Below are positions 1 to 46,500 of a DNA stretch of 46,500 nucleotides, piece by piece. Position 1 is the stretch's first letter, and every line of letters begins with the position of its first letter. The DNA comes from Arcticibacter svalbardensis MN12-7. Lineage in GTDB: Bacteria; Bacteroidota; Bacteroidia; Sphingobacteriales; Sphingobacteriaceae. The position numbers were made by a program, and so were the translations under genes. Location of the stretch: assembly GCF_000403135.1 (NCBI RefSeq), contig NZ_AQPN01000127.1, positions 1-46,500 on the forward strand. Direction: 5' to 3'. Below the pieces are notes generated by a model. It made no database searches. It saw nothing but the letters and a program-made list of their open reading frames with translations, and was not told where the DNA came from.

Positions 1-1
1 A

Positions 2-2650
2 GTGGTAACAGGTACAGCCGTTGCAACGAGCAAAAGGCAACTGGGTAATGCAATTTCCACGGTGTCAGCCAGAGACATCCAGAATAGTACGGCAACATCG
101 GTAGATCAGGCCATGTCGGGTAAAATTGCTGGTGCACAAATCAGTCAGAACTCAGGGAACCCTGCCGGCGGAATCAGTGTTCGCTTGCGCGGAATCAGCA
201 CAGTAGTTGGTTCCAGTGATCCATTGTACATTGTAGATGGTGTAATTGTCAACAATAGCTCGGATCAGCTGCTTGACCTTGGAGGATATAGTCAGAATCG
301 TATGGTGGACATTAATCCGGCAGATATTGACCATATTGAAATTATTAAAGGTGCAGCAGCGGCAGCAATCTACGGCTCCAGAGCGAGCAATGGTGTAGTA
401 CAACTGTTTACTAAAAGAGGTAAGGCTGGAAAACCGGTTGTTAACTTTTCTACACAGTTCAGATCGAATTCGCTTCGTAAAAAGTTAGAATACAATGAAT
501 ACCCTTTCCGCTTTACGAATACGACGGTTACTGATTTATCGCAAACTGCAGTAGAACGGTATGATTACCAGTCTGATATTTTCAGAGGAGCCATTGGAAC
601 AGAAAACAATATCTCGGTATCCGGAGGCACAGAGAACACCCAATATTTTATGAGCGGTTCTTTTTTAGGAAATCAGGGTATTGTAAACGGCTCTGATTTT
701 AAGAGAGGGGGTGGGAGAATCAGGGTAGATCAAACATTAAATAAATGGTTAAAAGCAACATTTAATTTCAATTACTCGCTTAGCGGCAGTAAGGAAATTC
801 CCAATGGTGGAATTAATGAGGCTTATGGTGCACTGACCGGCTTCATTTTTAGCAATAACTTTATTAATCCGCAGCCTGATCCGGTTACTGGAATCTATCC
901 TTCTACGGCGCCTATCGCTATATTAAGTCGTACTAATCCACTTGAGGCAGTTAATCGTTTTGACTTTTCTCAAAAAACAAGCAGGGTGATTGGCAATCTG
1001 CAATTAACGACAACTCCTGCTAAAGGTTTGTCTGTAAACTACATTTTAGGCTATGACAACTCCACTCAGCTGGGTACAGGTTTTATTCCGGTTGGAAATA
1101 CAACACCATCCTATAACCAGGGTTATTCACGCCGTGCGGATCGGATCGCACTGCTGTTGAACAATGATTTAAACGTAGCCTATAAAACAAAAATAGGTTC
1201 TTCTATTGAGTCGTCAACAGGTTTCGGCGCTACCGCACAAACTGAACATGTAAATAGTTCTTCCATAACGGCTACTCAATTAGGTCCTGTGAGTCAGGTA
1301 GCCTCCAACGGCGCAACTATTCTCTCCGTTGAAAACCGTTCCGTATTGAACATCTTAGGTTTTTATTTGCAGGAGACCTTAGGTTTTAAAGATAAATTGT
1401 TCCTTACCGGTGCCATTAGAAATGACGCAGCTTCTGTTTTTGGATCTAATGAGCGATGGCAATACTATCCTAAGGCCAGTGTAGCCTATATTCTTTCTGA
1501 AGAAGGTTTTTGGAAAAACTCTTCGTTAGCTACCGTAATTCCTAGTTTAAAGTTAAGGGCTTCTTATGGCCAGTCGGGTAACCTGACTGCTATCGGGCCT
1601 TATGATCGAATCACCAGCTACTCCACTGTATCCGTTGGTGGTTTACCGGGTATCGCCTCTCCTGGTTTATTAGGTAACGCAAATATTAAGCCGGAACGAC
1701 AGATCGAAAAAGAGGTGGGAATAGACGCCAGTTTCCTGAATGACCGTTTAGGTCTTGAGTTTTCTTACTACCAGAAAGATGTGGAAGACTTGTTGTTGCA
1801 AGCTAACCTGTCTTTAAGTTCAGGGTTCATAAGCCAGTTCCAAAATATTGGCAACATGACCAATAAAGGTCTGGAAGTATTATTAAGAGGTGTACCGGTT
1901 AAAAGTAAAAATCTACAATGGACCTCTATTGTCAACTTCTCCATCAACAAAAACAAAGTATTTGATATACCAGGTGGCTTAGTCACATTTTCCAATGGTT
2001 TTGGAGCGGTAGCTGCTGTAAATGGTTATGCATTGGGTACGTTTTATGGTGCTAGTTTTGCCCGCAATGCAGATGGTTCCTTATTACTAACGACAGGAGG
2101 ATTACCACAGGTTGAACGAGTAGGACGTACTTCTGCTGGACAACCTACCGGTGCTACTTTGTTAAAGGTTATTGGCGATCCTAATCCTAAATGGACAGGA
2201 TCGTTTATTAATGAAGTGTCCGTTGGCAATAACTGGTCATTCAGGGCACAACTTGATGCTTCTGTGGGAGGCGATATCTTCAACTTTACGAAGAGGGTTG
2301 GTGACCGTGATTTATATGGAGGATTAAAAGGTTACGAGGCTGAGTTAAAGGGTGAAGTCCCGAAAGGCACATCTGCTGCGCTATTTCCAATTTTTGAAAA
2401 CTGGATTGAGGATGGCTCTTTTCTAAAAATACGCGAAGTATCTGTTTCCTATGCGATGAAACCTCAGTTTTTGAAAGGCAATAACATGCGGGTAACCCTT
2501 TCTGGCAGAAACCTGTTCTCTTTTGACAATTACAGTGGTTTTGATCCGGAAACAAATGCTGCAGGTCAAAGCAATGCAGTACGTGGATTTGACTTTGTTG
2601 AGGTACCTATACCAAGAACAATAGCTCTGGCTCTTAATCTAAGCTTCTAA
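2..2650 (+). CDS. SusC/RagA-type TonB-linked outer-membrane transporter, 5' truncated by window edge
   Basis: C-terminal 882 residues of a SusC-family receptor that imports a bound nutrient across the outer membrane with energy from TonB/ExbB/ExbD. The visible part starts near the conserved VVTG segment that opens the plug domain. The plug carries LYIVDG (visible residues 75-80) and IEIIKG followed by AIYGSRASNGV (about 112-132), and the rest is an aromatic-rich 22-strand-type barrel ending in a terminal Phe (NLSF), as outer-membrane proteins usually do. Family members are about 1,000 residues, so the signal peptide and carboxypeptidase-regulatory-like domain lie upstream of the window. The GTG at base 2 is just an internal Val codon, not a start. 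The SusD partner follows 20 bp later. The substrate cannot be read from the sequence. Confidence 0.95.
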   Translation: MVTGTAVATSKRQLGNAISTVSARDIQNSTATSVDQAMSGKIAGAQISQNSGNPAGGISVRLRGISTVVGSSDPLYIVDGVIVNNSSDQLLDLGGYSQNRMVDINPADIDHIEIIKGAAAAAIYGSRASNGVVQLFTKRGKAGKPVVNFSTQFRSNSLRKKLEYNEYPFRFTNTTVTDLSQTAVERYDYQSDIFRGAIGTENNISVSGGTENTQYFMSGSFLGNQGIVNGSDFKRGGGRIRVDQTLNKWLKATFNFNYSLSGSKEIPNGGINEAYGALTGFIFSNNFINPQPDPVTGIYPSTAPIAILSRTNPLEAVNRFDFSQKTSRVIGNLQLTTTPAKGLSVNYILGYDNSTQLGTGFIPVGNTTPSYNQGYSRRADRIALLLNNDLNVAYKTKIGSSIESSTGFGATAQTEHVNSSSITATQLGPVSQVASNGATILSVENRSVLNILGFYLQETLGFKDKLFLTGAIRNDAASVFGSNERWQYYPKASVAYILSEEGFWKNSSLATVIPSLKLRASYGQSGNLTAIGPYDRITSYSTVSVGGLPGIASPGLLGNANIKPERQIEKEVGIDASFLNDRLGLEFSYYQKDVEDLLLQANLSLSSGFISQFQNIGNMTNKGLEVLLRGVPVKSKNLQWTSIVNFSINKNKVFDIPGGLVTFSNGFGAVAAVNGYALGTFYGASFARNADGSLLLTTGGLPQVERVGRTSAGQPTGATLLKVIGDPNPKWTGSFINEVSVGNNWSFRAQLDASVGGDIFNFTKRVGDRDLYGGLKGYEAELKGEVPKGTSAALFPIFENWIEDGSFLKIREVSVSYAMKPQFLKGNNMRVTLSGRNLFSFDNYSGFDPETNAAGQSNAVRGFDFVEVPIPRTIALALNLSF

Positions 2651-2670
2651 ACATTATTCAAAAGACAATC

Positions 2671-3984
2671 ATGAAAAACAGTTATAGATATACTTCATCC
2701 CTGCTTATTGCAGGTTTATTATCGGTTCTCTCCTCCTGCGAGCTTGATCAGGTGAATCCGAATGCAGCTACTGATGCAGATGCGACAACTACCCGTGAAG
2801 GGATCATTGCCCTGAGTATTGGTGAACGCCAGTTTTATTCCACATCAGGATTGACCTCCAATTTGGTTTATCCTTCTGTTACTTCCCGTGAAATTAAAGG
2901 CGTTTCTACGGGCCTCACCACTATTGAGCTGGAAGCCGGCGGATCAACAATCTCCACAAACAACGCGGCTACGTTAAGCTACTGGTCTAACATGCAGCGC
3001 ATCATGCAAATGAGCGAAAGCATTATCAACAATGCCCCACAAATAACTACGCTGGAGAGCACGATGTTAAGTGGAATCATGGCACAGGCTTATCTTTTTA
3101 AAGCGATGGCGCTTGCTGAACTGGCCAGTGCTTTTGAGCAGGTGAATTTAAATACCAGCACTACGGATAAAGTAACATTTGTAGGCCGTGCTGAGGTAAT
3201 GACGGAAGTACTCCGGTTGCTTAATCAGGGCCTGAACGAGGTAAACACTACACCTCCATCAGCTACTTTTACATCTACTGTAACCGGTGCTGATTTTGAT
3301 TTAAAAAACACGCTATATGCAATGCTGGCGCGTTATAACCTAATGGCCGGTCGTTATCAGGATGCATTAACTCAAGCCAATCTGGTTGATCTGACTAAAA
3401 AATCGCAGTTTGTTTATAATACACTAACGATCAATCCGCTATACACCGTTTTTGGGGTAACTAAATCATACCGACCCCGTGCTAATTTCGGTTTAAGTGC
3501 TGATCTATTTGAAGCTGCCGATCAGCGTCTAGGATTCTATCTGACTACACCAACAGCTACTGTAAACACAGATGTGGTAGCTACTCTGTCTGGTTTTTCG
3601 GCACAAACATCCCCTATCCCCGTGTATTTAACTGACGAAATTAAGCTGATCAAAGCAGAGGCAATCTTAAGAAACAATGGTTTACTTGCTGATGCTTTAA
3701 CGCTGATTAATGAAGTAAGGACACAAACTGCTGGCGATCCATTTGGAGTAAACGCTGGGTTACCTGCATATAGTGGTGCCATTTCGAAAGATGCCCTATT
3801 ATTAGAAGTATATAAACAACGGTGTGCTGAATTGTATTTAAGCGGGTTAAAGTGGGAAGATACACGCAGATTTGGACGCCCGACTCCTCCGACAAATAAT
3901 ACAGAAAGTAACCGCGTCTTTTATCCTTATCCGGATCAGGAACGCCTGAATAATTCAAATACACCTGCTGACCCTGCTATCTAA
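2671..3984 (+). CDS. SusD/RagB-family nutrient-binding outer-membrane lipoprotein
   Basis: Surface lipoprotein expected to form the lid on the SusC-type barrel encoded just upstream. It has a lipoprotein signal peptide with lipobox LSSC and acylated Cys23, a helical TPR-like body, and the C-terminal SusD hallmark LYLSGLKWEDTRRFGRP at residues 388-404. At 437 residues it is shorter than the usual 500-600, which suggests smaller ligand-binding loops. The start is fixed by the signal peptide and by the 20-bp spacing from SusC. The ligand is unknown. There is no linked polysaccharide-degrading enzyme in view, only a serine hydrolase, so a glycan substrate should not be assumed. Confidence 0.93.
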   Translation: MKNSYRYTSSLLIAGLLSVLSSCELDQVNPNAATDADATTTREGIIALSIGERQFYSTSGLTSNLVYPSVTSREIKGVSTGLTTIELEAGGSTISTNNAATLSYWSNMQRIMQMSESIINNAPQITTLESTMLSGIMAQAYLFKAMALAELASAFEQVNLNTSTTDKVTFVGRAEVMTEVLRLLNQGLNEVNTTPPSATFTSTVTGADFDLKNTLYAMLARYNLMAGRYQDALTQANLVDLTKKSQFVYNTLTINPLYTVFGVTKSYRPRANFGLSADLFEAADQRLGFYLTTPTATVNTDVVATLSGFSAQTSPIPVYLTDEIKLIKAEAILRNNGLLADALTLINEVRTQTAGDPFGVNAGLPAYSGAISKDALLLEVYKQRCAELYLSGLKWEDTRRFGRPTPPTNNTESNRVFYPYPDQERLNNSNTPADPAI

Positions 3985-4012
3985 AACTGAAGGGTTTAAA
4001 TTTATAAATTTA

Positions 4013-5821
4013 TTGATGAAGAAGGCTATCGTTTTGGTTTTAATATTATTGTCCGCTGTATCTGTAATCTGGGCGCAAAATGCTCCTTTAAAATTGCTTC
4101 AGGAAGAGCAGACAGCAGCCAGAGAGATTGTAGTTTTAACTAACGGCAGTCAGCTCCTGCCGTTAGTATCCTTACAGGATCTTAAAATTGCAACCGTTCA
4201 TATCCATTTTAAAAACGCTGCTTTGCTGGATAGTATGGTTAATAAATACTATGCCGCTGATGCTTTTAATACCGATACGATTAAAGGCACCAATGGATAC
4301 AATGCGCTGAATGACAGACTAAAACTCTATAACTTCATCATCTTTGCACTCTCAGATCAAACACCAGTCAGCGCAGATCTGATTAATTTGATTCAGGAAA
4401 AAAGCAAGACAGGCAAAGCAGTGGTTGTGTTTACCGGCCGCGGAAAGAGTCTGGCCAGACTGAATACATTGACCACACCTGTGCTTTGGTACAAATCGGA
4501 TACTCAGTCTGGAGCATCTGTAGCCGCGCAATTAATTTTTGGCGGCAGGAGCACATCCAACAGATTACAGGAAACTTTTAGTCCCGGTTATAAAAAAGGT
4601 GCTGGTACTTCAATCAGTAAAATCAGGCTCCAATATACATTACCGGAAGATGCAGGCATCAATAGCCAGGCCCTAAGATCTATTGATGCCGTAGTTGAAG
4701 AAGGCATTAAAGCGCGTGCTATGCCGGGAGCCGTGGTATTGGTCGTAAAAGATGGTAAAGTGGTATTTCACCAGGCATACGGAAAGCATACCTATGATGG
4801 AAATGAAGTCATGAAACAAAATGACATCTTCGATCTGGCTTCTGTAACCAAAATATCGGCTACAACAATGGCTGTGATGCGGCTATATGAGCAAAAGCGC
4901 ATTCAATTAGACTCCCCTATCAGCAAGTACATTGCCTTAACCCGTAGCATTCCTGATAAAAAAAATATTGCGGTTAGAGAAGTAATGCTGCATCAGGCTG
5001 GATTTACTCCTTTTATTCCCTTTTATGAGCATTTAAAACCTTCAGACACGAGCAAGGATTCATCGTCATTCTATAGTATTAAAGTGGCTGATGGCTATTT
5101 CATCAGGGGGAATTACTTTGATGAGGTGATGTGGCCGGAGATGCTAAACTCTAAAGTAGTAACAAGGGGCAAATATGTATACAGCGACCTGAGCATGTAT
5201 TTCATGCGTGAAATTATTGAAAAAGCTACCCATGAAAAGCTAAATGCGTATACCTTAAAGGAGTTTTACAATCCTCTGGGCTTACAGGCTACAGGCTTTT
5301 TACCAAGGAACCGTTTCCCTAAAAACCGTATCGTTCCTACTACGGAGAAAGACAGCTGGTTCAGGAATATGCTTTTGCAAGGCTTTGTTCATGATCCGGG
5401 AGCAGCAATGGCAGGTGGGGTAAGTGGACATGCCGGTTTATTTGCCAACGCAAATGATCTGGCCATTTTATTTCAGATGGTATTGAACAAGGGAACTTAC
5501 GGTGGCCGCAGCTATTTTGAACCCGCTACTATCAATCTGTTTACTTCGCGACAATCCACTGTAAGCAGAAGGGGGTTGGGTTTTGACCGCTGGGATCCGG
5601 ATACTACACTGCATTATCCTTCTGCATTGGCTTCTGATCAGACTTTTGGACATACTGGCTATACGGGCACCTGCATTTGGGTTGATCCGAAATATAACCT
5701 GATCTATATCTTTCTTTCTAACCGGGTATATCCGGAAGTGATTGGAAATAAGTTGCAGACTTTAAACATTCGCGGACGAATTCAGGATATTATCTATAAG
5801 GCAATCTTAACTAAAAATTGA
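4013..5821 (+). CDS. Exported serine hydrolase (class C beta-lactamase fold) with an N-terminal GH3 C-domain-like module
   Basis: A signal peptide (about residues 1-22, ending WAQ) is followed by a module resembling the C-terminal sandwich domain of glycoside hydrolase family 3 (AAREIVVLTNGSQLLPL, from about residue 35, to roughly 185) and then a penicillin-binding-protein/class C beta-lactamase domain (about 215-602). The catalytic set is visible: Ser277-x-x-Lys280 (SVTK), Tyr390-Ser-Asp392 in place of YxN, and His547-Thr-Gly549 in place of KTG. This pattern suits an esterase, D-amino acid peptidase or DD-peptidase better than a true beta-lactamase. In Bacteroidota such domains are often fused behind a complete GH3 enzyme; here the GH3 N-terminal catalytic barrel is absent. 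It lies 28 bp behind susD in the same operon. The substrate is unknown. Confidence 0.85.
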   Translation: MMKKAIVLVLILLSAVSVIWAQNAPLKLLQEEQTAAREIVVLTNGSQLLPLVSLQDLKIATVHIHFKNAALLDSMVNKYYAADAFNTDTIKGTNGYNALNDRLKLYNFIIFALSDQTPVSADLINLIQEKSKTGKAVVVFTGRGKSLARLNTLTTPVLWYKSDTQSGASVAAQLIFGGRSTSNRLQETFSPGYKKGAGTSISKIRLQYTLPEDAGINSQALRSIDAVVEEGIKARAMPGAVVLVVKDGKVVFHQAYGKHTYDGNEVMKQNDIFDLASVTKISATTMAVMRLYEQKRIQLDSPISKYIALTRSIPDKKNIAVREVMLHQAGFTPFIPFYEHLKPSDTSKDSSSFYSIKVADGYFIRGNYFDEVMWPEMLNSKVVTRGKYVYSDLSMYFMREIIEKATHEKLNAYTLKEFYNPLGLQATGFLPRNRFPKNRIVPTTEKDSWFRNMLLQGFVHDPGAAMAGGVSGHAGLFANANDLAILFQMVLNKGTYGGRSYFEPATINLFTSRQSTVSRRGLGFDRWDPDTTLHYPSALASDQTFGHTGYTGTCIWVDPKYNLIYIFLSNRVYPEVIGNKLQTLNIRGRIQDIIYKAILTKN

Positions 5822-5832
5822 GTTTAAGATTG
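5802..5832. terminator. Hairpin between convergent genes, possible bidirectional terminator
   Basis: Inverted repeat CAATCTTAACT / AGTTTAAGATTG with one bulged A and an 8-nt loop. It overlaps the stop codon of the serine hydrolase and lies 13 nt beyond the stop of the converging glycosyltransferase. It is AT-rich and has only a short T run, so termination strength is uncertain. Confidence 0.4.
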
Positions 5833-5844
5833 TTTACAAATCCC

Positions 5845-6609
5845 TTAATCGTTTGTCTTTCTATGTTTCAGGTAATAACTGATCAGCTTTGCGGCAATGA
5901 CCACGTGATTAATCAGGTTGGGGATTAAACCATAATGTTTAGTGAAGATTTTAAAACGTTCCTGCAGACTTTGGCGGTGTTTAGCTTTCGACATCCCTCC
6001 TACCAAATATTTGGCAACATAACGATTGGTATTACTGATCTTCTTTGCTTTCTGTACAGCATTGAGGATCCAGTCAATATCGGCACTGAGCTGGTATTGC
6101 AGGTCGTAGGGAGAGATTAAAGATCTTCGGATATAAATGGCCTGGTGCGAGATGCTCATGCCATAGCGAAAGCTGTCGTGCGTAAAAGTAGTAGGTGCCT
6201 CATGTCTTCTGCGTCCCAGACTTTCCCATTGCTCATTATACATTTCCGTTTCTCCATAATAGATATCCGCATTCTCTGCAGAGGCAAATACCTGCTCTAC
6301 GGTATCAGGAGCATAAAGCTCATCCCCGGAATTCATAAATAAAACATAATCACCCGTGGCCAGCGCCAGTCCTTTATTCATCGCATCGTAGATTCCTGCA
6401 TCTTTTCCACTAACGAGTTTGGTAATTTTAGACTGGTATTTCGCAATGACCTCCATGGTACCATCCGTTGAATTGCCATCTATGATAATGTACTCAATAG
6501 CAGGATACGTTTGGTTGATGATAGAAAGAATAGTGCGTTCAATAGCCTTTACGTTGTTATACACGACGGTAATGACACTTAGAACGGGTTGATGATCCTG
6601 ATTATTCAT
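5845..6609 (-). CDS. Glycosyltransferase family 2 (WcaA/WfgS-like)
   Basis: GT-A-fold glycosyltransferase of 254 residues, the usual size. The N-terminal nucleotide-sugar-binding strand LSVITVVYNN (10-19) is followed by IIIDGNSTDGT (41-51), KDAGIYDAMNKG (69-80) and the acidic metal-site region FMNSGDE (91-97), a set typical of the WfgS-like subgroup that builds surface polysaccharide. It probably adds one sugar to a lipid-linked or capsular glycan at the cytoplasmic face. Its start overlaps the end of the upstream GT4 gene by 8 bp, so the two are translationally coupled. It is the last gene of a four-gene minus-strand glycosyltransferase operon. Donor and acceptor sugars cannot be told from the sequence. 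Confidence 0.9.
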   Translation of the reverse strand: MNNQDHQPVLSVITVVYNNVKAIERTILSIINQTYPAIEYIIIDGNSTDGTMEVIAKYQSKITKLVSGKDAGIYDAMNKGLALATGDYVLFMNSGDELYAPDTVEQVFASAENADIYYGETEMYNEQWESLGRRRHEAPTTFTHDSFRYGMSISHQAIYIRRSLISPYDLQYQLSADIDWILNAVQKAKKISNTNRYVAKYLVGGMSKAKHRQSLQERFKIFTKHYGLIPNLINHVVIAAKLISYYLKHRKTND

Positions 6610-7876
6610 GGTAAAGATCTAAATGTTTTTGCGCTATAGTTTCCAGATTGAAATTTTCTGATGCACACTTTCTTGCAGCTGCAGAAAGACCGGCATAATC
6701 AGGATTATTCAGGATCGTATAAATTCCATTCGCTAAATCTTTTGTATCCTTTAGCGAGGCAAGGTAGCCGTTAATGCCATGTTGCACAATATCGGTTACA
6801 CCCGATGTGCGGAATGCGACAACAGGGGTTCCACAAGCTAAACTCTCCAGGGCGGTATAACCCATACTTTCTTCCAATGAAGGGAAAACGAATACATCGG
6901 CAAGACTATACAACTTGACTAATACTAAATCGCTACTTATTTTACCCATAAAACGATGGGCAATAGGGATATCAAGAGAATCACCTTCGGCATTACTGCC
7001 ATAAAATAAAAGGATCATCCTGCCTTTGTCCACCCCTGGATGCGCCAATAAATGAGTAATTGCTTCTTTAAGCTCCGGAAGTCCTTTATGACGATCCGAT
7101 TCGGATGGCATATATCCTGCAAGAATCACTTGTGCCTGTGGATCTATATCAAATTCAGCGCGACATTCCGCTTTATTTAAAGGCCTGAAAATATCGGTTT
7201 CCAATGCATTGGAGATGACCCGTACCTGCTTATTCGCAGAAAGTGAGGCATCAAGAGCACATTGTCCCATCCAAACACTAGGGGCAATAAATGTAAAATC
7301 GAATTTCCGATAAGCTTTACTTTTCGCAAGCCAGGTACGGTGCGAAAGATCGTTTGCCGATGGGGATTTTAATGCGGGACATTCTCCACATTCCTGCTTA
7401 AAATTAGTACATCCGTAACGCACGTGACAACCACCGGTTATGGGATTACTATCGTGAAGGGTCCAGAAAATCTTCTTATTCAGTTGAGCCAGCTCAGCCA
7501 TCTTCGATGGGGATAAAAAGCCATGATTGATCCAATGGATATGAATGACATCAGCATCCTGAAGGACCTTTATCGTTAAGGGTGAAATACCGAAACGCTG
7601 CAGGGAGTAGGGAATTTGCTTTCCCTTTAAAAAGGGCTTAATCAAAAAGCGCTCTGCAAGAATATTACACACTGCCTGGATGCGGCCTACTAATGTATTC
7701 GAAATGGCCGTTACACCGGATTGCGGATTAAACTGGTAAAGACAGATAACCTGCGAATCGATACCAAGTAGCTTTAACCCCTGATTGAGGCGTAATACCG
7801 CCCTTCCTGCCCCTCCGTTGCCATCATAGGTATTGAGATGTATAACTTTCAATCGCTTTTTATTTATTATGGGCAT
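6602..7876 (-). CDS. Glycosyltransferase family 4 (GT-B fold)
   Basis: Retaining GT-B glycosyltransferase of 424 residues. The N-terminal domain has the glycine-rich HLNTYDGNGGAGRAV loop and a central WTLHDSNPITGGCH segment followed by a Cys cluster (CTNFKQECGECP) seen in many GT4 exopolysaccharide enzymes. The C-terminal domain carries the nucleotide-sugar EX7E motif inside FPSLEESMGYTALESLACGTPVVAF. It overlaps its upstream neighbour by 17 bp and its downstream neighbour by 8 bp, so it belongs to one compact operon. A role in capsule, exopolysaccharide or lipopolysaccharide O-unit assembly is inferred from the neighbours; the sugar is unknown. Confidence 0.92.
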   Translation of the reverse strand: MPIINKKRLKVIHLNTYDGNGGAGRAVLRLNQGLKLLGIDSQVICLYQFNPQSGVTAISNTLVGRIQAVCNILAERFLIKPFLKGKQIPYSLQRFGISPLTIKVLQDADVIHIHWINHGFLSPSKMAELAQLNKKIFWTLHDSNPITGGCHVRYGCTNFKQECGECPALKSPSANDLSHRTWLAKSKAYRKFDFTFIAPSVWMGQCALDASLSANKQVRVISNALETDIFRPLNKAECRAEFDIDPQAQVILAGYMPSESDRHKGLPELKEAITHLLAHPGVDKGRMILLFYGSNAEGDSLDIPIAHRFMGKISSDLVLVKLYSLADVFVFPSLEESMGYTALESLACGTPVVAFRTSGVTDIVQHGINGYLASLKDTKDLANGIYTILNNPDYAGLSAAARKCASENFNLETIAQKHLDLYHE

Positions 7877-8783
7877 TAATTTTCCACTTGGTGATTACAT
7901 GATTTAAATACCGGATTCCGCGTTGAAGATAGGTTCCTTTGCGATGCTTCAGGAAATCTTTCACTGCCCTGTAGGCGGTTTCATTTTCCTTAATTACATC
8001 AGGAAATTTAGAAATCCTGAAATTATTCATCTCTCCTGCATAAATGGTGCTTACGCCGGAATGTACTCCTGTACCGTCATGCCCTATATTTTCTATAAGC
8101 GATATGGCCGGATTTAAAGAAAGTCCCTTGTTGAGGAATACGGAAGAGTACCATCTGATGGCCCATGAATTATTCCTTCCATGTTTGAACTCCATCACGT
8201 GTTTCCAGAAGTTCATTGATCCTTCTAATTGAAACTGGTATTTTGAACTGGTATCGAACTTAGAGATAATGGTGTCTATATTGGGTTCAAATTTCTTCCA
8301 TGCTCTATCCCATGTTGCCCATGCCTGACTACTCGCTATGCGTAGTAAAAAGGTTTCGGGAAGATTATTCGCTTTCAGGGGATACATGAAAGCGGTGATA
8401 TGCATCACCTGCTCTACGCCCTGGTATTTTGTTAATCCTTCATTGAAATACTGAAGCGTAAACGGAGAAGTGATGACATCATCTTCAAAAACGATTACCT
8501 TCCCATATTGGTGGGTTAATCGGGTCACACCATCAATAACGGAATTTGCTAATCCAAAATTCTTATCCCTGTTGATCACTTCAACAGATTTAAAACCATC
8601 TACACTTTTAATGAGGTCTCTAACAGCTTTTACATTTTCTTCGTCACCAGCTCTGGCTCCATCGGAAAATATAAATAAACGGGATTCATCAGCCAGAAAA
8701 TTCTTCTGCAGAAAGTTAATGGTCCGGCGAGCATGGTCAGGACGGTTATAAACGAAAAGTGCGATAGGAGCAAAATTTTGCAT
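7860..8783 (-). CDS. GT-A glycosyltransferase, GNT-I/GT2-like
   Basis: Protein of 307 residues opening with PIALFVYNRPDHARRT, then LFIFSDG (36-42), NRDKNFGLANSVIDG (71-85) and VFEDD (98-102), the DXD-type metal-binding site of GT-A enzymes. This layout matches bacterial glycosyltransferases related to the N-acetylglucosaminyltransferase I family. The C-terminal half, rich in Trp and Phe, probably binds the acceptor. It lies 15 bp after the upstream GT2 gene and overlaps the next gene by 17 bp, in the four-gene glycosyltransferase operon. Donor and acceptor are unknown. Confidence 0.82.
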   Translation of the reverse strand: MQNFAPIALFVYNRPDHARRTINFLQKNFLADESRLFIFSDGARAGDEENVKAVRDLIKSVDGFKSVEVINRDKNFGLANSVIDGVTRLTHQYGKVIVFEDDVITSPFTLQYFNEGLTKYQGVEQVMHITAFMYPLKANNLPETFLLRIASSQAWATWDRAWKKFEPNIDTIISKFDTSSKYQFQLEGSMNFWKHVMEFKHGRNNSWAIRWYSSVFLNKGLSLNPAISLIENIGHDGTGVHSGVSTIYAGEMNNFRISKFPDVIKENETAYRAVKDFLKHRKGTYLQRGIRYLNHVITKWKINAHNK

Positions 8784-8798
8784 AGATCTGATTTTAAA

Positions 8799-9815
8799 TT
8801 ATAACTCTTCTGTATTGACGAGTCCTAAATTACCTGCTAATCCGTCATGGACCGCTTTTAAAAATTTAGTGTAATTTTTCTGTTTGGCAGTTAAGATACT
8901 GATGATCCGTTGGCCAAACAAGTATAAAGATTTATTCAGTTGATATATAAGGGGGTTTGTAACAGCAGTGTTGGAATTAAAGAAAATACTGTTGCGTACC
9001 TGGTAATAACTGCGGAAGCTCCATTGATCCAAAAAGATGGAGCGCCATGGCTTTGTTACGTACGTCACACCGTAAGAGCGGTCAATATCCTCGATCTGGC
9101 TACTGGAAACAAGCCATATAGCTCCTCCAGCCTGTGTAATCCGGTAAGTATATTCAGAATCATCGGCATATAAGAAAAAGCGTTCATCGGGGTACCCGAT
9201 CTTTTGCATCAGCTGCCGGTGTAAAAACAAACCACCATAGGGAACATAGGGCATTACGGCAAGTGCTTTTAAGGGTCTGTTTTTGCGAAACTTATCGCGG
9301 AACTTATAGTATTGGTTAACGGGAATTTGAAAAACATTGAAGCCCATAAAACTATTGGGAACCCTGTAATAACGATTTGCATTCTCACCCCGGGCAATAT
9401 TGAGATGCTGTTTGCGGTCAAGCCGTAAAGAAAATAAGGCTTGCTGATCTTGCTTTAAGATATTGCTGTTATTTTCCCAGGCACTAAGGAGTTGCTGTAG
9501 CGCCTCTGTATGGGGAAGGTTATCATCGTCCAGAAGCCAGAGAAAATCAGCGTCAGTTTGGTTGATGAAGCATTCCATTCCGACTTTATAACCTCCTGCA
9601 GAGCCTTTATTATCTGCATTGGTAATTACATGAATCCGATGGTCCTGCAATTCCCTACAGTGAGCATCAACGCTATAAGCGGAAGCATTGTCTACAACAA
9701 TGATACTAGTAACCTCCTCAAGGCTAATTACACGGTTTAGAATTTGCTTTAATAATAACCACCTATCACCATAGGTAACAATTAACACACAAATATTATA
9801 TGTTATCTTTGACAT
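8799..9815 (-). CDS. Glycosyltransferase family 2 (rhamnosyl/galactofuranosyltransferase-like)
   Basis: First gene of the minus-strand glycosyltransferase operon, 338 residues. It shows the GT2 signature set: CVLIVTYGDR (9-18), IIVVDNAS (38-45), NKGSAGGYKVGM (69-80) and the triple-Asp metal site LLDDDN (94-99). The NxGSAGG pattern with LLDDDN is typical of the rhamnosyltransferase/GlfT2 subgroup, which often adds deoxy or furanose sugars. The start codon lies 64 bp from the divergent flippase gene, so the short space between them should hold both promoters; a weak -7 match (TAAACTTG) is visible on the minus strand. The sugar specificity is inference only. Confidence 0.9.
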   Translation of the reverse strand: MSKITYNICVLIVTYGDRWLLLKQILNRVISLEEVTSIIVVDNASAYSVDAHCRELQDHRIHVITNADNKGSAGGYKVGMECFINQTDADFLWLLDDDNLPHTEALQQLLSAWENNSNILKQDQQALFSLRLDRKQHLNIARGENANRYYRVPNSFMGFNVFQIPVNQYYKFRDKFRKNRPLKALAVMPYVPYGGLFLHRQLMQKIGYPDERFFLYADDSEYTYRITQAGGAIWLVSSSQIEDIDRSYGVTYVTKPWRSIFLDQWSFRSYYQVRNSIFFNSNTAVTNPLIYQLNKSLYLFGQRIISILTAKQKNYTKFLKAVHDGLAGNLGLVNTEEL

Positions 9816-9879
9816 CTTATCCTTGCAAGTTTACGATAGATAAGAAGATTTTACAAGCTAAAAACCACCTTAATTTCTG

Positions 9880-11373
9880 ATGGGAATTATTCAGCAGCAA
9901 ACTATAAAAGGAACCTTCTACTCTTATCTGGGCGTATTTATTGGATTTCTTTCCGTTTACTTATTACAACCGAATGTACTGACTCCCGAACAAGTAGGCT
10001 TAATTGGCCTTCTAAGTTCATTTCCTATACTTTTCGCCCAGTTTTCGGTGCTTGGATTTAATGCTACCGCAAGGATTTTTCCTTATTTTAGAGATGAGAA
10101 AACACATGATCATGGGTATCTGGGACTCGCCTGTTTAATCTCTATAATTGGGTTTGCCCTTTTCGTGGTGCTGGCGATTTTATTTAAAGACCAGATTGTA
10201 CAGCCGGAGACTTCGGGAAACGCCCTGTTTGACCAGTATTTTTGGTATTTGATCCCTTTAACTTTTTTCACTGTATTTTTCAATGTGTTTGAGTTGTATA
10301 TAAGGATGTTGTATGATACCACAACAGGCCGAATCTTAAGGGAATTTACACAACGCGTATTTGTGCTGATTGCATTGTTATTGCTTCTCTTTTCGGTTTT
10401 GGATTTTGAAGACTTCATGTGGGCATGGCTACTTGCCAATATTATCCCTACAGGGATCCTGATGTACCGTTTACATAAGCGAAATCAGCTTTCCTTTCAG
10501 ATTCATATTAAGTTCCTTACTCCAGCCATCCGAAAGCAATTGATTCAGTTGTCTATTTTTGGAATACTAACAGGTGCTTCTCCATTTATTATAATTAATG
10601 TCGATAAATACATGATCAACAAGGCGTTTGGTTTGGCCGATACTGGGATTTACACGTTAGCTATTGCTTTCGCCACTATTATCAATTTACCGGCACGTTC
10701 GCTGTATAGCATAGCCTATACGGTTATTGCCCAGGCATGGAAAGATAATAATATGGAAAGCATTGCTTCGGTATATCGTAAAAGCTGTATTAGTCAGATT
10801 ATCAGCACCCTATTTCTGTTTACGCTGATTTGGGTGAACATTGATAATATTTACCATGTACTGCCACCTGCATATGCTTCGGGTAGGTATGTAATATTTT
10901 TTGTAGGTCTGGGATACCTGATTGATGCTTCAACAGGGGTTAACGGTGTGATTCTCTCTACGTCAAAGTATTACAAATATGATTCCTTTTTTAACTTTGC
11001 GCTGATCGCAATTATCATAGGAGCAAACCTGATCTTCATTCCTCTTTATGGAATAACCGGTGCAGCTATTGCTTCAGCGCTTACCTTTTTCATTTTTAAC
11101 CTTGCCCGGTACCTGTTTATCCTTTTTGTATTTAAGTTTCAGCCCTTCAATTACAATACACCTTTGGTACTTCTTACCGGTGTAGTCACTTATTATCTGG
11201 TTCATTTCATTCCGTCCTTACCGAACTTCATTGCTGATGGAATTATGCGAACAGGACTGGTGACTGTATTATTTGGAGGCACTGTATATTATTCGAAGTT
11301 TTCACAGGATATTAACAATTTGATCGATAGTTCCCTTGTAAAGGTTAAAAAAGTGATCGGAATGGATAACTAA
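9880..11373 (+). CDS. Oligosaccharide flippase, Wzx/MOP superfamily
   Basis: Polytopic membrane protein of 497 residues with about 12-14 hydrophobic segments and no signal peptide, opening MGIIQQQTIKGTFYSYLGVFIGF as polysaccharide-biosynthesis flippases of the MOP superfamily do. These proteins move undecaprenyl-linked glycan units across the inner membrane. A conserved central segment (SPFIIINVDKYMINKAFG) matches the family's repeated-bundle junction. It is transcribed divergently from the four-glycosyltransferase operon and is the obvious transporter for its product. No Wzy-type polymerase and no priming sugar-phosphate transferase are visible in the window, so the pathway is completed elsewhere or ends on a different carrier. 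Confidence 0.88.
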   Translation: MGIIQQQTIKGTFYSYLGVFIGFLSVYLLQPNVLTPEQVGLIGLLSSFPILFAQFSVLGFNATARIFPYFRDEKTHDHGYLGLACLISIIGFALFVVLAILFKDQIVQPETSGNALFDQYFWYLIPLTFFTVFFNVFELYIRMLYDTTTGRILREFTQRVFVLIALLLLLFSVLDFEDFMWAWLLANIIPTGILMYRLHKRNQLSFQIHIKFLTPAIRKQLIQLSIFGILTGASPFIIINVDKYMINKAFGLADTGIYTLAIAFATIINLPARSLYSIAYTVIAQAWKDNNMESIASVYRKSCISQIISTLFLFTLIWVNIDNIYHVLPPAYASGRYVIFFVGLGYLIDASTGVNGVILSTSKYYKYDSFFNFALIAIIIGANLIFIPLYGITGAAIASALTFFIFNLARYLFILFVFKFQPFNYNTPLVLLTGVVTYYLVHFIPSLPNFIADGIMRTGLVTVLFGGTVYYSKFSQDINNLIDSSLVKVKKVIGMDN

Positions 11374-11378
11374 TATCT

Positions 11379-11399
11379 CTGGTTTACTTCCGTAACCAG
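11379..11399. terminator. Short hairpin after the flippase gene
   Basis: CTGGT-T-TAC / GTA-ACCAG stem with one bulged T and a TTCC loop, 6 bp after the flippase stop and between convergent genes. No T tract follows on the plus strand, so it is a weak or factor-dependent terminator at best. Confidence 0.3.
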
Positions 11400-11434
11400 C
11401 ACTAAAAATGTCACACCATGATCGACTAAGAAAC

Positions 11435-12325
11435 TTAATGGGTTGCTCTTATTAATCCTTTTCTAAAAAATGGAGGTTGAGGTGTTTCGCCTTTATCCTT
11501 GCTCAAGAAATACATTAACCCTTTAGTAGATTCAATTTTATATCCTTTTTCAGCAAGCTCGGCACTGAATCGTTTAAAATCCCCTTGTTGATGATACGTA
11601 CAGAGCGCTATTTTAGGATGATATTGTTGTATGGTCTGCTCCATTCCCTTCAATACCTGATCTTCAACCCCCTCTACATCAATTTTAACAAAATTGGGGA
11701 CTATTGATTTTTCTGCAATAAAGGTATCAATGCTGATATTATCCGAATCGTTTTTATCGGAAACGAATCTGGAAATGATCTGCACTTTGCCTTTCCATGG
11801 CGCAAAAGTTGCCTGGAGTGCTTCTGACCATTCGGAATCGCGTTCAAAGAGGATGACCTTTCCAAGGAGATCAATATTAGAAAGTGGGAAGATCCCTTCG
11901 GCTGATCCTACATCGAAAAGAATGTCTCCCTGTTTAAGGAAAAACTGCGCATTGGTATAACGGTGAGGGGAATCGGGATCCTGTTCTTTAAGCAATCCGT
12001 TATAAAGCATTTTGATCGTGGTGATATTGTATGACCTTTTAAAGTACAAACGATGACCCTGATGATTGACAAAAGAAAGATGGTTTGACGGGTCTTTAAA
12101 AACCTCAATATCATGAAAATTATATTTATCGCTGAAAGTTCCTAAAAACACACCTAGCTGATGATTCTTCAGATAAGCTACTGCCTGCTGATATTCAGGA
12201 TCGGTGGGGGGATTGGCACTAAAATAGGTCAAAATATTATTGCGCACGTTTGAAGCCTCCTTTTTTCCTTTATAACTAGTTAAACGGCACGTTACCTTGT
12301 ATATTAGTTTATCCAGCATGTTCAT
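11435..12325 (-). CDS. FkbM-family SAM-dependent methyltransferase
   Basis: Protein of 296 residues. The Rossmann SAM-binding motif LFDVGSAEG is at 136-144, an acidic strand end LFERD at 159-163, and the FkbM hallmark FVKIDVEGVEDQVLKGM at 212-228. FkbM enzymes O-methylate sugars or other hydroxyl groups, and those in glycan clusters often methylate surface polysaccharides, which fits the neighbouring glycosyltransferases and flippase. The first 110 residues are not recognisable as a known domain. Two in-frame Met codons (positions 1 and 3) lie next to a candidate promoter, so the start could be either. The exact substrate is unknown. Confidence 0.85.
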   Translation of the reverse strand: MNMLDKLIYKVTCRLTSYKGKKEASNVRNNILTYFSANPPTDPEYQQAVAYLKNHQLGVFLGTFSDKYNFHDIEVFKDPSNHLSFVNHQGHRLYFKRSYNITTIKMLYNGLLKEQDPDSPHRYTNAQFFLKQGDILFDVGSAEGIFPLSNIDLLGKVILFERDSEWSEALQATFAPWKGKVQIISRFVSDKNDSDNISIDTFIAEKSIVPNFVKIDVEGVEDQVLKGMEQTIQQYHPKIALCTYHQQGDFKRFSAELAEKGYKIESTKGLMYFLSKDKGETPQPPFFRKGLIRATH

Positions 12326-12329
12326 GAAA

Positions 12330-12359
12330 TAAAAGTAGAACCTTTTCAGTAAAAAGCAA
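12330..12359 (-). promoter_or_regulatory. Candidate promoter of the FkbM methyltransferase gene
   Basis: Minus strand: a TTG (12357-12359) 19 nt upstream of TACTTTTA (12330-12337), one mismatch from the Bacteroidota -7 consensus TAnnTTTG. Transcription would start at about the ATG, giving a nearly leaderless mRNA. Confidence 0.35.
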
Positions 12360-12726
12360 TTTTAAATCCATTTTATTCTAATCTATAAGTCGGATTTTTA
12401 TTAAATCCTTACTATTCGTTATTTCAACCCTTTAATTGGTACTACCAGGGTATTGAATATTGCGCAGATTATACCCACCTGAACCGCACCTTCTCCGCAC
12501 ATTCTCCGCTCGGCTAGTGGACAACTTGAGAATGAGAACGGAAGTAGTTCCCTTTCAAATTATACCTATACTTTAAATTTTTCGGTTAAAAATAAAAGGA
12601 CTTATGTTACAAAATTAGATCTGCATCGTTGCAGATGAATAGTAAAAGGTATAACGCATGGATAAGCATGTTCGTCCGATACAAAAGATAATAAGGAAAG
12701 GTTTATTCGAAAAATTCTACAAACAA

Positions 12727-12770
12727 AAAAGGCTGAAGAAAAAGGATTATATCCAATTCTTCAGCCTTTT
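12727..12770. terminator. Strong bidirectional terminator downstream of typA
   Basis: Perfect 14-bp stem: AAAAGGCTGAAGAA (12727-12740) pairs with TTCTTCAGCCTTTT (12757-12770). The 16-nt loop can fold further (GGAT/ATCC). Runs of A before and T after serve either strand. It lies about 60 bp past the typA stop. Confidence 0.85.
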
Positions 12771-12830
12771 GATATGGATTAAAATCCAGAACCCTTATAC
12801 GTAAAGGGCTGCTGTGTTTAACCCTATTAT

Positions 12831-14636
12831 TTAAACAAATTTCTTTGCATTCACCTTACGTTCGGCTTCGTTCAAATAGATCTTACGAAGACGCATGCTC
12901 TTAGGAGTAATTTCAATATACTCATCACTTTGAATATATTCCATTGCTTCTTCTAGAGAGAACTTGATAGCAGGAGAAATACGAGCGTTATCATCTGTAC
13001 CAGATGCACGCATATTTGTTAATTGTTTTCCTTTAGTCAGGTTAATAACCAAATCATTATCTCGGATATGCTCGCCTAAGATCTGACCTTCATAAACATC
13101 AACTCCCGGATCGATAAAGAAACGACCTCTGTCCTGCAATTTATCAATTGCATAAGCAGTAGTCATACCCTTGTCCATAGATACTAAAACTCCGTTTGAG
13201 CGACCAGGAATGGTACCTTTCCAAGGCTCATAGCCTTTTAATCGGTGTGCCATAGTTGCCTCACCTGCTGTTGCAGTTAAAACGTTGTTTCTTAATCCAA
13301 TAATACCACGAGCGGGAATATCAAATTCAAGATGTTGTAAATCTCCCTTAGGTTCCATGATCAATAATTCACCTTTACGCTGAGTTACTAATTCAATTAC
13401 CTTTCCAGAAACATCTCCGGGAACGTCAACGATCAGTACTTCTACCGGTTCGCATTTTTTACCATCAATTTCTTTCAGGATTACCTGTGGCTGACCAACC
13501 TGAAGCTCATAGCCTTCGCGACGCATAGTTTCGATCAATACAGATAAATGTAATATACCTCTACCGTATACCAGATAAGAATCAGGAGATTCTGTTTCTA
13601 ATACCTTAAGGGCAAGATTTTTCTCCATTTCTTTGAAAAGGCGTTCACGTAAGTGACGGGAAGTAACAAACTTTCCTTCTTTACCGAAGAATGGTGAGTT
13701 ATTGATGGTGAACAACATGTTCATTGTTGGCTCATCAATATGAATTACAGCAAGTTGTTCCGGATTGTCAATATCAGCGATTGTATCACCAATATCAAAA
13801 CCATCAATACCAACTACTGCACAGATATCACCTGCGCTAACTTCTTTCGCTTTGATTTTACCTAATCCTTCGAATGTATAAAGCTCCTTGATACGTGTTT
13901 TTTGAATCGTACCGTCACGTTTTACCAACGAAACTGCCATATTTTCTTTAATCACACCTCTGGCAACACGTCCAATTGCAATACGACCAACAAAAGAGGA
14001 GTAATCCAATGATGTGATCTGCATTTGTAGCGTTCCTTCGGATACGGGTGCCGGTGGAATGTTCTCCAGGATAGAGTCTAATAATGGAAAAATGTCTTCT
14101 GTTTTTTCTTTCCAGTCATGACTCATCCATCCTTGTTTGGATGAACCGTAGATAACAGGGAAGTCTAACTGATCTTCTGTTGCATCCAGGTTATAGAAAA
14201 GTTCGAAAATAGATTCGTAAACTTCTTCCGGGCGACAGTTCTCTTTATCCACTTTGTTGACAACAACAATAGGTTTTAATCCTAATGCCAATGCTTTTTG
14301 AGTAACAAAACGAGTTTGAGGCATCGCTCCTTCAAATGCATCAACAAGCAAGATTACACCATCAGCCATTTTAAGAACCCGTTCTACTTCACCACCGAAA
14401 TCGGCGTGACCAGGAGTGTCAATGATGTTGATCTTAACTCCCTTATAATTAACGGATACGTTTTTAGCTACAATAGTAATTCCTCGCTCACGTTCAAGAT
14501 CGTTGCTGTCCAGAATTAATTCACCAGTTTCTTCATTATCCCTGAATAACTGACAAGAGTGTAAAATTTTGTCAACAAGGGTAGTTTTACCGTGGTCAAC
14601 GTGTGCAATGATTGCAATGTTTCTGATATTCTGCAT
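12831..14636 (-). CDS. typA: TypA/BipA ribosome-associated GTPase
   Basis: Translational GTPase involved in ribosome assembly and stress or cold adaptation. From the chosen start the protein has 601 residues and begins MQNIRNIAIIAHVDHGKTT, the standard TypA N-terminus with the P-loop at 12-19. Other G motifs are DTPGHADFGGEV (G3) and NKVDKENCRPEEV (G4), followed by EF-G-like domains II, III and V and the TypA C-terminal domain. A longer frame opens at 14669, but its 11 extra residues match no TypA and a -7 promoter element (14659-14666) lies inside that extension, so 14636 is the likely start. It is monocistronic, ending at a strong terminator. Confidence 0.97.
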   Translation of the reverse strand: MQNIRNIAIIAHVDHGKTTLVDKILHSCQLFRDNEETGELILDSNDLERERGITIVAKNVSVNYKGVKINIIDTPGHADFGGEVERVLKMADGVILLVDAFEGAMPQTRFVTQKALALGLKPIVVVNKVDKENCRPEEVYESIFELFYNLDATEDQLDFPVIYGSSKQGWMSHDWKEKTEDIFPLLDSILENIPPAPVSEGTLQMQITSLDYSSFVGRIAIGRVARGVIKENMAVSLVKRDGTIQKTRIKELYTFEGLGKIKAKEVSAGDICAVVGIDGFDIGDTIADIDNPEQLAVIHIDEPTMNMLFTINNSPFFGKEGKFVTSRHLRERLFKEMEKNLALKVLETESPDSYLVYGRGILHLSVLIETMRREGYELQVGQPQVILKEIDGKKCEPVEVLIVDVPGDVSGKVIELVTQRKGELLIMEPKGDLQHLEFDIPARGIIGLRNNVLTATAGEATMAHRLKGYEPWKGTIPGRSNGVLVSMDKGMTTAYAIDKLQDRGRFFIDPGVDVYEGQILGEHIRDNDLVINLTKGKQLTNMRASGTDDNARISPAIKFSLEEAMEYIQSDEYIEITPKSMRLRKIYLNEAERKVNAKKFV

Positions 14637-14658
14637 GAAATGCCCTAAAAATTTTTTG

Positions 14659-14666
14659 CAAAGGTA
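14659..14666 (-). promoter_or_regulatory. -7 element of the typA promoter
   Basis: TACCTTTG on the minus strand, a perfect TAnnTTTG match. It would start transcription at about 14652, some 15 nt before the typA ATG. No clear -33 TTG is seen at the right distance. Confidence 0.55.
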
Positions 14667-14734
14667 CAATATTTATCGTAAGAAAGTGTGTTTGAACTTT
14701 AAAATAACATGACAATCAGCACGTAATAAAATTA

Positions 14735-14742
14735 TACCTTTG
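14735..14742 (+). promoter_or_regulatory. -7 element directly before the Cys-rich small gene
   Basis: TACCTTTG on the plus strand, a perfect TAnnTTTG match ending 3 nt before the ATG at 14746. If used, transcription would begin at about the start codon, giving a leaderless mRNA. No -33 TTG is evident. Confidence 0.45.
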
Positions 14743-14745
14743 TAC

Positions 14746-14901
14746 ATGGGCATCCAGGAAGTACTTGTTTTGGTGTTATTTATATTAGCGGCAGCCTATA
14801 TAGGCCGCCTTATTTACAGAAGTTTGCATGCTAAAAGTGGCTGTGCATCAGGCTGTGGGAAGTGTGGAGCGGACTTTTCTGAGGTGAAACTAAAGGACTA
14901 A
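14746..14901 (+). CDS. FeoB-associated-type Cys-rich small membrane protein, 51 aa
   Basis: A 51-residue protein beginning MGIQEVLVLVLFILAAAY: one N-terminal transmembrane helix (about 5-20), a basic stretch RLIYRSLHAK (21-30), then a Cys cluster CASGCGKCG (Cys33, 37 and 40) and a short acidic/basic tail. This matches the FeoB-associated Cys-rich membrane protein family (PF12669 type), whose members are usually encoded after feoB and are thought to assist ferrous iron uptake; the role is not firmly established. No feoA or feoB lies nearby, so here it is an orphan. Its last 12 bp overlap the 3' end of ispF on the other strand. A perfect -7 element immediately upstream supports the start. Confidence 0.78.
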   Translation: MGIQEVLVLVLFILAAAYIGRLIYRSLHAKSGCASGCGKCGADFSEVKLKD

Positions 14902-15387
14902 ACTGGTTACCACTTTCTCGATAAGGCAAACGGCATAGGCCACTACGCCTTCCTCCCGACCAATAAATCCCATTTTTTCATTGGTAGTTGCTTTTATGGA
15001 GATATCCTCTTCGCTTATACCAACAGCTTCGGCTATGTTTTTTTTCATTGCTGGCACGAGTGGGTTGATTTTAGGGGCTTCCAGACAGATCATGGCATCT
15101 ATATTTCCAATTCGCCATCCCTTTTCTGTAATAAGACGAACGCATTCTTTAAACAGTAACATGCTGCTGATTCCTTTCCATCGGTCATCCTGATTAGAAA
15201 AATGCTGACCAATATCTCCAAGATTCGCTGCACCTAATAATGCGTCGCAAATAGCATGAAGCAATACATCCGCATCAGAGTGTCCGTATGCTCCGGAATG
15301 ATGTTCTAACTGAACTCCGCCAACAATAAATGGATGATTTTCTTTTAATTCATGGACATCAAAGCCAAATCCTACTTTTATTTTCAT
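14890..15387 (-). CDS. ispF: 2-C-methyl-D-erythritol 2,4-cyclodiphosphate synthase
   Basis: Fifth enzyme of the MEP isoprenoid pathway: it cyclises CDP-methylerythritol 2-phosphate to MEcPP and releases CMP. It is 165 residues, the normal length. The divalent-metal ligands are visible as Asp10-x-His12 (FGFDVHE) and His44, the GHSDAD motif is at 35-40, and the substrate loops include ATTNEKMGFIGREEG near the C-terminus. The homotrimer is cytoplasmic. It lies 51 bp downstream of porV with no clear terminator between, so co-transcription is possible. Its 3' end overlaps the convergent Cys-rich small gene by 12 bp. Confidence 0.97.
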   Translation of the reverse strand: MKIKVGFGFDVHELKENHPFIVGGVQLEHHSGAYGHSDADVLLHAICDALLGAANLGDIGQHFSNQDDRWKGISSMLLFKECVRLITEKGWRIGNIDAMICLEAPKINPLVPAMKKNIAEAVGISEEDISIKATTNEKMGFIGREEGVVAYAVCLIEKVVTSLVL

Positions 15388-15438
15388 GTTGTTATTCTTT
15401 TTTTAAATTATGGAGGGCTCTATTTAAACAGGCTTTTT

Positions 15439-16599
15439 TTATTTAATGGCATACATTAGGGAGAAACGTAAAGAATTGGCAAGCGGACTTCGTTGAATAC
15501 TTGCCAGCAGGTAGGAGAAATCAAGATTTAACTGACTGTATTTGAAACCAGCTCCCATAGTTAGAAAACGCCTCTCCCCTTTATCGGGGTTTTCGTAATA
15601 ATAACCGGTACGCAATGCAAACTTCTGATCGAAAAGATACTCGAGTCCAGCACCTATACTTATTTCCTTTAATTCCTCTGAAAACCCACCTGGTGCATCA
15701 GAGAAAGATCCGAATATACCTGATGGAACCGATCTATCGGTTGATCTTCCTGTACTGATATTTCCATCTGCATCCGTTTGAGGAGGAGTAGGGACAAGAA
15801 GTTTGTTGAAGTCCAGCGCCACAGTAAGTTGATTTTGCTTATCAGGATGCAGTGTTAATGCGCTTCCAATTTTTAAATTAGTGGGCAAAAACTGCTTATT
15901 ATCGTCATTGAGATAACTTATTTTATTCCCTATATTGGAAAGGTTGATACCAAAGGCGAGGTCCGATGGTTTCCCTGAAAGTTGAATTTCCTTTTTATAA
16001 TAGGCTGATAAATCGGCCGCAAAAGCAGTTCCGGCACTGGATTGCTGACTATTCACCAGAACATCGCTGGCTATTTTTGAGTAAATAAACCGGAAAGTGG
16101 TAGCCAGAGAAAGTGAGTTACCAAAGGATCTGGCAAAGGTTCCATCAATGGAGAAATCGCTTGGGTTGTAGGTCCCCGTTGCGACAGATGAGGCATCGCG
16201 CAATTCTATCTCACCCATTGAAAAGTATTTGAAGGAAAGGCCAATTGTGTTTCTACTGTCCGTTTTATAATATCCGCTTAAATAAGCCATATAAATATCG
16301 GGAGCTAGTTGCTGCAACCAGGGGGTATAAGACAAAGAAATAGCCGATTTATGGTCTGCAAACGCTATTTTAGAGGGATTCCAGTGGATAGAATTCACAT
16401 CTGGTGAAGTTGCAACACCTGCATCGCCCATAGCTCCGGAACGGGCATCAGGACTGATCAATAAAAAGGGTACTGCGGTCTGAATTTTTTCCGTTAGCAC
16501 CGTTCCTGTATACCCTGCAACCTGTGCTTTGCTTTCAATTAAGCAAACCAATAATAGAAAGGAAAACATAAATACAGTTCGGCTGGAACAAAATATCAT
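15439..16599 (-). CDS. porV: Type IX secretion system outer-membrane protein PorV (LptO)
   Basis: Outer-membrane barrel of the FadL-like PorV family, a shuttle/attachment component of the type IX secretion system that hands C-terminal-signal-bearing cargo to the surface. It is 386 residues with an N-terminal signal peptide (ending about SKAQ), the PorV opening TAVPFLLISPDARSGAMGD and SPDVNSIHWNPSKIAF, regular amphipathic beta-strands and a C-terminal strand ending SLMYAIK. It is divergent from gldJ, a gliding/T9SS gene, which supports the call. PorU, the sortase often encoded next to porV, is not present here. A start at residue 11 (MFSFLL) is also possible. Confidence 0.92.
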   Translation of the reverse strand: MIFCSSRTVFMFSFLLLVCLIESKAQVAGYTGTVLTEKIQTAVPFLLISPDARSGAMGDAGVATSPDVNSIHWNPSKIAFADHKSAISLSYTPWLQQLAPDIYMAYLSGYYKTDSRNTIGLSFKYFSMGEIELRDASSVATGTYNPSDFSIDGTFARSFGNSLSLATTFRFIYSKIASDVLVNSQQSSAGTAFAADLSAYYKKEIQLSGKPSDLAFGINLSNIGNKISYLNDDNKQFLPTNLKIGSALTLHPDKQNQLTVALDFNKLLVPTPPQTDADGNISTGRSTDRSVPSGIFGSFSDAPGGFSEELKEISIGAGLEYLFDQKFALRTGYYYENPDKGERRFLTMGAGFKYSQLNLDFSYLLASIQRSPLANSLRFSLMYAIK

Positions 16600-16691
16600 G
16601 TATAAAAGTAGGTATATTAAACAACGTCTAATGAATTTTAATATTAATACATGCTTTTATTAGATATAAAAAAGGCTTTTACATAGCTATT

Positions 16692-16723
16692 TTTGTTAAG
16701 TACTCGATAATTTGCTATTTTTA
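16692..16723 (+). promoter_or_regulatory. Candidate gldJ promoter
   Basis: TTTTG (16691-16695) followed after 20 nt by TATTTTTA (16716-16723), one mismatch from TAnnTTTG. It lies 24 bp before the gldJ ATG in the 147-bp divergent region shared with porV. Confidence 0.45.
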
Positions 16724-16746
16724 CAATTCAATGTTTTAAACATTAA

Positions 16747-18309
16747 ATGAAAAGATTATCTATATTTTTTGTCTCAGGAATTCTCATTGGAACAGTTGGT
16801 TTAGTTACATCATGTAAGACCAAGAGCGCATCCTCAAACACGGGATGGGCTTATAATGACAGCAAAAATGGCGGTTTTACTGTTGCAAAAAATGTTAAAC
16901 CGGCACCTGGTCCTGGTTTAATTGCAATAGAAGGCGGAACATTTGTAATGGGCGGAAGCTTACAGGAAGATCTTGCTTATGAATATGATAATATAAAAAG
17001 AAGAGTAACTGTACCCTCTTTTTATATGGATGAAACTGAAGTATCGAATGTAAATTGGGGTGAATATCTGTACTGGATTCAACGGAATTTCCCGAATGAC
17101 CGCGAGTATTATTATAATGCGCTTCCGGATACTCTGGTATGGCGTCGTCCCCTTTCCTATAATGAACCTTATGTAGAAAATTACCTTAGACACCCGGCTT
17201 ATCAGGATTATCCTGTAATTGGAATCAGCTGGGATCAAGCCAGAGAGTATGCTGAATGGCGTACAGACAGGGTTAACGAGCAGATTTTACGTTCCAGAGG
17301 TATAATGGTTGATTTCGCAACACTTGCTGGTAAGGGAGGTAAAGCTACTGCTGATCCTTTTAATACAGATATTTATTTGAATGGTCAATACCAGGGTGAG
17401 GGTATTGATGGAAAGAGAATGCCTGCAAATTTAAATCCTGCCGCCAATGCTACGGGAAATAAAGGAAGCAATAGCGCTCGTCGTCCGGTTAGAAAGGAAG
17501 ATGGCGTATTACAAGAACACTACCGTCTTCCATCTGAAGCAGAGTGGGAATATGCTGCTCTTGCTCTGTCAGGTAATTCCTCAAATGAAAACATAGAGGA
17601 TGGGAAAATTTATCCATGGACAGGCTTAGGGGTGCGTTCTGCTTCGAAGAAAACTCAGGGTCTTATTATGGCCAATTTTAAAAGAGGCGAAGGTGATAAC
17701 ATGGGTGTTGCTCGTGGACTAAATGATAAGGCTGATATTACTGCTGCGGTAAGAAGCTATATGCCCAACGATTTTGGCTTGTATAACATGGCTGGAAATG
17801 TAAATGAATGGGTTGCTGATACGTACAGAAAAATGTCGTTTGAAGATTTCAATGACTTCAATCCTTTCCGTGGGAATGAATACGTGAATAAACGGATGGC
17901 TGATACTAAAAAAGGAACCTTTGCCAAGGATAAGTATGGTAGGCCAATTAAAGATGCTGCTACATCAAGAAGGAAACAAACCTGGGCAGAATTGAACGGA
18001 CAAACAGATAGTACAACTGTTTTATCTGAGGCCAAATTCAATAATGACATGCGCGGGTTTAAGGATTCTGTTAACGAGGATTTATATGGGGTAACGACTT
18101 TAGTAAATGATCGTTCGAAGGTTTATAAGGGTGGGTCATGGAATGATCGAGCTTATTGGTTAAATCCTGCCACACGTAGATTTATGCCTGAAGATGAGAC
18201 GAGTGCTGAGGTAGGATTCCGTTGTGCAATGAGTATGGTTGGTTCTCCGGTGATCAATACCAGTGGGCAGAAAAATTTTACAATTCCTAAAAAGAGAAAA
18301 TCAAAATAG
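16747..18309 (+). CDS. gldJ: Gliding motility / type IX secretion lipoprotein GldJ
   Basis: Lipoprotein of 520 residues: signal peptide with lipobox VTSC (Cys23), then the GldJ-type segment TGWAYNDSKNGGF, and a formylglycine-generating-enzyme-like (FGE-sulfatase) fold starting IAIEGGTFVMGG with DETEVSNVNWGEYL, WDQAREYAEWR, LPSEAEWEYAA, NMAGNVNEWVADTY and a C-terminal YKGGSWNDRAYWL...GFRCAMS. In Flavobacterium, GldJ is needed for gliding and for stable GldK and type IX secretion; it forms part of the periplasmic or outer-membrane motor-linked structure. The homologous GldK shares the fold, but the N-terminal TGW/NGGF signature and the nearby porV favour GldJ. The enzyme active site is not expected to function. 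Confidence 0.88.
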   Translation: MKRLSIFFVSGILIGTVGLVTSCKTKSASSNTGWAYNDSKNGGFTVAKNVKPAPGPGLIAIEGGTFVMGGSLQEDLAYEYDNIKRRVTVPSFYMDETEVSNVNWGEYLYWIQRNFPNDREYYYNALPDTLVWRRPLSYNEPYVENYLRHPAYQDYPVIGISWDQAREYAEWRTDRVNEQILRSRGIMVDFATLAGKGGKATADPFNTDIYLNGQYQGEGIDGKRMPANLNPAANATGNKGSNSARRPVRKEDGVLQEHYRLPSEAEWEYAALALSGNSSNENIEDGKIYPWTGLGVRSASKKTQGLIMANFKRGEGDNMGVARGLNDKADITAAVRSYMPNDFGLYNMAGNVNEWVADTYRKMSFEDFNDFNPFRGNEYVNKRMADTKKGTFAKDKYGRPIKDAATSRRKQTWAELNGQTDSTTVLSEAKFNNDMRGFKDSVNEDLYGVTTLVNDRSKVYKGGSWNDRAYWLNPATRRFMPEDETSAEVGFRCAMSMVGSPVINTSGQKNFTIPKKRKSK

Positions 18310-18319
18310 TTATATTTTT

Positions 18320-18359
18320 CAATTTGCATTAAGGCGGCTTACTGTCTTAATGCAAATTG
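18320..18359. terminator. Strong hairpin between gldJ and the DUF4159 gene
   Basis: Perfect 14-bp inverted repeat CAATTTGCATTAAG (18320-18333) / CTTAATGCAAATTG (18346-18359) with a 12-nt loop, 11 bp after the gldJ stop and 12 bp past the stop of the converging DUF4159 gene. It probably ends both transcripts; the upstream T run (TATATTTTTC) is read as A on the other strand. Confidence 0.65.
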
Positions 18360-18391
18360 CATTAGGACAGCTTACTGACTCAATGCAAATT
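18326..18391. repeat. 33-bp imperfect tandem duplication covering the end of the DUF4159 gene
   Basis: Two adjacent 33-bp units (18326-18358 and 18359-18391) match at 28 of 33 positions. The right unit contains the last codons and stop of the DUF4159 gene; the left unit is a non-coding copy that also keeps an in-register TAA. The duplication supplies one arm of the hairpin described at 18320-18359. Confidence 0.85.
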
Positions 18392-19034
18392 GAATTAAAT
18401 TTGCGCCCATTTTAAGGGCCTTTTGACGGGTTGCCTCAGAATCCCCTTCATACGTTCCATAGTCTTCCCAACCGTTGCCTAAATCGCATTCATATGTATA
18501 AAAACAAACTATCCTTCCTTTATAGATCAAAGCAAAGCCTTGGGCTCGTTTACCATCATGCTCATGTACTTTAGGTAGACCTCCTTGAAAATCATATTTC
18601 TGATGATAAATAGGATGTGATGCAGGGAGCTCAACAAAACTCAACTCCGGAAAAACCTTCTTCATTTGTGGCCTTACATACTGGTCAAGGCCGTAGTTGT
18701 CGTCAATATGAAGAAACCCTCCTCCTATTAGATATTTTCTTAGATTTTCGGCTTCTGCTGCTGAAAACAGGATATTTCCATGTCCGGTTACATATACAAA
18801 GGGATATTGGAAAAGCGTAGCACTGCCTACATCTGCAATACCTTCCTCGGGATCCATATTTGTAGATAGGTTTAGATTACAAAAATTAACCAGATTTTGA
18901 AGCGCTGTTCTGTTTGCGTACCAGTCTCCTCCTCCGTTATACTTAAGTCTGGCTATTTTAAATGACGGAGCAGATGCACAAAGAAAGAGGATTGGTAATA
19001 CAATGAGCATGGCCAAAGATCCTGTCTTTTTCAT
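18372..19034 (-). CDS. DUF4159-domain exported protein
   Basis: Protein of 220 residues with an N-terminal signal peptide (about 1-22) followed by the DUF4159 fold: FKIARLKYNGGGDWYANRTAL, LFQYPFVYVTGHGNILFS, LRKYLIGGGFLHIDDNYG and ELPASHPIYHQKYDF. The fold resembles glutamine amidotransferase-like/ThuA-like domains, but no catalytic Cys triad is evident. The function is unknown; in many Bacteroidota such genes sit near MoxR/von Willebrand-domain clusters, which is not the case here. It follows rsmE by 14 bp and is the last gene of the long minus-strand run that starts at nuoA. Its 3' end is tandemly duplicated. Confidence 0.85.
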   Translation of the reverse strand: MKKTGSLAMLIVLPILFLCASAPSFKIARLKYNGGGDWYANRTALQNLVNFCNLNLSTNMDPEEGIADVGSATLFQYPFVYVTGHGNILFSAAEAENLRKYLIGGGFLHIDDNYGLDQYVRPQMKKVFPELSFVELPASHPIYHQKYDFQGGLPKVHEHDGKRAQGFALIYKGRIVCFYTYECDLGNGWEDYGTYEGDSEATRQKALKMGANLIQFALSQ

Positions 19035-19048
19035 CTTCTGTATCTTTT

Positions 19049-19747
19049 TTATCGGTTGAGAAAGTTAAGCTCAAAACAGGCTTCCAGAGCAGCTGTTTCT
19101 GTGCGTAAACGACTAGTACCTAAAGTGAGTGATTGATAGCCATTAGACAGGGCAGATTCAAGTTCTTGAGGTGTAAAATCGCCCTCAGGTCCAATTAGCA
19201 CAGTATACCGATCATGTTTTATTAAATCAGTTGAAAATTGCAGCTTGTTTCCATCCATACAATGAGCAATATAACGTTGTCCAGGGCTGTTTTTTATAAA
19301 GTCTTTGAACCGTACCTGTTCATTTAATTGTGGATGATAGGCTTTAATAGACTGTTTTACGGCTGAAGTAATGATTTTGTTAAGCCTTTCAAATTTCACT
19401 TCCTTTCGCTCAGAGCGGTCGCAAATAAGAGGGGTGATTTCGTCAATCCCAATCTCTGTGGCTTTTTCTACAAACCATTCCAATCGTTCCATATTTTTGG
19501 TTGGAGCGATTGCAATGTGTAGATAGTGATTTCTTTTACCATATTCCCTGACGCAATTAACGATGGTCAGGGACGTTTTTTTAGGATCAGCCTGAACGAT
19601 TTTAGCGTCGTAAAGACCTCCCTTACCATCAATCAGCTGGATGATATCATTTTGCTGGAGGCGCAATACGCGGATACAGTGTTTACTTTCCTCTGTATTT
19701 AAGTCGTATTGATCTCCTGTTATATCCGGAGTATAGAACAAATGCAT
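19049..19747 (-). CDS. rsmE: 16S rRNA (uracil-1498-N3)-methyltransferase RsmE
   Basis: SPOUT-class methyltransferase that methylates U1498 of 16S rRNA in the assembled 30S subunit. It is 232 residues, normal for the family: an N-terminal PUA-like RNA-binding domain (HCIRVLRLQQNDIIQLIDGKG, about 23-43) and a C-terminal trefoil-knot domain with the SAM-binding loops LIGPEGDFT (184-192) and LGTSRLRTETAA (209-220). The segment APTKNMERLEWFVEKATEIG (81-100) is also family-typical. It lies 8 bp after the CNNM/CorC-like gene and 14 bp before the DUF4159 gene on the minus strand, so all are probably co-transcribed. Confidence 0.96.
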   Translation of the reverse strand: MHLFYTPDITGDQYDLNTEESKHCIRVLRLQQNDIIQLIDGKGGLYDAKIVQADPKKTSLTIVNCVREYGKRNHYLHIAIAPTKNMERLEWFVEKATEIGIDEITPLICDRSERKEVKFERLNKIITSAVKQSIKAYHPQLNEQVRFKDFIKNSPGQRYIAHCMDGNKLQFSTDLIKHDRYTVLIGPEGDFTPQELESALSNGYQSLTLGTSRLRTETAALEACFELNFLNR

Positions 19748-19755
19748 AATCAGTA

Positions 19756-21081
19756 TTAACGTTCATCTACCATATCTTCCTGGGTAATAACCAGGTCTAA
19801 TTTTACAGATTCGATATTCTGTTCTGTCTTTTTCATTATTGTAATGACATATCCATAAAACTCTTTCCGCTCGCCTACTTCTGGAATTTTACCAAACAGA
19901 TCGCCAACAAGTCCTCCAACAGTATCATAATCTTCATCCTCAGGCAAATCATGTGGAAGATGTTCATTTACGTCATAAATAGAGGCAGAGGCATTGACAA
20001 TAAACTCATGTTCAGATACCTTTTCTACAATAGGTTTCTCTTCATCAAACTCATCCTGGATTTCACCGACAAGCTCTTCAACGATATCTTCCAGAGTAAC
20101 CATACCTGCAGTACCACCAAATTCATCTAATACAATGGCAATTTGAATGCGCCTAAGCTGAAACTCAGCCATCAGATCATTAATTTTCTTTGATTCAGGG
20201 ATGAAATAGGGTTTTCTGATAATATTGCTAACCAGCATTTCCTTCTTATCAGCAATGATAGGGAGGATATCCTTGGCGTGAATAATACCTACGATTTTAT
20301 CTATAGTTTCGTCATAAACAGGAATACGCGAATATCCCTCTCTAACGACTGTTGCTATTACTTCTTCGGGAGCAATAGTAAGTTCTATTGCTGACATTTT
20401 GGTCCGGGGAACCATAATATTTTTAACGACACGCTCATTAAAGTCAAATACATTTTTAATCAATTCATGCTCATTACTATCCAGAGCACCACTTTCTTTA
20501 CTTTGTTCGAGTAAATATTGAAGTTCTTCGGAACTATGAGCAGCCTCATGACCACCTATGGCACTTACGCCTATAATTTTCAAAATCAAATTTGCAAAGC
20601 CATTCAGCAACCATATAAAGGGGCGGAATACCATGTAAAAATAATGAAGAGGCAGGGATATAGCCATGGTTACACCAATAGGCTTTTGGATCGCTATAGA
20701 TTTTGGAGCAAGTTCCCCAAAAACAATATGTAATATGGTGATAAAGGTGAAGGCAATAATAGGAGCAGCAGTTTTAGTGAAAGATGCCATAACCTCTGGG
20801 TTTGCTCCAACGCTTACCAGAATGTTCCGTATGACGTGTTCCATTACTTCCTCACCGACCCATCCCAGTCCTAAAGATGCAAGTGTAATACCTAACTGTG
20901 TTGCAGCCAGGTAACCATCTAAGTGCTGGGTAATATGTTTGGCCGTATTAGCAATTCGACTACCAGACTTTGCTTGAATTTCAATCTGTGAAGCCCTGAC
21001 CTTTACTATTGCAAACTCTGCGGCTACAAAAAAGCCATTTAATACAACAAGGAAAAAAGTCCAAAATATTTGGATTCCCAT
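19756..21081 (-). CDS. CNNM/CorC-type (DUF21 plus CBS) membrane transporter, 'hemolysin family'
   Basis: Protein of 441 residues with the domain order of the UPF0053/CNNM family: an N-terminal DUF21 membrane domain (about 1-190, starting IFWTFFLVVLNGFFVAAEFAIVKVR), two CBS domains (about 200-330; VKNIMVPRTKMSAI, GYSRIPVYDETIDKIVGIIH, IQIAIVLDEFGGTAGMVTLED), and a C-terminal CorC/HlyC domain (about 345-435). Homologues are implicated in magnesium or other divalent-cation efflux; the older name 'hemolysin' is misleading. It follows ppa by 6 bp, and since inorganic pyrophosphatase is Mg-dependent the pairing is suggestive but unproved. The ion specificity cannot be read here. Confidence 0.9.
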   Translation of the reverse strand: MGIQIFWTFFLVVLNGFFVAAEFAIVKVRASQIEIQAKSGSRIANTAKHITQHLDGYLAATQLGITLASLGLGWVGEEVMEHVIRNILVSVGANPEVMASFTKTAAPIIAFTFITILHIVFGELAPKSIAIQKPIGVTMAISLPLHYFYMVFRPFIWLLNGFANLILKIIGVSAIGGHEAAHSSEELQYLLEQSKESGALDSNEHELIKNVFDFNERVVKNIMVPRTKMSAIELTIAPEEVIATVVREGYSRIPVYDETIDKIVGIIHAKDILPIIADKKEMLVSNIIRKPYFIPESKKINDLMAEFQLRRIQIAIVLDEFGGTAGMVTLEDIVEELVGEIQDEFDEEKPIVEKVSEHEFIVNASASIYDVNEHLPHDLPEDEDYDTVGGLVGDLFGKIPEVGERKEFYGYVITIMKKTEQNIESVKLDLVITQEDMVDER

Positions 21082-21087
21082 TTATTT

Positions 21088-21633
21088 TTATAGATTATTT
21101 AAATAAGTTTTATTGTATAAATCTATTCCATCTTGAATAACTTTATATGCTTGTTCTTTACCCATAAGCTGTTCTATGGTTACATTTTTATGTTCGAGTA
21201 CTTTGTAGTCCTGAAAGAAACGAACAATCTCTTTCATGGTATGAGGAGGTAAGGCTGATAAATCGTCAATGTAATTAACTGACATATCATTTTTAGCCAC
21301 GGCGATAATTTTATCATCCTGCTCACCATTGTCAACCATATGCATCACTCCAATAACTTTAGCTTCGATAAGCGCCAATGGAACTACATCTGCTGAACAA
21401 AGCACGAGAATGTCTAGTGGATCTTCATCATCACAATAGGTCTGTGGAATAAACCCATAATTTGCAGGGTACATAACCGATGAAAAAAGAATACGGTCTA
21501 GACGAAGAAGGCCTGTTTCTTTATCAAGTTCATACTTCGCTTTTGAACCTTTTGGGATTTCAATTATAGCGTTAACAAATTCAGGTTGATTTTTTCCTGG
21601 AGAGACATTGTGCCAGGCATTGAAATTACTCAT
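21088..21633 (-). CDS. ppa: Inorganic pyrophosphatase, family I
   Basis: Soluble Mg-dependent enzyme hydrolysing pyrophosphate to phosphate, pulling biosynthetic reactions forward. It is 181 residues, a normal size for bacterial hexameric enzymes. Family signatures are [18 protein letters not shown] (24-41), [21 protein letters not shown] (45-65) and the metal-binding motif DEDPLD with Asp69, Asp71 and Asp74. Its start overlaps the end of dedA by 8 bp, so translation is coupled to the upstream gene, and the CNNM/CorC-like gene begins 6 bp later. It belongs to the tail of the long nuo-containing minus-strand run. Confidence 0.96.
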
Positions 21634-22291
21634 TTTCGTTTTTATTTGTGGTCAGACTATTATTATTTTTTCTATTTCTGTTTAAATAAGTAAACACTAA
21701 TGGAATTGCTGTAATTAGTATAAAACCTATGATTATGTATAACAAATATTGATCTATTTGTTTCTCGAACCTTCTACCGAGAAAATAGCCTATTAGGGTT
21801 AAAGAACTTACCCAAAGAAACGCGCCTACCATATTATATAAAGCGAATTTTCGACTATCTATTTTGATTAATCCAGCTACAATTGGTGCAAAAGTACGTA
21901 CAATAGGAATAAATCTTCCCATAATTAATGCAAATGCTCCTTGTTTCCGATAATATTCTTCAGCGGCTAAGAGGTATTTTTTCTTAAAAAACAGGGAATC
22001 TTTGCGTAAATACAATACAGGTCCCGTTCGTCTGCCAAACCAATAGCCAACAAAGTTTCCTAGTATAGCAACAATAATAAGGCCTGTAATGAGGGTGTAG
22101 ATAGAAACGTCTAACTTGTTGGTAGCGACAAACATACCAGACAAAAATAAGAGATAATCGCCTGGAAGAAAAAATCCAAAGAACAATCCTGTTTCTGCGA
22201 AGACCACAAATAACAAGACATAAAATCCTCCTTCTCTTAGTAGGAGTTCAGGATTTATTAGATGTTGAAGATAATTCCAGAATTCGTACAT
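21626..22291 (-). CDS. DedA-family (VTT domain) membrane protein
   Basis: Polytopic inner-membrane protein of 221 residues. DedA/VTT hallmarks are the re-entrant segment [25 protein letters not shown] (about 28-52), [12 protein letters not shown], and the second re-entrant loop [17 protein letters not shown] with its essential Arg and Pro residues. The C-terminus is hydrophilic and Asn-rich. Members of this family move lipids such as undecaprenyl phosphate or phosphatidylethanolamine across the membrane, or support proton-motive-force homeostasis; which applies here is unknown. It begins 32 bp after nuoN, separated by a perfect hairpin, and overlaps ppa by 8 bp. Confidence 0.92.
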
Positions 22292-22296
22292 AATGG

Positions 22297-22318
22297 ATAT
22301 TCGTAAAGCTACGAATAT
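22297..22318 (-). other. Perfect hairpin between nuoN and dedA
   Basis: ATATTCGTA (22297-22305) / TACGAATAT (22310-22318), a 9-bp stem with a 4-nt loop filling most of the 32-bp gap. No T tract follows in the minus direction, so it looks more like an mRNA processing or stabilising hairpin at the end of the nuo genes than a classical terminator. Confidence 0.5.
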
Positions 22319-22323
22319 TTATA

Positions 22324-23703
22324 TTAAATAAGGCTTGCTATAAAATCAGGATAAACACCTAAGGCAATCGTTACCAAGGCAGAAAACCCAAGAACAAGTT
22401 TGAAATAAACAGGAACAATTAATTCTTTACGATCCTCCTCTTTAAAATACATGGCTACAATAACTTTAAAATAGTAGAAGATCCCGATCATTGCATTAAG
22501 TGCGGCAAATACAACAAGGAAAATATGATAAGAAGACAATGCTTTTGAGAACATCATAAACTTACCGATGAAACCTGCAGTAAGTGGAATACCTGCTAAT
22601 GATAACATGGCAATGGTAAGCGTTAAGGCAAGAAAAGGATTTTTTCTGGCGAGACCATTAAAACTGTCGAAGCTATCGTTGCCAACCTGTCCCTGCAGCA
22701 GAATCAACACGCCAAAGGCAATAATAGTAGCCACTGAATAAGCAGCTGCATATACAAATACAGCATTATCAGACGAGCCATTAAGCGCAATGATGGCAAA
22801 TAACATATATCCTACATGAGAAATACTGGAGTATGCCAGCATCCTTTTAAAATGTTGCTGATAAACTGCAGTTACATTTCCTATCAATAAGGAAAGAACA
22901 GACATTCCAATAATCATTGGAATCCAGAAATCCTGTAATGGAGCAAAACTAAACATGATTAAACGAAGAAAAGCGGCAAATCCTGCTACTTTAACTACAG
23001 TACTCATGTACGCCGAAATAAGCGAGGGAGATCCTTCATATACATCTGGCACCCAGAAATGAAAAGGAGCTGCTCCTACTTTAAAAGAAAGGCCTACAAT
23101 CAGAAGTGTTATTCCGGTATACAAGAGCGGAGATACAGCTGTTGGATCTTTCAAGATATATTGTTTGATCCCTTCCAGATCAAATGATCCTGAGGCACCA
23201 TAAATTAAAGTCACACCAAATAAAAGGATACCTGTAGAAAAAGCACCCATTAGAAAATACTTTAAAGCGGCTTCATTAGAAGCAAAATCCCTTTTCTTTA
23301 TACCTGCAAGGATGTATAAACTTACTGACATGATTTCAATTCCTATAAATAACATGGAAAGGTTATGATAGGAAACCATTAAGATTATACCTGCTAGCGA
23401 AAACAAGATCAATGCATAATATTCGGCTACATTAGAGCTTATCCTCTCAAAATAATCTTTTGATAAAGCTATAATTAATATAGTTAAAAAAATAGTTATA
23501 CCGGAGAACGCTACCGCAAAGCGGTCGTACAGCATCATGTTGCTAAAAATTGGCGCGGCATTACTGTCCCACTCCATTAAGGATAAAACCAATGCCACCA
23601 TAAGACCTATTAATGCAACAGGCAAAAGAGCCTTTTTCGCCTTGAAAAGTCCCAGGTATAAGAGAAGTAATGCTAAAATTGTTATCGTAATTAATGCGCT
23701 CAT
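22324..23703 (-). CDS. nuoN: NADH-quinone oxidoreductase subunit N
   Basis: Antiporter-like membrane subunit at the proximal end of the complex I pump arm. It is 459 residues with about 14 transmembrane helices. The Mrp/antiporter core is visible in GAAPFHFWVPDVYEGSPSLISAYMSTVVK (with the helix-7 Lys/His region) and MLAYSSISHVGYMLFAI, and the conserved LALTLTIAMLSLAGIPLTAGFIGKF segment follows. It begins 30 bp after nuoM and is the last nuo gene. At its 3' side a hairpin precedes dedA. Confidence 0.96.
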   Translation of the reverse strand: MSALITITILALLLLYLGLFKAKKALLPVALIGLMVALVLSLMEWDSNAAPIFSNMMLYDRFAVAFSGITIFLTILIIALSKDYFERISSNVAEYYALILFSLAGIILMVSYHNLSMLFIGIEIMSVSLYILAGIKKRDFASNEAALKYFLMGAFSTGILLFGVTLIYGASGSFDLEGIKQYILKDPTAVSPLLYTGITLLIVGLSFKVGAAPFHFWVPDVYEGSPSLISAYMSTVVKVAGFAAFLRLIMFSFAPLQDFWIPMIIGMSVLSLLIGNVTAVYQQHFKRMLAYSSISHVGYMLFAIIALNGSSDNAVFVYAAAYSVATIIAFGVLILLQGQVGNDSFDSFNGLARKNPFLALTLTIAMLSLAGIPLTAGFIGKFMMFSKALSSYHIFLVVFAALNAMIGIFYYFKVIVAMYFKEEDRKELIVPVYFKLVLGFSALVTIALGVYPDFIASLI

Positions 23704-23733
23704 TTTATTTATTCTGTATCCCTCGTTCTTAAT

Positions 23734-25212
23734 TTAGAATGTGGTACTAATACCATGGACTTTCCCGTCTACCATTTCCACCAATGATTTAACTGTGGCT
23801 TCCGATATATGTAAAATCGGATTTGGATATACACCAATAATAATAATCAGGGCACAAACCACTCCGAGCACTAGTTTTTCCGTTCCATCAATGTCTTTGA
23901 AACCTACTGTCAAAGCATTTGTAGTTCCCAACATAACCCTTTGGTACAGTCTTAACATATACACCGCACCCAATATTATGGTTAATCCAGCTATTAATGC
24001 TGCCCAGATATTATATTGATAGATCCCAAATAAAAGAAGGAACTCTCCTATAAATCCATTTGTTAACGGAAGTGCAATACTTCCCAAAATTATAATCAGG
24101 AATGCAATGGCAAGTTGTGGTGCAACTTTCGCTATACCGCCCATTTCAAAGCTGTCACGTGTATGAAGTCTTCTGATGATAATGTCCAAAACAAAGAACA
24201 TTCCGAATACATTGATACCATGATTTATCATCTGGATCATTGCTCCTTGTAACCCATTGGTATTCCATGCAAAAATACCTGCTGCTATTAGGCCAACATG
24301 GGCAATGGAAGAATAGGCAACCAATCGTTTGACATCTTTTTGAGTAAAAGCGATAATGGAAGCATAAACTATGCCTATAATAGCGAGTATTAATGCGAAT
24401 TGGCCCCATTCCTCAAAACCAAGTGGAGCGACTGGAATCAGCCACCTTATTGCTCCATAAATTCCCATTTTAAGCATAATACCTGCAAGTAACATGGTTC
24501 CCGTAGTAGGAGCTTCTGTGTAGGTATCAGGTTGCCAGGTATGGAAAGGGAATACTGGCATTTTAATAGCAAAGGCTAGAAAGAAAGCCCAGAAAATCCA
24601 TCCCTGTTCAGCTGTACTTAATGATAAGTTGTAAAAGGCTTGGATATCATAGCTTTTATCCGGAGTTTGAAGATGCAGGTAAATGATCCCCAGCAACATA
24701 ATTAAACTACCAGCAAAAGTATATATGAAAAATTTCATGTTAACCTTAATTCTATTTTCTCCGCCCCATATGGCACAGATAAAATAAATTGGGATTAAAG
24801 ATGCTTCCCATCCTATATAAAAAAGAAATGCGTCCAGTGCAGTAAATACCAATAGCAAAGCACTTTGCATCAGAAGGATCAATGCATAAAAAGAACCAGG
24901 TCTTTTATAGGTATGCTTAAAGCTTGATAAAATAATCAAAGGTATTAAGCCATTGGTTAGCAGTACCACGATCATGCTGATACCATCTATTCCTGCTTTA
25001 AACCGAATTCCATAATAACTTAACCAGGAATGGTCAACAACGAATTGCGGGGCAGAACTCTCTGGATTGAAAACCGAAAGAAGGTAAGCTGTCAGTCCTA
25101 ATGAAAGTAGCGACCAGATAAAAGCTAAAGTCTTTACCTGTTGCCTTTCACCAAACAAAGATGAAATCAGGGCACCAGCTAAGGGCAAAAATATGAGCAG
25201 TAAAATTTCCAT
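23734..25212 (-). CDS. nuoM: NADH-quinone oxidoreductase subunit M
   Basis: Central antiporter-like proton-pumping subunit of complex I, 492 residues and about 14 transmembrane helices. Typical segments are AFFLAFAIKMPVFPFHTWQPDTYTEAPTTGTMLLAGIMLKMG, VKRLVAYSSIAHVGLIAAGI and LPLTNGFIGEFLLLFG. The conserved Glu of the N-terminal channel helix is in FLFYIGWEASLIPIYFIC. It lies 23 bp after nuoL and 30 bp before nuoN. Nothing unusual is seen. Confidence 0.97.
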   Translation of the reverse strand: MEILLLIFLPLAGALISSLFGERQQVKTLAFIWSLLSLGLTAYLLSVFNPESSAPQFVVDHSWLSYYGIRFKAGIDGISMIVVLLTNGLIPLIILSSFKHTYKRPGSFYALILLMQSALLLVFTALDAFLFYIGWEASLIPIYFICAIWGGENRIKVNMKFFIYTFAGSLIMLLGIIYLHLQTPDKSYDIQAFYNLSLSTAEQGWIFWAFFLAFAIKMPVFPFHTWQPDTYTEAPTTGTMLLAGIMLKMGIYGAIRWLIPVAPLGFEEWGQFALILAIIGIVYASIIAFTQKDVKRLVAYSSIAHVGLIAAGIFAWNTNGLQGAMIQMINHGINVFGMFFVLDIIIRRLHTRDSFEMGGIAKVAPQLAIAFLIIILGSIALPLTNGFIGEFLLLFGIYQYNIWAALIAGLTIILGAVYMLRLYQRVMLGTTNALTVGFKDIDGTEKLVLGVVCALIIIIGVYPNPILHISEATVKSLVEMVDGKVHGISTTF

Positions 25213-25235
25213 TTATCGTTTCTTATCCTTCTCTG

Positions 25236-27152
25236 TTATATATTATAAAATCCATAAACAAGTAATGCCACAATTCCTGTAATCATCATGAAAATATAGA
25301 AACCTACATTCCCCGATTGTAACAGGCGCAATACCTTACTTCCCTCCGATGTCGCTTTCCCTAGTCCATTGACAAATCCATCTATTGCACCTTTATCAAT
25401 GATCTTGTAGAAAAAGGAGGACAAGGCATTCAAAGGTCTACCAATGATAAATTCATATACTTCATCGACGTAAAATTTGTTATAAGATAGCTTAGAGAGC
25501 AGATCTCTTGACGAACCATCTACTGCAGGAATATGACTGCCCTTTACATAACGGGAGTAGGCATACAACGCAGCAATAATTGCTCCTCCAACTGATACAG
25601 CCATCAGAATTAACTCTGTACTATGATTCATAGGAGTTTCTGCAACTATTACCAGTCCCGGATGTTCGAATATTGGAGCAAGAAAACCTGCCAGCCAATG
25701 ATGTCCACCAAAAACTTCCGGTATTCCAATCAGCCCACCGAATACAGCAAGAATGGCAAGAATTACCAAAGGTATAGTCATCGTTGCAGGTGATTCATGA
25801 AGATGATGCTCCTGCTCTTGCGTTCCCCGAAACCCTTTATAAAAGGTAAGGTATAACATTCTGAACATATAAAAAGAGGTAAGTAATGCAGTGATCACTC
25901 CTATTACCCATAATAAAGGACTCTGCTCATAAGCATGAGCTAATATCTCATCTTTAGAAAAGAAACCTGAGAATGGAGGAATTCCAGAGATTGCCAGCGT
26001 ACCTGCCATCATGGTTACAAACGTAATCGGTAGCTTTTTCTTTAACCCACCCATTTTACGCATATCCTGTTCATTACTCATCGCATGAATTACTGAACCT
26101 GCACAAAGGAATAATAAAGCTTTAAAAAACGCATGGGTGATAACATGAAATAAAGCTCCTGTGTAAGCTCCAACGCCTAAACCCAGGAACATATAACCCA
26201 ACTGTGAAACAGTAGAGTAAGCAAGAACTTTTTTAATGTCGGTTTGAGATACAGCAATTGCAGCCGCTAGTATTGCCGTAATAATTCCTATAACAGCAAC
26301 GAGATGAAGTGTGACCGGTGATAGTGTGAATAATATATTCGAACGGATGATCATATATACACCACCGGTAACCATTGTTGCTGCATGAATCAGTGCGGAT
26401 ACTGGTGTCGGCCCAGCCATTGCATCAGGCAGCCAGGTAAACAATGGAATCTGAGCTGACTTTCCAATTGCCCCAACAAACAATAGCATAGTGATCCATA
26501 ACAAAGTCGTATTACCAGATTCCATTTTAGCCGCCTGCATAAATACATCACCAAATTCCACACTTCCAAAAGTGGCAAATATGATAAATATGGCGATTAA
26601 AAAGCCCAGATCACCTATTCTATTCATTACAAACGCCTTTTTAGCAGCCGTTGCAAATGAGGGATTAGTAAACCAAAAACCAATTAGCAGATAAGAGCAT
26701 AAACCAACTCCTTCCCAACCAATAAACATCACTACATAGTTTGATCCAAGGATCAGAAGCAGCATAAAGAAAATAAATAGATTCAGGTAAGAAAAGTACT
26801 TTCCAAATCCATTATCCAGTTTCATGTATCCAATAGAATAAACATGGATCAAAAATCCTATTCCCGTTACGATCAACAGCATGATTGAGCTCAAAGGGTC
26901 AATCTGAAAAGCAAAAGGCACTTTTACTGCAGCTGTGTGAATCCAATCAAACAATGGAATATAAAAAGACTTAATATCTGAAGCATTTAGTTCAGTGAAG
27001 ATGCCAATGCTAACAATAAAAGATAGCAGTATACTTAGACTTCCAATAAACCCTATAACTCCTTTTGGCAAAACATTCCTGCCTAACCCATTGATCAGGA
27101 ATCCAACCAGTGGAAACAATGGAACTAACCAAACTAAATTTATTAATAACAT
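25236..27152 (-). CDS. nuoL: NADH-quinone oxidoreductase subunit L
   Basis: Distal antiporter-like subunit of complex I, 638 residues, carrying the long amphipathic lateral helix at its C-terminus that braces the membrane arm. Core motifs are YVVMFIGWEGVGLCSYLLIGFWF, IGKSAQIPLFTWLPDAMAGPTPVSALIHAATMVTGGVY and KKVLAYSTVSQLGYMFLGLG; the C-terminal region (about 545-638) includes the NKFYVDEVYEFIIGRPL segment and a final membrane anchor. It starts 56 bp after nuoK, a slightly larger gap than elsewhere in the operon. The length matches the family. Confidence 0.97.
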   Translation of the reverse strand: MLLINLVWLVPLFPLVGFLINGLGRNVLPKGVIGFIGSLSILLSFIVSIGIFTELNASDIKSFYIPLFDWIHTAAVKVPFAFQIDPLSSIMLLIVTGIGFLIHVYSIGYMKLDNGFGKYFSYLNLFIFFMLLLILGSNYVVMFIGWEGVGLCSYLLIGFWFTNPSFATAAKKAFVMNRIGDLGFLIAIFIIFATFGSVEFGDVFMQAAKMESGNTTLLWITMLLFVGAIGKSAQIPLFTWLPDAMAGPTPVSALIHAATMVTGGVYMIIRSNILFTLSPVTLHLVAVIGIITAILAAAIAVSQTDIKKVLAYSTVSQLGYMFLGLGVGAYTGALFHVITHAFFKALLFLCAGSVIHAMSNEQDMRKMGGLKKKLPITFVTMMAGTLAISGIPPFSGFFSKDEILAHAYEQSPLLWVIGVITALLTSFYMFRMLYLTFYKGFRGTQEQEHHLHESPATMTIPLVILAILAVFGGLIGIPEVFGGHHWLAGFLAPIFEHPGLVIVAETPMNHSTELILMAVSVGGAIIAALYAYSRYVKGSHIPAVDGSSRDLLSKLSYNKFYVDEVYEFIIGRPLNALSSFFYKIIDKGAIDGFVNGLGKATSEGSKVLRLLQSGNVGFYIFMMITGIVALLVYGFYNI

Positions 27153-27208
27153 GAATCTTGTCCGTATTTGTTTAAATAATTAATGAGAAATATATGCTTT
27201 AAAAGCAA

Positions 27209-27538
27209 TTACCACTTTAATCTGTTCAATATATTAATATCTGTAGAATTTGTATTCCTGTAGATCATAGTCAAAATAGCCAACCCTATTGCTACCTCTG
27301 CAGCAGCGAGAGCCATAATAAAGAACACGAATACCTGTCCCGACGCATCTCCCCAATAAACGGAAAAAGCGGTTAGCAAAAGGTTCACTGCATTTAACAT
27401 CAGTTCGACAGACATGAAAATAATAATCGCATTTCTTCTGATCAGTACACCAATAACTCCAATTGTGAAAATTATGGCACTTAATAAGATATAGTGATTC
27501 AATGGTATACCTTGAATTGATTGACTAACTGTTTCCAT
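27209..27538 (-). CDS. nuoK: NADH-quinone oxidoreductase subunit K
   Basis: Small membrane subunit of complex I, 109 residues with three transmembrane helices. The conserved proton-path glutamates appear in FMSVELMLNAVNLLLTAF (helix 2) and MALAAAEVAIGLAIL (helix 3), and the N-terminus HYILLSAIIFTIGVIGVLIRRNAI is standard. Its start codon overlaps the nuoJ stop by one base (TAATG arrangement), so the two are translationally coupled. The usual partners NuoJ and NuoL flank it. Confidence 0.97.
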   Translation of the reverse strand: METVSQSIQGIPLNHYILLSAIIFTIGVIGVLIRRNAIIIFMSVELMLNAVNLLLTAFSVYWGDASGQVFVFFIMALAAAEVAIGLAILTMIYRNTNSTDINILNRLKW

Positions 27539-28035
27539 TATACTTTAGTTATATCCTTTTTAGCTAATAATACAGCACCTACCATCGCTGAAAGCAGCAA
27601 AATAGATGATACTTCAAAAGGAAGTAAAAATTCTTTAAATAACACTTTTCCAAGATTTCGCACTAATCCTATATCAGGGTTTTTCAACAAAACAGGATCT
27701 GATGCATGTAATAATTTTAACGAACCTGCTACAGTTAAAAGCAAACACAGACCTGCGATTACACCTACCACCTTTAACAGGTTAGATTTCATCGGTTCAG
27801 ATTCCTTGTTTAAATTTAAAAGCATAAGCACATATAGGAATAAGACTAATATAGCTCCCATATAGACAATGAAATTTACAATAGCCAGAAATTGTGCATT
27901 AAGTAAGATATAATGTATGGAAAAGGTGAAAAAAGTCACAATCAGATACAGCACACTATACACTGGGTTTTTAGAAAAAATAACCAGTAGTGAAAAAAAG
28001 ATAGATAGAAAAGCAACGAAATAGAATAAGTTCAT
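27538..28035 (-). CDS. nuoJ: NADH-quinone oxidoreductase subunit J
   Basis: Membrane subunit of complex I near the quinone site, 165 residues and five predicted helices. Family segments are NPVYSVLYLIVTFFTFSIHYILLNAQFLAIVNFIVYMGAILVLFLYVLMLLN and, near the end, FEVSSILLLSAMVGAVLLAKKD. It follows nuoI after 54 bp; that gap contains a perfect TAACTTTG element, so an extra internal promoter may drive nuoJ-nuoN. It is coupled to nuoK by a one-base overlap. Confidence 0.96.
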   Translation of the reverse strand: MNLFYFVAFLSIFFSLLVIFSKNPVYSVLYLIVTFFTFSIHYILLNAQFLAIVNFIVYMGAILVLFLYVLMLLNLNKESEPMKSNLLKVVGVIAGLCLLLTVAGSLKLLHASDPVLLKNPDIGLVRNLGKVLFKEFLLPFEVSSILLLSAMVGAVLLAKKDITKV

Positions 28036-28074
28036 TAACTCAGTGGATTTTACTTTAATTTACAGTTATAGAAT

Positions 28075-28082
28075 CAAAGTTA
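28075..28082 (-). promoter_or_regulatory. Possible internal promoter before nuoJ
   Basis: TAACTTTG on the minus strand (perfect TAnnTTTG) in the 54-bp nuoI-nuoJ gap; a TTG lies 16 nt upstream in the 3' end of nuoI, slightly close for the usual spacing. Confidence 0.3.
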
Positions 28083-28089
28083 TAATATT

Positions 28090-28587
28090 TTATGGTTTCA
28101 ATGGTTCCTCAACGAGCTTATCTTTCCCGAAGATAAAATCCTTTCTCAGATAATCGGCCTCCAAAAATGGACCATCCAGATAGATCGCTTCTTTAGGACA
28201 AGCTTCCTCACATAATCCACAAAAAATACAACGCAACATGTTTATTTCATAAACAGCGGCATACTTTTCTTCTCTATAAAGATTCTCTTCACCCTTCTTA
28301 CGTTCAGCAGCTTCCATGGTAATTGCTTCAGCCGGACATGCCAAAGCACACAATCCACAAGCAGTACACCTTTCCTTACCATTCTCATCTCTTTTAAGAG
28401 AATGCAAACCACGCCAGTTTTCTGACATCGGTCTAAGCTCCTCAGGATAAAAAATAGTTTCCCTCTTCTTGAAAATATGCTTGAATGTAATAGCCAGACC
28501 TTTTGCTATGGATGGCAGATAAATCTTCTCCCCAAAGCTCATTGGCTTCTGTTCTAGTACTTTTTTTCTATTACTTAAGGACTCCAT
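28090..28587 (-). CDS. nuoI: NADH-quinone oxidoreductase subunit I (two 4Fe-4S clusters)
   Basis: Peripheral-arm ferredoxin-like subunit carrying clusters N6a and N6b of complex I. It is 165 residues with two CxxCxxCxxxCP motifs: Cys74/77/80/84 (CTACGLCALACP) and Cys120/123/126/130 (CIFCGLCEEACP). The N-terminal LAITFKHIFKKRETIFYPEE segment is the usual membrane-surface helix. It begins 5 bp after nuoH. All eight ligands are present, so it should be functional. Confidence 0.97.
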   Translation of the reverse strand: MESLSNRKKVLEQKPMSFGEKIYLPSIAKGLAITFKHIFKKRETIFYPEELRPMSENWRGLHSLKRDENGKERCTACGLCALACPAEAITMEAAERKKGEENLYREEKYAAVYEINMLRCIFCGLCEEACPKEAIYLDGPFLEADYLRKDFIFGKDKLVEEPLKP

Positions 28588-28592
28588 AAATT

Positions 28593-29642
28593 TTATAATA
28601 AATCTTTAACCGTAATCCAAATTCCAGTTACAACAATGTTTGCTATGGAAAGTGGAATCAAAACCTTCCATCCCAGATTCATCAGCTGGTCATATCTAAA
28701 CCGTGGAACCGTCCAGCGAATCCACATAAAAAAGAAGATGAAAAAGAATATTTTAGCAAAAAGGAAAAGAACACCTAATACAGCAATGATATTGGCTGAC
28801 AGCCCCAGATCATTCATAAATGGGAAATTATAGCCGCCAAAATATAAAGTAGACATCACAGCAGAAGATACAAACATGTTGATATATTCAGAAAACAGGA
28901 ATGCTCCCAGCTTAAATCCAGAATACTCTGTATGGTATCCGGCAACTAGTTCATTTTCACTTTCAGGTAAATCAAATGGTGTTCTGTTACACTCAGCAAA
29001 AGAGCAAACCAAAAATATCAGAAATCCGATAGGCTGACAAAAGAAGTTCCATGAAAACCATCCGTTTTGCCAAAATCCGTTTTGTTGCTCCGCAATCTCC
29101 CTCAAGGATAAAGTCTGGGTTACCATTAGAAGCGCGATCAATGATAATCCCATTGCAATTTCATAACTTATATTCTGAGAAGCTGCACGGACAGATCCCA
29201 TCAGAGAATATTTATTATTAGAAGACCAACCGGCAATCATAATTCCATAAACACCCAGAGATACCACACCGAATATATATAATATGCCAACATTTATATT
29301 GGCAACCTGAAGCTGTATCACACGATCACCTATCGTAACATCTTGTCCCCATGGAATAACCGCACTCCCAATACTGGCAGTAAGAAGGGCCAGGCAAGGT
29401 GCTGCAATAAAAAGAAATGGATTTGACTGCGAAGGGATAATTTCTTCCTTAAAGAACATCTTACCTCCATCAGCCAAAGGCTGGAATACACCAAAAGGAC
29501 CGGCCCTATGCGGACCCACTCGACCTTGAATATAACCGGCAATTTTTCTTTCGGCCAACGTAGAATACGCTGCAATACCTAAAGTAATCAGAAATATTAC
29601 TGATACTAAAACTACCTTTTCTATAACAAATGTTAATTCCAT
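28593..29642 (-). CDS. nuoH: NADH-quinone oxidoreductase subunit H
   Basis: Membrane subunit that forms much of the quinone chamber of complex I, 349 residues and about eight or nine helices. Hallmarks are YSTLAERKIAGYIQGRVGPHRAGPFG, PLADGGKMFFKEEIIPSQSNPFLF, CSFAECNRTPFDLPESENELVAGYHTEYSG and WIRWTVPRFRYDQLMNLGWKVLIPLS. The quinone-channel acidic loop (ENELVAGYHTEYSG) is intact. It overlaps the nuoG stop by one base and precedes nuoI by 5 bp. Confidence 0.97.
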   Translation of the reverse strand: MELTFVIEKVVLVSVIFLITLGIAAYSTLAERKIAGYIQGRVGPHRAGPFGVFQPLADGGKMFFKEEIIPSQSNPFLFIAAPCLALLTASIGSAVIPWGQDVTIGDRVIQLQVANINVGILYIFGVVSLGVYGIMIAGWSSNNKYSLMGSVRAASQNISYEIAMGLSLIALLMVTQTLSLREIAEQQNGFWQNGWFSWNFFCQPIGFLIFLVCSFAECNRTPFDLPESENELVAGYHTEYSGFKLGAFLFSEYINMFVSSAVMSTLYFGGYNFPFMNDLGLSANIIAVLGVLFLFAKIFFFIFFFMWIRWTVPRFRYDQLMNLGWKVLIPLSIANIVVTGIWITVKDLL

Positions 29643-30646
29643 TAATGTCTTGTTACTCTTTCAAATTCTTCAATATTCGCCTCTTTCAAAGCAGGATTCT
29701 TTCTGATTACTGCAGGCGGATTCGCTAATTCATAGTGATTAGAAGAAATCACCGAATGATGCGAAATCTTTCTAGGTCCTTCAATTGTCCATTCACTTGT
29801 ATTTTTCCTTTCAAAACGGCAGGTATTACAAATAAAAGATTCCACTTCACCATTTACGTCCTTACGCGCTGTAACACGAAGAACCTCTTCACCCTTATAC
29901 CATAAAGTCACTTTTCCTGAACATTTATCGCAGTCGCAATGCGCATCCACAGGTTTTGTAAACCAAACCCTATTTTTAAAGCGGAATGTTTTATCAGTAA
30001 GTGCTCCAACAGGGCAGACGTCAATCACATTCCCTGAAAAGTCATTATCAATCGCTTTTTCAATATAAGTTGATATTTCAGATGCGTCTCCTCTACCGAG
30101 AATTCCATGCTCACGATGATCAGTAATCTGATCAGCCACATAAACACAACGGTAACATAAAATACAGCGTGTCATATGAAGCTGAATCTTATCACCTATA
30201 TCTATTTTTTCAAAAGTTCTACGCTCAAACTCATAGCGGGTACCCTCACTACCATGTTCATAGCCCAAATCCTGAAGTTTACATTCTCCAGCCTGATCAC
30301 ATATCGGGCAGTCCAGCGGATGATTAAGCAGCAGCATTTCTACAATACCCTTTCTCGCTTCCACAACTTCAGGAGAGGTGATATTTTGCACCTCCATACC
30401 ATCCATCACACCCGTACGGCATGAAGCAATAAGTTTAGGCATAGGGCGCGGATCTTTATCCGAACCTTTACTCACTTTAACCAAACAGGTACGGCATTTA
30501 CCACCACTACCTTCTAATTTCGAATAATAGCACATTGCCGGAGGAACAATATCTCCGCCAATAAGTCTTGCAGCATTCAGGATAGTTGTTCCTGCATCCA
30601 CTTCAATACTTATACCATCTATTGTTACTTTAACTCTTTCAGCCAT
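29642..30646 (-). CDS. nuoG: NADH-quinone oxidoreductase subunit G, short form without the molybdopterin-fold domain
   Basis: Electron-transfer subunit of complex I with 334 residues, against 700-900 in Proteobacteria. Present are the N-terminal 2Fe-2S ferredoxin domain (Cys39, 51, 54 and 76), the His-Cys 4Fe-4S site (His109, Cys113, 116 and 122), the next 4Fe-4S site (Cys161, 164, 167 and 211), and a remnant Cys-rich domain (Cys237, 239, 242, 273 and 276) where other NuoG proteins begin the molybdopterin-oxidoreductase-like part. That large C-terminal domain is missing. The reading frame closes cleanly at a stop that overlaps nuoH by one base, so this is a natural short form, as I recall from other Bacteroidota, rather than a truncation. 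Confidence 0.93.
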   Translation of the reverse strand: MAERVKVTIDGISIEVDAGTTILNAARLIGGDIVPPAMCYYSKLEGSGGKCRTCLVKVSKGSDKDPRPMPKLIASCRTGVMDGMEVQNITSPEVVEARKGIVEMLLLNHPLDCPICDQAGECKLQDLGYEHGSEGTRYEFERRTFEKIDIGDKIQLHMTRCILCYRCVYVADQITDHREHGILGRGDASEISTYIEKAIDNDFSGNVIDVCPVGALTDKTFRFKNRVWFTKPVDAHCDCDKCSGKVTLWYKGEEVLRVTARKDVNGEVESFICNTCRFERKNTSEWTIEGPRKISHHSVISSNHYELANPPAVIRKNPALKEANIEEFERVTRH

Positions 30647-30664
30647 GTTAAAGGACCATTTATA

Positions 30665-32032
30665 TTAATTAGCAGCAATTGTTTCAGCCTTTGGCAAAGG
30701 ATCTGCGTAATGTGCCAAGCCGTAATTTCTTCCCATCGCTTCTTCTGCATGTGATACATGCCATTCGAACTCATCTCTGAAATGACGAATTGCACTGGCA
30801 ACAGGCCAGGCAGCAGCATCACCCAATGGGCAAATTGTATTTCCTTCTATTTTTTTCGCTACATCTACCAGCAAATCAAGATCACTTAATTTACCATGAC
30901 CATATTCAAGACGGTGAAGTACCTTTTCCATCCATCCCGTTCCCTCACGACAAGGAGAACACTGACCACAGCTTTCATGATGATAAAACCGGGAAAAGTT
31001 CCAGGTATTTCTTACGATACATTGATCTTCATCAAAAACGACAAAACCACCCGATCCCATCATGGTACCGGAAGCAAATGCCCCTTCAGCTAAGGATTCA
31101 TAAGACATCAGTCTATTTTCACCAGTAGTTAATTTCAGAATCAGGTTAGCAGGAAGAATAGGAACAGAAGAACCTCCAGCTACAACCGCTTTTAGTCGCT
31201 TCCCATTTGCCATTCCACCACAATATTCATCCGAATAAATAAACTCCTCTACAGGAACACCGAGTTCAATTTCATAAACTCCCGGATTTTTAATATTTCC
31301 AGAAGCAGATATTAGCTTCGTTCCTGTACTTCTTCCAATTCCTAACTTAGCATACTCTTCAGCTCCATCATTAATTATCGGAACTACTGCAGCTATAGAT
31401 TCCACATTATTTACTACAGTGGGGCAATTATACAATCCCGAAATAGCAGGAAATGGAGGTTTAATCCTTGGATTGCCTCTCTTCCCTTCAAGGGATTCAA
31501 TAAGCGCAGTTTCTTCACCACAAATATAGGCACCACCACCAGGTTGTACATATAGTTCCAGATCATAACCCGTTCCCAATATATTCTTTCCAAGGAAACC
31601 TTCAGCCTTTGCTTCAGCAATTGCGCGTTCAAGGATCCTGATCTGAGGCATCATTTCGCCCCTTACATAGATATATGATGTCTTTGCACCTAATGCATAA
31701 CTGGCGACTATCATCCCCTCAATTAACAGATGAGGAATATGCGTCATCAGATAACGGTCCTTGAATGTACCAGGTTCCGACTCATCAGCATTACACACCA
31801 GGTATCGTGGCTTTCCTTCCGGTTTGGCAAGGAAACTCCATTTCATTCCTGTAGGAAATCCCGCTCCTCCTCGTCCTCTAAGTCCAGACTTTTTCACTTC
31901 TTCCACAACATCCTCAGTAGACATTGTTTTTAAAGCTTTTTCTACAGCACGGTAACCACCATGTTTGCGATAAACTTCAAAAGAGTTAATTCCAGGAACG
32001 TTTATATTTTCAAGTAATAATTTCCGTCCCAT
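30665..32032 (-). CDS. nuoF: NADH-quinone oxidoreductase subunit F (NADH/FMN/4Fe-4S)
   Basis: NADH-oxidising flavoprotein of complex I, 455 residues. The glycine-rich RGRGGAGFPTGMKWSF loop and NADESEPGTFKDR bind NADH/FMN, PGGGAYICGEETALIESLEGKRG is the second nucleotide segment, and the N3 4Fe-4S ligands are in SCGQCSPCREGTGW plus the Cys of NTICPLGDAAAWP. It overlaps the nuoE stop by one base and precedes nuoG by 18 bp. Its presence with NuoE shows that this is a true NADH-linked complex I, not a ferredoxin- or F420-linked variant. Confidence 0.98.
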   Translation of the reverse strand: MGRKLLLENINVPGINSFEVYRKHGGYRAVEKALKTMSTEDVVEEVKKSGLRGRGGAGFPTGMKWSFLAKPEGKPRYLVCNADESEPGTFKDRYLMTHIPHLLIEGMIVASYALGAKTSYIYVRGEMMPQIRILERAIAEAKAEGFLGKNILGTGYDLELYVQPGGGAYICGEETALIESLEGKRGNPRIKPPFPAISGLYNCPTVVNNVESIAAVVPIINDGAEEYAKLGIGRSTGTKLISASGNIKNPGVYEIELGVPVEEFIYSDEYCGGMANGKRLKAVVAGGSSVPILPANLILKLTTGENRLMSYESLAEGAFASGTMMGSGGFVVFDEDQCIVRNTWNFSRFYHHESCGQCSPCREGTGWMEKVLHRLEYGHGKLSDLDLLVDVAKKIEGNTICPLGDAAAWPVASAIRHFRDEFEWHVSHAEEAMGRNYGLAHYADPLPKAETIAAN

Positions 32033-32571
32033 TATAATATAATTTGTGCCTTTTCAGCAGTTGTCAGACGTAACCGATCAATCAGCTCATCAACCGATGC
32101 AGCTGTCAAATTCTCATAAAACGTATATTCAGGAGCAATTTGAAGCACAGGTCCCATACCACATGCGGCAAGACACTCTACACCACGCCAACTAAATAAA
32201 CCATCCGCCGTCACTTCCCCCTCTTTTACATTCAGCTTTTCCTCTATATGTTTCATGATTTTTTCTGCACCAACCAGACAACAAGGTCCCGTACGGCAAA
32301 CTTCCAGCATATACTTGCCGGGAGGTTTAAGAAAAAACATACTATAAAAGGTAGCCACTTCATACACCTCGATAGGTTTAAGCTGTAAAAAGTCTGCCAC
32401 TTTATCCATCAACGGACTACTCACCCAACCATATTCTGCCTGTACAAGATGAAGTATGGGCAATAAGGCTGACTTTTGTCTATCTTCCGGATAGCGTAAC
32501 AAAATCTCGTTGAACTTTACTAATAGCTCAGGAGTAAAAATAATTTCATCTGTTTCAGATATTTTAAGCAT
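32032..32571 (-). CDS. nuoE: NADH-quinone oxidoreductase subunit E (2Fe-2S)
   Basis: Thioredoxin-fold 2Fe-2S subunit (cluster N1a) that pairs with NuoF, 179 residues. The ligands are in CRTGPC (Cys-x4-Cys) and CLAACGMGP (Cys-x3-Cys); the N-terminal helical part includes ALLPILHLVQAEYGWVSSPLMDKVADFL. Its start overlaps the end of nuoD by 8 bp and its stop overlaps nuoF by one base. Length and motifs are typical. Confidence 0.97.
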   Translation of the reverse strand: MLKISETDEIIFTPELLVKFNEILLRYPEDRQKSALLPILHLVQAEYGWVSSPLMDKVADFLQLKPIEVYEVATFYSMFFLKPPGKYMLEVCRTGPCCLVGAEKIMKHIEEKLNVKEGEVTADGLFSWRGVECLAACGMGPVLQIAPEYTFYENLTAASVDELIDRLRLTTAEKAQIIL

Positions 32572-33772
32572 CTAGTTCTCCCGCAATTACATTTAAACTA
32601 CTTAAATTAATTATAGCATCCGAAAGCAACATTCCACTGCTCATCGGAGCATACATCTGGTAATTTATAAAACTAGGTCTTCTGAAATGCAATCTATATG
32701 GAGTTCGTCCCCCATCATTTACCAGATAAAAACCAAGTTCGCCATTACCTCCTTCAACACAATGATAAACTTCCGTTTTTGGACTATCAATCTCACCCAT
32801 TACTATCTTAAAATGATAAATAAGGGCTTCCATGTTGTTATATACTTCTTCTTTTGGAGGAAGGTAAATATCAGGAACATCGGCATGAAATATACCTTTA
32901 GGTTCCTTTTCAATCTTTTCTAAAGCTTGTTCAATAATGCGTATACTCTGGTACATTTCTTCATTACGAACCATGTACCGATCGTACACATCACCTGTTT
33001 CCCCAACAGGAACATCAAAGTCAAAGTCTTCATAAGAAGAATATGGCTCATTTGCACGAACATCATAATCAACACCACATGCCCGTAAAATTGGTCCCGT
33101 CCAGCTATAATCTAATGCAGTTTGCGCATCGACAGCAGCAACACCAACCGTACGATCCATAAAAATGCGGCTCCTTGTAAAAAGAACCTCAAACTCTTTT
33201 AGAACCGGAACATAATTTTTGATAAATTTCTTAATTTTAGCAAAAGCTATATCATTAAAGTCGCGTTCAAATCCACCTATTCGGCCAATATTTGTAGTTA
33301 AGCGTGCCCCACAAATTTCCTCGTAAATCTCATAGATATGCTCACGCTGTTCCATTAAGTACAAGAATCCTGAATAAGCTCCTGTATCTACTCCTAATAT
33401 TCCATTACAAACCAAATGATCCGATATTCGGGCTAGCTCCATCACAATTACACGCATGTAATCAACCCTTTTAGGGGTCTGAATGCCCAACAACTTCTCT
33501 ACAGTCATATGCCATCCCATATTATTTATAGGGGAAGAGCAGTAATTCATTCGATCTGTTAATGGTGTAATCTGATAATAAGGCCTGTGCTCTGCAATTT
33601 TTTCAAATGCTCTGTGAATATAGCCAATAGTAGAAACGCCACTTATAATACGCTCACCGTCCATTTCCAGAACGTTCTGGAACACCCCATGCGTAGACGG
33701 ATGAGTTGGACCAAGATTTAGCGTAGTCGTCTCTTTACGATCTAATGCATGTGTTATAGTGGGTTCATTCAT
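32564..33772 (-). CDS. nuoD: NADH-quinone oxidoreductase subunit D
   Basis: 49-kDa-type subunit that, with NuoB, frames the quinone-reduction site. It is 402 residues, homologous to NiFe-hydrogenase large subunits but without the metal-site cysteines. Hallmarks are LGPTHPSTHGVFQNVLEMDGE (quinone-site His/Tyr region), GYIHRAFEKIAEHRPYYQITPLTDRMNY, ICGARLTTNIGRIGG and the C-terminus GGRTPYRLHFRRPSFINYQ. It is separate from nuoC (2-bp gap), unlike the fused nuoCD of Escherichia coli. It overlaps nuoE by 8 bp. Confidence 0.98.
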   Translation of the reverse strand: MNEPTITHALDRKETTTLNLGPTHPSTHGVFQNVLEMDGERIISGVSTIGYIHRAFEKIAEHRPYYQITPLTDRMNYCSSPINNMGWHMTVEKLLGIQTPKRVDYMRVIVMELARISDHLVCNGILGVDTGAYSGFLYLMEQREHIYEIYEEICGARLTTNIGRIGGFERDFNDIAFAKIKKFIKNYVPVLKEFEVLFTRSRIFMDRTVGVAAVDAQTALDYSWTGPILRACGVDYDVRANEPYSSYEDFDFDVPVGETGDVYDRYMVRNEEMYQSIRIIEQALEKIEKEPKGIFHADVPDIYLPPKEEVYNNMEALIYHFKIVMGEIDSPKTEVYHCVEGGNGELGFYLVNDGGRTPYRLHFRRPSFINYQMYAPMSSGMLLSDAIINLSSLNVIAGELDA

Positions 33773-33774
33773 GT

Positions 33775-34272
33775 TTATCTTCCGAAGAAAAAGTCTTTTT
33801 TATCAACACGATTCGGATCTTCCAACGGAAATTCCTTTCTCATTGGAAAAGCTACCATGTCATCCATATTTAATATACGGCGCAGATCGGGATGCCCTTC
33901 AAAGTTTACCCCATAAAAATCATACGTCTCACGCTCCATCCAATCCGCACCTCTCCATAAAACAAACGCAGTTGGTATAGATGGATGTTCATCTTCCAGG
34001 AAAACCTTAATTCGGATACGCACATTTTTCCTGAAATTATGCAAATGATAAATCACTCCTATAGGCAATTTTGCTTCCGGAAAATGTATTCCTGTTATAT
34101 CAGTAAGAAAATTGAAGCCAAGTTCCGTTTTTAGGAAAGTCAGCACATCAATAATCGTCTCTTTACTCGTCTCAAAAGTCAGCAACCCTATTGGCTCGCT
34201 AAATTCAAAAGTTTGTTCACCAAACCTAGCCGATATCTGTTCTATTAAAGCTGTATTGCTTATCTTTTCCAT
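33775..34272 (-). CDS. nuoC: NADH-quinone oxidoreductase subunit C
   Basis: 30-kDa-type peripheral subunit of complex I, 165 residues. The family signature is at the C-terminal half: WRGADWMERETYDFYGVNFEGHPDLRRIL followed by FPMRKEFPLEDPNRV. The start overlaps the nuoB stop by one base and nuoD begins 2 bp after its stop. It is encoded separately from nuoD. Nothing unusual is seen. Confidence 0.97.
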   Translation of the reverse strand: MEKISNTALIEQISARFGEQTFEFSEPIGLLTFETSKETIIDVLTFLKTELGFNFLTDITGIHFPEAKLPIGVIYHLHNFRKNVRIRIKVFLEDEHPSIPTAFVLWRGADWMERETYDFYGVNFEGHPDLRRILNMDDMVAFPMRKEFPLEDPNRVDKKDFFFGR

Positions 34273-34814
34273 TACTGAATACCGTATTTATTAAGTAACT
34301 CCTTATATTCAGCTGAATTTCTGCGACGCATTGGCTCATCACGTACCAACTCCTGAAGCTTAAGCACACCACTTAATATAGCTTCCGGTCGGGGTGGACA
34401 TCCCGGTACATATACATCTACCGGAATCACTTCATCTATTCCCTGAAGTACAGAATAACTATCAAAGATTCCTCCACTTGTCGCACAAGCACCAACAGCA
34501 ATAACCCAACGGGGTTCGGCCATCTGTATATATACCTGTCTTAAAACAGGTGCCATTTTCTTCGCAATCGTTCCCATAACAAGCAACATGTCTGCCTGAC
34601 GTGGAGAAAAAGAAGGCCTTTCTGATCCAAATCTTGCTAAATCATAATGTGCTCCCATGGTGGCCATAAATTCAATTCCACAACAAGATGTTGCAAAAGG
34701 CAATGGCCATAACGAATTTGCACGAGCTAAGCCGACCACTTTATCAAAAGAAGTTGCAAAAAAACCGGAGCCTTCAATACCCGCAGGTGCTTCGGCTAAT
34801 TTTATATCACTCAT
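34272..34814 (-). CDS. nuoB: NADH-quinone oxidoreductase subunit B (cluster N2)
   Basis: PSST-type subunit carrying the terminal 4Fe-4S cluster N2 that reduces quinone. It is 180 residues, with the ligand Cys pair 44-45 (SCCGIEF), Cys110 (GACATSGG) and Cys139 (PGCPPRPEA) all present. It is the first gene after a 106-bp gap from nuoA that contains a terminator-like hairpin and a good promoter, so nuoB-nuoN may form a separately started transcription unit. It overlaps nuoC by one base. Confidence 0.98.
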
Positions 34815-34831
34815 CTTATTTCTTTTGAATT

Positions 34832-34864
34832 AAAAAAACTCATTCCAATATGTTTGAAATGAGT
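34832..34864 (-). terminator. Terminator-like hairpin between nuoA and nuoB
   Basis: On the minus strand a 9-bp stem with one G-T wobble (arms 34856-34864 and 34838-34846, 9-nt loop) runs straight into six T residues (34832-34837). It would end or attenuate transcripts coming from nuoA before nuoB. Confidence 0.65.
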
Positions 34865-34865
34865 C

Positions 34866-34897
34866 CAAATTTACAAATTTAGAATTGCATGTTGCAA
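34866..34897 (-). promoter_or_regulatory. Promoter of nuoB-nuoN
   Basis: Minus strand: TTG at 34895-34897, a 21-nt spacer, then TAAATTTG at 34866-34873, a full match to the Bacteroidota consensus TTG-N17-23-TAnnTTTG. A second TAAATTTG abuts it (34874-34881). The predicted start, about 34860, falls inside the upstream arm of the hairpin at 34838-34864. Confidence 0.65.
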
Positions 34898-34920
34898 CAG
34901 CTTGGTTATTTAGAAACATT

Positions 34921-35295
34921 CTAATCGCCCCATTCTATTGCTTTCTTCTTAATTACATAGATATATCCCAACAGCAATGTTGCCATAAATATAAACATCT
35001 CGATTAATCCCTCTACACCAAATTCACGGAAGTTAACCGCCCATGGATACATAAAAATCACTTCGATATCAAATAAAACAAACAAAATTGCTACTAGAAA
35101 ATACTTAATGGATACCGGAGTTCGTGCATTTCCAACAACCTCTATACCTGCTTCAAAAGGACTTAATTTATCTGCGGTCTTCCGCTTAGGTCCAATCAAA
35201 TGCGTTATAGTCATTGTTAAGACCACAAACCCTAATGCAACTAGCATTTGAAACAATATAGGTAAGTAATCTACCGGTAAACTTTGAACTTCCAT
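34921..35295 (-). CDS. nuoA: NADH-quinone oxidoreductase subunit A
   Basis: Small membrane subunit of complex I, 124 residues and three helices. Family features are the N-terminal helix DYLPILFQMLVALGFVVLTMTI, the loop KLSPFEAGIEVVGNARTPVSIKYFLVAILFVLFDIEVIFMYPWAV (acidic Asp/Glu in helix 2) and the final helix before KKKAIEWGD. The usual loop Cys near PFE-G is replaced by Ala (FEAGIE), as in many bacteria. It has its own promoter 18 bp upstream and is separated from nuoB by a terminator-like hairpin. Confidence 0.97.
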   Translation of the reverse strand: MEVQSLPVDYLPILFQMLVALGFVVLTMTITHLIGPKRKTADKLSPFEAGIEVVGNARTPVSIKYFLVAILFVLFDIEVIFMYPWAVNFREFGVEGLIEMFIFMATLLLGYIYVIKKKAIEWGD

Positions 35296-35312
35296 AGAAT
35301 TAAATGTTTTGA

Positions 35313-35320
35313 CAAATATA
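35313..35320 (-). promoter_or_regulatory. -7 element of the nuoA promoter
   Basis: TATATTTG on the minus strand, a perfect TAnnTTTG, directly after the terminator of the preceding TPR gene and 18 bp from the nuoA ATG. No obvious -33 TTG is found. Confidence 0.5.
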
Positions 35321-35350
35321 AATAAAGAGCCTGTATTAGGCTCTTTATTT
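35320..35350 (-). terminator. Terminator of the TonB cluster, downstream of the TPR gene
   Basis: Perfect 12-bp stem AAATAAAGAGCC (35320-35331) / GGCTCTTTATTT (35339-35350) with a 7-nt loop, beginning at the stop codon of the TPR gene. A/T-rich ends allow use in either direction. Confidence 0.8.
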
Positions 35351-37011
35351 TATTTTAAGGTATTCAATACGCTTAATGCATATTCATTAGTTGGATCAAG
35401 TGCGATAGCTTTATTAAAAAGCTCTTTAGATTTCGCCTGGTCTGTCTTTAAAAAATATGCACCTAAGTTATTATATGATTCTACCAGGTTTTTCTTGTTT
35501 CTTACATCAGTAAGTCCATCCGGTTTAGCTAATATAATTTCAATGTATTTTTCAAAATGAGGAACCATTAACCCTTTTGAATTCTGATCATCATCTAATA
35601 ATCTGTTCGTTCTTGCACGGTACAAATAAGCATCAGCAGTACTAGGAGACTTTTGAGATACTAAACTAAATGCTGAATCTGCTCTTACCAAAGCTTCCTT
35701 ACTTGTCTTTTGCACTGCAGGTGTTTTACTTGCATAGTCGAAATAGTTTGCCATTCCTAAATAGAAATAGTCAAACAAATAAGTTTTAGAAGCTGCATTT
35801 TTAACAGCTAACTCATACAATTCAGCAGATAAACCATATTTTCTTGCAGAAAACTCAGTTTTAGCCAATTCACTAATTGGCTCAGCATAAGCAGAATCAA
35901 TGTCTACAGCTTTTGTTAAATTTACAACACCTGTAGAATCACCTGCTTTTAATTGTGCCTTACCCAAGTATAAATAATCATTTGCAATGATACGCTCAGG
36001 ATCAACCTTGCTCATAAAATCCTTCATTGCCTGAACGCTACCGGCATAATTACCGTTCTCATACAAGGAGTAACCCAAATAACGATAGATCCTTGGATTA
36101 GCCTTATCCATTTGGATCATTTGCTGAGCTTCTGCTTCAAGCGACTTATACTCACCTGCTAAAACCAAAAAGTCAGCATATCTCATTCTGGATTCTAAGG
36201 AACGGTCAGTTAAATCCAAATATTTAGTATAATACTGTAATGCTTCTTTAATTCGAGCATCGTATTGCTGAGGTTCAGATTTCGCCCACAAATAATAAGT
36301 TTCTGCTAATTCGCGATATGCTGGTGCATATTTTGCGTTAATAGCAAGGATACTTTTAAACTTATCAGCAGATTCCTGAAATGCTTTAGATTGTTTGATC
36401 AGCTTTCCTTGTTCAATTTCTGCTCTTAAAAGAGTTTTATCCATATCATATGCGGTACGGTAAGCTCCAAAAGCCTCACTATTTTTCTTATCACCACGAT
36501 AAGCATCGCCCATCGCTAAATAAACTTCAGCATCTTTTTCATTGATTTCTTTAGCCTTGGTTAAATTAGCCAATGCACTTGCATAATCAGCTGGTACCGC
36601 ATTAGTATAGGCTTTTCCGATATACAAATAAGGACTGTTATCCTTACGTTTAACCAATGATATTGCCTTATCAAATTTAGCTTTGGCAGCAGTAGGATTT
36701 TTCGCACCAAGATCTAATGTTCCTAATCCTACATAATTCAATGCATATTCAGCATCTGAACTTACTCCCTTATTGAAAGTGGCCTTTGCTGAATCAGTAT
36801 AATCATCTTTCAGATACACGTTTCCTAAATAAAAATAATTCTCTCCACTAGTGGGTTGAGATGCTATTAGCTTTTTAAGAATAGTTTTAGCTTGTTGATA
36901 CTGTTCCGCATCAATCGCCTTTTTCGCATCGCCTAAACTTTGCGCAAAAGCCGTTGTCCCCACAACTCCTAATAACAGGCTCGCTTGAATTGCTCTTCTT
37001 ATTATATTCAT
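35350..37011 (-). CDS. Exported tetratricopeptide-repeat protein of the TonB cluster
   Basis: Protein of 553 residues with an N-terminal signal peptide (about 1-23, ending AFAQ) and a body made almost wholly of TPR helices, roughly ten degenerate repeats (for example AKTILKKLIASQPTSGENYFYLGNVYLKDDYTDSAK and a final KSKELFNKAIALDPTNEYALSVL). TPR proteins act as protein-binding scaffolds; this one is presumably periplasmic. It lies 7 bp after the PstS-like lipoprotein gene and closes the exbB-exbD-exbD-tonB cluster at a strong terminator. Its partners are unknown; a scaffold for the TonB machinery or the neighbouring lipoprotein is inference. Confidence 0.88.
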   Translation of the reverse strand: MNIIRRAIQASLLLGVVGTTAFAQSLGDAKKAIDAEQYQQAKTILKKLIASQPTSGENYFYLGNVYLKDDYTDSAKATFNKGVSSDAEYALNYVGLGTLDLGAKNPTAAKAKFDKAISLVKRKDNSPYLYIGKAYTNAVPADYASALANLTKAKEINEKDAEVYLAMGDAYRGDKKNSEAFGAYRTAYDMDKTLLRAEIEQGKLIKQSKAFQESADKFKSILAINAKYAPAYRELAETYYLWAKSEPQQYDARIKEALQYYTKYLDLTDRSLESRMRYADFLVLAGEYKSLEAEAQQMIQMDKANPRIYRYLGYSLYENGNYAGSVQAMKDFMSKVDPERIIANDYLYLGKAQLKAGDSTGVVNLTKAVDIDSAYAEPISELAKTEFSARKYGLSAELYELAVKNAASKTYLFDYFYLGMANYFDYASKTPAVQKTSKEALVRADSAFSLVSQKSPSTADAYLYRARTNRLLDDDQNSKGLMVPHFEKYIEIILAKPDGLTDVRNKKNLVESYNNLGAYFLKTDQAKSKELFNKAIALDPTNEYALSVLNTLK

Positions 37012-37018
37012 AGTTTAT

Positions 37019-37915
37019 TTATTCTTTATTTTTTCTGATTAATATTTCTCTCGTTGGAATACTATCTGGCATAAGTCCAGATTTCAATACAACCCGTTGC
37101 CCAACTTCCCCAGCTAAAAACGAAGCAAATCCCAGGCCAAGACCTCCTCCAGCCTGGCAATTTATGATATAAACATTTCTACTTAGTGGGTACTGTTCCT
37201 GAGCAAGATTGTCCTGATTCGGTATGTAGTATTTATCCGAACCTGGTTTTCCAGGCAGATTCTTCACCCTCATCATTTTTAATTCTGCTACGGTACCTTC
37301 AAGCTCTACCGGAGGTTGCTTAATCCAGTTAAAACCTATAACACCAATTGAACCTAAATTATTGTGCACATATTTAATTACTTCCTGATTTGAATTTAAA
37401 GCATAAACCCCTTTTTCAGGTAATTGTTTAATTCCAGCCAATTCCATTAAATACCTAACTGTACTTGAATTCGCGTTATCAAATACGAGCTGACGCTTTG
37501 AAAATTTCCCATTCAAAATGTCAATTAGTTCTTGAACTGTAATTAAAGTATCTACGGACGCCTTATTTGCAACCAAGGCTATTGCATCAATAGCAAAACG
37601 ATTAACATGAATAAGTAATTTTCTGTTTTGAATTATTTTTGCTTCATCAGGCCTTAAAGTTCTGGCCATAATCGCAATACGTGCACTGTCCGCCAAAAGG
37701 TTTTTTATCAGGTTACCTTCTGTCTGGTAGCTTGCATCTATTTTAGCATTCTTGTATATATTTTCAAATACAACAAGTTCATCCTCAATAATTGGAGTCA
37801 AACTTTCATCTACAAGCATTTTAGCTGTACCTGAAGTTTCAGTTTCCTTCTCTTTATTAATACATGAATTAAAAAAAATTGCAATCAGAAAACATACACT
37901 AAACCAATATCTCAT
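37019..37915 (-). CDS. PstS-like periplasmic-binding lipoprotein
   Basis: Protein of 298 residues with a lipoprotein signal (FFNSC, Cys18) followed by a phosphate-binding-protein-like fold: FENIYKNAKIDASYQTEGNLIKNLLADSARIAIMARTL, LIHVNRFAIDAIALVANK, LVFDNANSSTVRYLME and LGSIGVIGFNWIKQP. These follow the PstS order of strands, but no pstC, pstA or pstB transporter genes are near; instead it is embedded between tonB and a TPR gene. It overlaps the small membrane-protein gene by 4 bp (ATGA) and precedes the TPR gene by 7 bp. It may sense or bind an anion or peptide for the TonB system; the ligand is unknown. Confidence 0.8.
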   Translation of the reverse strand: MRYWFSVCFLIAIFFNSCINKEKETETSGTAKMLVDESLTPIIEDELVVFENIYKNAKIDASYQTEGNLIKNLLADSARIAIMARTLRPDEAKIIQNRKLLIHVNRFAIDAIALVANKASVDTLITVQELIDILNGKFSKRQLVFDNANSSTVRYLMELAGIKQLPEKGVYALNSNQEVIKYVHNNLGSIGVIGFNWIKQPPVELEGTVAELKMMRVKNLPGKPGSDKYYIPNQDNLAQEQYPLSRNVYIINCQAGGGLGLGFASFLAGEVGQRVVLKSGLMPDSIPTREILIRKNKE

Positions 37916-38154
37916 ACCCTATCCCGCTTTGTTTGTATCACTCTAATTAATCGAAAAATAGCGTAAAGTATTAAAAAACAACCTAAAGCAACGCGATATG
38001 TTTTATTCAATGTCAATGGAATATCATTCCAAAAAATCAAAGCCAGTCCAAACAGCATATAGAATGCAAATATGAACATACCAAATATGACTGACCCTGA
38101 AATGAACAAAAATCGCTTTTTGGGCGATTTTTGCTGATTTTCATTATTAAACAT
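37912..38154 (-). CDS. Small two-helix membrane protein in the TonB cluster, function unknown
   Basis: An 80-residue protein: a Lys/Gln-rich cytoplasmic N-terminus (MFNNENQQKSPKKR), helix 1 at about 15-41 (FLFISGSVIFGMFIFAFYML onward), a short loop NDIPLTLNKTYR, helix 2 at about 54-70 (VALGCFLILYAIFRLI) and a basic tail. I do not recognise a named family. The ATG directly follows the tonB stop (TAAATG) and its end overlaps the PstS-like gene by 4 bp (ATGA), so it is co-translated with both. It is plausibly an accessory of the TonB complex, but that rests on position only. Confidence 0.8.
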   Translation of the reverse strand: MFNNENQQKSPKKRFLFISGSVIFGMFIFAFYMLFGLALIFWNDIPLTLNKTYRVALGCFLILYAIFRLIRVIQTKRDRV

Positions 38155-38985
38155 TTATTGTCCCTCCAGATTCAACATGATCGGTAATGTATACTGAACA
38201 CGAACCGGACGTCCATTTTGAATACCTGGTTTCCATTTGGGGGCCTTTTTCAATAGCCTTACCGCTTCTTCACCTGTACCCATTCCAAGATCTCTCAGAA
38301 CTTTAATATCAGTTAAACTACCATCTTTCTCCACAACGAAGCTCATAGTAATACGGCCTGAAACACCTTGCTCTCTGGCAGCAGCAGGATAAACGTAATT
38401 TTTTCCTACATAACCATAAAACTTAGGCATACCACCCGGGAATTCCGGCATTTGCTCAATACTAGCAAAATCGTATACCGCATTATCTTCTACAACAGCT
38501 GCTTTTGTTGGAGGAGCAGTACCAACTGGCTCATCAATTCTGATTTCTGCATTTGGATCTCCTGCTAAAGTTTTTTGACCTGGATCAGCCACTTTCAATT
38601 CATCTACGGTAGGTGGTTCTTCATCTCTTACCTTATCTGCAGGAACTACTACTGGTGGCGGGAAACGAACCTGATCTACCCTAGGCTTAGGCGGCTCCGC
38701 TGCGGGAGGGGGAGGTGGTGCTTGCTCATCTACTGGGGGCGGCGGTGTTAACACAACCTCCGTCTGGATGATCCTGTCGGTTTCCTCTTCAGGAACCATC
38801 CCTTTAATGAATTTGGCAATAAGAGGCGCTGACATAACCAGTATAAAAAGCACTGCTCCTATAACCATCGCCTTGTTTGTGGTCTTGTTGTTATTTTTTC
38901 TTAGCTGATAAGCACCATAAGCCTGGTTTCTATCAGTAAAGATAACATCAATCCACTCACGGTTAAAAATATCTAATTTTGCCAT
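38155..38985 (-). CDS. tonB: TonB energy-transducing protein
   Basis: Inner-membrane-anchored protein that transmits ExbB/ExbD energy to outer-membrane receptors such as the SusC-type one. It is 276 residues: an N-terminal Bacteroidota-specific segment DIFNREWIDVIFTDRNQAYGAYQLRK (5-30), one membrane helix (about 39-59), a Pro-rich periplasmic spacer (80-112) and a TonB C-terminal domain (about 190-275; YPAAAREQGVSGRITMSFVV, WKPGIQNGRPVRVQYTLPI). Gene order exbB-exbD-exbD-tonB supports the call. A perfect hairpin (39005-39027) lies in the 49-bp gap from exbD, and the next gene starts directly after the stop. Confidence 0.96.
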   Translation of the reverse strand: MAKLDIFNREWIDVIFTDRNQAYGAYQLRKNNNKTTNKAMVIGAVLFILVMSAPLIAKFIKGMVPEEETDRIIQTEVVLTPPPPVDEQAPPPPPAAEPPKPRVDQVRFPPPVVVPADKVRDEEPPTVDELKVADPGQKTLAGDPNAEIRIDEPVGTAPPTKAAVVEDNAVYDFASIEQMPEFPGGMPKFYGYVGKNYVYPAAAREQGVSGRITMSFVVEKDGSLTDIKVLRDLGMGTGEEAVRLLKKAPKWKPGIQNGRPVRVQYTLPIMLNLEGQ

Positions 38986-39004
38986 TTTAAAATTTGTTTC
39001 TTCC

Positions 39005-39027
39005 CAAAATGGAACCTATCCATTTTG
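39005..39027 (-). other. Perfect hairpin between exbD and tonB
   Basis: CAAAATGG (39005-39012) / CCATTTTG (39020-39027), an 8-bp stem with a 7-nt loop in the 49-bp gap. No T tract follows on the minus strand, so it is probably a processing, stability or partial-termination element. Confidence 0.5.
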
Positions 39028-39034
39028 TTTTACT

Positions 39035-39577
39035 TTAATAAATGCTATCACGTTTTAAGAGATCTATCTCCGGATTACTGATGTCTACAATAGCATACTG
39101 CTTTGTATTCGTGATTTTCATTTCATCCAAAATATCTACAAGATTTTTATAATTGGATTTATCACTAGGTTTTATAATGATAATCATATCCTTTCCTGTA
39201 GCAGCTTTGATATCCTTAGCTTTATCGATAATCGTTTTACGAATACCATTCTTGCCAAAATTCTCTACTGTTGGAGGAGTCAATGAATTTCCAGCTATAC
39301 CAATAAACCACTCTATTCGATTTGCACTTCCTAATAAAACAGTCATGGTACGGGTATCCGCAACGTCTAACTGCTCTTCCTTATTCAGATCGTCCTTGTC
39401 TGGCATTGCCAGGTCCATTGCCTGTGGCTTTGCAAGAGTAGTTGTTAACATAAAGAAGGTAATCAACAAGAACATTAAATCCACCATGGGTGTCATATCT
39501 ACCCGGGTTGACTGTTTCTTACTTCTTACTTTACCACCTTTATGATTACCCCCGCCGCCGCTATCTAATTCTGCCAT
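39035..39577 (-). CDS. exbD: ExbD/TolR-family biopolymer transport protein (second copy)
   Basis: Protein of 180 residues: a Gly/Lys-rich cytoplasmic N-terminus, one membrane helix with the proton-carrying Asp33 in DMTPMVDLMFLLITFFMLTT, then a periplasmic domain (about 55-180) with IIIIKPSDKSNYKNLVDILDEMKI. ExbD dimers sit in the ExbB pentamer and couple proton flow to TonB. It follows the other exbD by 20 bp and precedes tonB. It is clearly different in sequence from that copy, so the two could form a heterodimer or serve different loads. Confidence 0.94.
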   Translation of the reverse strand: MAELDSGGGGNHKGGKVRSKKQSTRVDMTPMVDLMFLLITFFMLTTTLAKPQAMDLAMPDKDDLNKEEQLDVADTRTMTVLLGSANRIEWFIGIAGNSLTPPTVENFGKNGIRKTIIDKAKDIKAATGKDMIIIIKPSDKSNYKNLVDILDEMKITNTKQYAIVDISNPEIDLLKRDSIY

Positions 39578-39598
39578 ATTATTCTACGTTTGTAATTA

Positions 39599-40219
39599 TT
39601 AGTCTTGAGCTTCCATTGAAGTAATCAAGCTAAACTTGTTCACTTTCTGTTTTTGTAAAATATTAATCACCTTCTTAATTGTAGGATATGCCTCTTTGGA
39701 ATCGCCTTTTAGGGAAACACGCATTTGCTTGTCGTTTAATTCTTTTGTAGCAACACGGGATTGATATATCCATTCATGTAACTGTGAAGCTGCTCCATTT
39801 ACAGAATCAATTGGAATTCCCGATTGAAGCCCTGGTTTATTCCTTTCCTCACTCTTCAAATCAATGACCTGAGCTAACTGACTAATCGGAACTCCGAACC
39901 CTTCCATTAAGGAAAATCTTTTTATTTGTGCTGGAGTAAATGGAACCTTATAACGTTCTGACATTTTCTGTAACACCCGCTCACGGATCATAGTTCCTTT
40001 AACTCCAAAGAATACTTTGCCATCTCCAATTGTGATCGTAGCAATGTCCACTTCTGGAACTTTAATTTTTACTGTTGACGAAGGAGTATCAACGATAAGG
40101 GCTTCTGGTTGACGAGCTGTTGCTGTTAAAATAAAAAATGTTAACAACAGGGAAGCCATATCACACATTGCCGTCATATCAATTGCGGTACTCTTTCTTG
40201 GTACTTTTACTCTAGGCAT
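39599..40219 (-). CDS. exbD: ExbD/TolR-family biopolymer transport protein (first copy)
   Basis: Protein of 206 residues: a short basic N-terminus, one membrane helix with the conserved Asp20 in IDMTAMCDMASLLLTFFILT, then a longer periplasmic domain with an inserted segment (about 75-150; ERVLQKMSERYKVPFTPAQI and onward) not present in the second copy, ending with KVNKFSLITSMEAQD. It functions with ExbB as the proton-driven motor for TonB. It follows exbB after 92 bp containing a large palindromic hairpin, and is 20 bp upstream of the second exbD. Confidence 0.93.
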   Translation of the reverse strand: MPRVKVPRKSTAIDMTAMCDMASLLLTFFILTATARQPEALIVDTPSSTVKIKVPEVDIATITIGDGKVFFGVKGTMIRERVLQKMSERYKVPFTPAQIKRFSLMEGFGVPISQLAQVIDLKSEERNKPGLQSGIPIDSVNGAASQLHEWIYQSRVATKELNDKQMRVSLKGDSKEAYPTIKKVINILQKQKVNKFSLITSMEAQD

Positions 40220-40262
40220 CGTTCTACTTTAAATTGATTCCTTTATCTCTTTACCTATTGAT

Positions 40263-40303
40263 GAAATATTTCGGATATTCCATAAGTCCACCCGAAATAT
40301 TTC
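40263..40303 (-). other. Large palindromic hairpin between exbB and exbD
   Basis: Arms GAAATATTTCGG (40263-40274) and CCGAAATATTTC (40292-40303), 12 perfect bp with a 17-nt loop. Each arm contains the 10-bp palindrome GAAATATTTC, so the site is both an inverted and a direct repeat. It starts 9 nt after the exbB stop and has no T tract, suggesting mRNA processing or stabilisation of exbB, or a protein-binding site. Confidence 0.6.
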
Positions 40304-40311
40304 TTCAATTA

Positions 40312-41139
40312 TTATTTATGTGTACTAGCGTAAGTCTGAACAATTGAGAAACCTGCTTCATCAATTGAATAAGTTAACTTATCGATCTTCGATGTGAAGA
40401 TGTTGTACATAATGATCGCTACTGTGGATACAGAAATACCTGTTGCAGTATTGATAAGCGCTTCTGAAATACCATTTGCTAATGCAGCCTGATCCGGAGC
40501 ACCTGCTGTAGCTAGGGCAGCAAAAGACTTGATCATACCTGTTACTGTTCCTAACAAACCTACCAATGTACCTGTAGATACCAGGGTAGCAATGATGGTT
40601 AAGTTTTGTTCCAACATTGGCATTTCAAGAGAAGTTGCTTCTTCAATATCCTTTTGGATGGCTAATGAAGCTTGCTCAATATCCATTGTCTGGTCTGTTT
40701 CTACTTCTTTGTACTTTTTCAAACCTGATTTAATCACGTTTGCTACAGAACCCTTTTGCTTGTCACACTCAGCAATTGCTGTGTCAATGCTTCCAGCTGA
40801 TAGTAAAGATTGGATCTTTCTAACAAAATGTTCAACACTGCCTGATCCGGCAGCCTTTGAAATTACGATGAACCGCTCAATTGAAAATACGATTACCATT
40901 AAAAACATACCAAAAAGCATTGGTACAATAACTCCTCCTTTGTAAATCATACCGAAAAAGTTTCCGGGTAGTGGGTGACCTAATTCAGGATCTCCTCCGT
41001 CAAAATTGGATGGATGTCCCATAACGAACTTCCAAATTAGGATTCCAATAACGATACAGATAACGATTGTTAGACTTGCAAAAATGCTTGAACCAGAGCT
41101 TTCTTTCTTCGCAGTTGTTGGTTTTGGTGCGGTTGCCAT
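40312..41139 (-). CDS. exbB: ExbB/TolQ/MotA-family proton channel
   Basis: Inner-membrane proton-channel subunit that energises TonB, 275 residues. It has an extra N-terminal helix (about 18-39) before the usual three; the signature region is TLVSTGTLVGLLGTVTGMIKSFAALA (helix 2 onward) and NTATGISVSTVAIIMYNIFTSKID (helix 3). The cytoplasmic domain between helices 1 and 2 (about 100-180) is of normal size. It is the first gene of the cluster, with a perfect -7 element about 70 bp upstream; a large hairpin follows the stop. Confidence 0.95.
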   Translation of the reverse strand: MATAPKPTTAKKESSGSSIFASLTIVICIVIGILIWKFVMGHPSNFDGGDPELGHPLPGNFFGMIYKGGVIVPMLFGMFLMVIVFSIERFIVISKAAGSGSVEHFVRKIQSLLSAGSIDTAIAECDKQKGSVANVIKSGLKKYKEVETDQTMDIEQASLAIQKDIEEATSLEMPMLEQNLTIIATLVSTGTLVGLLGTVTGMIKSFAALATAGAPDQAALANGISEALINTATGISVSTVAIIMYNIFTSKIDKLTYSIDEAGFSIVQTYASTHK

Positions 41140-41208
41140 TCTTCTTGAAATTTAGTTTTTAGTGTTAATTAAAATATAATAGTTACGATTTATTAAAAAT
41201 TATGATAA

Positions 41209-41216
41209 CAAAAATA
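41209..41216 (-). promoter_or_regulatory. -7 element of the TonB-cluster promoter
   Basis: TATTTTTG on the minus strand (perfect TAnnTTTG), 69 bp from the exbB ATG, within a 280-bp AT-rich gap (41140-41419) that otherwise shows nothing identifiable. No clear -33 TTG is found. Confidence 0.5.
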
Positions 41217-41419
41217 GAAGTTTTAAAACGAATAAAATGTGATTCTAGTTACATTTAAGTTAAATCCTCCCTAAAGCATTATTTTGACTGAACTGACATT
41301 GTTTAATTAATCCGTCTTTATTTTTAACAATATTATACAATAAAAACGATTTTTTTCTAAAATTACAAATTAGTGATGCTAAATGAACTAAAAAATTCAC
41401 ACTTAACACCAAATATGCG

Positions 41420-41761
41420 TTATCCTCCTGATTTTTTCACTCCATAACCCTCAGATTTTAAATAATCTAAGATTTTATCGCGAAAATCACCCTGTACAAT
41501 AATTTCTCCGTTTTTTGCAGCCCCACCGGCACCACATTTGGTTTTTAACTTCTTTCCTAACGTTTCAAGATCATTAACCGTCCCTTTAAAACCGGTTATT
41601 AATGTAACAGCTTTCCCATTTCTTTGTTTTTTGTCAAGTTGAATCCGTAAATCCTGATGCCCGGCACCTAAAGTTACTGCTTCAGGTGTAACTTCATAGT
41701 CATACTCAAAACTTGGATCTGTCGAATAAACTACTCCGTTAATATTATTTTTTTTTGACAT
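41420..41761 (-). CDS. SUI1/eIF1-like translation factor (YciH family)
   Basis: Bacterial homologue of eukaryotic initiation factor 1, 113 residues from the chosen start (MSKKNNINGVVYSTDP). The SUI1 domain spans about 35-113: LRIQLDKKQRNGKAVTLITGFKGTVNDLETLGKKLKTKCGAGGAAKNGEIIVQGD and YLKSEGYGVKKSGG. It is thought to affect start-codon fidelity at the ribosome; its bacterial role is not essential. A 7-residue longer frame (from 41782) would overlap the upstream lipid kinase gene, while the chosen ATG lies 5 bp after that gene's stop, the usual spacing for a coupled pair. Confidence 0.92.
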   Translation of the reverse strand: MSKKNNINGVVYSTDPSFEYDYEVTPEAVTLGAGHQDLRIQLDKKQRNGKAVTLITGFKGTVNDLETLGKKLKTKCGAGGAAKNGEIIVQGDFRDKILDYLKSEGYGVKKSGG

Positions 41762-41766
41762 TATTG

Positions 41767-42639
41767 CTAATATAAAACACAAAGAGATGAAGGGTTCACA
41801 GTGATCAAGATTTCCTTTCCCAGATTTATTGCTTCCCCATCAATATGAGCCATTGCATTATTATCAGACTTTATACGTATAGTTTTCCCTTTTATTATTT
41901 CAACATACCTCGATTTTTCAGAAGTTTTTGCAAACATACGCAAACCCATTGAAACAAAGAGATATAGAGGAAAAGGTTTTATAACACAAATATCAAGAAG
42001 TCCGTCATCAAGCAATGCCTTTGGCGCAATATGCGCATTATTTCCATACTGACTTGAATTAGCAATACTAATCATAAAGGCATCCCGTACATATTCTTTC
42101 CCATCTATGTCTATTCTATACCGGTCTGGCTTATAATTGATCACTTCGGAAAAAGCAGTTTTTACATATCCCGAAAAGCCCCTACCCTTTAATGAAGCAA
42201 ACTTATGACTAATATAGGCATCAAAACCCAAACCCGCCATATTGAAGAATTTAAATTCATTTAAACAAGCCGTATCTATTAAACGGGTATTCCATTTATT
42301 TAATTGCAGCACAGCCATTTTTTTATTCAATGGAATACCTAAAGATCGGGCAAGGCCATTGCCCGAGCCACTAGGAATGATTCCCATAATAGTTTTACTT
42401 CCTAAAATTGCAGAAGCAACCTCATTTATAGTCCCATCTCCCCCTACCGCCACAACCACCTCAACACCTTTTTTAACTGCTTCAATCGTCATTTCAAAGG
42501 CATGTTTTGGCCGGTTTGTATAAGCGAACTCAGCTATATATAGACGGTTATCAAGGTATTTCTTTACTAAAAAAGGAAAGTCAAGCTTGTTTTTGCCTCC
42601 TGATATCGGATTTATGATAAATAGTATATTCTTTTTCAA
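41767..42639 (-). CDS. YegS/DagK-family lipid kinase (diacylglycerol kinase-like)
   Basis: Soluble lipid kinase of 290 residues. The diacylglycerol-kinase catalytic domain is marked by NPISGGK (10-16), VAVGGDGTINEV (63-74) and PSGSGNGLARSL (89-100), followed by the beta-sandwich C-terminal half with FFNMAGLGFDAYIS and DDGLLDICVIKPFP. It would phosphorylate a lipid such as diacylglycerol or another lipid alcohol. It is the first gene of a two-gene unit with the SUI1-like gene and is divergent from metK, sharing a 225-bp intergenic region. The lipid substrate is not determinable here. Confidence 0.92.
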   Translation of the reverse strand: MKKNILFIINPISGGKNKLDFPFLVKKYLDNRLYIAEFAYTNRPKHAFEMTIEAVKKGVEVVVAVGGDGTINEVASAILGSKTIMGIIPSGSGNGLARSLGIPLNKKMAVLQLNKWNTRLIDTACLNEFKFFNMAGLGFDAYISHKFASLKGRGFSGYVKTAFSEVINYKPDRYRIDIDGKEYVRDAFMISIANSSQYGNNAHIAPKALLDDGLLDICVIKPFPLYLFVSMGLRMFAKTSEKSRYVEIIKGKTIRIKSDNNAMAHIDGEAINLGKEILITVNPSSLCVLY

Positions 42640-42705
42640 CCAGTTATGCCTCTTATATTCTTGGGCTAAATTAGGTTTTAATTTCTCATAATATAAAAAA
42701 TCTTA

Positions 42706-42713
42706 TAAATTTG
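42706..42713 (+). promoter_or_regulatory. -7 element of the metK promoter
   Basis: TAAATTTG, a perfect TAnnTTTG. It predicts transcription start at about 42718, just before the riboswitch-like leader. A -33 TTG is not evident. Confidence 0.55.
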
Positions 42714-42717
42714 CAAC

Positions 42718-42790
42718 GCTAAGTGGACTGATTTGCTTTGTTCCGAAAAGGAATGAGATTGCAACCACGTAAAAAAATCGCTAATACCTG
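42718..42790 (+). promoter_or_regulatory. SAM-II-type riboswitch (enlarged-loop form) in the metK leader
   Basis: The leader matches the SAM-II aptamer plan: stem P1 GTGG (42723-42726) / CCAC (42765-42768), CTGATTT just inside P1 on the 5' side, TTGCAA abutting P1 on the 3' side, then exactly 11 nt of A-rich sequence before GCTAA (42780-42784). In the SAM-II reference I remember, the same blocks occur in the same order and with the same 11-nt spacing. The P1 loop is about 17 nt longer than in that reference and holds a small hairpin TTCC-GAAAA-GGAA (42741-42753). It would lower metK expression when S-adenosylmethionine is plentiful. A SAM-I aptamer fits less well because there is no room for helix P3. 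Confidence 0.75.
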
Positions 42791-42830
42791 TTTATTTACT
42801 TCTTCGCGCAATCTTAGCTGCATCCTTTCC

Positions 42831-42856
42831 GTTTTAGCATTTCTTATTTCTAAAAC
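42831..42856 (+). promoter_or_regulatory. Hairpin in front of the metK start, possible expression platform
   Basis: GTTTTAG (42831-42837) / CTAAAAC (42850-42856), a 7-bp stem ending 8 nt before the ATG. It could hide the ribosome landing site. A possible alternative pairing is GCTAAG (42718-42723) with CTTAGC (42813-42818), which would enclose the whole aptamer. Confidence 0.4.
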
Positions 42857-42864
42857 TATTTAAT

Positions 42865-44118
42865 ATGCCCTATTTATTTACGTCCGAATCAGTTTCTGAA
42901 GGTCATCCTGATAAAGTGGCCGATCAGATATCTGACGCATTAATTGATAACTTTCTAGCCTGGGATGCCGAATCTAAAGTTGCCTGCGAAACATTGGTAA
43001 CAACCGGTCAGGTTATACTTGCCGGGGAAGTAAAATCAACAGTTTACCTTGACGTCCAAAAGATCACCCGTGATGTAATCCGGAAAATCGGCTATACCAA
43101 GTCTGAATATATGTTTGAAGCAAATTCATGTGGCATATTATCTGCCATCCATGAACAATCTGCCGATATCAATCAAGGAGTAGACCGACAGGAAAAACAA
43201 CAGCAAGGAGCCGGAGATCAGGGAATGATGTTTGGTTACGCCACCAGTGAGACCACTAATTACATGCCTTTAGCGCTTGATCTGGCTCATAAACTGCTGC
43301 TTGAACTCGCTGTTTTACGTCGCGAAAACAAAGATATTACCTATTTGCGTCCCGATGCAAAATCACAGGTTACCATCGAATACAGTGATGACCATGTTCC
43401 TATCCGCATTGAAGCGATTGTAATTTCCACTCAACATGATGATTTTGCTCCCGAAAAGGAAATGCAGGACAAGATCAAAGAAGATGTGATCGCTATCCTT
43501 ATTCCAAGAATAAAGGCTCAGCTTCCTGCAAATCTGCAACAACTGTTTAACGGGGAAATAAAATACCACGTTAACCCTACCGGCAAGTTTGTAATCGGTG
43601 GTCCGCATGGAGACACTGGTCTAACTGGTCGTAAGATCATTGTGGATACTTATGGTGGAAAAGGTGCCCATGGTGGTGGTGCTTTCTCAGGAAAAGATCC
43701 TTCTAAAGTTGACCGTTCAGCAGCCTATGCCACGCGTCATATTGCCAAAAACCTGGTAGCTGCAGGTGTTTGTAATGAAATTCTTGTACAGGTTTCCTAT
43801 GCTATAGGGGTTAAAGATCCAATGGGAATCTACGTAAACACCTATAATACCGCTAAAGTAAACCTGACAGATGGTGAAATTGCCGATAAAATCACTGCGC
43901 TTTTCGATATGACTCCCTATGGAATTGAAACACGCCTCAAACTTCGCAACCCGATTTATTCTGAAACTGCTGCTTATGGACACATGGGACGTGAGAATGA
44001 AATCGTAACCAAGGTTTTTGAAGGTGCCAATGGCGAAAAGAAAACGGTAGAGGTAGAACTCTTCACCTGGGAAAAATTAGATTACCAGGATCAGGTGAAA
44101 GCAGCTTTCGGCCTTTAA
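42865..44118 (+). CDS. metK: S-adenosylmethionine synthetase
   Basis: Makes S-adenosylmethionine from ATP and methionine, supplying methyl groups to enzymes such as RsmE and the FkbM protein in this window. It is 417 residues, slightly longer than the 384 of E. coli. Motifs are [15 protein letters not shown] (11-25), [12 protein letters not shown] (115-126) and the phosphate-binding P-loop [20 protein letters not shown] (264-283). The start follows a leader with a riboswitch-like structure and its own promoter; a strong terminator follows the stop, so it is monocistronic. Confidence 0.98.
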
Positions 44119-44143
44119 GAAGAACTCAAATAACTATGTTTAA

Positions 44144-44173
44144 AAAAAGGGGCTGCAATTACAGCCCCTTTTT
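44144..44173 (+). terminator. Rho-independent terminator of metK
   Basis: AAAAAGGGGCTG (44144-44155) / CAGCCCCTTTTT (44162-44173), a 12-bp perfect stem with a 6-nt loop and a T tract, 25 bp after the metK stop. It ends 14 bp before the Nudix gene start. Confidence 0.93.
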
Positions 44174-44187
44174 CAGTACTTTGCAGC

Positions 44188-44751
44188 ATGATAAATGAAG
44201 ACACGAATCCATGGAAAATCTTATCACAAGACGATATTTACACCAACCCATGGATAAATGTAACCGAATATAAGGTACTCAACCCCTCCGGTGGGAATGG
44301 TATTTATGGAAAAGTACATTTTAAAAACTTCGCGCTAGGCATTATTGCCCTCGATGAAGACCTTCACATTTGGCTTGTTGGTCAGTTTCGCTTTGCACTG
44401 AATCAGTACAGCTGGGAAATCCCGGAAGGTGGTGGCCCCTTAGGCATCAACCCGCTTGAATCTGCCAAAAGAGAATTACTGGAAGAAACCGGATTAACGG
44501 CGTCAAACTGGTCCGAATTGCAGCATATCCATCTTTCTAATTCTGTATCTGATGAATTCGGAATCATCTATCTTGCCCGCGGACTTCAACCAGGCCAGGC
44601 AGAACCTGAAGAAACTGAAGAACTTCAACTCAAACGAATCCCCTTTGAACAAGCCTATCAAATGGTGCTTGATAATGAAATTACCGATTCAATGAGCATA
44701 GCCGCTATTCTTAAAGTGAAGATCTTAATGTTAGAAAACAAACTAGCATGA
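44188..44751 (+). CDS. Nudix hydrolase (ADP-ribose pyrophosphatase-like)
   Basis: Protein of 187 residues with a Nudix fold. The box reads GGGPLGINPLESAKRELLEETGL: the REL-x-EE-x-G-L core that binds the metal is intact, but the first Glu of the Gx5Ex7REUxEExGU consensus is Ile. Around it, FRFALNQYSWEIPEGGG resembles the ADP-ribose/sugar-nucleotide pyrophosphatase subgroup. It probably cleaves a nucleoside diphosphate sugar, but the substrate is not certain. It starts 14 bp after the metK terminator, leaving little room for a promoter, and overlaps plsC by 4 bp (ATGA). Confidence 0.88.
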   Translation: MINEDTNPWKILSQDDIYTNPWINVTEYKVLNPSGGNGIYGKVHFKNFALGIIALDEDLHIWLVGQFRFALNQYSWEIPEGGGPLGINPLESAKRELLEETGLTASNWSELQHIHLSNSVSDEFGIIYLARGLQPGQAEPEETEELQLKRIPFEQAYQMVLDNEITDSMSIAAILKVKILMLENKLA

Positions 44752-45485
44752 TAGTAAAAAAGCTCCTCGGCTACATCTTATCCCCCTTGCATTACCTGAT
44801 GTTTGGGTTATTCCTCGTCATCTTTCATCCCATCCAGTGGTTAAGTCTTAAAATTGGAGGATACGCCGGACATAAACTTTGCGTAGATATCATGAACTTC
44901 TTTCTAGTAGGTACCTATTACATAATAGGATGCCGGGTTCAGTTCAAAAACGAATACGATCTACCCCTGGGCAGATCACTAATTTTTGTGGCCAATCATC
45001 AAAGTATGTACGATGTATCGCCCATGATCTGGTTTTTACGCAAATATCACGTCAAATTTGTTTCCAAAATTGAACTCACCAAAGGCATTCCAAGTATTTC
45101 CTTCAATCTAAAATATGGTGGTGCCGCAAATATCGACCGCAAAGATCCCAAACAATCTATTTCCGAAATATTGAAACTGGCTAAGCGCATGAAGGAAAAC
45201 AATTGGTCCGCAGCCATCTTCCCTGAAGGGACACGATCTAAAGATGGTATTATGAAACCTTTTATACTTGGAGGGGTTACCACGATCCTTAAAAGGGTAC
45301 CAAACGCAATAGTAGTGCCCATTGCCATTCAGAACTCCTGGAAATTAACCCGCTACGGGAAGTACCCGCTGAGTTTTGGTGAACACATGAAACTTACCGT
45401 ACTTAAACCCGTTGATGCCACCGGACTCTCTCCTGATGAAGTGATCCAGCAAGCTGAAAAACAGATCAGGGAATTTATAGCTTAA
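44748..45485 (+). CDS. plsC: 1-acyl-sn-glycerol-3-phosphate acyltransferase (PlsC family)
   Basis: Membrane-associated acyltransferase of phospholipid synthesis that adds the second acyl chain to lysophosphatidic acid. It is 245 residues: an N-terminal hydrophobic region (about 8-60), the HX4D catalytic motif NHQSMYD (His84, Asp89), a substrate-binding region with GGAANIDRKDPKQS, the FPEGTRSKDG motif and a final conserved PIAIQNSW. It is translationally coupled to the Nudix gene by an ATGA overlap. Its stop codon overlaps that of the convergent LytTR regulator (shared TTAA), so the two transcripts have complementary ends. Confidence 0.93.
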   Translation: MIVKKLLGYILSPLHYLMFGLFLVIFHPIQWLSLKIGGYAGHKLCVDIMNFFLVGTYYIIGCRVQFKNEYDLPLGRSLIFVANHQSMYDVSPMIWFLRKYHVKFVSKIELTKGIPSISFNLKYGGAANIDRKDPKQSISEILKLAKRMKENNWSAAIFPEGTRSKDGIMKPFILGGVTTILKRVPNAIVVPIAIQNSWKLTRYGKYPLSFGEHMKLTVLKPVDATGLSPDEVIQQAEKQIREFIA

Positions 45486-46201
45486 ATATTCCGATCCTGA
45501 ATCTTATTAAAAAACGCCTCCCTATAGGTATCCCCTATTGGAATGATCTTATCCCCGATCTGAATTCTACCCCTTTCGATACTTTCAATTTTATCGATAG
45601 CGACAATATAGGACTTATGCACCCTGGCAAAAACCGCACAAGGCAGCACTTCTTCCATTTTCTTCATATACTGCAGCGTAATAATCCGCTCGGAAGCCGT
45701 AAAAATGGAGATATAATCCTTTAACCCTTCAATATAAAGAATCTCATTGATGTAGATTTTCTGAATCCGGTGTTCAGTTTTCACAAATATGAAATCAGGA
45801 ACTCCATTACTCTGCTTTTCAGGGACGGCTGCAACTGGGGCCAGCAAACTCTGTTGCTGCTGCACCTTTAATACCGCCTTATAAAAACGATCAAAGGCAA
45901 TAGGTTTTAATAGATAATCGGCTATATCTAATTCATAACCATCAAGCGCATATTGCGAGTAAGCCGTCGTCAGGATCACCTTACACTTTCCCTTTATGAT
46001 ATTTAAAAACTGGATTCCGGTAAGCTCAGGCATTTGCACATCCAGAAAAATGAGGTCTATCTCCTCTTCCTGAGCCAGAGCCAGTGCTTCAAATGCGCTG
46101 GTCGTCGCTTTAATTAATTTTAAACCAGGAACCTTCGCGATATAATCAACCAATATATCAAGAGCCAAAGGTTCATCGTCAACTACGAGGCAGCGTATCA
46201 T
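45482..46201 (-). CDS. LytTR-family response regulator
   Basis: DNA-binding response regulator of 239 residues. The receiver domain (about 1-118) has the acidic pocket VVDDEP, phospho-acceptor Asp54 in LIFLDVQMPELTG, Thr in TTAYS and Lys in YLLKPI. After a Gln-rich linker (about 113-125) the LytTR DNA-binding domain (about 140-239) contains KTEHRIQKIYINEILYIEGLKDYI and CAVFARVHKSYIVAIDKIESI. Regulators of this family bind pairs of short imperfect repeats. The histidine kinase gene is 1 bp upstream, so the pair forms a two-component system; target genes are unknown. Confidence 0.95.
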   Translation of the reverse strand: MIRCLVVDDEPLALDILVDYIAKVPGLKLIKATTSAFEALALAQEEEIDLIFLDVQMPELTGIQFLNIIKGKCKVILTTAYSQYALDGYELDIADYLLKPIAFDRFYKAVLKVQQQQSLLAPVAAVPEKQSNGVPDFIFVKTEHRIQKIYINEILYIEGLKDYISIFTASERIITLQYMKKMEEVLPCAVFARVHKSYIVAIDKIESIERGRIQIGDKIIPIGDTYREAFFNKIQDRNI

Positions 46202-46202
46202 A

Positions 46203-46500
46203 TTATAAATGTAAGGCTAATTTGCAATAGTAGGTAGAAATCGTCTCATCTATCAGCAGTTCATAACGGCCTTCGTACAACAATTCCAATCGTCTCTTCA
46301 CGTTACTCAATCCAATACCTCCTGTATTATCTTTATTCTGAGCACTTTTCAAATTCCATACCTCGAAAATCATCAGATCATGCTGCACCTGCAGATCAAT
46401 TTTAACCGGATGATCTGCATCTGATACAATTCCATGTTTAAAAGCATTTTCAACAAAAGCGATCAATATCAATGGAATAATCTGCATTTGATCCTCCACC
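46203..46500 (-). CDS. LytS/YpdA-type sensor histidine kinase, C-terminal fragment at window edge
   Basis: The last 98 residues of a histidine kinase of the LytS/His_kinase class, cut by the window end; the Met at 46499 is probably internal. The ATP-binding N box is IPLILIAFVENAFKHGI (8-24) and the G box GGIGLSNVKRRLELLY (60-75). The sensor and His-phosphorylation domains lie beyond the window. Its stop is 1 bp before the start of the LytTR regulator, so the two are co-expressed, and it should phosphorylate Asp54 of that regulator. Confidence 0.93.
   Translation of the reverse strand, partial: VEDQMQIIPLILIAFVENAFKHGIVSDADHPVKIDLQVQHDLMIFEVWNLKSAQNKDNTGGIGLSNVKRRLELLYEGRYELLIDETISTYYCKLALHL

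Follow-up and report, generated by a model that had tools for sequence, protein, structure and literature searches.

A SAM-II long-loop riboswitch upstream of metK in Arcticibacter svalbardensis, with candidate anti-aptamer strands in a C-rich leader

Introduction

Riboswitches of the SAM-II class have a documented history in Bacteroidota. They were noted in the Bacteroides group in 2005 (PMC1273637) and in Bacteroidetes in 2007 (PMC2258182), and a paper of 2010 lists 'SAM-II long loops' (RF01726) with a Bacteroidetes and marine distribution (PMC2864571). The main text of the 2010 paper, as far as accessible, does not describe an expression platform. Here, we analyse a window of 46,500 nucleotides from Arcticibacter svalbardensis MN12-7 (contig NZ_AQPN01000127.1), in which an element of this type stands directly upstream of metK. 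As far as the accessible part of PMC2864571 sets them out, SAM-II long loops share with the window element the aptamer, the phylum and the enlargement of the loop, and nothing was found in the window aptamer that distinguishes it from them. The element is of a kind already known and is not new.

The SAM-II/metA element of Alphaproteobacteria (RF00521), as presented in the accessible part of PMC1273637, has the same single stem with a pseudoknot and the same promoter a few nucleotides before P1, and it likewise lies upstream of methionine or SAM genes. The window differs from it in that the gene is metK, the loop may hold a hairpin and no terminator is seen. No match to RF00521 is listed for the window at E≤5, in an Rfam release in which this model may not stand apart. 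The metZ and metA switches of S. meliloti share with the window the SAM-II aptamer and, as class members, downregulation by SAM; a terminator is predicted for metZ, and metA hides its Shine-Dalgarno site, whereas a counterpart of either was not found in the window or in the 93 metK leaders compared here (PMC9373788, as far as accessible). The metX SAM-II switch has also been described as translational. SAM-V, which occurs in marine Alphaproteobacteria and Bacteroidetes and is described as translational, has a pseudoknot core and a SAM site very close to those of SAM-II in the part of PMC6061858 available to us; there is no SAM-V match among those listed for the window.

Results

The element upstream of metK

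A cmscan of the window against Rfam gives one above-threshold match, to RF01726 (SAM-II long loop; E 2.5e-5), which exceeds the gathering threshold of 44 bits by just 0.3 bits (Table 1). The model alignment covers the conserved core strands GATTTG and TTGCAA, the A-rich joint and GCTAA, the last of which we take to be the pseudoknot strand of the aptamer, in the role that it has in SAM-II. The named relatives of MetK are from Bacteroidota, with Sphingobacterium (81% identity) at the top of those listed. The narrow margin is no cause for doubt because 238 of the 251 sampled genomes of the family carry a matching element (E≤0.001; 188 of them above the cut-off). A chance resemblance, with no riboswitch at the locus, would fit so marginal a score, but is scarcely credible for an element that recurs at metK in every one of the 93 leaders and in nearly all of these family genomes. 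The preliminary description, which had read a long-loop SAM-II riboswitch before metK and had named a covariance-model search as the way to check it, is therefore confirmed by the RF01726 match and the adjoining metK; P1, CTGATTT, TTGCAA and GCTAA lie where it had placed them, and the spacing from CCAC to GCTAA is 11 nt, as it had reported. Quite probably, the region before metK is an RF01726-type SAM-II switch that lowers metK expression at high SAM, where SAM as the ligand and the OFF sign are attributed by analogy with characterised members of the class.

Table 1. Features of the metK locus, in window coordinates
Feature	Position	Strand	Basis or remark
Presumed Bacteroidota-type -7 promoter element TAAATTTG	42706..42713	+	sequence; 9 nt before P1
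SAM-II riboswitch aptamer, RF01726	42717..42794	+	cmscan 44.3 bits
P1 5' strand GTGG	42723..42726	+	pairs with 42765-42768
CTGATTT	42728..42734	+	read from sequence
Extra loop hairpin GTTCC 42740-42744 / GGAAT 42750-42754	42740..42754	+	-6.7 kcal/mol for insert
Core strand GATTGCAA, proposed anti-aptamer target	42757..42764	+	TTGCAA (42759-42764) in 93/93 leaders
P1 3' strand CCAC	42765..42768	+	sequence; pairs with GTGG
GCTAA	42780..42784	+	in 93/93 leaders
Post-aptamer leader with C excess over G, candidate Rho-loading stretch	42785..42844	+	C 0.267, G 0.117
Candidate anti-aptamer strand 1 TTTATTTAC, predicted to pair with GTAAAAAAA, joint from 42769	42791..42799	+	minimum-energy fold
Candidate anti-aptamer strand 2 GCAATCTT, predicted to pair with GAGATTGC, 42755-42762	42808..42815	+	minimum-energy fold
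metK, methionine adenosyltransferase (SAM synthetase), 417 aa; ATG at 42865	42865..44118	+	TIGR01034 510.8 bits, cut-off 309.4

The RF01726 match also rules out a new riboswitch class. A search of the genome gave one above-threshold RF01726 element; three more matches, at 20.7-21.5 bits, lie far under the threshold, and a second SAM-II copy was rejected. An extra GCTAA (42718-42722) stands immediately before P1, as it does in two other leaders (L028 and L033); in the window leader, its partner in the minimum-energy fold is TTTAGC (42833-42838).

Upstream of P1 lies TAAATTTG, which we take to be a -7 element of the Bacteroidota type (consensus TAnnTTTG). Of the 93 leaders, 88 have the pattern TA..TT[TC]G in the 40 nt before P1, at a median distance of 11 nt, which agrees with the earlier proposal of a -7 element just ahead of the aptamer. 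From the position of this element, the RNA would start at about 42717-42720.

Distribution, covariation and the enlarged loop

The 93 leaders comprise L001 and L005-L056, mostly best-scoring matches, together with L057-L096, 40 leaders hand-picked across genera; 90 are from the family of the window and three (L007, L008 and L013) from other families, and the sub-threshold L002-L004 were excluded. In all 93, metK follows the aptamer directly and both TTGCAA and GCTAA are present. Beyond this set, RF01726 was matched in 35 of 60 relatives (E≤0.01), in 44 of 296 sampled genomes of the phylum (E≤1e-4) and, by cmscan, at 10 of 20 named MetK loci (20 taken from 80), among them loci of Sphingobacterium, Mucilaginibacter, Tenacibaculum, Polaribacter and Flavobacterium; it was not matched in phage records. 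When the 13 family genomes that lacked a first match were searched again, one had a degraded copy at metK (L097, 23.7 bits), and the remaining 12 loci showed no metK. The degraded copy (genome G268) appears as a decayed SAM-II element in which P1 and GCTAA are kept, the TTGCAA core is altered and the loop is very long. As an aptamer, the element is ordinary in this group of bacteria: the suggestion that a metK-linked SAM-II element in Bacteroidota is unusual does not hold, given its frequency in the family and the entry in Table 1 of PMC2864571.

A 4-bp P1 can be found in all 93 leaders by a search that looked for exact complementarity to the 3' strand and so favours pairing; it reads GTGG/CCAC in 92 and GAGG/CCTC in one. 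In 30 further leaders, P1 is GAGG/CCTC in 26, GTGG/CCAC in three and unmatched in one. Both strands thus change between lineages, as the covariation check put forward with the preliminary description anticipated.

The extra hairpin that had been seen in the loop is also upheld. The free energy of the window insert is equalled by 3% of 200 shuffles, and inserts of 18-59 nt are present in 46 of the 93 leaders, the other 47 having 5-7 nt. Pairing is kept with different letters between leaders (GTTCC/GGAAT in the window, GCCAG/CTGGC in L059, CGCTGC/GCAGCG in L070), which answers the second covariation check, and 16 of the 46 inserts match the best 5% of their shuffles, a fair but not overwhelming count for inserts of this length. 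The hairpin in the loop is a lineage trait.

The start region and the search for a terminator

The preliminary description had suggested translational control by a hairpin just before the ATG. Such a hairpin can be drawn with 7 bp (GTTTTAG 42831-42837 / CTAAAAC 42850-42856), but 12% of shuffles of this stretch fold equally well, and over the family the post-aptamer stretch alone has no structure excess (mean z -0.07, n=93). Using removal of the aptamer from the fold as a stand-in for SAM binding, we find that the start region (-20..+15) is as open with the aptamer removed (mean openness 0.558) as in the full fold (0.557); 12 of the 93 leaders lose more than 0.05 in openness, and 13 gain. The start-codon hairpin is accordingly rejected as no better than chance, with start-region openness unchanged on average, and the suggestion built on it is not sustained. 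A SAM-II switch that acts on translation, with the start hidden by a hairpin close to the ATG or by the pseudoknot in its SAM-bound form, would agree with this drawable hairpin, with the description of metA as translational (accessible part of PMC9373788) and with the window itself, where removal of the aptamer lowers openness slightly, from 0.61 to 0.55. We nevertheless consider it unlikely, given the chance-level hairpin and the unchanged family mean. Moreover, the distance from GCTAA to the ATG is 54-170 nt in the 93 leaders (median 78), and therefore direct occlusion of the start is too distant. Bacteroidetes mRNAs, in addition, naturally lack Shine-Dalgarno sequences, according to the part of PMC6847099 available. 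An indirect effect on translation may exist.

Many SAM-II leaders of Proteobacteria carry an intrinsic terminator, but a switch of that design is a very improbable reading of this locus. Such terminators are reported as frequent for SAM-II (accessible parts of PMC1273637 and PMC2258182), yet no site was found in the window leader or in any of the 93 leaders, where 1.1 would be expected by chance. A clear intrinsic terminator, GGGGCTG-CAATTA-CAGCCCC-TTTTT, does follow metK at 44149-44173 and represents the type of signal that the leader lacks.

Strands complementary to the aptamer core

In its minimum-energy fold, the window leader has two strands downstream of the aptamer paired with it (Table 1), in predictions that contain neither the pseudoknot nor SAM; the energy of this fold alone is unremarkable (z -0.61). 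Leader strands complementary to the aptamer core are commoner than chance. Against dinucleotide shuffles, GCAATC, the reverse complement of the core GATTGC, occurs in 21 of the 93 leaders (1.6 expected), CAATC in 43 (9.3 expected) and TTTTAC, the partner strand of GTAAAA, in 40 (15.0 expected); the window leader carries TTTAC, not TTTTAC. As the leaders are related and the shuffles are uncorrected for shared ancestry, we also counted one leader per genus label, which lessens this effect in part: GCAATC is then present in 10 of 26 (0.47 expected), CAATC in 15 (2.4 expected) and TTTTAC in 11 (3.9 expected). The proposed strand is by no means universal, as 72 of the 93 leaders have no GCAATC and 50 have no CAATC.

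Pairing between the 3' half of the aptamer and the leader is predicted at a mean of 0.42, compared with 0.24 in shuffles, and exceeds that of the shuffles in 81 of the 93 leaders; for the window, the ensemble test gives 0.51 against 0.15, a value reached by none of 20 shuffles. A duplex test is not significant for the window (p = 0.195) and reaches p≤0.05 in just 27 of the 93 leaders, or 18 for the 5' half. When leaders are exchanged between aptamers, the joint strand binds its own leader with a mean of -6.54 kcal/mol and those of others with -6.04 kcal/mol, a difference in which none of 2000 permutations gave as low a value for the own leader; the own leader fits better in 20 of 26 genus labels, and the gain is slight in the window's own genus (-7.07 vs -6.97).

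Do other lineages use the same strand? We compared 30 leaders of the phylum search, two of them from the window's family, with 35 leaders of named genomes, a set that remained after one overlong leader of 36 was left out, that has four Sphingobacteriaceae-like and many flavobacterial titles and that may overlap the other sets. GCAATC is present in nine of the 35 (0.7 expected), all nine from flavobacterial genera by title and outside the window's family, and in three of the 30 (0.4 expected). CTTTAG, the complement of CTAAAG, occurs in 15 of the 30 leaders in which it was first noticed (1.6 expected), in 12 of the 35 (1.9 expected) and in one of the 93 (2.2 expected). CAAATC, the complement of the core GATTTG, is found in nine of the 35 in which it was first noticed (1.4 expected) and only weakly elsewhere (one of 30, 1.3 expected; eight of 93, 3.9 expected). 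Different lineages thus seem to aim at different core strands. Pairing with GCTAA through TTAGC was rejected as a general switch of the family, being present in eight of the 93 leaders with 9.1 expected; a long anti-GCTAA match was seen by eye in one leader (L029).

Leader composition

Between the aptamer and position -20, C exceeds G in the window leader by 0.15, a difference reached by none of 62 control leaders. The controls are intergenic stretches of this genome that precede ORFs called mechanically in the window and in 140 kb of two contigs. Taken by itself, the G content of the window leader is unremarkable (21 of the 62 controls are equally low), and four of the 62 have as many YC pairs. 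The excess extends to the relatives: C is above G in 92 of the 93 leaders with a mean difference of 0.147, compared with 0.002 in the controls, as well as in 29 of 30 and 34 of 35 leaders of the further sets, and the difference is positive in all 26 genus labels. Its mean is still 0.142 once the anti-aptamer words are removed. As a general trait of riboswitch leaders in these genomes, the C excess is ruled out by the SAM-I leaders of relatives, with a mean of 0.033 and a maximum of 0.12 (n=20 of 22 loci, two with uneven flanks being dropped), and by TPP leaders, with a mean of -0.003. The latter are a weak control, as the 12 leaders used come mostly from matches under the family cut-off, 17 of 30 loci having no aptamer end by text pattern and one no gene. 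A gene for Rho is present in the genome (657.5 bits, open frame of 608 aa). The predicted openness of the leader rises without the aptamer in 77 of the 93 leaders, an effect that is partly built into the comparison.

Discussion

How could SAM binding be passed on to metK? The folds and word counts make it fairly likely that the leader refolds into an anti-aptamer hairpin without SAM and that the SAM-bound aptamer frees the downstream strands. In the SAM-free state, these strands would pair with the 3' half of the aptamer, GAUUGC...GUAAAA with UUUUAC...GCAAUC or a lineage-specific equivalent, and metK would be made. In the SAM-bound state, the aptamer would retain its 3' half, leaving the downstream strands free and the C-rich leader open. 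If SAM lowers metK, as it does the targets of characterised class members, exposure of the leader should be harmful to expression, and this in turn argues against a role as a ribosome standby site and for Rho loading or attack by RNase.

A C excess over G marks Rho sites more than RNase sites. The C-rich strand that SAM would expose suggests Rho-type termination, and we tentatively propose that the freed leader turns metK down, most likely by admitting Rho, which would then end transcription ahead of metK or in its early part. The freed leader could instead serve as an entry site for RNase, with SAM lowering the stability of the mRNA; this follows the same logic of exposure with the same sign, and the leader is unpaired and pyrimidine-rich as such a site might be, but its C excess points to Rho more than to RNase, and we regard this route as rather improbable. 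Riboswitch control of Rho-dependent termination has been described (Hollands et al, 2012, as cited in PMC12121620). Going by that citation, the two have in common the ligand-controlled exposure of a Rho-binding stretch; theirs is a different system, and the Rho output at metK is suggested by composition and pairing.

Taken to its full extent, the proposal would be that SAM-II switches at metK in Bacteroidota have a platform unlike both described ones, with lineage-specific anti-aptamer strands and a C-rich leader exposed to Rho by SAM, a possibility that we view with some doubt. Its pairings would be GCAAUC/GAUUGC in the window's family and several flavobacterial genera, and CUUUAG/CUAAAG and, perhaps, CAAAUC/GAUUUG in other flavobacterial leaders. 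Our literature search, which covered main texts and a minority of subscription journals, found no description of an anti-aptamer or Rho platform for SAM-II. Shine-Dalgarno sites are generally missing from Bacteroidota mRNAs and the search for terminators in these leaders gave none, so both outputs described for SAM-II seem unavailable here. If the leader is indeed a Rho site gated by SAM, this would give a large group of environmental bacteria a defined, testable riboswitch output with many natural anti-aptamer variants to compare, and it would explain, for much of the phylum, how a riboswitch acts where Shine-Dalgarno sites and leader terminators are missing.

Finally, SAM-I riboswitches occur beside SAM-II in these genomes. 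On another contig of the A. svalbardensis genome (C40, 9102-9212; L176 1501-1611), a SAM-I riboswitch is followed by a short ORF, the arrangement running on to L176 1840. This ORF ends in five cysteines, as a polycysteine leader peptide, and precedes a gene of the O-acetylhomoserine sulfhydrylase type (TIGR01326). Short ORFs ending in cysteine are also present in L188 and L189, making three of 20 SAM-I loci, and SAM-I together with the polycysteine ORF is possibly a double sensor of SAM and cysteine; a literature search for 'polycysteine' together with 'SAM riboswitch' found no paper. A survey of 2007 gives, in its accessible part, no species with both SAM-I and SAM-II (PMC2258182). By hand count, SAM-I is also present in 33 of the 35 SAM-II carriers among the 60 relatives. 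In the 93 leaders, the gene that follows SAM-II is metK; the SAM-I elements examined precede other ORFs, one of which was identified by family scan. In one locus (L118, family f26), the two lie close together on the same strand, with SAM-II at 1501-1587 before metK and SAM-I at 2992-3087, about 1.4 kb further on.
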